A DNA stretch of 43,374 nt from assembly GCA_031255195.1 (NCBI GenBank), contig JAIRSZ010000065.1, positions 1-43,374 on the forward strand. The letters are read 5' to 3'. A program made the translations under genes and the position numbers. Below, piece after piece: positions 1 through 43,374 of this stretch. Under the pieces are notes generated by a model. It was given only the letters and a program-made list of their open reading frames with translations. It did no database searches and was not told where the DNA came from. This DNA is from Prevotellaceae bacterium (GTDB lineage: Bacteria > Bacteroidota > Bacteroidia > Bacteroidales > UBA932). Position 1 is the stretch's first letter. Each line of letters begins with the position of its first letter.

Positions 1-59
1 TCTCTTTCAGAGAGTGACGTTTTCGCGGCTACTACGCCGATTAATTCTGTTTTAGTCAT
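1..59 (-). CDS. HU/IHF-family DNA-binding protein, N-terminal fragment (runs off window)
   Basis: Reverse-strand ATG at 57-59 reads MTKTELIGVVAAKTSLSER..., which resembles the HU N-terminus (M-K-T-E-L-I...K-T-x-L-S). Confidence 0.6.
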   Translation of the reverse strand, partial: MTKTELIGVVAAKTSLSER

Positions 60-116
60 AAGTTTTTTGTTTTTTAGAAAATTGATATTTTGTTTATAAA
101 GTCCGATTTCTTCTAA

Positions 117-647
117 CTACCAGTCATACATGTCATTCCCATTACGGAGTCTGAACTTTCCGTCCGTTATTTTCCCGTCGTTTGTTTCGCAGGAAAATTT
201 GCCCTCCATAACCGTTTCGGTTAGTTTGGTAATCGTAAGTTCGCCGACCTTGGTCGGTTCACTGTCATAACCTTGATAGCTTTGATCAATGAATTCTTCT
301 TCCGAGAAGAGTTCGATTCGAATATTGGGCAGCACATCAATCGTACGGGTCACAATGTCGTAGCTTTTTCCCGCTTCCACTTGGCGGAGCACATCAATCC
401 GAATACCGATACTTTCTTTCTCCGCCACCAGCATGTACGATACCACCTCTCCCTCCACCTCATTCGTCGTATAATATGCGAGGACGCTGCTGGTGATCTT
501 GTGACTCTTACCATTATACTTAAATTGCATATAATAGTCCGACCCACCGCCGCCGTCGTCATCTTTCGCACAACCACCGACAAAGCACGACGCCGCCAGA
601 CCCAATACCATCATTAACCATAAAACTTTTACTCTTTTCATAATCAT
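117..647 (-). CDS. Hypothetical lipoprotein, predicted surface-exposed
   Basis: Signal peptide with lipobox (AASCFVGGC) followed by C-A-K-D-D-D, which resembles the Bacteroidota lipoprotein export signal. Confidence 0.75.
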   Translation of the reverse strand: MIMKRVKVLWLMMVLGLAASCFVGGCAKDDDGGGGSDYYMQFKYNGKSHKITSSVLAYYTTNEVEGEVVSYMLVAEKESIGIRIDVLRQVEAGKSYDIVTRTIDVLPNIRIELFSEEEFIDQSYQGYDSEPTKVGELTITKLTETVMEGKFSCETNDGKITDGKFRLRNGNDMYDW

Positions 648-778
648 TTTTTTACATCTGTTTATTCTCTCTGATTTTTATATTTCATCTATTGTTTGTT
701 TTGTATTTATTCAACATTTACGGAATACCTGTTCCATTTACCTCAACAAAAATGACTCGCCGGTTTTCTACTGCCGTC

Positions 779-1456
779 TCAGAACGACCATCCCAAGCGG
801 ATCAGCGGACTGCAAGTCGTTTTAAATTCCGAATATTTCACCTTGTCTTTCGGCGGATCACTCTTTTCCTTATCGCCGTCGATGGTCGTTTCAGTGCTCG
901 AATGTTTGAGCGATTTCGAACGCAGTGAAATGTTTATTTCTGCCCCGACATACAGGGTTTTTGCGAAATAGTAATTGAAGCCGCTGAACACGCCCAGTCC
1001 GACGGTATTCATCAATCCGCCATCGTTCTTGATCACCAGCTTATAGTCTTCGGCTTCCATCGTTGCCCGGTTGGATTCTGTGGCCAGAATCAACTCTGCA
1101 CCGATGTAGGGAGAGAGTTTTTCCGCGCCGGAGAAATAGCGAATCAGTCCCGGAGTGAAACTAATTTCCGAGGCGCTTGTTTTTGCTTTCGCTTTTTCGT
1201 CGCCTTTCAGGCCGTTGTCCTCTGAAGCCGATGTGCTGTTAAAACCTAACCCTATCCGGAGACCGACCTTGTCGGAGGTCATATACACGGCTTTGAGTTG
1301 CCCTTCCTGAAGCTGGATGCTTCCTTCCTCTGCAAACGGAGCGATTCCTGCCTCGAGCAGAAAGGCGCCTTTTTCCGGTTTGATACTTCCTGTCTGCGCT
1401 GTGGCCATCAGGGCCGACAGCATAAAAATTCCTGCGAATAATACATTCTTTTTCAT
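779..1456 (-). CDS. Outer-membrane beta-barrel family protein
   Basis: MKKNVLFAGIFMLSALMATAQ signal peptide, alternating amphipathic strands, C-terminal aromatic (RLGWSF). An in-frame upstream ATG at 1495 overlaps the upstream gene's stop by 4 nt. Confidence 0.75.
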   Translation of the reverse strand: MKKNVLFAGIFMLSALMATAQTGSIKPEKGAFLLEAGIAPFAEEGSIQLQEGQLKAVYMTSDKVGLRIGLGFNSTSASEDNGLKGDEKAKAKTSASEISFTPGLIRYFSGAEKLSPYIGAELILATESNRATMEAEDYKLVIKNDGGLMNTVGLGVFSGFNYYFAKTLYVGAEINISLRSKSLKHSSTETTIDGDKEKSDPPKDKVKYSEFKTTCSPLIRLGWSF

Positions 1457-1491
1457 TGTTGTTATATTTAAATTTGATAAAAAAAATCCTT

Positions 1492-3627
1492 TCATTCTTT
1501 CCTGCGATTGACCGTCGAGGGCAAATGCCGTGTATCCTCACTCGTTGACCTTACACCCGAATTAACTCTCTCTGAGATGCCGTCGGAATCGTAAAACAGA
1601 CGGCCATTCCCGTTGTTAATCAACTCAGGATTCCCATTGTCATCAATCATAACCAGAGCAAAGTGCAAGTTACGGATCCCGGAAGGCGTCATGGTTCCGG
1701 AAAAGATTTCTGCTGATGTACAGTAGTATTTGCCTTCTTTTTCGTTAATCAGTTCGACAAAAACAGTGAAGTTATTACCTTCCCCTACAATAAATGCGCC
1801 GTTTCCCCATCCGAGAGCGTCTCCCTCAATTTGCGTAACCTTGATCGTCAGATTGGTATTGTTCTGTTCGGAAAAAGTGAGATACGCATCATTAAATAGT
1901 TCTCCAGGCGAATAACCGTCCTGGAAATTACTTTTTTTCAGAATGGCCGGCGCAACTTTATACGTTCCGGAAAGGGAAGGTGGATTGCCGCCGCCGTAGA
2001 TAGGCAGACCCAGGTCTCTCATTTCATCCTGTATTTCTTTCGGAACGATTTTGTTGATTTCTTCCGTGATACCCTGCTCATCCAGCGTAGTAAACTGTTT
2101 CACGTCTCCGTAGGCCGTAACGCCGTTCACATTCTTAGCAAAGGCGCGATAATAATAGGTTGTTTTGGGCGTCAGACCGACGTAGCTCAGTTTGAATGGC
2201 TCCGGATAATTTGTTCCCCCGTTATACGCCATTTCCGTTCGACGTCCATTTGTCACATCCGGTTTCGTAGATAAGTAAAATCCGGTTTCGGTAACAGCCC
2301 CTCCCCCATTGGAAGCGATTTCGCCGTTCAACGTGACGATGGTCCGTGACAGATCGCTGATGCCCGTGGTGTTCACCTGAAAAGGAATTTCAACCAGACG
2401 GAAATTTCCGGCGCTGGACGGCAGGTATTTTAAATAGGCTTTGGGATAAGGTTTTCCGTTTACTTCTTTTATAGTTTGAGTTTCGAAATCTACGCTCAAA
2501 TCATTGTAATCACTGACTACATTCGCCGGTCTTTTCGCAATCAAAATCATATTCGGATAGTATGTTCGCAGACTCCAGGGATAGTCGGCCAGATATTGCA
2601 TGGCTTCATTGATGGTATGTCCTTTCAGCAGTCTGCTATATAAACGGTATCCGGCTTCAGTGCCGGAATAAGTAGAATTGTACCATCCCAAATAGACGCT
2701 TGCACCGCGACTGATAAATGCTTCTGCTATGGATGTATCTTCTCCGTAATCATCGCATCCCAGAGTTTTACATGCACCGACATAAATACATGCACCCTCA
2801 AAAGACTTATCGGATGTATATTGGGTTGTTATAAATTTACTGTTTATAGCATAGACCTTGCTTGACATTTTTGTAATGGACCCATCCAGCATTTTCTTCC
2901 ACACAAACGTATTTATCATGAGGGTATTTTTCAGAGGAGCGGGAGTGTATTTATTGCTATTAAAAGTCTGTCCCGTACATATCCACGTATGATTACCGAA
3001 CATGCCGCCATGTGCAATATAATAAATGGCGTCATAGCCGCTGAGGGAATTGCCGAGGAATTCCAGACTTACTTGAGATCCTATGCGTATAGTAACATCA
3101 CAGTCCGCGAAAAGGGTGGACACGTCTTTGTTAAGCTGATTGAGTAATTCTTGTTTTTCAGGAATTTCGTTTATTTGCTGGTTTAGAATCAGTATGGACT
3201 TTTTGCTGCCGGATTGCCTTAACGAAGCGGACTGTAAGGTGGGTGCAACCATTTGCCGCAGTTCGTCCGAAAAGAGACTCGGATCCGAATCCGGGGGAAT
3301 AAACCATCCGACAACTTGTTCATCCTTAAATTCGATAAACAGTCCGTCGGACGTAACTTCCACACTTTCTACTTCCTTTACTTTCCTGTATTCCGCTGCC
3401 ATTATCTCAAATCCTCCGATAGGGTCATCGCTTAGCAGGATTGAATCGGCCGTCAACTTGATTTTCTGATAGGCTTTTTCAATTTTTTCATTGGAACTTC
3501 CGTTCTCTTCATCCTTGTCAAAAATTCCGTCAATAAGATCACATCCGAAGAGGCACATACAGCCTGCAATCGCGGTCAAGAGGATGCGGGTAAACCTACT
3601 CATTCTTTCAAACATCTTACTTTTCAT
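1492..3627 (-). CDS. Caspase/CHAT-like (clan CD peptidase fold) lipoprotein with fibronectin-type-III-like domain
   Basis: Lipobox ...CLFGC+DLIDGIFDKDEENG; 'DAIYYIAHGG' (His) and 'ACIYVGACKTLG' (Cys), then 'IAEAFISRGASVYLGW', as in CHAT/caspase folds; FN3-like 'GFYLSTKPDVTNG...YYYRAFAKNVNGVTAYGDVKQFTTLD'. Confidence 0.75.
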   Translation of the reverse strand: MKSKMFERMSRFTRILLTAIAGCMCLFGCDLIDGIFDKDEENGSSNEKIEKAYQKIKLTADSILLSDDPIGGFEIMAAEYRKVKEVESVEVTSDGLFIEFKDEQVVGWFIPPDSDPSLFSDELRQMVAPTLQSASLRQSGSKKSILILNQQINEIPEKQELLNQLNKDVSTLFADCDVTIRIGSQVSLEFLGNSLSGYDAIYYIAHGGMFGNHTWICTGQTFNSNKYTPAPLKNTLMINTFVWKKMLDGSITKMSSKVYAINSKFITTQYTSDKSFEGACIYVGACKTLGCDDYGEDTSIAEAFISRGASVYLGWYNSTYSGTEAGYRLYSRLLKGHTINEAMQYLADYPWSLRTYYPNMILIAKRPANVVSDYNDLSVDFETQTIKEVNGKPYPKAYLKYLPSSAGNFRLVEIPFQVNTTGISDLSRTIVTLNGEIASNGGGAVTETGFYLSTKPDVTNGRRTEMAYNGGTNYPEPFKLSYVGLTPKTTYYYRAFAKNVNGVTAYGDVKQFTTLDEQGITEEINKIVPKEIQDEMRDLGLPIYGGGNPPSLSGTYKVAPAILKKSNFQDGYSPGELFNDAYLTFSEQNNTNLTIKVTQIEGDALGWGNGAFIVGEGNNFTVFVELINEKEGKYYCTSAEIFSGTMTPSGIRNLHFALVMIDDNGNPELINNGNGRLFYDSDGISERVNSGVRSTSEDTRHLPSTVNRRKE

Positions 3628-3816
3628 TTTTTTCTATTTATTGATTATTAAGTATTTATTTATCCTAATCCGTTGTTGTCGACACAGTTGAAGACCCCAC
3701 AGGAGAACTTCCTGCAGACGTCGTTGAACCGGTTTGTATTTTGGAAATACGATCAGATGCAGATATATCGAACGTGGATACGCACAATATAAATGGTTAA
3801 TAAAATATAGAGGACG

Positions 3817-3944
<128 letters not shown>

Positions 3945-4327
3945 AATAGTATAGGGGCAAAAATATATTTTGTCCCTACGTATGCATCATAAAAATTTTG
4001 GTTTGTCTGATTTATTTTATTTAAGCAGCTCATGGTACAGCGTAAAATGATGAGGTGCAAAGGTATGTATTTTTCCAATACCATGTTGCCCAATTAATGT
4101 TAAAGTACACGAAACACAAAATATTCAAGACTTCAATGATTTCCTCAACAACACTTGGGCTTTTGAGCCTCTGCCTGTACATTGCCGCCAACAGCTACGG
4201 GCTGGCGTTCCTCCGCTGCACTACGGAATGATGGTGCGGGTGGGAGAGGACGCGACGGGAGGGAGGAAACACGATAGAGAGGCGCGGGAATCAGGAAAAG
4301 AGAAAAAGTACGTAAAAGCGAGGAATC

Positions 4328-6085
4328 CTACTTGTTGCCTGCCTTTTTGTAGAGGCGGCAGAGGGTTTTTACTTCGGCAGATTTTTTTGCCTTGGGGCAT
4401 AGCTTGAAAAAGAACTCCAAGCTGTAGCGAGCGTTAATGTTCAACGCCCGCTCTAAGCAGGTGAGGCACTTCTCCATGTCTTGCAGCGAAAAGTGGAGCG
4501 CCGCCATGTAGCAGTGGGGCTGGGCTATGGGAGCGCCTGCGCAGCGTTTTTCGGCCAGCTTTAGCAGGGGCGTTGTGCCGGGCGTGTCCTCCACAACCAG
4601 CTCGTAGAGCATCTCAATGGCGCCCGGGCAGTGCTCTCTGCCCGCCAGCGCGCGCTTGAGGGAGCGCAGCATTTCCTTTGGCTCGCCCCTCCGACGCTGT
4701 AGCGTTGCCAGCAGGTACCAGGCGTCCGAGCACCGGTCGTCCAGCGCCACGGCGCGCTGCGCGTAGCGGTAGGCGTCCTCCGGCCTGTTTCCGCTGTCGA
4801 GCAGCATCGACATTCTGAGGTACAGGTGCGGCTGGTCGGGGTTGGCGTTGATGGCGGCGGCGTAAACGCGGTAGGCCACGTCCAGCTCGCCCCGGCTTTC
4901 GTACAACATTCCCACCTCGCACGCTAAGAGGAGGTTGTGCTTGTCTGCCTTCAGCAGCTTTTCGTACATTTCCAGCTCCTTTTCGGGCAACCCCATGGCC
5001 AAGTAGATGGAGGCTTTTACCTCGCAAACGTCGGCGCTCAGGTCTTCGTCAATGAGGGCGGAGGTGTCGCAGGCCATGAGCGCCTCCTCGAACAGCTCCA
5101 TGTAGCAGCATACGCGGGCAAGGCTCAGCCACAGGTGGGGGTTGCCGGGGTTTTCCTCCACCATCGTCCGGCAGAGCAGCAGGGCGGTATCGTAGTCCAG
5201 CGTTGCCTCGTAGTGCTCCATGAGCATGTCGAACAGCTCCATGTCGTAGGGGCAGACGTTTACGCCTTTGAGCAGCAGCTCTCCGGCCTCCTCAATCTTT
5301 CCTGTTTCGTTCAGGAGCTCTGCCTTTCCGCAGTAGGCCTGCGGCATTTTTTCGTCCAGCAGCAGGGCGTAGTCGTAGGCCTGCATAGCCTCGTCAACGC
5401 CTTCCAGCACGTCGGCCAAGTTGCACCACATTTGCGGGTCAAACGGGTTTTTCTCAACGCATTTTTTGTAGCAGGCAGCTGCGCTCTCCAGGTCGTCCAG
5501 CTCCACGTAGGCGTTGGCCAGGCAGTCCAGCAGCACGGGCGAGCGTTCCACCTTGTCCCTAAAGTTTTTCAGATTTCGTATGGCCTCCTCGCACCTGTCC
5601 TGCTCCAGCAGGCCGTTGGTAACGATGGTGAGCACCTGCTCCACGTCGAAGAGGTCGATGGCCTCGCTGTTCAGCAGGTCGTGCTGCACCGCCAGCCCCT
5701 CCCTGACTTTCCCCGTCAAAATCAGGGCGTATGCCTTGGAGAGCTTTAGCCTGAACGGGTCGAGGTCTATCACGTGCTCCGACTGCTCGAGCTGAAAGAT
5801 GATGCTCAGCGCCTTGCGGGGCTTGTTGGTGAAGGCAAAGAGGGAGGCTTTTATCAGGCGAATGGAGGGCGAGAACGGGTGCACTTTTTCGGCAAAGGCA
5901 ATGGCTTGCATGGCCTTTTTCAGCTCAAAGCGGTCGCTGTAGTAGTCAATGATGTCTTCAAACTCGGACACGTCAAAGTAGCTGGCGCGGCCTTGCGCCA
6001 GCATTTCCTCGTAGCGGCCAATCAACGATTCTTCCTCGCTATCTAAGAAGCCAAACTCTTCTCCGAAATCTTTTTTATTGTTCAC
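4328..6085 (-). CDS. Tetratricopeptide repeat protein
   Basis: Many TPR-like motifs (e.g. CLANAYVELDDLESAAACYKKCVEKNPFDPQMWCNLADVLE). Confidence 0.9.
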   Translation of the reverse strand: MNNKKDFGEEFGFLDSEEESLIGRYEEMLAQGRASYFDVSEFEDIIDYYSDRFELKKAMQAIAFAEKVHPFSPSIRLIKASLFAFTNKPRKALSIIFQLEQSEHVIDLDPFRLKLSKAYALILTGKVREGLAVQHDLLNSEAIDLFDVEQVLTIVTNGLLEQDRCEEAIRNLKNFRDKVERSPVLLDCLANAYVELDDLESAAACYKKCVEKNPFDPQMWCNLADVLEGVDEAMQAYDYALLLDEKMPQAYCGKAELLNETGKIEEAGELLLKGVNVCPYDMELFDMLMEHYEATLDYDTALLLCRTMVEENPGNPHLWLSLARVCCYMELFEEALMACDTSALIDEDLSADVCEVKASIYLAMGLPEKELEMYEKLLKADKHNLLLACEVGMLYESRGELDVAYRVYAAAINANPDQPHLYLRMSMLLDSGNRPEDAYRYAQRAVALDDRCSDAWYLLATLQRRRGEPKEMLRSLKRALAGREHCPGAIEMLYELVVEDTPGTTPLLKLAEKRCAGAPIAQPHCYMAALHFSLQDMEKCLTCLERALNINARYSLEFFFKLCPKAKKSAEVKTLCRLYKKAGNK

Positions 6086-6086
6086 C

Positions 6087-6986
6087 TTACTGTAAATTTT
6101 CGTTTTTCAGCTCGTCCATTTTCTGCGCTATTGAGGCCACGAGGTTTTCCGTTGCCGGAATTAGCGGCAGGCGCAGCACGTTGGCGGCGATGCCCAGCAG
6201 CGAGAGCGCCGCCTTAACGCCGGTGGGGTTTCCTTCGGCAAAGAGCGCCTCCACCATCGGCGTCATTGCCATGTGGATTTTTGCGGCCTCGTCGTACTTT
6301 TGCGCGCCCGCCAGGTTCACCATGCCGGCAACCTGCTTGGGAAAGGCGTTGGCTGCGACAGAAATCACGCCGTTTGCTCCCACGGCCATGAGCGGGAGGG
6401 TGAGCGCGTCGTCGCCCGATAGCACCACAAAGTTCTGCGGGCGGTCGCGCAGGATGCGGCTTATCTGCGACAGGTTGCCCGACGCTTCTTTGATACCCAT
6501 AATATTTTTCACCTCGTGCGCCAGCCGCAGGGTGGTTTCGGCGGAGATGTTTACCCCCGTGCGTCCGGGCACGTTGTAGAGCAGCACGGGCGCCGGCGAC
6601 GCTGCCGCAACGGCCTTGTAGTGCTCGTACAGCCCCTGCTGCGAGGGCTTGTTGTAGTAGGGCGCAACGGAGAGCAGCGCGTCAACCCCGCCAAAGTCTG
6701 TCCGTCGTATTTTTTCCACAACATTTGCCGTGTTGTTGCCTCCAAGACCAAGCGCTATGGGCAAATTTTTTGCGTTGCTCGACTTGATGCACGTCAACAC
6801 CTCCTTCCTTTCGCCGTCGGACAATGTTGGCGTTTCGGCGGTAGTGCCGAGGGCTACCAGAAAGTTCACCCCGTTGTCTGCCACAAAGTTTACCAGCTTG
6901 GTAAGAGCTGCGTAGTCCACGCGCCGTCCTTTTGCGTCGAACGGGGTTACCAGAGCCACACCTGTACCTGTTATTTTGCTTGCCAT
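6087..6986 (-). CDS. dapA: 4-hydroxy-tetrahydrodipicolinate synthase
   Basis: GTGVALVTPFD..., LGTTAETPTLS, YNVPGRTGVN, GIKEASGNL: DapA hallmarks. Confidence 0.97.
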   Translation of the reverse strand: MASKITGTGVALVTPFDAKGRRVDYAALTKLVNFVADNGVNFLVALGTTAETPTLSDGERKEVLTCIKSSNAKNLPIALGLGGNNTANVVEKIRRTDFGGVDALLSVAPYYNKPSQQGLYEHYKAVAAASPAPVLLYNVPGRTGVNISAETTLRLAHEVKNIMGIKEASGNLSQISRILRDRPQNFVVLSGDDALTLPLMAVGANGVISVAANAFPKQVAGMVNLAGAQKYDEAAKIHMAMTPMVEALFAEGNPTGVKAALSLLGIAANVLRLPLIPATENLVASIAQKMDELKNENLQ

Positions 6987-7004
6987 ACGTTACTGCTGCT
7001 TTTT

Positions 7005-9591
<2,587 letters not shown>

Positions 9592-9742
9592 TCATCTAAA
9601 TTCCTGCCAAAATTACATGAAAAACATTCGTTTTCCAAGCGCGCATTGATAAAAAAATATCTTACTTTGCAACCAAAGCGACCTCCGGTTGCGTCTAATG
9701 GTAAATCAATCTTTTTTATTCACCATTAATACAAAAAAATTT

Positions 9743-10150
9743 ATGGGAAATGTATTTGGAGGTATACTTGCAATCCTGGGAGTATTTTTTTGCGTTCCCG
9801 CAGCAGTTGTGCTCATTTTCTGGTTTTTGTTCAAATCCATCCGCCGGCGGAATGAGCTGAAAGCCGAAATTTTCAGCAAAGCTATCGAAAAAGGCGTGGA
9901 GCTGCCGGCAAATTTTTTCAGCTCCGTCCCCAAGGTAAAGGCAGGGGTACACGCATGGCTTATCTGCGGCATTATCTTTATTGCCTTGGGGGTGGGTACT
10001 AGCCTGATATTTATCTTGCTCGCCTTCTGGAAGGTAAGAATTGTTACCTCCTTTGTCCTTGGGGTAATTCCGCTCGTGCTGGGGCTTGGCTTCCTACTCA
10101 TTCACCGCTTCACCAACAGAAATCGTCAGGAGCAGAGTGAGCAGAAGTGA
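9743..10150 (+). CDS. DUF6249-like small membrane protein
   Basis: MGNVFGGILAILGVFFCVPAAVVLIFWFLFKSIRRRNELKAEIF, two further TM segments; directly upstream of and overlapping the sigma factor. Confidence 0.75.
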   Translation: MGNVFGGILAILGVFFCVPAAVVLIFWFLFKSIRRRNELKAEIFSKAIEKGVELPANFFSSVPKVKAGVHAWLICGIIFIALGVGTSLIFILLAFWKVRIVTSFVLGVIPLVLGLGFLLIHRFTNRNRQEQSEQK

Positions 10151-10670
10151 GGAATTTGCGCTGGTATCGCGCGCAGCGCTGCTGGGCGACATGGAGGCTT
10201 TCGGCGTGCTGGTCGAGGCCTACCGGTCGCCCGTGCTGCGCTTCCTGCACAACCTGTGCGGCGACGGGGAGCTGAGCAAAGACCTTGCCCAGGAAGCTTT
10301 CCTCAAGGCTTGGCTCAACATCCGGTCGTTTCGCGCTGCCGCAAAGTTCTCCACGTGGCTATTCCGCATTGCCTACAACGTTTTTTACGACAACGCGCGG
10401 GCGCAAAAGATCTGCGTTAACCTCGACAGCGCAGCCCTCCGGCTGGAGGCCGCCGCGCCAAACATCGACCGCAGCGTGGACTTTGCCCGCTCCCTGTCGA
10501 TACTCAAGAGCGACGAGCGGTCGGCTATGCTGCTCTTCTACATGGAAGACTTTAGCGTGCAGAAGATTGCGCAGGTGATGGGGCGACCGCCGGGCACTGT
10601 GAAATCGCTGCTCTTTAGGGGAAAAGAAAAATTATCGGTTTACTTAAAAGATTCGGGATATGACATATAA
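10137..10670 (+). CDS. RNA polymerase sigma factor, ECF (sigma-70 family)
   Basis: Region 2 'LVEAYRSPVLRFLHNLCGDGELSKDLAQEAFLKAWLNI', region 4 'FSVQKIAQVMGRPPGTVKSLLFRGKEKL'. GTG start chosen, overlapping the previous stop. Confidence 0.9.
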   Translation: MSRSEEFALVSRAALLGDMEAFGVLVEAYRSPVLRFLHNLCGDGELSKDLAQEAFLKAWLNIRSFRAAAKFSTWLFRIAYNVFYDNARAQKICVNLDSAALRLEAAAPNIDRSVDFARSLSILKSDERSAMLLFYMEDFSVQKIAQVMGRPPGTVKSLLFRGKEKLSVYLKDSGYDI

Positions 10671-11106
10671 CGGCATAAGCGCGCCCAACGCGGGCAGGTG
10701 GTTCAAAGACCACCGGCAGGAGCTTGCCGACGACGGCTTTACCCAAAAGCTCATGAGGCGGCTTCCGCCCAAGCCGTCGCTGCTGCCGCAGGCTGCTGCT
10801 GCTTTGGGCATGGTGGGGATGGGCGTTGCGGTTTTTTTGGCCTTAGCCGCTACGGACGCCGGCGCAGTTGTTGGCAGCGTCCGAAATTTTGTTGCCGCCG
10901 CGAGCAATTCCGTCATTTTCCTTTCGTCAACGCTGGTTGCCACCCTCGACGGCTTTTTTCACGCCGTTGCCGCCGCTCCCGTTGCCGCCGCCACCGCTGC
11001 TTCCCTGTCGCCGCAGCTCGCGGTGGTTGCCGTTGCTACCCTGGTGGAGATTGCAGCTTCGGCGCTCGCCATCTTCATTTTCCACGAAAGCGCAGAGGCT
11101 GCGTGA
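10660..11106 (+). CDS. Putative anti-sigma-like membrane protein (DUF5056-like)
   Basis: Overlaps sigma 3' end by 11 nt; N-terminal cytosolic segment followed by Ala-rich TM segments. Confidence 0.65.
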   Translation: MTYNGISAPNAGRWFKDHRQELADDGFTQKLMRRLPPKPSLLPQAAAALGMVGMGVAVFLALAATDAGAVVGSVRNFVAAASNSVIFLSSTLVATLDGFFHAVAAAPVAAATAASLSPQLAVVAVATLVEIAASALAIFIFHESAEAA

Positions 11107-11144
11107 CGAGGCGGGCAGGCGGCCTTCCTTCATTTTTGTTCTTC

Positions 11145-13223
11145 TTAGAGCTTCACCAGCAGCTGTAGCTTCACGTCGGTGTTGCTGCTTGAGCTGACCT
11201 GCGTCAGGCCGCTGCCGGTTGAGGAGCGGTCGTAGTAGCAGGTTTGCGCACAGCGCAGCCACACGGACAGCCTCTCTGCGGGCTGCCAGCGCAGGTTGAC
11301 AAACCAGCGCGCGCCCTGACCGTAGAAGGCGGGCACGGAGAAAGCGTACAGCACGTCGCTCTCGTAGGCGTATATGCGCGTGGCGTAGCTGTCGGTGTTG
11401 AACATGGCGTACCGCAGCGAAACCGACAGGGGCAGCTGCCGGAAGCTGTACTGCACATCCTGAAAAGCCATTGCGCCCTGCTCGCCCGCCTGCCTGCCCG
11501 CCCTGTACGAGGACAGCTCTACGCGCGTTTCGCAGCGAAGGCCTGCCAGCGCCTCGCTGATAATGCTGTAGCGCAATCCGGCCTTTTCCACCTCGTCCAC
11601 AACTTTTGCGGCCAGCAGCTCGTCGGCAACGTTTTCCTCCTTAGCGTCGTAGCGAAGGCGAAGGTACATCTTGCAGAAGCGCTGCGGCGTGTAGTCCACC
11701 TGGAGCATAAAGTCAAAGCCCTTTGACGGAGCCATAGCCCTGTAGCGAAGCCAGGGGAAGGCGTAAGCGTCGAAGTAGAGCGAAGTTTTCACCTTGGGGT
11801 GGGGAAAAATGTTTGCGCCGATGTAAAGCCCGTTTTCGTTTGCCGTTTTTCCGCCTTCGGCAAAGGCGGCGGAGTAGTACGCCTGATACTGCGGCTGGTA
11901 GTAGCGGTGCAGCAGCGCCAGCTGCATACGCGGCGTTACGTCGGACAGGCAGCCGTTGAGGACGGCCAGCCCACCGTTTTGGCTTACGCCCAGCTCGCCA
12001 AACAGGTGCACCTTTTTTGCGTACCAGCGGTAGTCTACGCTGGCGTTTGCGTTCTCGTTTTTGCTCAGGTCGAAGTAGCTGTACGGGTACACGTTTCTCC
12101 GGTAGTCGCCGCCAAACCTGTGCCACAGCCCGGTCAGCCCGATTCGCAGCTTCTCCATGCGGCAGGAAACGTTTGCCCCCGCCGCCATTTCGCTTACAGC
12201 GTCTTTTCCGGCCATTGCCTTAGCCGTGGCGTGCAGCCCGGTTGTTTGCAGCGTAGAGAAAGCGCCCAGCGTATCGGCGTTTGCGTCGATATTTTTGTAG
12301 GAGAAAAAGGCCGTTGCCGTAACCGCCTTCGAGAGGCTCACGCTCGCCGCAACGCCCCGAAAGAACAGATTTTCGTCCGTTCCGCTGTACGCCTTCACGC
12401 CGCTGCCACGCTTGGCCACGCTAAGAGCGTCGCTCGATTTTCCCATTGCCCCGCCTTTCCACAGCGTCAACCCCTGCCCAAACTGCGCGTAGAAATCGCC
12501 CAGCACCAGCGTGCGCAACATGCCGGTGTTGCTCACCTGCACGTGCCCAGAGTAGAAGTCGAATCCAGCCTCGTTGCCGCTTCGTCCAAACGGCTCGCCT
12601 GCGTCTTTATCGGCCGTAAATCCCCATTGCAGCTTGTCGCGAAAGGTGTAGCGGTAGCGTGCGTACAAAGCCTGCGGGCTGCCCAGGTAACCTCCGGTCT
12701 TGTAGCCCGCCTGCTCCTCTACCGCCTGCCGGACGCGCGCCACAAGCCGCCCCTGTCCGTCTGTGAGCGCCTGCCACAGCGAGGCTTCCTGCGCATTTTC
12801 GCCCGGAAGCGTTGCCACAAAAGGCAGCAGCTTTAGCATTTGCTCCCGCGTAATGCCGTGCACGTATTGCAGCTCGTAGGGCGAGTACATTTCGCCGTAC
12901 AGCGCAATGTACTCGCGTATGCTTGCCGCCTGAAACTCGTTGAGCACGCCCAGCTGCAACAGCTCCGTTTCGCTTGCCCCGTTCAGGTTCAGCGGGCTGG
13001 CGGCGTAGCTTGTGAGCCGCTCGTACATCACCTCCAGCGCAGCATCGGCCTCCTCCAGCGACGACGCTTCCTCCATAATGCTCTCAATGGCCTTTTGCGT
13101 TGCAGCGTCCTGCAAAAAATCCGGCGCAGCGCCCGCAGCAGGCGCAGCCAACAGCAGCAGCAGGGCGGCTGTTGCCCGCCCGCCGTTGAGGAGTTTTTTC
13201 AGCGATTCCGATACCTTAAGCAT
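11145..13223 (-). CDS. Helix-hairpin-helix domain fused to predicted beta-barrel outer-membrane protein
   Basis: Signal peptide; ComEA-like HhH segment 'PLNLNGASETELLQLGVLNEFQAASIREYIALYG'; long C-terminal alternating beta-strand region. Confidence 0.8.
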   Translation of the reverse strand: MLKVSESLKKLLNGGRATAALLLLLAAPAAGAAPDFLQDAATQKAIESIMEEASSLEEADAALEVMYERLTSYAASPLNLNGASETELLQLGVLNEFQAASIREYIALYGEMYSPYELQYVHGITREQMLKLLPFVATLPGENAQEASLWQALTDGQGRLVARVRQAVEEQAGYKTGGYLGSPQALYARYRYTFRDKLQWGFTADKDAGEPFGRSGNEAGFDFYSGHVQVSNTGMLRTLVLGDFYAQFGQGLTLWKGGAMGKSSDALSVAKRGSGVKAYSGTDENLFFRGVAASVSLSKAVTATAFFSYKNIDANADTLGAFSTLQTTGLHATAKAMAGKDAVSEMAAGANVSCRMEKLRIGLTGLWHRFGGDYRRNVYPYSYFDLSKNENANASVDYRWYAKKVHLFGELGVSQNGGLAVLNGCLSDVTPRMQLALLHRYYQPQYQAYYSAAFAEGGKTANENGLYIGANIFPHPKVKTSLYFDAYAFPWLRYRAMAPSKGFDFMLQVDYTPQRFCKMYLRLRYDAKEENVADELLAAKVVDEVEKAGLRYSIISEALAGLRCETRVELSSYRAGRQAGEQGAMAFQDVQYSFRQLPLSVSLRYAMFNTDSYATRIYAYESDVLYAFSVPAFYGQGARWFVNLRWQPAERLSVWLRCAQTCYYDRSSTGSGLTQVSSSSNTDVKLQLLVKL

Positions 13224-13327
13224 ACTTTTTCAAAGGCGTTTTTATACGGTTTAAAGTCGCAGAGGTAGCGGAACGGCGGCCACAATTGACGGCTTTACGG
13301 TGGTAAAACCTTGGTAATAATGCTCTT

Positions 13328-14170
13328 TCATTTTCTTTTCCAGGTTTTTGGGAGGTTGCAGGTGAGCGAAATTTGCGGCGTGTAGCCCAGCGTTTCGTGT
13401 CGGGAGAACGACATGTCGATGTGCAGCTTGCGGTAGGTGTAGCCAAAGCCGGCGTACAGCTCCACCGGCTTCACCAGCACGCCCATGCGCAGCGCGAGCG
13501 CCTGTGCAACAACAACCTCCAGCCCGGCTTTGGCCTGCATTGCCTGCCCCGATTCGATTTTTGCGGATACCAGCAGGGTGGCGTGCTGCGCCATGCGGTA
13601 GCCCATGCCCACATCGAAGATTACGGGCAGCCGCTCGTGGTAGAGGTTGCTAAGGTAGCGCGAGCTGGTGAAGTTGAAGATGTGCGCGCCTACCAGAACG
13701 TTGTCCACCGGCTCGGCCAGCAGCCCCAGCTCGGCCGTAATGGCGCTCGTCGACCCGTATCCGGCCACCTGTAGCAGGTGGTAGCAGACCTGCGTTCCCA
13801 CGGCAATCCGCTCGGCGAGCAGCTTGCCCCAGGCAACGCCCATGCGCGTTTCGCGGTAGCTGGAGTACCCAAACGAGCAAACGTCAACCCCCAGCGTTCC
13901 GGCCGTCGGCACGGGCGTGGCAAAGGCTGCGGCGCTAAGGCCAAGCTCTTCGGCGAAGTGCCTGTTCTCGTAGTGCACCGCCGCCAGCGGCGAGGAGATA
14001 AACCCCAGCGCGGCCTGGTTGTTGTACGTCGCAAAAATGTCGGTGTTGACCACACCTGCGTTGCCCAGCGCCGCAGCGCGGCTGCCGTGCGGAAATACGT
14101 TCACTCCGGCGTGGCAGGGCGCAACCGTCAGCAATGCAAGAGCAAGCGGCAGGGGGCAGAGGTTTTTCAT
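13328..14170 (-). CDS. PorV/PorQ/FadL-like outer-membrane protein
   Basis: 'NVFPHGSRAAALGNAGVVNTDIFATYNNQAALGF' resembles the FadL/PorV N-terminus; beta-rich body. Confidence 0.75.
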   Translation of the reverse strand: MKNLCPLPLALALLTVAPCHAGVNVFPHGSRAAALGNAGVVNTDIFATYNNQAALGFISSPLAAVHYENRHFAEELGLSAAAFATPVPTAGTLGVDVCSFGYSSYRETRMGVAWGKLLAERIAVGTQVCYHLLQVAGYGSTSAITAELGLLAEPVDNVLVGAHIFNFTSSRYLSNLYHERLPVIFDVGMGYRMAQHATLLVSAKIESGQAMQAKAGLEVVVAQALALRMGVLVKPVELYAGFGYTYRKLHIDMSFSRHETLGYTPQISLTCNLPKTWKRK

Positions 14171-14198
14171 GGCAGGTAACGCTTATCCTAAAAAAAGC

Positions 14199-14240
14199 AA
14201 GGCGAAAAAATTCTTCCGTTGAGCAGAATTTCTTCGCCTT
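14199..14240 (-). terminator. Rho-independent terminator downstream of ssb
   Basis: Minus strand AAGGCGAAGAAATTCT..AGAATTTTTTCGCCTT stem, then T-run (plus A-run 14190-14196). Confidence 0.75.
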
Positions 14241-14267
14241 TGCCGTAAAGTATTAAATTTATGCTTT

Positions 14268-14753
14268 TTATTGGTATTGTCCGCCGTTATTATTGTTATG
14301 GTTGTTGTTGTTAATGTGGCTGTTGTTGCTATTATGCTCATTGGCGTGCGTTGCCTGGTGCGAATATCCGCCGGAGGAAGAAGGGGTAGAAGAGGTTGTC
14401 TGCTGCGTTCCGCCGTAGCTATCCTCGCGACGGCCGAGCAGCCGCACGGTGTCGGCTACAATCTCGGTGGTATAGCGTTTTTGCCCGTCTCTGTCGTCCC
14501 ACGAGCGGGTACGGATTTTTCCCTCAATGTACAGCTGCGTGCCCTTACGAATGTACCTTTCCGCCCATTCTGCCAGCTGCCGCCATAGCACCACGTTGTG
14601 CCATTCGGTATTAGTTACGCGCTGCCCCGTGTTTTTGTCGGTGTATGACTCGGACGTAGCAAGCGCAATGGTTGTGGTAGCCACACCTTTATCAAGGTGT
14701 CTGATTTCGGGGTCTCTGCCCACGTTGCCAATAAGCATTACCTTGTTTAGCAT
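14268..14753 (-). CDS. ssb: Single-stranded DNA-binding protein
   Basis: MLNKVMLIGNVGRDPEIRHLDKGVATTTIALATSESYTDKNTGQRVTNTEWHNVVLWRQLAE: OB-fold SSB signature; Asn-rich tail. Confidence 0.96.
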   Translation of the reverse strand: MLNKVMLIGNVGRDPEIRHLDKGVATTTIALATSESYTDKNTGQRVTNTEWHNVVLWRQLAEWAERYIRKGTQLYIEGKIRTRSWDDRDGQKRYTTEIVADTVRLLGRREDSYGGTQQTTSSTPSSSGGYSHQATHANEHNSNNSHINNNNHNNNNGGQYQ

Positions 14754-14924
14754 AATTCTTCTCGCTTTTTAAGTTTCTGTTATTTTCTTTCAGCACGTTT
14801 GGCAAAGGTACAAAAACTTTTTAATACTTCACAACGTCACGCCCATTTTTTTACGGGAGAGTAAGGTTTTTCGCCTGCCCGTATTGCTGCGTCCGGCCAG
14901 CCTATTGCTATATCTTTCACCTGT

Positions 14925-15022
14925 TTCCTGACTTTAACAATGCAGCGCCCTAAAAAAAATTTTCTATGAAAAAAAGAGTAAGGGCAGGGATGAAATTTGC
15001 TTTCGACGCCCATTTTTGCAAC
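14925..15022. repeat. Dispersed intergenic repeat, copy A
   Basis: cctgactttaacaatgc...aaagagtaagggcagggatgaaatttgctttcgacgcccatttttgca aligns with 31294-31392. Confidence 0.7.
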
Positions 15023-15026
15023 TTTC

Positions 15027-15073
15027 TTTGCGCCTTTTGCGAAAAACCTTTGCGGCTCTTGCGGTAAGAAAAA
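15027..15073. repeat. Direct repeat flanking the R-M gene (copy 1), TTGCG-rich
   Basis: gcgaaaaacctttgcg (15039-15054) exactly matches 18310-18325, with further similarity on the right side (gcggtaagaaaaa vs gcggtgagaaaaa). Confidence 0.75.
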
Positions 15074-15113
15074 CTTGCGCAGTGGCGCAAAAAGTATGCC
15101 AACATTATAAACA

Positions 15114-18100
15114 TTATAACTGAGCATCTATCTTCTTCATAATCTGCTCCGTTGCTGCCAAAGCTGCAATAATCCGCCGATAATGCTGTGCATCGTCAAA
15201 GCTGAGCTTTCTGCCGCGGCGGTCTTTCAGCCATTTTTTTGCGGGCTGATAGCCGCCGATGTAAAACTCCCACGCCGATTGCGGCACATTGTCAAAGTAT
15301 TGGGCGTCGTTTATCCAAACTTTACCGTCGCGGTAATCGTTGCTTTTTTCTGTAAATGAATTTTCAATTTCGTTGGCGCCTGAAACAGGAAAGTTGGCCA
15401 TATCCTCCGCCGGTTCTGCATTTTCCATTAGATGCAGCTTCCGCAGCTTCTCTCCAAAGCCTGCCAAACGCTTAAACTGTGCAGCGTTTTCGGGGTAGGG
15501 AATACGCGGAAAATCTATTTTCAAAAATTCTTTGTAACGCTCGCGATACGACGGGGAATGTAGTACGGCGTAAATGTAGTCGAAAATCCGTATTTCACTT
15601 ACTTTTTTAACTCCCATGTTTGCTGCAATTTCTTTTACAATTGCCTCTTTCATATTTGTTACCTTTTTCGTCATTCCAAAAGTCTCGTGATAAAGGTAGA
15701 GGGGGAAAACAAAACCTGCGCCGAATAACCTTGCGCTTGCCGTTACATTTCCATCTGTAATTTTGTCTGTTACAAAACAATGCCTGAAATCTTGATTTGT
15801 TTGCCTTGAAACAATTAGCGCAACATTTTCGTTTAATAGATGCTTTATTACATTGTATCTGCCATTGCAAACAAAACCGTTTTGTTTTCCCGTGTAAAAT
15901 GTTTTCCTAACATCAAACGGACGATATAAAATATCTTGCCAAACATTCGGGTTGTTGATATTTGCTTTTACATCGCTTTTTGCTTTGCTAATTTTCCAAT
16001 CTCTCGCATCTGTTGTATTGTACTTTGTTGCTATTTCATATTCATTCAATTTGATAAAATCATCAATGACTTGTTTCAATGATTCTTCATCAAAATGAAT
16101 GGTTATAGCATCTCTTATAGTTTCGATTCCGGCAACACTTTTTTTAAATAATTCGTCTATTTTGAAGCCTCTTTCATATTCTTCTTTTAATGAAAAGTCT
16201 TTGGGGGTGAAAAAATAGTAAGGCTCCACAATCGGTAATTTAGTCCATTTTACTGCTTGCAAGTTTTTTTCCAGCAGGAAATTGTATTTTTCCTGCCTGT
16301 TGCCGTATAAATCGTACTGATAAATGGTTGCGGTTTTATTGCGTGTTCTCACGAAAATGTTGATAGAAACGCCCTGCTGAATATCAAATACATTTTTGTC
16401 TTCGCCGCCGTCTGGCGAGGTTTCTTTTTTCTTTGCGTTACCGTGCAAGTCAAGAATATAAATTTTGTCAAATGTTTCAAGCAGATTTTTACGCATTTGG
16501 CGGTGCGTTATTCCGTCAATAAAACTATTATTGGTTATAAATGCTAAAATTCCGAAGCCGTTTTTCTTGACAAATTCTTGTCCTAATCGAATAAATTTAA
16601 TGTAATCGTCATCAAGATTGATTTTTGTTTCATTCAAATCTTTTTTATAATCGGCTATTAAATTTCTAATCCATTTTCCATTATTTATACTGCTTACGCT
16701 ATATGGTGGGTTTCCGAGAATCACCATTATGGGCGTATCACGCTTTATTTGCGCCGCTTCATTCGCCTCGTCGGTAAGCCATTTGGCAAAAGGAATATTG
16801 GGTGCGGCTTTGTCGGGGGCGGGTTCAAGCGAATCGGTAAGGTAAATTTTAAGCCGCTGATCACCGATGTTTACGTTGGTTTCCTGCAAAAGCATTTCCA
16901 GCTTCAGGTGCGCCATTGCGTAGGAAGCCATCAGAATTTCAAAACCGTTGAGGCGGGGTATCAGGTGTTCGTTTACGTAGCTGTTCCACATTCCTTGCCG
17001 GTTTTCAAAACGCTTGTGAATTTGATTGACTACTTCGGCCAGAAAAGTGCCTGTACCTGTAGCGGGGTCAAGAATTTGAACTTTGTGATATTTGCTGTCG
17101 CCCACCGTAACTTTTTTGCTGTCGGCCAAGCCTGCCGGAATACCAAAATCTGTTTTCAGTATTTCGTCAACCGCCCGGACGATAAAGCGCACTACCGGTT
17201 GCGGGGTGTACCAAACGCCGCGCTGCTTTTTGAGCCGCTTGTCGTAATCGGTCAGAAAGGTTTCGTAAAAATGAATAATAGGGTCGTTGTCGGCATACCG
17301 CCCGATTTCTTTATGAATTTTGTCCATATCCACCCGGTTGAACAGGTCGGCAAGCGCATCGACTACCCACGAAATACGGACGTCCAAATCAACACCCGCG
17401 ATAAAGCCAAACATCTTTCGCAGAAAAGGGTTGGTTTGCGGGATTGATTTTGCGGCTTTTTCGCGCGTAAAGTCGTCAGTTTCACTGTAGTTCATGCGCG
17501 CGGCAAACATTCCGTAAGCAATGGTTTGAGCGTAGAGATCGGCAAAGTCTTTGGTGGAAATGGTATCAATCAGAATGCTTTTGAAGCCTTCGTACTGGTT
17601 GTTCAGCTCCGTTTCTTCCTTACCTTCAACGTCTTTATTCAGCGAGGTTTCGATAATTTCCTCCAGCAATCGGGCTTTTGCCGCCATTTGTTTCGAGAGT
17701 TCGGCGGATGTTTTAATGCCTTCGGTGTGATAAGCGGCAAATTGGCGGATGAGTTCCATGAATCTCTCAAAGCTATCGTTCAGCGGAACGATTTTATGGT
17801 TTACTTCCTTTCCAATGATGATTTCTTCTACCAATTCGCTTTTTGCGTACCAGCGAAATGTCAGGTAATTGGTGATTATAAGATTGTCAAGCGAATGTCT
17901 GTACCGGTCGAGCTGCTCTTTCAGACTTTTATCGTTCAAATTAACGGGAATATCCTTTGCCTCCACATAGCCAACGGCAAAATCCCGGTCGGTAACGATA
18001 TAGTCGGGAGCGCCGCAGGCAATGCGTTTTGGCTCGTTGGTGGCAGTGAAGTTTGTCAATGCTTCCAGCAGCTTTTTTAGCGCGGGGCGGTAGCTGTGCT

Positions 18101-18170
18101 CGGTGGCGTTGCCCGCTTTATACAGTGCGTTGAGGTCGGAAATGTATTGGGTTATGGGGTGGTGTGACAT
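15114..18170 (-). CDS. Single-chain restriction-modification enzyme (type IIG / type ISP-like; N6-adenine methylase with N-terminal PD-ExK-like nuclease)
   Basis: 'GAPDYIVTDRDFAVGYVEAK' PD...ExK; 'VQILDPATGTGTFL' motif I; 'VILGNPPYSVSS' motif IV; no SF2 helicase motifs recognised. Confidence 0.88.
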   Translation of the reverse strand: MSHHPITQYISDLNALYKAGNATEHSYRPALKKLLEALTNFTATNEPKRIACGAPDYIVTDRDFAVGYVEAKDIPVNLNDKSLKEQLDRYRHSLDNLIITNYLTFRWYAKSELVEEIIIGKEVNHKIVPLNDSFERFMELIRQFAAYHTEGIKTSAELSKQMAAKARLLEEIIETSLNKDVEGKEETELNNQYEGFKSILIDTISTKDFADLYAQTIAYGMFAARMNYSETDDFTREKAAKSIPQTNPFLRKMFGFIAGVDLDVRISWVVDALADLFNRVDMDKIHKEIGRYADNDPIIHFYETFLTDYDKRLKKQRGVWYTPQPVVRFIVRAVDEILKTDFGIPAGLADSKKVTVGDSKYHKVQILDPATGTGTFLAEVVNQIHKRFENRQGMWNSYVNEHLIPRLNGFEILMASYAMAHLKLEMLLQETNVNIGDQRLKIYLTDSLEPAPDKAAPNIPFAKWLTDEANEAAQIKRDTPIMVILGNPPYSVSSINNGKWIRNLIADYKKDLNETKINLDDDYIKFIRLGQEFVKKNGFGILAFITNNSFIDGITHRQMRKNLLETFDKIYILDLHGNAKKKETSPDGGEDKNVFDIQQGVSINIFVRTRNKTATIYQYDLYGNRQEKYNFLLEKNLQAVKWTKLPIVEPYYFFTPKDFSLKEEYERGFKIDELFKKSVAGIETIRDAITIHFDEESLKQVIDDFIKLNEYEIATKYNTTDARDWKISKAKSDVKANINNPNVWQDILYRPFDVRKTFYTGKQNGFVCNGRYNVIKHLLNENVALIVSRQTNQDFRHCFVTDKITDGNVTASARLFGAGFVFPLYLYHETFGMTKKVTNMKEAIVKEIAANMGVKKVSEIRIFDYIYAVLHSPSYRERYKEFLKIDFPRIPYPENAAQFKRLAGFGEKLRKLHLMENAEPAEDMANFPVSGANEIENSFTEKSNDYRDGKVWINDAQYFDNVPQSAWEFYIGGYQPAKKWLKDRRGRKLSFDDAQHYRRIIAALAATEQIMKKIDAQL

Positions 18171-18299
18171 GGAGAATTACATTTGAATTATGGGCGCAAA
18201 TATAGGAAATGTTTTTGGATAAAAGGGTAGAAGCCTAAAATGCTTCAGGGCAAACGCACGAAAATATGCCTGCTTAAAACGGCTTTCCCGCTTTTAGCG

Positions 18300-18346
18300 T
18301 CTTTGTGCTGCGAAAAACCTTTGCGCCCTTTGCGGTGAGAAAAAAT
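18300..18346. repeat. Direct repeat flanking the R-M gene (copy 2)
   Basis: tgcgaaaaacctttgcgccctttgcggtgagaaaaa; see copy 1. Confidence 0.75.
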
Positions 18347-18365
18347 TGAACAGCAAAGAAAAAGA

Positions 18366-18402
18366 AGGCGGGAAGCTCCGAAACACTTGGAACTTCCCGC
18401 CT
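18366..18402 (-). terminator. Rho-independent terminator-like hairpin
   Basis: aaggcgggaagctcc...ggaacttcccgcctt inverted repeat just 3' of the 18425-19015 gene. Confidence 0.75.
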
Positions 18403-18424
18403 TTAGTTGGGCTATGCTATTCGC

Positions 18425-19015
18425 CTAAAATATGTACCCCAAGGATACGGTGTAGCCTTGCACCTTGTAGCTGCCGTCTTTCACGAGGTTGCCAAGACCC
18501 CAGCTGTAGCGTGCCATGACTTGCAGCTTCGAGAAAAGGTCTATGCCAACTCCTACCCCAATGCCGTAGTCAAAATTTTTGATATTGACAGGCACAGGCG
18601 ATGTTCCGCCGGTTTGGTCATGTATCCACGTTTGCACGTCGTTGAACGAGTAGCGCAGGTAGGGGGAGAGCGCTATAAACGGGCGCACCACCTTTACGTC
18701 AACTCCCCACGTAACGTTGATGGGAATGTCAATGTAGGAGGCGTTTTTTGAGGCAGTTGAGAGACCTTCATTGAGGTACGAAATTGACTGGTTAAAGTAG
18801 AGCAGTTCGGGCTGAATCCCCAAGCCAATGACGGGGATATTTATCTGCCCAAACAATCCGGCGTGGAAGCCAAGGTCGGACTTGGTTTTAATGTTTTCCA
18901 GATTCGTTTTGAAGTGTGGCGCATTAACGCCAGCCTTTACGCCAAGGGCAAGCATCTTAGCCTGCGCAGCGGTGCACGTTCCCACAAGGGCTGCAATAAG
19001 CAATACTTTTTTCAT
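18425..19015 (-). CDS. PorT-like outer-membrane beta-barrel protein
   Basis: Signal peptide; 'LGVKAGVNAPHFKTN', 'GFHAGLFGQINIPVIGLGIQPELLY'. Confidence 0.85.
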   Translation of the reverse strand: MKKVLLIAALVGTCTAAQAKMLALGVKAGVNAPHFKTNLENIKTKSDLGFHAGLFGQINIPVIGLGIQPELLYFNQSISYLNEGLSTASKNASYIDIPINVTWGVDVKVVRPFIALSPYLRYSFNDVQTWIHDQTGGTSPVPVNIKNFDYGIGVGVGIDLFSKLQVMARYSWGLGNLVKDGSYKVQGYTVSLGYIF

Positions 19016-19067
19016 TATAATCTTTATTTTTGTTGAAATATTTTGCCGAGCTAACGGCGGCTTTTTA

Positions 19068-19679
19068 CTATTTGGATTTTCTTGCTTTTACGTATGTTTC
19101 GTTCAACCCTACCAGCACTTCGGAGGTAATGTTGAGCGCGGGGTTGCCGTAGAGCACAACGTTGTTGCCGCTGGTGCTCAGGATGAGGCTGTAGCCCTTT
19201 GTACTGTTATACTCGCTGATGTAGGTTTGGATGTTGTTCTGAATTTGGCGCATCATCACGGCTTCCTCCTCCTGCAGCTCGCCTTGCAGCTCCTGGCGCA
19301 GCTGTAGCAGCTCCTGCTCGCGCTTTGCCAAACCTTCCTGCAGCTGCTGCGCCTGAGAGCGCGTTACCAGACCCTTTTCCACCTTTTCCTGAAAATCGCG
19401 GGCGTCGCTTTCAAACTTTTTCATGCGCGCCGTGAAGTCGCTATCCTTCTTTTTTGCCGTTGCTTCAAACTCCTTTTGCAGGTCGAAGTACAAATCGTAG
19501 CCGCGCACCAGCGAGTCGATGTTGACGAATACAACCCCCTCGCCGACCACAGCCTGCTCGTCGGTCACGGGTTGAGCGTCGGATGAGCCGTTTTTACCGC
19601 CCAGCGCTGTGTACAGAAACAACCCCACCACGGCGGCAAGCGCCACCGCAGAAATAATAGTTGGAAAAGATTTCTTCAT
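19068..19679 (-). CDS. OmpH/Skp-family periplasmic chaperone
   Basis: N-terminal TM/signal, 'VFVNIDSLVRGYDLYFDLQKEFEA', long coiled coil, 'KGYSLILSTSGNNVVLYGNPALNIT'. Confidence 0.88.
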   Translation of the reverse strand: MKKSFPTIISAVALAAVVGLFLYTALGGKNGSSDAQPVTDEQAVVGEGVVFVNIDSLVRGYDLYFDLQKEFEATAKKKDSDFTARMKKFESDARDFQEKVEKGLVTRSQAQQLQEGLAKREQELLQLRQELQGELQEEEAVMMRQIQNNIQTYISEYNSTKGYSLILSTSGNNVVLYGNPALNITSEVLVGLNETYVKARKSK

Positions 19680-19760
19680 TTTTCTTGTTTTATTTTGATT
19701 TTAGCCATCGGGCAAGCGCTACCGGATTATATCCGGTGGTAACCCTTGCTTTTAACGTGG

Positions 19761-19791
19761 CAAAGGTAGCAATTATTGTGATGTTTGCAAA
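19761..19791 (-). promoter_or_regulatory. Bacteroidota-type promoter for the OmpH-like gene
   Basis: Minus strand TTTG (19788-19791), 19-nt spacer, TACCTTTG (19761-19768). Confidence 0.55.
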
Positions 19792-20235
19792 AAACCCGAC
19801 AGTTTTTTTGTAGCGCAGCTTTATGCAGCCAACCGACAGAATTTGACCGCTCAACAAATGCCCAAAAAGCCGCCTCTATATCGTCATTCCGACCCCGCGA
19901 GGAATCTCAGCCCATACCCGCAGCCACAGCGACAAGCGGCGGCGCGCCTGCACCTCGTTTTTACCTAACTCTAAAAACAAAACAACCTCATTAACAGCAT
20001 ATTGCAGATAATATGCCAACCTCATTAAATCGCCTGCAATGGGGTAACGGGGGTGGTGAAGCTAATCATATTGCGTTGATGCTGAGGATATTTTGCTGAT
20101 AAAATCAGGTGTAAATTGAGATGCAAGCCGACTATTGCGGATTTTTTTCGGATGCGCTTCAATTCGTGTTGCAATTTTTTCTACTTTTGCTGCATTACCT
20201 CGCCACCGTTGGCGACAAAAAAACGTTCAAAGTGT

Positions 20236-20610
20236 ATGGCAACAACTCGGCAGCTCAAGGTAGGCCGTCAGCTGCAAAAGGATATAGGCGAAATTATTCA
20301 GCGCCAGGGGATGGCGGCGTATGGCGGCGCGCTGGTTACCGTTATGGGGGTGGAGGTTAGCCCCGATTTGGGCTTTGCGCGGGTGGTGCTCAGCATTTTT
20401 CCTTCGGAAAAAGCGGTTGAGGCGCGCGCCCTGCTCAACGAAAAGCGCATCCGCACGGAGCTGGCGCGGCGGGTAAAGCACCAGCTGCGCGTAGTGCCGG
20501 AGCTGGCCTTCGCCGTCGACGTATCGCTGGACTACGTGGAGCGCATCGAGCAGCTGCTGAAGGAGGCTACCCACGGCTCTTCCGCAGCAGGTAGCGCACC
20601 GGAATGTTAG
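20236..20610 (+). CDS. rbfA: Ribosome-binding factor A
   Basis: RQLKVGRQLQKDIGEIIQRQG...VTVMGVEVSPDLGFARVVLSIF: RbfA signature. ATG at 20236 preferred over the track start at 20116. Confidence 0.93.
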   Translation: MATTRQLKVGRQLQKDIGEIIQRQGMAAYGGALVTVMGVEVSPDLGFARVVLSIFPSEKAVEARALLNEKRIRTELARRVKHQLRVVPELAFAVDVSLDYVERIEQLLKEATHGSSAAGSAPEC

Positions 20611-21778
20611 CCGCAGCGTACCCAATGAGCATCACGGTGACCACCACAAGCGCCACGTCAACAGGGTCAACCTTCACGGGGTAAGCGTCGATAACAAAGT
20701 TGCCGCTCAGCTTGATGAGCTTGAAGCGCAGCTGCGCGTAGCACGCCGCAAGCCCCAGCGCTACGCCCGCCGCGCAGCCCAAAAGTGAAATCATCACGCC
20801 CTCCGAAATGAAAATGCGCCGCACAAGGCTGTCCTGCGCGCCAAGGCTGTGCAGGATTTTCACGTCCTTCTTTTTCTCAATGATGAGCATGGTGAGCGAG
20901 CCGATGGAGTTGAACGAGGCTACCAGAAGCACAAAGGTGAGTATGAAAAAGATAGCCCATTTTTCGCCCTGCATCATGCGGAAAAGCACCTCGTTTTGCT
21001 CCTGGCGCGTCTGCACCTTGAGGTCGCTGCCCAGAATTTTTTGCACCTCGCCCTTCACGCGGCCTGCGTCGGCGTTGGGGCTTAGGTAGAGCTCCACGCT
21101 CGACACCTCGCGGTCGTAGCCAAGCAGCCGCTGCACCACGTCTATCGGCGCAAACACGTAGCGCGAGTCAGACTCCATTTCGATGGAAAAAATGCCCGCA
21201 GGTTTCAGGTACTCGCTGCGGAAAGCCTCGTCGGGGTTGATGACCGGCAGGCGCAGCCCCCGCTTGGGGAAGTATATCCACAGCAGGTCAAAAAAGCTGG
21301 GGCGCAGGTTGAGCGTTCCGGCCACCACCTTGCCCACAATGGCCATGTCCACGTCGCCCTTTCTGACGACGGCCTCGCCCTCGACAATGCTGGTGGCAAC
21401 GCCGGAACGCTGCAAAAACGTTCCGTCCACGCCGCGCACGGTGGCTATGTGCTGCCGGTCGCGGTATCTGAGCGCCGCGTTCTCCTCCAGCGCCTCAGAG
21501 TAGTACTCCACTCCCGCCACGCTCCGCACGCTGTCGAAGCGGAACTGCCGCGCGTCAAAAACCTTGCCCTCCACGGCGGTAATTTTGAGGTCGGGCGAGA
21601 GGGTGTTGTGCAGCGAGGTGATGAGGCTGTCGAGTCCGTTGTACACCGACAGCGCAACCACCAGCGCAAACACGCCTACCGCCACGCCCACCGCGCTCAC
21701 CAGCGATATAATGTTGATGACGTTGTGCGACTTCTTGGCAAACAAGTACCTGCGGGCTATGAAAAATGCGGGCTTCAC
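20567..21778 (-). CDS. ABC transporter permease, LolC/LolE-FtsX family
   Basis: 'FIARRYLFAKKSHNVINIISLVSAVGVAVGVFALVVALSVYNGL', 'FNSIGSLTMLIIEKKKDVKILHSLGAQ'. Confidence 0.94.
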   Translation of the reverse strand: MKPAFFIARRYLFAKKSHNVINIISLVSAVGVAVGVFALVVALSVYNGLDSLITSLHNTLSPDLKITAVEGKVFDARQFRFDSVRSVAGVEYYSEALEENAALRYRDRQHIATVRGVDGTFLQRSGVATSIVEGEAVVRKGDVDMAIVGKVVAGTLNLRPSFFDLLWIYFPKRGLRLPVINPDEAFRSEYLKPAGIFSIEMESDSRYVFAPIDVVQRLLGYDREVSSVELYLSPNADAGRVKGEVQKILGSDLKVQTRQEQNEVLFRMMQGEKWAIFFILTFVLLVASFNSIGSLTMLIIEKKKDVKILHSLGAQDSLVRRIFISEGVMISLLGCAAGVALGLAACYAQLRFKLIKLSGNFVIDAYPVKVDPVDVALVVVTVMLIGYAAANIPVRYLLRKSRG

Positions 21779-21851
21779 GAGGATAAAAAAAAGTTTAAAA
21801 AAATTACTGATATTTTCTCTGCGGCTTGGCGGACGTGCGACTTCCGCGCTC

Positions 21852-23060
21852 TCAGCTTAGCATGTTTTTTGCCCTCTTCAATCCCTCCGCCAGCGCGTCC
21901 ACCTCGGCGAGGGTGTTGTAGAAGGCAAACGAGGCGCGCACCATGCCGGTAAGCCCGTAACGCCGCGCCACAGGCTCGGCGCAGAGCGTTCCGCTGCGCA
22001 CGGCTATTCCCTGCTTGTCGAGCACCTGCGCCACGTCGAGGTGGTGGATACCTTTGAGGGCAAACGACACGATGCTGCACTTTTGCGGGGCGAGGCCGTA
22101 GATGGCGAGGCCGTCAATCTCCTGCAACCGCTCGGTGGCGCGGCGCAGCAGCTCCTGCTCGTGCAGCCGCGCGGCGTCGAGGTCAAGGTTTTTGAGGAAG
22201 CCAATAGCCGCGCCCAATCCAATTACGCCCACGTAGTTGGCTGTTCCGGCCTCGAACTTGTAGGGGAGGTCGGCGTAGGTGGTTTTGTCAAACGTTACGG
22301 TCTTCACCATGTCGCCGCCGCCCTGCCAGGGCGGCATTTCGTCCAAAAATTTTTCTTTGGCGTACAGCACGCCTGTACCGGTGGGGGCGTAGACTTTATG
22401 CCCCGAAAAGGCGTAAAAATCGCAGCCCATCTGCCGCACGTCCACGGGGAGGTGCTGCACGCCCTGCGCCCCGTCCACCAGCACGGGCACGCCCTGCGCG
22501 TGGGCAATGCGCACAATTTCGTCCACAGGGTTAATGCTGCCCAGAACGTTGGAGACGTGCGCCACCGCCAGCAGCTTAGTCTTTTTCGAGATGAGGGCGG
22601 GCAGCAGGTCTGTGCGCAGCTCGCCGCTATCGGCAAAGGGCAACACCTTGAGCGTAGCGCCCTTGCGCTCGCACAGCAGCTGCCAGGGCACAATGTTGCT
22701 GTGGTGCTCCATCTCCGTCACCACAATTTCGTCGCCCGCCCCGACGTAGCGCTCGCCAAAGGCAAACGCCACCAGGTTGATACCAGCTGTAGCGCCCGAC
22801 GTAAAAATCACCTCGTGCGCCTTCTCCGCGTTGATATATTCGCGCACGCTCTCGCGGGCAGCCTCGTAGCGCTCGGTGCACTGCTCGGCCATGCGGTGCA
22901 CGCCGCGGTGAATGTTGCCGTTGAGCGAGGTGTGCAGCTCGTTCACAACGTCAATGACCACCTGCGGCTTTTGCGCGGTGGCGGCGTTGTCTAAGTACAC
23001 CAGCGGTCTGCCGTCAACAGACTGCGACAGCAGGGGAAAGTATGAGCGAATATCCATCAT
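21852..23060 (-). CDS. sufS: Cysteine desulfurase (SufS type)
   Basis: 'VYLDNAATAQKPQVVID', 'FSGHKVYAPTGTGVLY', 'AVRSGTLCAEP'. Confidence 0.95.
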   Translation of the reverse strand: MMDIRSYFPLLSQSVDGRPLVYLDNAATAQKPQVVIDVVNELHTSLNGNIHRGVHRMAEQCTERYEAARESVREYINAEKAHEVIFTSGATAGINLVAFAFGERYVGAGDEIVVTEMEHHSNIVPWQLLCERKGATLKVLPFADSGELRTDLLPALISKKTKLLAVAHVSNVLGSINPVDEIVRIAHAQGVPVLVDGAQGVQHLPVDVRQMGCDFYAFSGHKVYAPTGTGVLYAKEKFLDEMPPWQGGGDMVKTVTFDKTTYADLPYKFEAGTANYVGVIGLGAAIGFLKNLDLDAARLHEQELLRRATERLQEIDGLAIYGLAPQKCSIVSFALKGIHHLDVAQVLDKQGIAVRSGTLCAEPVARRYGLTGMVRASFAFYNTLAEVDALAEGLKRAKNMLS

Positions 23061-23183
23061 TGAAACAGCATAAAACAGGTAACGCGCAAAGATAATTCTT
23101 TTTTTTGAAGCGGCATGAGCGCGCGGACGCAGGTATCTCCCACCGCCACCCAAAAGCAGGCGGGCAGCTTGAGTAAAATGAAA

Positions 23184-23227
23184 AAAAGGAAAATTTACGA
23201 AGCTTTCGCAAATCTTCCTTTTTTTCG
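23184..23227 (-). terminator. Rho-independent terminator (near-symmetric) between trxA and sufS
   Basis: aaaaaaaggaaaatttacgaagctttcgcaaatcttcctttttttt. Confidence 0.75.
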
Positions 23228-23253
23228 ATTCCGAGAGAAGCTGCGCTACGCGC

Positions 23254-23568
23254 CTACAGCAGCTTTTTCAGCTTTTCCTCAAAGGCGTCTGCGGCGGCTG
23301 CGCCCACCATCTTGTCCACCACCTTGCCGTCCTTGAAGTACAGCACTGTGGGGATGTTGCGGATACCGTAGGTTTTGGGGACGTCGTCGTTGGCGTCAAC
23401 GTCCATTTTTCCCACAACGGCGCGGCCTTCATAGCTCTCGGCCAGCTTTTCGATGCTGGGAGCAATTGCGCGGCAGGGGCCGCACCACGTCGCCCAAAAA
23501 TCAAGCACTACAGGCTTGCTGCTGTTGAGCACTTCCTTCTCAAAGTTTGCGTCCGTAATTTCTATCAT
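23254..23568 (-). CDS. trxA: Thioredoxin
   Basis: 'VVLDFWATWCGPCRAIAPSIEKLAE', 'IRNIPTVLYFKDGK'. Confidence 0.96.
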   Translation of the reverse strand: MIEITDANFEKEVLNSSKPVVLDFWATWCGPCRAIAPSIEKLAESYEGRAVVGKMDVDANDDVPKTYGIRNIPTVLYFKDGKVVDKMVGAAAADAFEEKLKKLL

Positions 23569-23651
23569 TTTATTTATATTTAAAGTGTTACTGATTTTTT
23601 TTGTCAAAGGAGAGAGCCAAAAGCCGGACATCCGGCGGGCTGGCGGTTCTC

Positions 23652-24053
23652 CTATACTTTTCCCCATTTTTCACCGATAGCCTTTGCAATAGCGTCGAAC
23701 TCCGACGGGGTCAGCTCCAGCTTGGGTTTTTTGAAGTCCACATCGGCCTCGCTGTTGAGCGGAATGAGGTGGATGTGCGCGTGCGGAACCTCCAGCCCCA
23801 GCACCGCCACGCCAACGCGGACGCAGGGCACGGCGGCCTGTATAGCCTTTGCCGTTTTTTGTGCAAACAGCCACAGGTTGCTCAGCGTTTTTTCGTCTAA
23901 GTCAAACAGGTAGTCAACTTCCTTTCTGGGGATGACCAGCGTGTGGCCTTTGGCTATGGGGTTGATGTCCAGAAAGGCGTAGCAGCATTCGTCTCCGGCC
24001 ACCTTGTAGCTGGGGATTTCGCCGCTGGCGATTTTAGAGAAAATTGTGCTCAT
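23652..24053 (-). CDS. HIT family protein
   Basis: 'IFSKIASGEIPSYKVAGDE', 'HAHIHLIPL' HIT motif. Confidence 0.95.
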   Translation of the reverse strand: MSTIFSKIASGEIPSYKVAGDECCYAFLDINPIAKGHTLVIPRKEVDYLFDLDEKTLSNLWLFAQKTAKAIQAAVPCVRVGVAVLGLEVPHAHIHLIPLNSEADVDFKKPKLELTPSEFDAIAKAIGEKWGKV

Positions 24054-24095
24054 CGGGGATTATCTGATTTATCTGATTTCATAATTCCGGGCTGC

Positions 24096-24566
24096 TCAAA
24101 TACCTATTTCGAGCACCTCGAGCTTCATGCATCCCGCCGGAACGGTTATCTCCACCACATCGCCCACCTTTTTGCCGAGCAGCGCCTTTGCAATGGGCGT
24201 GGCAATGGAGAGCTTGCCCGTTTTGAGGTTGGCCTCGCTTTCGGTTACCAGCGTGTACTCCATCACGGCTTTGGTGTTCACGTTTTTGAGCTTCACCCTG
24301 TTCAGCAGCTGTATTTTTGAGGTGTCAATCTTGGAGTCGTCAATAATTTTGGCGTTAGCCAACATGCTCTCCATGTTTGAGATTTTCATTTCGAGCAGCC
24401 CCTGCGCCTCCTTTGCCGCGTCGTACTCTGCATTTTCCGAAAGGTCTCCTTTGTCCCGCGCATCGGCAATAGCACGCGAAGCCGCCGGACGGTCTACGTG
24501 CTTCAGCCTGTCCAGCTCTGCACGAAGCTTTGCCAGGCCGCTTTCGGTCAAGTAAGTGTATGCCAT
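24096..24566 (-). CDS. greA: Transcription elongation factor GreA
   Basis: 'MAYTYLTESGLAKLRAELDRLK', 'ARDKGDLSENAEYDAAKEAQG'. Confidence 0.96.
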   Translation of the reverse strand: MAYTYLTESGLAKLRAELDRLKHVDRPAASRAIADARDKGDLSENAEYDAAKEAQGLLEMKISNMESMLANAKIIDDSKIDTSKIQLLNRVKLKNVNTKAVMEYTLVTESEANLKTGKLSIATPIAKALLGKKVGDVVEITVPAGCMKLEVLEIGI

Positions 24567-24601
24567 AGTTATTTTTTTTAAGTATTGCGGTTGATGTTGA
24601 G

Positions 24602-24638
24602 AAAAAATAAAAGAATCCCCCACAAGTAGGGAACTCTT
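24602..24638 (-). terminator. Intrinsic terminator inside the greA 5' leader (candidate attenuator)
   Basis: Minus-strand RNA AAGAGUUCCC-UACUUGUG-GGGGAUUCUU-UUAUUUUUU (10-bp stem, 2 wobbles). Confidence 0.7.
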
Positions 24639-24667
24639 CCGCTTTTTAAACTCCAATGATTAAGTGA

Positions 24668-24699
24668 CAAATGTAGCCACATTATTTTCTAAAACCAAC
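24668..24699 (-). promoter_or_regulatory. Bacteroidota-type promoter upstream of greA
   Basis: Minus strand GTTG (24696-24699), 20-nt spacer, TACATTTG (24668-24675). Confidence 0.6.
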
Positions 24700-24913
24700 T
24701 TTTTACCTTCAATAATGGTTAACGTGTATTTAATCGCTTATCTGTAAGCGTAATTCTTTCCGAAGGCGTAAAATCGTGCCTTTGCCTGCCTGCATTTTTT
24801 TATTTGTCGCTATGTAGCAATGGTTTACGCCTGTTTTGAGGCGGCGTGGCGGCAATACCTGCAAGATTTTAGCGGGGTTGTATGCTAAACAGGCTACCTC
24901 TACCGCCTGCCAA

Positions 24914-24980
24914 GCGGTCATCCTGTCCGATGGTCTTTGGGCAACCTCGACTCGCACAACAGCACAATAGGTGGAAGCTG
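24914..24980 (+). pseudogene. Fragment matching the Walker B region of the lolD-type ATPase gene
   Basis: Exact 22-mer gggcaacctcgactcgcacaac (24939-24960 = 26823-26844) and 12-mer gcggtcatcctg (24914-24925 = 26797-26808), collinear, with a 1-nt indel between. Confidence 0.75.
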
Positions 24981-25018
24981 CCGCAGCGCCATGCTTAGAG
25001 CGGTTTTTGCCCGTCGAC

Positions 25019-25058
25019 AAAAAAAAAAGCCGACAACCAACTTCTGTTGCCGGCTTCT
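25019..25058 (-). terminator. Rho-independent terminator for the 25066-25683 gene
   Basis: Minus strand AAGCCGGCAAC-AGAAGTTG-GTTGTCGGCTT followed by T-run. Confidence 0.85.
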
Positions 25059-25065
25059 TAATCGC

Positions 25066-25683
25066 CTAAAATGTCCAGCCAACGGTTAGCTGCAAAACGT
25101 TGTTTCTCGCACCTTTTATGCTGTTGGGTTCATCCGTGAGCTTCACACTTGGCGTTACCCCGACGTTGTAGCGAAGCCCCAGCGACAGGTGTTCAATGAG
25201 CGTGTACTGTACGCCAAAAGCAGCAGACAAATCAAAAATTTTGTAGCCTGGCTCGCTTCCCATGTCTTCTCCAAACGTTCTTTTAACGCAAAAGCCCAGC
25301 TGCGGCCCAACTAAAATGCTAAGAGGTAACCTCTTGACAGGTTTAATAGCCGCCAGCAGCGGAATGTTGACGTAGCTTTGGCGAAGCTTCCTGTTGACAC
25401 TGCTGCCGTCCGGAAGGAGGAGCTTGAAGCCGCCTCCCTGCTGGGAAAATGCCATCTCTGCCTGCGCGTCAACGCGCTCGCTAAAGGCGTAGCTAACGTA
25501 TACCCCCGCCAGAAAACCGGTCGCTACACCGCTACTTTCAAAAGTTAGCAGCTGCCCTCTATTATACTTAATGTCGGATACGGAGGCTACGTTAAGCCCC
25601 GCCTTAGCTCCGAACTTGACCTGCGCCAAAGCGGTGGTACTCGCGCCAAGCGCCACCGCAAAGAAAATGATAGCTTTTTTCAT
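25066..25683 (-). CDS. PorT-like outer-membrane beta-barrel protein
   Basis: MKKAIIFFAVALGASTTALAQVKFGAKAGLNVASV; C-terminal LTVGWTF. Confidence 0.85.
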   Translation of the reverse strand: MKKAIIFFAVALGASTTALAQVKFGAKAGLNVASVSDIKYNRGQLLTFESSGVATGFLAGVYVSYAFSERVDAQAEMAFSQQGGGFKLLLPDGSSVNRKLRQSYVNIPLLAAIKPVKRLPLSILVGPQLGFCVKRTFGEDMGSEPGYKIFDLSAAFGVQYTLIEHLSLGLRYNVGVTPSVKLTDEPNSIKGARNNVLQLTVGWTF

Positions 25684-26271
25684 AACCAAAAATGTTGTTA
25701 GTGTAAATCATTGTGAATTTGTAGCCTAAGTAAATATACTTTCCGTCTGCACCCCGGAAAGCGCTGCGCATACCGTATGCACGGCAGGTAAGCGCCGCAC
25801 GCAGCAAAAAGAGCCACGCAAGCTGCGCCACCTGCCTCCGTATGTAAGCGACTTTTCATGGGCGTCAAACAAAACAATTTTTTATGCTATCCTGCCGCTC
25901 GACATTTAGACGCTACGACCGGCATGTGCGTGCGCATGTGCGCGTAAAGGGGAATTATGACATGCGCACGCTTCATAAACTTGGCGAAATGGGTTTCGCC
26001 CGCGAAAACACTCATTATCTGCTTAAACGCTGTCAAGCAGCATAATTTATGATATTCTTAAGAAGAAGTCGCTACAGCCCAATTAAATTTCAGCTACATT
26101 TTCCGACATGTTGGCCGTAAAGCGACATTCGGGCACAAAATTAGAAAAAAAGCGCGAGCTATCCAAGCGCGTGAGAAAAAAAATCAAGACTGCCCTGCCG
26201 CGCTTACCGCTGTACCCGAAGTACAAATGCTATCTTTTCCGCCGTAAAAAACTTTTTTTCATCCGCATGCG

Positions 26272-26303
26272 CTTGGAAAGCTGCGGTATTTCATGTATTT
26301 TTG
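26272..26303 (+). promoter_or_regulatory. Bacteroidota-type promoter upstream of the lolD-like gene
   Basis: CTTG (26272-26275), 20-nt spacer, TATTTTTG (26296-26303). Confidence 0.5.
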
Positions 26304-26328
26304 CCGCTCACTAAAAAGCAGTTTTTTC

Positions 26329-26979
26329 GTGATTCAGGCAGAAAATATAACCAAATCCTTTGGGACGCTACAGGTGCTCAAGGGCATTAGCCTAAGCGTG
26401 GCGGGCGGCGAGGTGGTGGCCATAGTGGGCGTTAGCGGCGCGGGCAAAACTACGCTGCTCGAAATTCTGGGCACGCTAAGCCGCCCCGACAGCGGCGCGG
26501 TGCACCTCAGCGGCGTTGACGTGTTTGCGCTGGGACGGCGCGAGCTGGCGCGGCTGCGCAACCGCAAGCTGGGGTTTGTTTTTCAGTTCCACCACCTGCT
26601 GCCGGAGTTCACGGCGCTGGAGAACGTTTGCATCCCTGCGTTTATTGCCGGAACAGACAGGCGCAAGGCCGAACAGCGCGGCAAAGAGCTGCTCGGCTAC
26701 CTGGGGCTTGCCCACCGTATGCAGCACAAGCCCGCAGAGATGTCGGGCGGAGAGCAGCAGCGCGTGGCCATTGCGCGCGCAATGGTCAACAGCCCGGCGG
26801 TCATCCTGGCCGACGAGCCTTCGGGCAACCTCGACTCGCACAACAAGCAGGAGCTGCACGCAATGCTGTTCCGACTCCGAAAGGAGATGGGGCAAACCAT
26901 CCTCATCGTTACGCACGACGGGGAGCTTGCCGATATGTGCGACCGCAAAATTATCATGAGCGACGGGAAAATCTGTTGA
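26329..26979 (+). CDS. ABC transporter ATP-binding protein (LolD-like)
   Basis: Walker A 'GVSGAGKTT', signature '[14 protein letters not shown]', Walker B '[13 protein letters not shown]'. GTG start preferred. Confidence 0.93.
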
Positions 26980-27072
26980 CAGCAAAGCGCTAAAGCCAAC
27001 CGCTTTGCCTTCCGCCGAAGGTAAATGCGCCCTCGCGCAGAGTATTTACAAGCAAAAAACGACTACAAAATC

Positions 27073-28779
27073 ATGGTACTTTTTTTTCAATCGCCGGCGA
27101 GCGTGCTGGCGGTAAGCGTTGGCAACCCGCTCGCGCAGCAGGACGTCGAAAAGCTCGAGTGGCTTTTTTCCGGCGCAAAGTACGCAGGCGCAACCTCGCT
27201 GAGCAGCCGGCAGACCTACGTGGGGCCTCGCCGCGAAATGGTTACGCCGTGGAGCACCAACGCGGTGGAAATTACCCAAAACATGGGGCTAACGGGCATT
27301 GAGCGCATCGAGGAATTTTTTCCCGTTGCCGACAGCAAGCCCAAGTTCGACCCCATGCTACAGGAGGTGTACAGGGGGCTTGGGCAGGACGTTTTTGCCG
27401 TTGACCGCACGCCCGACCCCATCCGCCACGTGAGCGACATTGCGCAGTACAACGCGCAGGAAGGGCTGGCGTTGAGCCACGATGAGGTGCAATACCTCGA
27501 GGCGCTGAGCAAAAAGCTGAACAGACGCCTCACCGACAGCGAAATATTCGGCTTCTCGCAGGTCAACTCCGAGCACTGTCGGCACAAGATTTTCAACGGC
27601 GTCTTCATCATCGACGGCAAGGAGATGCCCTCGACGCTCTTTGCGCTCATCAAGAAAACTACCGAGCAAAACCCCAACCGCGTGGTGAGCGCCTACAAGG
27701 ACAACTGCGCCTTCATACAAGGCCCCGTGGCGGAGCAGTTTGCCCCAGCTGCGGGCGACGCGCCCTGCGAGTTTGCCGTGCAGGATGTTGAAACGGTGAT
27801 TTCGCTAAAGGCCGAAACGCATAACTTTCCCACCACCGTAGAGCCGTTCAACGGCGCGGCCACCGGCTCCGGCGGCGAAATTCGCGACCGCATGGCCGGC
27901 GGAAAAGGCTCCATGCCGCTGGCGGGCACTGCCGTTTACATGACCTCGTACCCGCGCATGGAGGACAGCCTCAAGGAGGCCGAGCGGCACACCGAGGCGC
28001 GCCCGTGGCTCTACCAAACGCCCGAAGATATTCTGATAAAAGCCTCGAACGGCGCAAGCGACTTCGGCAACAAGTTTGGGCAGCCCCTCATCTGCGGATC
28101 GCTGCTCACCTTTGAGCAGGAGTACGACGGAAAGTTCTATGGCTACGACAAGGTTGTCATGCTGGCCGGAGGCGTTGGCTTCGCCAAAAAGAGCGACTGC
28201 CTGAAGGAGAAGCCCGCCGCGGGCGACGTGCTGGTGCTGCTGGGCGGCGACAACTACCGCATCGGCATGGGCGGCGGCGCGGTAAGCAGCGTGGCCACAG
28301 GCGAGCTTGCCAGCGGCATTGAGCTCAACGCCGTGCAACGCTCCAACCCCGAAATGCAGAAGCGCGTGTACAACACCATTCGCGCCCTGTGCGAGAGCGC
28401 AAAAAACCCCGTCATCTCCATCCACGACCACGGCGCGGGCGGACACCTCAACTGCCTCTCGGAGCTGGTGGAGTCCACCGGCGGCGAAATTGACATAAGC
28501 GCGCTGCCCATAGGCGACCCTACGCTAAGCGACAGGGAAATTGCCGGTAACGAAAGCCAGGAGCGCATGGGGCTGGCGCTCCACGAGGAAGACCTCCCAA
28601 CGCTGCGCCGCATTGCCGAGCGCGAGCGAACTCCCATGTACGTGATTGGCCGCGCCACAGGCAACATGAGGTTTACCTTAGTGAACAAGGCAACGCAGGA
28701 AAAACCTATCGACCTGCTGTTGGACGACATGTTTGGTAACCCGCCAAAAACGGTCATCAGGGATAAAACTTCCGAGTAG
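27073..28779 (+). CDS. purL: Phosphoribosylformylglycinamidine synthase, N-terminal half only (truncated)
   Basis: 'FGFSQVNSEHCRHKIFNGVFIIDGKEM', 'KAETHNFPTTVEPFNGAATGSGGEIRDRMAGGKGS'. Stops after 'DDMFGNPPKTVIRDKTSE'; second synthase half and glutaminase domain absent downstream. Confidence 0.9.
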   Translation: MVLFFQSPASVLAVSVGNPLAQQDVEKLEWLFSGAKYAGATSLSSRQTYVGPRREMVTPWSTNAVEITQNMGLTGIERIEEFFPVADSKPKFDPMLQEVYRGLGQDVFAVDRTPDPIRHVSDIAQYNAQEGLALSHDEVQYLEALSKKLNRRLTDSEIFGFSQVNSEHCRHKIFNGVFIIDGKEMPSTLFALIKKTTEQNPNRVVSAYKDNCAFIQGPVAEQFAPAAGDAPCEFAVQDVETVISLKAETHNFPTTVEPFNGAATGSGGEIRDRMAGGKGSMPLAGTAVYMTSYPRMEDSLKEAERHTEARPWLYQTPEDILIKASNGASDFGNKFGQPLICGSLLTFEQEYDGKFYGYDKVVMLAGGVGFAKKSDCLKEKPAAGDVLVLLGGDNYRIGMGGGAVSSVATGELASGIELNAVQRSNPEMQKRVYNTIRALCESAKNPVISIHDHGAGGHLNCLSELVESTGGEIDISALPIGDPTLSDREIAGNESQERMGLALHEEDLPTLRRIAERERTPMYVIGRATGNMRFTLVNKATQEKPIDLLLDDMFGNPPKTVIRDKTSE

Positions 28780-28837
28780 CGCAAATCACGGGTTGAAAAT
28801 CATACACGCCAACGTATTATAACCGCGTAAACATAAT

Positions 28838-28897
28838 CAATTCCCGCAGAAAGCGCCATTTGAAATAGTTATCAAATGGCGCTTTCTGCGGGAATTG
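28838..28897. repeat. Perfect 26-bp inverted repeat with 8-nt loop
   Basis: caattcccgcagaaagcgccatttga - aatagtta - tcaaatggcgctttctgcgggaattg; no flanking T-run. Confidence 0.95.
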
Positions 28898-28972
28898 CAA
28901 ACAAAAACTCTTTAACTTCCGGCTAACCTCCGGCTAATCTCCAGCTTTCAGCTCATCAACCTTTGCTTCGCA

Positions 28973-31060
28973 TTAGTATATTTTTCCGCGCTGGTCTTTT
29001 ATGTTGGCTTCCACGTGCAGCGTTTCAAAGAGTTCGTAGCTTACGCGCATGGGCACGGAGGCTTGCAGGCGCGATTTCTCCAGCGCCAGGCGGTTGTCGT
29101 CTTCATCGCCGGCGGCGTTGACGGATGTTACCATGAACACGTACACGCCCGACATTCCCTTCACCGGCTCCGACAGCTGGTTTTCCTTTGAAGACGAGGC
29201 TGCCGCCGCCAGCTGAGGCTCTACGCCAACACCCGGCAGGTAGTAGCTCGAAAAGTTGACGTTGTCCAGCGTCTGCACGCTCAGATTCAGCTGCTCGGCA
29301 AGGCTGGCCAAGTCGGTAGCGCCCTTCATTTTTTCGGCTATAGCGTCGGCCTTTTTTATGCGCATCAGCTCCACCGATATTTCGGAGGCCACCTGCTTTA
29401 CCGGCGCATAGCCGTCCTCGCGAATGGTGGTGAGAACGGCTACCACAAAGTTGTTGTCAATCTCAAATATGGGCGATACTGCGCCCTCCTTGCTGTTGTA
29501 AGCCCAGCGCACCAGCTCGCGCGCCTGCTGCAAGTTTGCCACAGACTTGTCGTTGATGGAAATGCGCGATGCGGGCTTTCTCGTGTACCCTTTCTCGTCG
29601 CTCCTGGCGATGAAGGCCGCGTGGTCAACCGATTTGGTTGCCAACTCGTTGGCGCTGCTAAAAATGCGCTCCCGCGTGGTGCGGCTTGGCTCTACCGTGC
29701 GTTCTACCACAGCCAGCTGCACCTTCTTTTGGGCAACGCCCTTGTCGGTAACCTCAACTACGTGCACGCCAAACTGTGTTTCCACCAGCAGCACGTGTCC
29801 TTTTGGGGCAAAAAAGCAGGAATCGCCAAAAGGCTTTACCATAGAAGCCTGCACAAACCACCCCAGATCGCCGCCACTTTCGTTGGCAGCCTGGTCTATC
29901 GAGTACTTTGCAGCCAGCTCTGTAAAGCTTGCCCCCGCCCTGAGCGCGGTGCGTATGCTGTCGGCTGTTTTGCGTGCAGCGTCCATTCCTGCGGAGGGGT
30001 CAAGCAGGATGTGGCGAGCCCTCACCGAGTCGGGCAACATTCGCTCGCTCACAATCCGCGCCATTTTGTACGTGCCGCCGTCTTGCAGGGGGCCGAGTAC
30101 GTCGCCCTTGCCTGCCGAAAATGAAAAGCTGTCGAGCAGCCCGGACAGCTCGCCCTTTTTGTGGTAAACAGCGTCGAAGGGCACGTCAGAGTGGAGGGTT
30201 GTGAACTGCGCCGGATCGGTTACGTTTTTAAACTCCGACGCCAGGTTTTCTATCCAGCGGCGGGCGGCGTTGTCGTCCTCCTCCGAGGGGGTGATGGCAA
30301 AGGTCACCAGCTCAAGATCGCGCGAGGCGGTTTGCTTGTACTGCTGCTTGTGCTCTTTGTAGTATTTTTTTATGTCGCTCGGAGTAACTTTTATCAGGCT
30401 GTCGGGGTAGCTCGTCAGCGGGCTTGACACGTACTGTATGCTCACTGACCGCACCTCGTTGTTGAGCGCGTTTTTAGCGTCGGCAGCGGTCACGTACATT
30501 GCCTTCGACACCAGCCCTGTCAGCTTGGCCTGCTTGCGGAGGTTGGCGATTTCTTTTTCCAGAAACAGCCAGTAAAATTTGGTATCGGGATTTTGGTCGA
30601 GGCTTTGGAGGTAGCGCAGGACAAATCCGCGGTCAAACTCGCCGGTTTGCGGGTTTGAGAAGTTGCGCACCACCAGCGGCGAGGGGTTACGCCCCTGCAC
30701 CAAGTCAAACAGCTCGTCGCTCGAAACCTCTATACCCATTTGGTCATATTTTTTGTCGTACAAATATTTGCGCACTAACGCCTGCCATGCCTGCTCGCGG
30801 ATTTCATCCGTCATGTCTCCGTTGGCTGTGTTTGGCCCGTACATAGCGCTGTAAACATTTGTAAAATAATCTGTTGTTCGCTGATATTCTTCGTAGGAGA
30901 TGGTTCTCCCGTTAATTTTTCCCACGTCGCCAGCCGCAGAAAAGAAGCCGCCGCCGCCGTTTCCAAACAAGTCGCCAAGCACAAAGCTGAGCAGCGCAAG
31001 GCCGATAATACCAACTAAAAGCACTCCTGCTCTATTTCTAAGAGATTCTAATACAGCCAT
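28973..31060 (-). CDS. PpiD/SurA-like peptidylprolyl isomerase
   Basis: N-terminal TM 'LRNRAGVLLVGIIGLALLSFVLGDL'; parvulin domain 'RARHILLDPSA...GDLGWFVQASMVKPFGDSCF'. Confidence 0.9.
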   Translation of the reverse strand: MAVLESLRNRAGVLLVGIIGLALLSFVLGDLFGNGGGGFFSAAGDVGKINGRTISYEEYQRTTDYFTNVYSAMYGPNTANGDMTDEIREQAWQALVRKYLYDKKYDQMGIEVSSDELFDLVQGRNPSPLVVRNFSNPQTGEFDRGFVLRYLQSLDQNPDTKFYWLFLEKEIANLRKQAKLTGLVSKAMYVTAADAKNALNNEVRSVSIQYVSSPLTSYPDSLIKVTPSDIKKYYKEHKQQYKQTASRDLELVTFAITPSEEDDNAARRWIENLASEFKNVTDPAQFTTLHSDVPFDAVYHKKGELSGLLDSFSFSAGKGDVLGPLQDGGTYKMARIVSERMLPDSVRARHILLDPSAGMDAARKTADSIRTALRAGASFTELAAKYSIDQAANESGGDLGWFVQASMVKPFGDSCFFAPKGHVLLVETQFGVHVVEVTDKGVAQKKVQLAVVERTVEPSRTTRERIFSSANELATKSVDHAAFIARSDEKGYTRKPASRISINDKSVANLQQARELVRWAYNSKEGAVSPIFEIDNNFVVAVLTTIREDGYAPVKQVASEISVELMRIKKADAIAEKMKGATDLASLAEQLNLSVQTLDNVNFSSYYLPGVGVEPQLAAAASSSKENQLSEPVKGMSGVYVFMVTSVNAAGDEDDNRLALEKSRLQASVPMRVSYELFETLHVEANIKDQRGKIY

Positions 31061-31143
31061 TTGTAGTAATTATTTGATGATAATAAAATAGTTCTTGTGG
31101 CCTGCAAAGATAAGGCTTTAATTTATAATTGGCAATACTTTAT

Positions 31144-31290
31144 TTGGTTTTTTTTTGGTAAACATTTATGCTGTGGGGGCAGAAGATGCTCCATAAGCGT
31201 CGCTACTCGCCGCGATCGGCGTCTATCGTGATGTGTATCAAGCCTATTTTGGAGGCGACGGTTTTCAAGATGCGCACCTTAAGAGCGTCC
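31144..31290 (-). pseudogene. Remnant of the 3' end plus downstream flank of a gldE-like gene
   Basis: Minus strand reads ...KVRILKTVASKIGLIHITIDADRGE*, against the GldE-like C-terminus KVRILKTTASKVDLVHITIDAGDGE*. Downstream flank also similar to 33815-33875. Confidence 0.8.
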
Positions 31291-31293
31291 TGC

Positions 31294-31392
31294 GTCCTGA
31301 CTTTGACAATGCCGACATCCTAAAAATTCCGCCCTCACAGCGAAAGAGTATAAGGCCGAACTGAAATTTGCCTGCGCCGCCCGTTTTTTGCA
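31294..31392. repeat. Dispersed intergenic repeat, copy B
   Basis: cctgactttgacaatgc...aaagagtataaggccgaactgaaatttgcctgcgccgcccgttttttgca; aligns with 14925-15022. Confidence 0.7.
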
Positions 31393-31472
31393 GCATAAAA
31401 CTTGCAGCAATGTAATCCGAAATGTATTGTAATTTGTAGATTTTTAAAATGTTAAAGTGACGGATGATGAGC

Positions 31473-32783
31473 TTACCTGTACGTCAGCCACTTCCAAATA
31501 TCTCTAAACCCCGATTTTTTACCGTACATCAAAATGCCAACGCGGTAAATCCTGCCGGATATCCACACCGTGCCCACAAAGGTGGCGTAGAGTATGCCCA
31601 GCGAAAGCGCCAACTGCCAGGCGGGTACGTCAAACGGTATGCGCGCCATCATCACCATAGGCGAGGTGAAGGGAATGATGGAAAACCAAAACGAAAGGGC
31701 GCTGTCGGGGTGCTGAAACGTGTTGAGCATAACGAAGATACCTATAATCAGCGGAATGGTAACGGGAAGCATGAGCTGCTGCGTGTCGGTCTCAGATTCT
31801 ACGGCCGACCCCACGGCGGCAAACAGCGACGAGTAGAGCAGGTAGCCGCCAAGGAAGAAGAGCACAAAGCAGCCCGCAATCCACGCGAAGTTGAATCCCG
31901 ACAGGTAGGTCAGCATCTGTGCGCCGCCCACGCCGGAGAGCAGCCCAGGTAGGGGGCTGTCGAAAGCGTCCACGCTGGCCATGCCGTTGAGCGACGGGCT
32001 GAGCAGCCTCACAGCGTTGACGAGCAGCAGCGTGAGCACAACCCACAGCGTGAATTGCAGCAGCCCCACCGCAGCCACGCCTGCTATTTTGCCCATCATC
32101 AGCTGGAACGGCCTGACGGACGACACAATTACCTCGACCACGCGGTTTACCTTTTCCTCGATAACGCTGCGCATCACCATGCCGCCAAACATGACGATGA
32201 AGAAGTAGATGAGAATCGCGGAGATGTACGAGATGGTCATAGCAACGCCTGCATGCGAGCGCTGCTCCTCGCTGTTGTCGCCCCACTTTATGGAGGTTGC
32301 GTGCAGCTTTGTCTGCAAGTCCTGCATAATTTGGCTCAGCTGGGGGATGTCGTATGCCCGCAATTTGCGCTGCTCCACCTCGCGCGACAGCATGGCAAGG
32401 GTCTTGTGCTGCACTTCGAGGCTCACCGTCCGGGTGGAGTAGAATTTCAGCTCCTCCGGCTCGCCCCTGTCGTTCAGCTTGCCGATGTGCAGCAGGGCGT
32501 AGTAGCCCAGCGCGTCAAAATTTTTGCTCACGCTGCTCACGTCTGCGTCCGGCAGCACGGTAAAGCGGAGCACGTCGTCGGAAACCAGCGCTGTGTCGAA
32601 CGAGCGCGTATCGTCAATAACGGCCACCACGTTGACGTTGCTGCTCTTAAGGCTCATAACGGCAACGGGTGTGAGCGCCATCAGCGCCACGAGCAGCGGC
32701 GCTAAAAGCGTAATCACCAAAAAGGATTTTTTGCGCACGCGCACGGAAAATTCCCGCCGGGCAACTAAGAAAATTTTATTCAT
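31473..32783 (-). CDS. ABC-2 type transporter permease (NatB-like)
   Basis: 'MNKIFLVARREFSVRVRKKSFLVITLLAPLLVALM', 'MRSVIEEKVNRVVEVIVSSVRPFQLMMGKI'. Confidence 0.92.
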   Translation of the reverse strand: MNKIFLVARREFSVRVRKKSFLVITLLAPLLVALMALTPVAVMSLKSSNVNVVAVIDDTRSFDTALVSDDVLRFTVLPDADVSSVSKNFDALGYYALLHIGKLNDRGEPEELKFYSTRTVSLEVQHKTLAMLSREVEQRKLRAYDIPQLSQIMQDLQTKLHATSIKWGDNSEEQRSHAGVAMTISYISAILIYFFIVMFGGMVMRSVIEEKVNRVVEVIVSSVRPFQLMMGKIAGVAAVGLLQFTLWVVLTLLLVNAVRLLSPSLNGMASVDAFDSPLPGLLSGVGGAQMLTYLSGFNFAWIAGCFVLFFLGGYLLYSSLFAAVGSAVESETDTQQLMLPVTIPLIIGIFVMLNTFQHPDSALSFWFSIIPFTSPMVMMARIPFDVPAWQLALSLGILYATFVGTVWISGRIYRVGILMYGKKSGFRDIWKWLTYR

Positions 32784-32794
32784 GCTGTGTTTGG

Positions 32795-33736
32795 TTAGCT
32801 TTCTGCGTTCAACTTTTCTTCTTCTCTGGTCACCGCTGCAATAAATATGTCGTGCATGTTGGGCGTAAGGTGCGCAAAGTATTCTACCTTTACGGCCTGC
32901 ATAGCTATTTGTAGCAGCGGGTTAACGTCGTCTTCGCGGGCAACGCTCACGGTGGCTACCTGTAGTCCGGCCTCCTGCCGCTGCTCGCTCACGGTAAAGT
33001 GCGGCGCAAGGGCAGATGCAAGCTTTTCGCTGCTGCCCGCGTAGCGCAGCTCGTACTGTAGCCCCGCGTAGCTGCTGCGCACTTCGGCCAGCGTGCCGTG
33101 CAGCACGCAGCGTCCGTGGTTGATGAGGGCTATGCTGTCGCACAGCTCCTCGACGGAGGACATGTTGTGCGTTGAAAATATGATGGAGCTTCCCTCTTTG
33201 CTGAGCGTAAGCATTTCGTTTTTGATGATTTCTGTGTTAACCGGATCGAAGCCGCTGAATGGCTCGTCGAAGATGAGCAGCTTGGGTCTGTGCAGCACCG
33301 TTATGGCAAACTGCACCTTTTGCGCCATGCCCTTTGAGAGTTCTTCCACCTTTTTGTTCCACCAGGGCATGATGTTGAGTTTTGTAAACCAATACTTTAG
33401 CCTTTTCTTTGCCTCGTGTGCCGAGAGCCCTTTCAGCTGAGCCAGGTAGAGCGCCTGGTCGCCCACCCTCATTTTTTTGTAAAGCCCGCGCTCCTCCGGC
33501 AGGTAGCCAATGCTGTACACGTCGCTGGCTTGCAGCCGGTTGCCGTCGAGGTAGATAGCTCCGCTGTCGGGGGCTGTAATTCGGTTAATGATGCGGATAA
33601 GCGTTGTTTTTCCCGCGCCGTTAGGCCCCAGCAGCCCAAAAATGCTGCCATGCGGCACGGCAATGCTCACCTTGTCCAGCGCACGTCGTCCGACAAACTG
33701 CTTAACAACATCTTCCGCTTGTAAAATATAGCTCAT
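32795..33736 (-). CDS. ABC transporter ATP-binding protein (NatA-like)
   Basis: 'GLLGPNGAGKTTLIRIINRI', 'ELSKGMAQKVQFAITVLHRPKLLIFDEPFSGFDP'. Confidence 0.94.
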   Translation of the reverse strand: MSYILQAEDVVKQFVGRRALDKVSIAVPHGSIFGLLGPNGAGKTTLIRIINRITAPDSGAIYLDGNRLQASDVYSIGYLPEERGLYKKMRVGDQALYLAQLKGLSAHEAKKRLKYWFTKLNIMPWWNKKVEELSKGMAQKVQFAITVLHRPKLLIFDEPFSGFDPVNTEIIKNEMLTLSKEGSSIIFSTHNMSSVEELCDSIALINHGRCVLHGTLAEVRSSYAGLQYELRYAGSSEKLASALAPHFTVSEQRQEAGLQVATVSVAREDDVNPLLQIAMQAVKVEYFAHLTPNMHDIFIAAVTREEEKLNAES

Positions 33737-33874
33737 AGCGTTTTTTTTAGTTTGCAAATGTAGCATTTATTTTGAGGCTTCGTTGGCTGCGGTGCAAAAA
33801 AAACGTGCTTTACATTTGGCTTTTTTTGGTAAGTATTTCTGCTGAAGGAGGCAGAAGAAACTCCGTGTACGCCG

Positions 33875-35143
33875 CTACTCGCCGTCACCGGCGTCTATTG
33901 TGATATGTACCAAGTCTACCTTGGAGGCGGTGGTTTTGAGGATGCGCACCTTGAAGCGTCCCACCTCCAGTATTTCGCCAACGGCCGGGATGCTTTCGCT
34001 GCTAAAAATGATGAATCCCGCGAGGGTTTCGTACTCGTCCGACTCCTCAATGCGGAGGTTGTACTTTTCGTTGAGGTAGGCTACCTCTAAGCGTCCGGCG
34101 AGCAAAAATTCGTTCTCCGAAAGCTGCTTTTCGAGGAGGCTTTCCGAGTCGTGCTCGTCCTCTATTTCCCCAAAAATTTCCTCCATCATGTCCTCCATAG
34201 TGACCATTCCGGCAGTGCCGCCAAACTCGTCGACCACCACCGCCACCGACTTGTGGTTTTTGATGAGCGAGGCGAGGAGCTTTTGCGCCGACATGCTTTC
34301 GGGCACAAACTCCAGCGTGATGAGCATGTCGCGGATGCTGCCATACGCCCTGAACAGGTCGATGGAGCGGACGTAGCCGATGATGTTGTCGATAGAGCCT
34401 CGATAGACCATGATGCGCGAAAATCCCGTCTGCACAAACAGCGCGCGGAGCGCCTCCACGGTTTCCTCCAGCGCTATGGCCTCTATTTCGGTGCGTGGCA
34501 CCATGCACTCGCGCACCTTCACATCGGCAAAGCCCAGCGCGTTGCGAAAGATTTGCATGTCGTGCTCGCGCTCCGACTCCTCCTCCGACGCCGCCGCTTC
34601 ACCGGCAACACGCTGTAGCTCGTTCTTCTCGAACATCGGCATTGCTGCCTGCTCCGCCACGTTCACCCCGAAAATGTAGCGCAGCGTCGCCACCGAAAAC
34701 CACGTTATAAACCTCGCAATGGGGTAGCACACAAGGTACACAAAAAAGGCGGGGATGCTAAAGGTGCGCAGGAAAAAGTTGGGGCGCAACCGGCAAATGG
34801 TCTTCGGCAAAAAGTCGCCCGTCAGCAGCGCAACAGAGGAAGACAAGAGCACGCTCACGGCCAGCTGCACGTACACCGGAAGTCCGCCCGCGAAGCCGGC
34901 GGCGTACAGCATGTCGGTCATCGCAATGGCGTAAACAACCAGCGCCACGGTATCGGCCACCATGATGGAGGCGGTAAACTGCCCCTGGTGGCGCATGAAA
35001 ATGCCCACTAAGCAGGCGTAAATTCTGCCCTGCTTTCGGTCAATCTCTACCTTCAGCTTGCTGGACGAAAGAAAGGCCGTCTCCAAGCCTCCCAGAAATG
35101 CAGAAAAAAGAAGTAGGGTAACTATCAACCATCCGGAAGTCAT
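33875..35143 (-). CDS. gldE: CNNM/CBS-domain protein, gliding-motility GldE-like
   Basis: DUF21-like TM region, CBS pair 'VRECMVPRTEIEAIALEETVEALRALFVQTGFSRIMVYRGSIDNIIGYV', CorC_HlyC C-terminus. Confidence 0.85.
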   Translation of the reverse strand: MTSGWLIVTLLLFSAFLGGLETAFLSSSKLKVEIDRKQGRIYACLVGIFMRHQGQFTASIMVADTVALVVYAIAMTDMLYAAGFAGGLPVYVQLAVSVLLSSSVALLTGDFLPKTICRLRPNFFLRTFSIPAFFVYLVCYPIARFITWFSVATLRYIFGVNVAEQAAMPMFEKNELQRVAGEAAASEEESEREHDMQIFRNALGFADVKVRECMVPRTEIEAIALEETVEALRALFVQTGFSRIMVYRGSIDNIIGYVRSIDLFRAYGSIRDMLITLEFVPESMSAQKLLASLIKNHKSVAVVVDEFGGTAGMVTMEDMMEEIFGEIEDEHDSESLLEKQLSENEFLLAGRLEVAYLNEKYNLRIEESDEYETLAGFIIFSSESIPAVGEILEVGRFKVRILKTTASKVDLVHITIDAGDGE

Positions 35144-35398
35144 ATCTTTGCGTGGTGTTTGTTTTTTGGTATTTTCTACAAAGATAGCATTAAATCTTTG
35201 TATCGCACACAAGCGTATGAAAATGTCTCGTAAAACTCTACTAAAGTGCGCCATGCAGCCGGCCAAAGCCACAGTTGATGCAGGAAAAAACCGGCAGCTA
35301 AAAGCCTTGTAACCACATATTACAAAATTTTAGCGCGACAACTTGGAGTACATCTTGCCGCAGCTTAGAAAATGCGCCCGGCAGCGCAGTAGTAATAC

Positions 35399-35425
35399 AA
35401 AAAATGTGCACCTTTTGGCGCACAT
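35399..35425 (-). terminator. Rho-independent terminator-like hairpin downstream of kdsB
   Basis: Minus strand ATGTGCGCC-AAAA-GGTGCACAT-TTTTT. Confidence 0.6.
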
Positions 35426-35522
35426 GTAACCCGTCGCATTAATTTCCAAAAATTTGGAAGAAGAGCAGGTATGGTATGGTGGTAAAATTCCCTCAACGGA
35501 GCGTTCATCAGCAAAATTACAT

Positions 35523-36278
35523 CTACACGCTATTCGGAAATTTTTCCTTCAACTTCTCCAAGTCTTCCGGCGTGTCGACAGCCCACGTTTCCATGTCGGT
35601 TACTGCGACCTTGATGCGGTAGCCGTTTTCGAGCCAGCGCAGCTGCTCCAGCCCTTCGGCGAGCTCCAGCGAGCTTTGCGGCAGCCGACAGATGCGCTGT
35701 AGCGTATCTGTGCGGTAGGCGTAGAGGCCAACGTGCTTGTAGAAGGGGTAGCTCGTCGGCCACTGCGCCTGCGCAGCGTTGCGGACGTAAGGGATGACCG
35801 AGCGGCTAAAGTAGAGCGCGTAGCCGCCTGCATCAACCACCACCTTGGGGCTGTTGGGGGAAAATATATCCTCGTCCTTGCCGAAAGGTTTCACCAGCGT
35901 AGCCAGCTGCACGTCGTTGTCGACAAAGCATCCCTTGAGCTGCTCCAGCTGCGCGGGGGCAATGAAAGGCTCGTCGCCCTGCACGTTGACAACCACGTCG
36001 AACTTTTGACCGAACGCCGCCTCGACCTTCAAAACCGCTTCGGCGCAGCGGTCAGTGCCGCTCCGGTGGGAGGAAGAGGTCATGATGACCTTGCCTCCAA
36101 GCGACACTACAGCGTTGGCAATGCGCTCGTCGTCGGTAGCGACAAAAACGTTATCAAACGCCCGCAGCACCTGCTCGTACACGCGCCATATCATGGGCTT
36201 CCCGCCGATGTCGGCAAGGGGTTTACCCGGAAATCGGGTGGAGGCGTATCGTGCCGGTATAATGCCTACAAAATTCAC
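35523..36278 (-). CDS. kdsB: 3-deoxy-manno-octulosonate cytidylyltransferase
   Basis: 'IIPARYASTRFPGKPLADIGGKPMIWRVYEQ', 'VVNVQGDEPFI'. Confidence 0.96.
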   Translation of the reverse strand: MNFVGIIPARYASTRFPGKPLADIGGKPMIWRVYEQVLRAFDNVFVATDDERIANAVVSLGGKVIMTSSSHRSGTDRCAEAVLKVEAAFGQKFDVVVNVQGDEPFIAPAQLEQLKGCFVDNDVQLATLVKPFGKDEDIFSPNSPKVVVDAGGYALYFSRSVIPYVRNAAQAQWPTSYPFYKHVGLYAYRTDTLQRICRLPQSSLELAEGLEQLRWLENGYRIKVAVTDMETWAVDTPEDLEKLKEKFPNSV

Positions 36279-36290
36279 TTGCCGCCGGAT

Positions 36291-37154
36291 TTAGTTGTTT
36301 TTCTTTTTTTTAGCCTTGGCTGCTTCGCGCTTGGCTGCCTCCTTTTCTTTTTTCTTTTGCAGGGCTGCCTTTTCCTTTTCCCGCTTTTCGGCCTCCTTCG
36401 CCTTTACCTTTTCCCTCTCCTGAGCGTGTTTTGTTTTTTCGGCTTCTTTCTTAGCCAAAGCATCTTCCTTCTGCTGCTGCTTTTTCAGCTCGTCTGCCTC
36501 CTTTTGCTTTTGCCTGGCGGCTTCGTCCTCCTCCTTCTTCTTTTGCGACTGCAAGGCTTCGCGATCCTTGGTTTTCTCGGCGCCTTCGATGGCGCTAATT
36601 TCTTTGTCTATGGCTTTGAGGGCTGTCATTGCCTCCTTCAGCGCCTTGTCTGCCAGCTTCAGCTTTTCCGTGCCGCGCATTTCATACTTTTCGGCTTCTT
36701 TCAGCTTTCGCCGAATTTCCGCATCCCTTGCCTGAAGGATTTTCAGCTCGGCGTTGTACTCTTTGCGGATTTCGTTTCTTTTCGTCATTCCCGCCTTGCG
36801 CTCCTGCGGGTCTTCAGATTTGATTTGCTTCTCGATGGCGGGCACATCCACGCCAAACACGCGCTTTTCCAGCTGGTCTTTATCGTCGAACAGCTTGTCC
36901 AGCTCGTTTTTCCCCTCCTGATTCAGGCGAGCGCCCTCTACAAGGAGGCTATCGGCCGCCCTTCTGTCGGCCTCTGCCTTGTCAACGCGCACCTGAGTTG
37001 CGCTGCGCCGCTCAATGAGTTTGGCCAGCTTTGGATTTTTTTCGCCGTCTTCTCCCTGCGCGTAGAGCGCTACAGGCGCGGCGGTCAGCAGGGTTGCGCA
37101 GAGCAAAACTTCTTTGCGCAGCCGCCTGCACAACAAATTCTCCTTTACAATCAT
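36291..37154 (-). CDS. Secreted/periplasmic Lys/Glu/Ala-rich coiled-coil protein
   Basis: Signal peptide 'MIVKENLLCRRLRKEVLLCATLLTAAPVALYAQ' then a highly charged helical body ending AAKREAAKAKKKKNN. Confidence 0.75.
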   Translation of the reverse strand: MIVKENLLCRRLRKEVLLCATLLTAAPVALYAQGEDGEKNPKLAKLIERRSATQVRVDKAEADRRAADSLLVEGARLNQEGKNELDKLFDDKDQLEKRVFGVDVPAIEKQIKSEDPQERKAGMTKRNEIRKEYNAELKILQARDAEIRRKLKEAEKYEMRGTEKLKLADKALKEAMTALKAIDKEISAIEGAEKTKDREALQSQKKKEEDEAARQKQKEADELKKQQQKEDALAKKEAEKTKHAQEREKVKAKEAEKREKEKAALQKKKEKEAAKREAAKAKKKKNN

Positions 37155-37245
37155 TTTCTTTAGCTTAAAACACATAATGTACTGATTACAAATAAAATTA
37201 AACAAATTCACCAAGCGATTTTTCCCTTAACTAAATTACAGGGGG

Positions 37246-37464
37246 GAAGGTGCATTTGCCTTCAATTCGATGAAGGCTTTGTTGCTCAAGCTGTCGGCTT
37301 TACCAACTCCGCCGGAATGAATCGTTCGGCAGTAGAAAAATGCTCCGGCGGTTGCCGCATCCCTGCGGAGGGAGTGCGGCAAAAAAACGGCGACATCTGT
37401 TTCTCATACTGAGCGATAACCTTATTAACGGGGTTGCTTAGAGCAACAGCCTGAAATGCACCCC
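37246..37464 (-). ncRNA. Candidate structured ncRNA / long structured leader
   Basis: Minus RNA: closing stem GGGGUGCAUUU/AAAUGCACCUU; second long-range stem GGCU-GUUGCUC-U-AAGC/GCUU-GAGCAAC-AA-AGCC; hairpins UUGCCGCA..UGCGGCAA and CCGCCGGA..UCCGGCGG; TACCTTTG promoter element (37466-37473) abuts the 5' end. Confidence 0.65.
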
Positions 37465-37764
37465 TCAAAGGTATAAATTTTTGAGAAAAAAAACTAATAA
37501 GATGTATAAAAAAAACATATAAATGCGAATTCACAAGGTGAAATATTTTACCGTCAATGGAATATATACCCCAAATAAATTATGATGGCTGCACAGAGGA
37601 AAAATTAATTTCGTTGCGCATGATTTGCCTGCTTCACAGCATACCTTTTTTCCCGTCGTTGGTAGAACATCTCCGTTTTTTTTGTGGGTAAAAATGCACG
37701 CCGTACATCTCTGCATGATGATAAACCTAATTATGACGATGAACTTACGCACCTTCACAGATAA

Positions 37765-39456
<1,692 letters not shown>

Positions 39457-39538
39457 TTCGGAGTTGAACTTTGCCGCAAAAACGTAAAAATAGCAAAGCG
39501 GGAAATTAAATCGTTGAAATCGTTGAAAACAGTTGAGC

Positions 39539-39781
39539 ATGAAAGTACACATACAAATAGTTTCGCCCAAGGGCACGCTGTACGAGGGCGACCCGCTTTA
39601 CGCCGTTTTTCCGGGGAAGGAAGGCGAGTTTGCCGTGTACCCTGACCACGCCTCCATCATATCTTCGCTGAAAAGCGGAGTGGTGCGATGTATAGTTGAC
39701 GAAAAAAACGAGGAGACAATTGAGGTCAACGGTGGATTTATGGCGGTGGACAAGAATGTAATAACGGTGTGCATAGAGTAG
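39539..39781 (+). CDS. atpC: F1Fo ATP synthase subunit epsilon
   Basis: 'VHIQIVSPKGTLYEGDPLYAVFPGKEGEFAVYPDHA'; position after atpD. Confidence 0.93.
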   Translation: MKVHIQIVSPKGTLYEGDPLYAVFPGKEGEFAVYPDHASIISSLKSGVVRCIVDEKNEETIEVNGGFMAVDKNVITVCIE

Positions 39782-39788
39782 TGGTGCG

Positions 39789-40199
39789 ATGAAAATTTTT
39801 CTTTCGGACAGCGCAAGCGGCAAGGCGGCAGAAGTGTTGATGGGCGTTACCATTGTGGGCTACTTCCTGCTATACATGCTGCTGCCGCAGCTCAAGCTTG
39901 ATATAGCTGTACCGGCGTTGTTTGTGCTGTTTGTAGCTATTTTCAGGTGGCTGATGGCGCGATGGGAAAATAAGCTGCTTACCGGCAAGAAAACAATTCT
40001 GCACGCGTTCAACTATTTTCTTGCGTGGAAGCTGGCAAAAATGCTTGTGAGCGTCGTGCTCATAGTGTGCTACATGAAGTTTTTTGGCGGACGTTTAATG
40101 GTGTTCCTTATTTCTTTTGCTCTGCTTTACGTGGAGTTTATGTGGATGGAAACCGTGGCGTGGCGCGGCGTAGAGCGCAGGATGCGGCAGAAAAGTTGA
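39789..40199 (+). CDS. AtpI-position membrane protein of the atp operon
   Basis: Four hydrophobic segments; located between atpC and atpB as usual in Bacteroidota. Confidence 0.7.
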   Translation: MKIFLSDSASGKAAEVLMGVTIVGYFLLYMLLPQLKLDIAVPALFVLFVAIFRWLMARWENKLLTGKKTILHAFNYFLAWKLAKMLVSVVLIVCYMKFFGGRLMVFLISFALLYVEFMWMETVAWRGVERRMRQKS

Positions 40200-40260
40200 G
40201 AGGCGCAGCGGATGCGGCTTTGAATTTGAAAAAAAATATAGTGACAAAAACGGTAGGGCA

Positions 40261-40422
40261 ATGGGAAAAAAATTGGCATTTGTGGCAAGCGTGCTGACGA
40301 CAGTAGCATTTGCCACTGCATTTTTCTCCTGCGGCAAAGGCGAGCCGGTTGATCCAAATGCTCTTGTGCCCGACCCGAAAGGAGCTGTAACGGCTAATAT
40401 TTCAGAGGAAGTGGAATCATAG
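40261..40422 (+). CDS. 53-aa lipoprotein-like small ORF in the atp operon
   Basis: MGKKLAFVASVLTTVAFATAFFSCGKGEPVDPNALVPDPKGAVTANISEEVES*; lipobox AFFSC. Shorter than the supplied ORF cutoff. Confidence 0.6.
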   Translation: MGKKLAFVASVLTTVAFATAFFSCGKGEPVDPNALVPDPKGAVTANISEEVES

Positions 40423-40492
40423 GAGCACGGGTAAAATATCAGTATCCGTTTTAATGAAAGCGGTGAATTGTTTTAAATGGGTAAACAGCGAA

Positions 40493-41590
40493 ATGATGAA
40501 TATCGGTAAATATACTACTTGGTTGTGCATTGCAGCGGCTGCGCTGCTTATGCCGCTGTGCGCATCGGCGGCGGAGAACCACGACGGCAAGAGCGAGGAA
40601 AAAGAGCTGGCAATAGACGACATCATTACGGAGCACGTTTTCGATAGCTACTGGTGGCATATCACCACCTACAAGGAGCATCACATTTCCATATACCTGC
40701 CCATTATTGTGCGCTCCGAAAGCGGAAGCTGGCATGTTTTTTCGTCGAAGCATCTGGCGCACGGCGAGACCTACAGGGGTTTTCGCATAGCGGAAAAGGG
40801 AGAGGATCACGAGGGCAAAGTAGTGGCAACAGGCGAGTCAGGCGAGGCGTACCGCCCGTGGGACATTTCGCTCACCAAAAATGCGCTCGCGCTGACCATC
40901 AACTCCGTCATCATGCTTACGATATTTTTGATCGCAGCACGCTGGTACAGGCGTCGCCCGAAAAATTCTACGCCCAACAAGTTTGTGTGCGCCATAGAAA
41001 TGCTCGTCATGGATGTGGAGGAGGAAATAGTGCACGCCAGCATTGGTAAGGACTACAAGCGATATTCGCCCTACCTGCTCACGGCGTTCTTCTTCATTCT
41101 CATCAACAATGTGATGGGAATAATTCCCTTTTTCCCGGGAGGCGCTAACACCACGGGCAACATTGCCGTTACCTTTGTGCTGGCGGCTTGCACCCTGATA
41201 GCGGTAAACGTATTTGGCAACCGCGAGTATTGGCGGGAAGTTTTTTGGCCGGACGTTCCGGTATGGCTCAAAGTACCCATCCCCATCATTCCGCTGATAG
41301 AGCTGTTTGGGGTAATATCAAAGCCGTTTGCGCTGATGATACGTTTGCTGGCCAACATTTTTGCCGGGCACACTGTCATACTTGCGTTTACGCTTTTGGT
41401 GTTCATCACCGCAAAGATGGGGGCAGGCATCACCGCAGGAATGACGGTCTTTTCCGTTGTGCTGTCAATAGTTATGCTGTGCCTTGAGTTTTTGGTGGCC
41501 TACATTCAGGCCTACGTGTTTACCCTGCTCTCGGCGGTATTTATAGGGCTTTCGCGCCCCGAACACCACGCGGCGCATAAGAAACAGTAA
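40493..41590 (+). CDS. atpB: F1Fo ATP synthase subunit a
   Basis: 'FGVISKPFALMIRLLANIFAGHTVILAF', 'AYIQAYVFTLLSAVFIGLS'; extended N-terminus. Confidence 0.97.
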   Translation: MMNIGKYTTWLCIAAAALLMPLCASAAENHDGKSEEKELAIDDIITEHVFDSYWWHITTYKEHHISIYLPIIVRSESGSWHVFSSKHLAHGETYRGFRIAEKGEDHEGKVVATGESGEAYRPWDISLTKNALALTINSVIMLTIFLIAARWYRRRPKNSTPNKFVCAIEMLVMDVEEEIVHASIGKDYKRYSPYLLTAFFFILINNVMGIIPFFPGGANTTGNIAVTFVLAACTLIAVNVFGNREYWREVFWPDVPVWLKVPIPIIPLIELFGVISKPFALMIRLLANIFAGHTVILAFTLLVFITAKMGAGITAGMTVFSVVLSIVMLCLEFLVAYIQAYVFTLLSAVFIGLSRPEHHAAHKKQ

Positions 41591-41657
41591 TGCAAAAGAG
41601 TAATACAGAAGTAATAATATTCATAATCCATTATAAATCACTAAAAACCAAAAAATT

Positions 41658-41909
41658 ATGTCACCACTATTAGCTACGCTGCTGCAAATAACAAACCTTC
41701 CGCAGGCATTTGCAGCTATTGGAGCAAGCATTGCCGTAATCGGCGCAGGTATTGGAATCGGAAAAATCGGAGCATCGGCCATGGAAGCTATGGCTCGCCA
41801 GCCGGAAGCTTCGGGAACAATCCGCATGTCCATGATCATCATGGCCGCCTTTGTTGAGGGCGTTGCGCTGTTTGCCATCGTGCTCTGCTTCCTGGTACTG
41901 TACTCTTAA
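41658..41909 (+). CDS. atpE: F1Fo ATP synthase subunit c
   Basis: 'IGAGIGIGKIGASAMEAMARQPEASG...AAFVEGVALFAIVLCFLVLY'; no Na+-binding Q..ES/ET motif. Confidence 0.97.
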   Translation: MSPLLATLLQITNLPQAFAAIGASIAVIGAGIGIGKIGASAMEAMARQPEASGTIRMSMIIMAAFVEGVALFAIVLCFLVLYS

Positions 41910-41921
41910 ACCGGCGCTGCT

Positions 41922-42440
41922 ATGTCATTGCTTACACCAGACTTCGGACTTTTGTTTTGGATGGCCTTCAACTTCCTGATAGTTTTCGGGATTTTGGCAA
42001 AGTTTGGCTTTCCTGTTATCACGCGCATGGTTGGCGAGCGGCGCGACCATATCAGCAAATCGCTCCAGGCGGCGGAGGAAGCAACAAAAAAGCTGGAGAA
42101 CGTAAGGCAGGAGTCGCTGGCAATGCTCGACGAGACTCGCGTACAGCAAGCCGAGATTATCAAAAAGGCCATTGCCGACGGCGAGCAAATCGTTCGGAAC
42201 GCCCAGCAAAAGGCCACCGAAGAAACAGAGAAGCAGCTCGAAGCTGCCCGCCGGAGCATTGAGATGCAAAAGGAGAGGGCGTTGAGCGAAATCAACGCTC
42301 AGGTGGCTTTGCTTTCGCTGGACATTGCGGAGAAAATCCTCCGCCGCCAGCTCGACGACCGCGAGCAGCAGGAATCATTTGCCCTGCAAATGGTGGAGGA
42401 AACGGAAAGCATACGCAGAAAGCGAAGCCATAAGCGTTAA
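41922..42440 (+). CDS. atpF: F1Fo ATP synthase subunit b
   Basis: N-terminal TM 'LLTPDFGLLFWMAFNFLIVFGILAKFGFPVI' and coiled coil. Confidence 0.95.
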   Translation: MSLLTPDFGLLFWMAFNFLIVFGILAKFGFPVITRMVGERRDHISKSLQAAEEATKKLENVRQESLAMLDETRVQQAEIIKKAIADGEQIVRNAQQKATEETEKQLEAARRSIEMQKERALSEINAQVALLSLDIAEKILRRQLDDREQQESFALQMVEETESIRRKRSHKR

Positions 42441-42560
42441 ACTCAGCAAGCATGGGGGCGCAACGGAAAATATCCGTGTTCGCGACGCCCATTGGCGCAT
42501 GTTGTTTTTTATCGTGCATGAGCTTGCAGATACATGCTATTTTGCTTTAATTTAGGTGTT

Positions 42561-42590
42561 TAACTTCCTGAAGCAAGTTTCAGGAAGTTA
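42561..42590. repeat. Perfect 12-bp inverted repeat between atpF and atpH
   Basis: taacttcctgaa-gcaagt-ttcaggaagtta. Confidence 0.9.
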
Positions 42591-42716
42591 CATCCTCTGA
42601 GGAAAAGTTACGGATTTGGGCATACGCAAAATTCATGCCGGAGACGGTAAAAAATCTGTTGGGCATCTGCACGCGCAACGGAGGTCATTCGTCCCCAAAG
42701 AAGTATGTAAACTATT

Positions 42717-43253
42717 ATGAACAACGGACTTATATCGAAACGCTACGCAAAGGCGCTGCTGGAATTTGCAACGGCGCATGGCGAGGATAAAAGCGTGTAC
42801 GAGAGCATGAAAACGCTCTCGGAAAGCATAGCCGCCACGCCACGCCTGCGCGAAACGCTGCAAAGCCCCGTAGTGCCGGTTGGCGATAAGGAGGCGCTGC
42901 TATGCAGCGTTGTCGGCGCAGGGGCGGGAGAGTGCTACCGGCGATTTGTGCGGCTAACGCTCGAAAACCGGCGTGAAGGCCTGCTGCAAAACATTGCGCT
43001 CGGCTACCTCGCGCTTTACCGCCGCGTGCACCGAATTGGACGAATCTCCATTGTTTCGGCCACACCTCTGTCCGACTCTTTAATCGGCAGGATAAGGTAC
43101 GGCGTGGAGAGGCGCACGCGCGGCACGGTGGAGCTTGACCTGCGCGTTGACGCAAGCTTGGGCGGCGGATTTATTTTTCAAATGGACGATTTCCGTGTGG
43201 ATACCTCTGTGGCAGGGCAGCTCGAAAAGGTGCGAAAGCAGCTGGCAATGTAG
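42717..43253 (+). CDS. atpH: F1Fo ATP synthase subunit delta
   Basis: 'GLISKRYAKALLEFATAHGED', 'DASLGGGFIFQMDDFRVDTSVAGQLEKVRKQL'. Confidence 0.95.
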   Translation: MNNGLISKRYAKALLEFATAHGEDKSVYESMKTLSESIAATPRLRETLQSPVVPVGDKEALLCSVVGAGAGECYRRFVRLTLENRREGLLQNIALGYLALYRRVHRIGRISIVSATPLSDSLIGRIRYGVERRTRGTVELDLRVDASLGGGFIFQMDDFRVDTSVAGQLEKVRKQLAM

Positions 43254-43293
43254 TCCGGCATGAGGTTTGAAAAGGATTTGAAGGCAAGAGAGC

Positions 43294-43374
43294 ATGGACA
43301 TACTACGAAACATTAAGACTACGTATGAAAGCTATCAGTCATTAATATCTTTTTACCAGAGGAATAGCGATAAA
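43294..43374 (+). CDS. Partial ORF of unknown function (runs off window)
   Basis: MDILRNIKTTYESYQSLISFYQRNSDK...; open to window end; does not look like an AtpA N-terminus. Confidence 0.3.
   Translation, partial: MDILRNIKTTYESYQSLISFYQRNSDK

Follow-up and report, generated by a model that had tools for sequence, protein, structure and literature searches.

The window, a 43,374-nucleotide stretch covering positions 1 to 43,374 of contig JAIRSZ010000065.1 from a Prevotellaceae bacterium, contains a minus-strand gene for a Lys/Glu-rich protein next to divergent atpD. The protein matched no Pfam family, and relatives looked for in named genomes were not found. The DNA upstream of both genes had been predicted from its letters to encode a structured noncoding RNA on the minus strand. 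The parts that we distinguish here are as follows.

37248 to 37463, minus strand: 216-bp element, very probably a decayed, MITE-like, non-autonomous derivative of the ISKra4 family (nhmmer E 7.6e-19; alignment with 17 copies)
37443 to 37463, minus strand: promoter-proximal terminal inverted repeat (TIR), GGGTGCATTTCAGGCTGTTGC, which aligns to the TIR consensus GGGTGCATTTCAAATTGTCGC
37248 to 37257, plus strand: outer part of the gene-proximal TIR, AGGTGCATTT (sequence and alignment)
37258 to 37285, plus strand: 28-bp insertion dividing the gene-proximal TIR, with hairpin GCCTTCAATTCGATGAAGGC; absent from all other aligned copies
37286 to 37298, plus strand: inner part of the gene-proximal TIR, TCAAGCTGTCGGC (profile alignment)
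37466 to 37473, minus strand: TACCTTTG, the -7 box that serves the Lys/Glu-rich gene; it points into the element and is separated from the TIR by 2 bp; present in five of six orthologs
37203 to 37210, minus strand: TGAATTTG, one mismatch from the -7 box, a candidate second promoter that starts 38 bp outside the end of the gene-proximal TIR
36291 to 37154, minus strand: gene for the Lys/Glu-rich protein, downstream of the element (open reading frame [ORF]; orthologs in the genus)

Elsewhere in the window, a weak TIR-like stretch at 35329 to 35352, TGTACTCCAAGTTGTCGCGCTAAA, scored 4.8 bits, which is within the range of shuffled windows.

Fold of the segment

All of the pairing strings, helices, and hairpins described in the original prediction are present in the sequence where it placed them, and so is the -7 element TACCTTTG at 37466 to 37473 on the minus strand. 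The minus strand of 37240 to 37470 folds at -90.8 kcal/mol, compared to -65.0 ± 4.4 kcal/mol for shuffled sequences (z = -5.8), and none of 200 shuffles was as stable; long-range complementarity with nested hairpins does exceed chance, as had been claimed. The minimum-free-energy fold contains the closing helix and both hairpins, plus most of the second long-range helix. In that second helix, the promoter-proximal TIR pairs in part with the insertion at 37258 to 37285 in the gene-proximal TIR. Since this insertion is specific to the window copy, part of the nesting is peculiar to it. The plus strand of 37240 to 37470 folds nearly as well (z = -5.5), and such near-equal folding of both strands indicates an imperfect palindrome. 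The true unit of the folded segment is 37248 to 37463, and we infer that it folds because the element is an imperfect palindrome.

Scanning the window against Rfam, at gathering and relaxed thresholds, brought no family to the cut-off. The suggestion of a 6S-like RNA failed as well, since the 6S model found nothing across the whole genome. No terminator-like site was found on the minus strand. Compensatory changes in the stems, proposed as a check, proved to be almost nil among dispersed copies, with a covariation term of -0.38 out of -74.0 kcal/mol. At the orthologous spacers examined, the element is absent. A conserved atpD-linked element was considered and rejected, as the atpD upstream DNA of four comparable relatives in the genus contains no such element. 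These results do not support a conserved structured RNA gene: the segment is missing beside atpD in relatives and is dispersed elsewhere, with TIRs and 8- or 9-bp target duplications.

Dispersed copies and the parent transposase

We searched with an nhmmer profile of 20 dispersed copies from related genomes, and it matched the window from 37463 to 37286 (61.8 bits, E = 7.6e-19); ten shuffled windows reached at most 6.6 bits with the same profile. The match ends at 37286, and nine leftover model positions fit 37249 to 37257, beyond the 28-bp insertion, which sets the unit at 37248 to 37463. BLAST with the segment found matches in four other genomes of the genus, more than 10 each in G004 and G010. 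The aligned copies have common ends, GGGTGCATTTCAAATTGTCGC...GCGACAATTTGAAATGCACCC, and a palindromic interior. With up to two mismatches allowed, the TIR pattern occurs 146 times in G010, 118 in G004, 33 in G005, 26 in G001, and 16 in G007; the reversed pattern, used as a control, occurs in none of the five. The same pattern is found three times in the window's own genome, where the segment is single copy and, apart from these three TIR relics, other matches are weak and chance-like. At one mismatch or fewer, the pattern is patchy, present in 26 of 150 genomes and 5 of the 26 genera of the family. Exact TIR matches reach records labelled Tannerella, Dysgonamonadaceae, Saprospiraceae, Chitinophagaceae, and Cyclobacteriaceae. 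Parts of three genomes used here agree with metagenome-assembled genome records that bear the title 'Prevotellaceae bacterium' (G010 with JAISGH, G004 with JAISAC, and G142 with JAIRLF), which to judge by their isolate codes probably come from insect guts. A literature search with the TIR string returned no relevant paper.

The 56 unique TIR-paired copies range from 69 to 895 bp, nearly all of them from 69 to 459 bp, with a mode of 194 to 197 bp. Exact target duplications flank 15 of these 56 (nine of 8 bp and six of 9 bp). In the controls, none was exact at 5 to 7 or 10 to 11 bp, and mismatched pairs gave about zero. The window copy itself shows no flanking target duplication and has a split gene-proximal TIR, so the case for its insertion is made by homology. 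The 895-bp TIR pair (L041/L043 on contig C180 of G004; L032/L040 on C224 of G010) has a central ORF with a resemblance, by eye, to transposases of the Y1 type (IS200/RAYT-like); a second element seems to have entered the MITE here. Separately, many half-elements (L021, L026, L027, L048, L062, L067, and L071) break at the central palindrome CATCCCGTAGGG and continue past the break into similar sequence (TGGGGTGTCAA or alike), and this sequence resembles the terminus of a different repeat family that inserts into the palindrome.

The parent element, L101 (G142:C90:1-1304), is 1304 bp long, and the same TIRs flank ORFs of 69 and 362 amino acids. The 362-amino-acid product matches the NCBIfam ISKra4 transposase model NF033572 (E 1.5e-58; 198.9 bits with a cut-off of 205); this is the downstream ORF alone, 6 bits under the cut-off, and the next best model, ISLre2, scores 108.1 bits. 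It also matches Pfam UPF0236. L101 starts at a contig end, and direct repeats were measured on the MITE copies. A 1283-bp TIR-to-TIR contig of another bacterium, L267, encodes a transposase that is 58% identical in the same two-ORF -1 arrangement. In G010, by contrast, a single frame holds both transposase parts, so programmed frameshifting, as in the ISMich2 group, is a possibility; L101 also contains a run of ten A. In this transposase superfamily, inverted repeats are 18 to 39 bp and direct repeats 8 or 9 bp (PMC3942029). Our family has an ISKra4-type transposase, inverted repeats of about 21 bp, within that range, and direct repeats of 8 or 9 bp, in agreement with the ISKra4-family (p-MULT 4) insertion sequences (IS) of the same study. 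The two-ORF -1 frame arrangement has been ascribed to the ISMich2 group, for which no promoter targeting was reported (PMC3942029); L101 and L267 recall that group in this arrangement, yet the family targets promoters like the ISKra4 group.

No intact transposase was found in the window's own genome. Both in the window's genus and in other genera, decayed or truncated transposases adjoin this TIR, and L133 (G122), a 253-bp TIR-bounded element that retains a transposase fragment, is a visible step from IS to MITE. The window copy itself is short (216 bp), has no transposase gene, and bears the same TIRs as L101; sister genomes hold many dispersed copies (up to 146 TIR matches), and its own genome holds a few relics. 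The homology to dispersed copies, the TIRs, the target duplications in relatives, and a transposase-bearing element with the same TIRs together indicate that 37248 to 37463 is very probably a decayed, non-autonomous MITE-like element that a transposase of the ISKra4 family (prokaryotic Mutator-like) would have mobilised in trans.

MITEs have been described in this phylum. MITECca01 of Cardinium is likewise a palindromic MITE, of about 240 bp, in a Bacteroidota genome, with TIRs shared with its parent IS; it differs in deriving from another family, IS982, and the available portion of its report does not mention promoter targeting (PMC9769881). BrickBuilt of Porphyromonas gingivalis is also intergenic in a Bacteroidota genome, and effects on neighbouring transcription have been suggested; in contrast to our family, it has its own 23-nt minisatellite and outward promoters, and the available portion of that source mentions no ISKra4 link (PMC4596501).

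Promoters at the insertion sites

The DNA outside the TIRs contains a promoter signal. TAnnTTTG, the Bacteroidota -7 box, points outward and starts 37 to 43 bp outside the TIR at 70 of 243 unique junctions, with a peak at 39 to 41 bp; windows of equal width further out average 1.5 sites and never exceed 4, and no peak is seen for sites in the opposite orientation. TTTG, resembling a -33 element, peaks 15 to 17 bp outside the TIR. The signal is found in three genera (41 of 157 junctions in g1, 15 of 43 in g14, and 12 of 38 in g20), and an ORF of at least 70 amino acids lies within 130 nt after TAnnTTTG at 52 of 69 sites. Among the 56 paired elements, 22 are flanked by a promoter at one end and 1 at both ends. 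The parent L101 itself stands at about 40-bp spacing from a -7 box. Outside the window's family, the promoter motif was seen in genomes labelled Tannerella or Tannerellaceae, at 3 of 15 junctions and always at 39 bp. In the other lineages sampled, none of 45 junctions has it at the fixed spacing, which means that targeting may not hold phylum-wide or that the promoter motif differs there. Of the three TIR relics in the genome that holds the window, two, the single TIRs L058 (G000:C12) and L065 (G000:C206), each have TAnnTTTG about 40 bp outside and would be traces of past activity in this species.

ISKra4-group elements are reported to insert 13 to 17 bp from sigma-A promoters (PMC3942029). 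Our family shares this insertion upstream of promoters, with the -33-like TTTG at 15 to 17 bp from the TIR end; it differs in that its targets are Bacteroidota -33/-7 promoters and most of its copies are MITEs. Promoter-targeted insertion is thus known for some Mutator-like transposases at sigma-A promoters, and in the literature searched (open-licence papers) we found no report of ISKra4-type targeting of Bacteroidota promoters or of such targeting by MITEs.

A fixed distance upstream of promoters is seen for the family (70 of 243 junctions) but not for the window copy when it is measured against the Lys/Glu-rich gene's conserved promoter. In the orthologs, TACCTTTG lies 94 (G010), 99 (G004), 77 (G001), 53 (G008), and about 78 nt (G034) ahead of the start codon, and none of these five leaders contains an element; the sixth ortholog, in G005, lacks TACCTTTG. 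The distance in the window is 311 nt, or 95 nt without the element, and the promoter context TTTTCTCAAAAATTTATACCTTTG is common to the orthologous promoters of G004 (TTTTCTCAAAAACTTTTATACCTTTG) and G001 (TTTTGCTCAAAAATTTGTACCTTTG). Since the promoter is kept in orthologs that have no intervening element, the window element has come to stand between a long-established promoter and the gene that it serves. The copy is therefore atypical, sitting 2 bp downstream of the conserved promoter and not at the family's usual place. A separate copy in G001 does end at that usual place, about 40 bp upstream of the same TACCTTTG promoter. Also upstream of the Lys/Glu-rich gene in G001 (L167, contig C15) are repeated CATCCCGTAGGGATGC / CTCGGTAGAAA modules, which are GTAG-containing REP-like palindromes.

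We infer that insertion of the window copy separated the -7 box of the Lys/Glu-rich gene from the start codon. Given the usual distance from a -7 box to the start site, transcription would begin at about the end of the element, and the element would then form a folded part, about 210 nt long, of the leader of the Lys/Glu-rich mRNA. Such a leader may alter translation or stability of this mRNA; an effect on the gene is possible as judged from sequence. The earlier suggestion of a cis-regulatory leader for the gene starting at 37154 therefore stands as to position, since the gene's own conserved promoter should transcribe the element as leader, while a regulatory function is putative.

Alternative readings and significance

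Other explanations of the segment have to be weighed against a decayed MITE. A dedicated structured RNA, 6S-like or other, transcribed from 37466 to 37473, would account for the strong fold and for a good -7 box at the expected place, but it is highly improbable given the mobile-element hallmarks in relatives, the absence from orthologous places, the lack of an Rfam match and of a minus-strand terminator-like site, the folding of both strands, and the negligible covariation. The mobile-element reading replaces that of a novel regulatory RNA gene; the structure is real but is not an evolved noncoding RNA, and the element most likely has no independent RNA-gene role. It is also highly improbable that a RAYT (Y1) transposase, and not a DDE transposase, spread the segment as a REP-type palindrome. 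Single-strand Y1 transposition makes no target duplications of the kind described above, and whole units have them, at 8 or 9 bp, together with TIRs of about 21 bp; moreover, a DDE-type ISKra4 element bears the same TIRs. What such a reading would explain is the interior modules CTCGGTAGAAA / CATCCCGTAGGGATG, which form GTAG-containing palindromes and are also found outside the TIRs. In GTAG and short palindromes, these modules do resemble the GTAG-tagged REP palindromes (PMC3733652), from which the whole unit differs by its TIRs and target duplications.

Two further alternatives accept a mobile element. It is unlikely that the element has been domesticated, its hairpins now being a selected cis-regulatory leader, an attenuator or mRNA stabiliser, of the Lys/Glu-rich gene: it does sit between a conserved promoter and its gene, and its fold is still stable despite divergence and the extra hairpin, but a palindrome folds without selection, there is no minus-strand terminator-like site, and the element is not conserved at this place in relatives. 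Slightly less doubtful, though still improbable, is that its insertion site is after all the usual one for the family: it would lie 38 bp upstream of TGAATTTG, a proximal promoter that now drives the gene, and the distal TACCTTTG would be secondary. The spacing of 38 bp from the gene-proximal TIR end is inside the family's range of 38 to 42 bp, and a site with no more than one mismatch would arise by background chance with a probability of 0.034. Against this, the distal context TTTTCTCAAAAATTTATACCTTTG is the one common to G004 and G001, and the leader minus the element (95 nt) matches those of G010 and G004 (94 and 99 nt).

With a decayed MITE as the preferred reading, the segment is a caution: palindromic MITEs adjoining promoters mimic structured RNAs in fold-based searches. 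For the family as a whole, we tentatively propose, at somewhat less than even confidence, that a Bacteroidota-wide group of ISKra4-type transposons and MITEs finds its targets by the primary-sigma (-33/-7) promoter, probably via bound sigma factor or RNA polymerase. By landing upstream at a fixed distance, or just downstream as here, it would recurrently add folded leaders or upstream DNA to many genes. The geometry known from sigma-A promoters recurs at a Bacteroidota promoter that is quite unlike them, which suggests that these elements target the transcription-initiation complex and not a DNA word. The analysis thereby brings to light, in uncultured Bacteroidota, a family of elements that mark promoters by where they insert, with a -7 box at or within a few bases of a fixed distance at over a quarter of the junctions.
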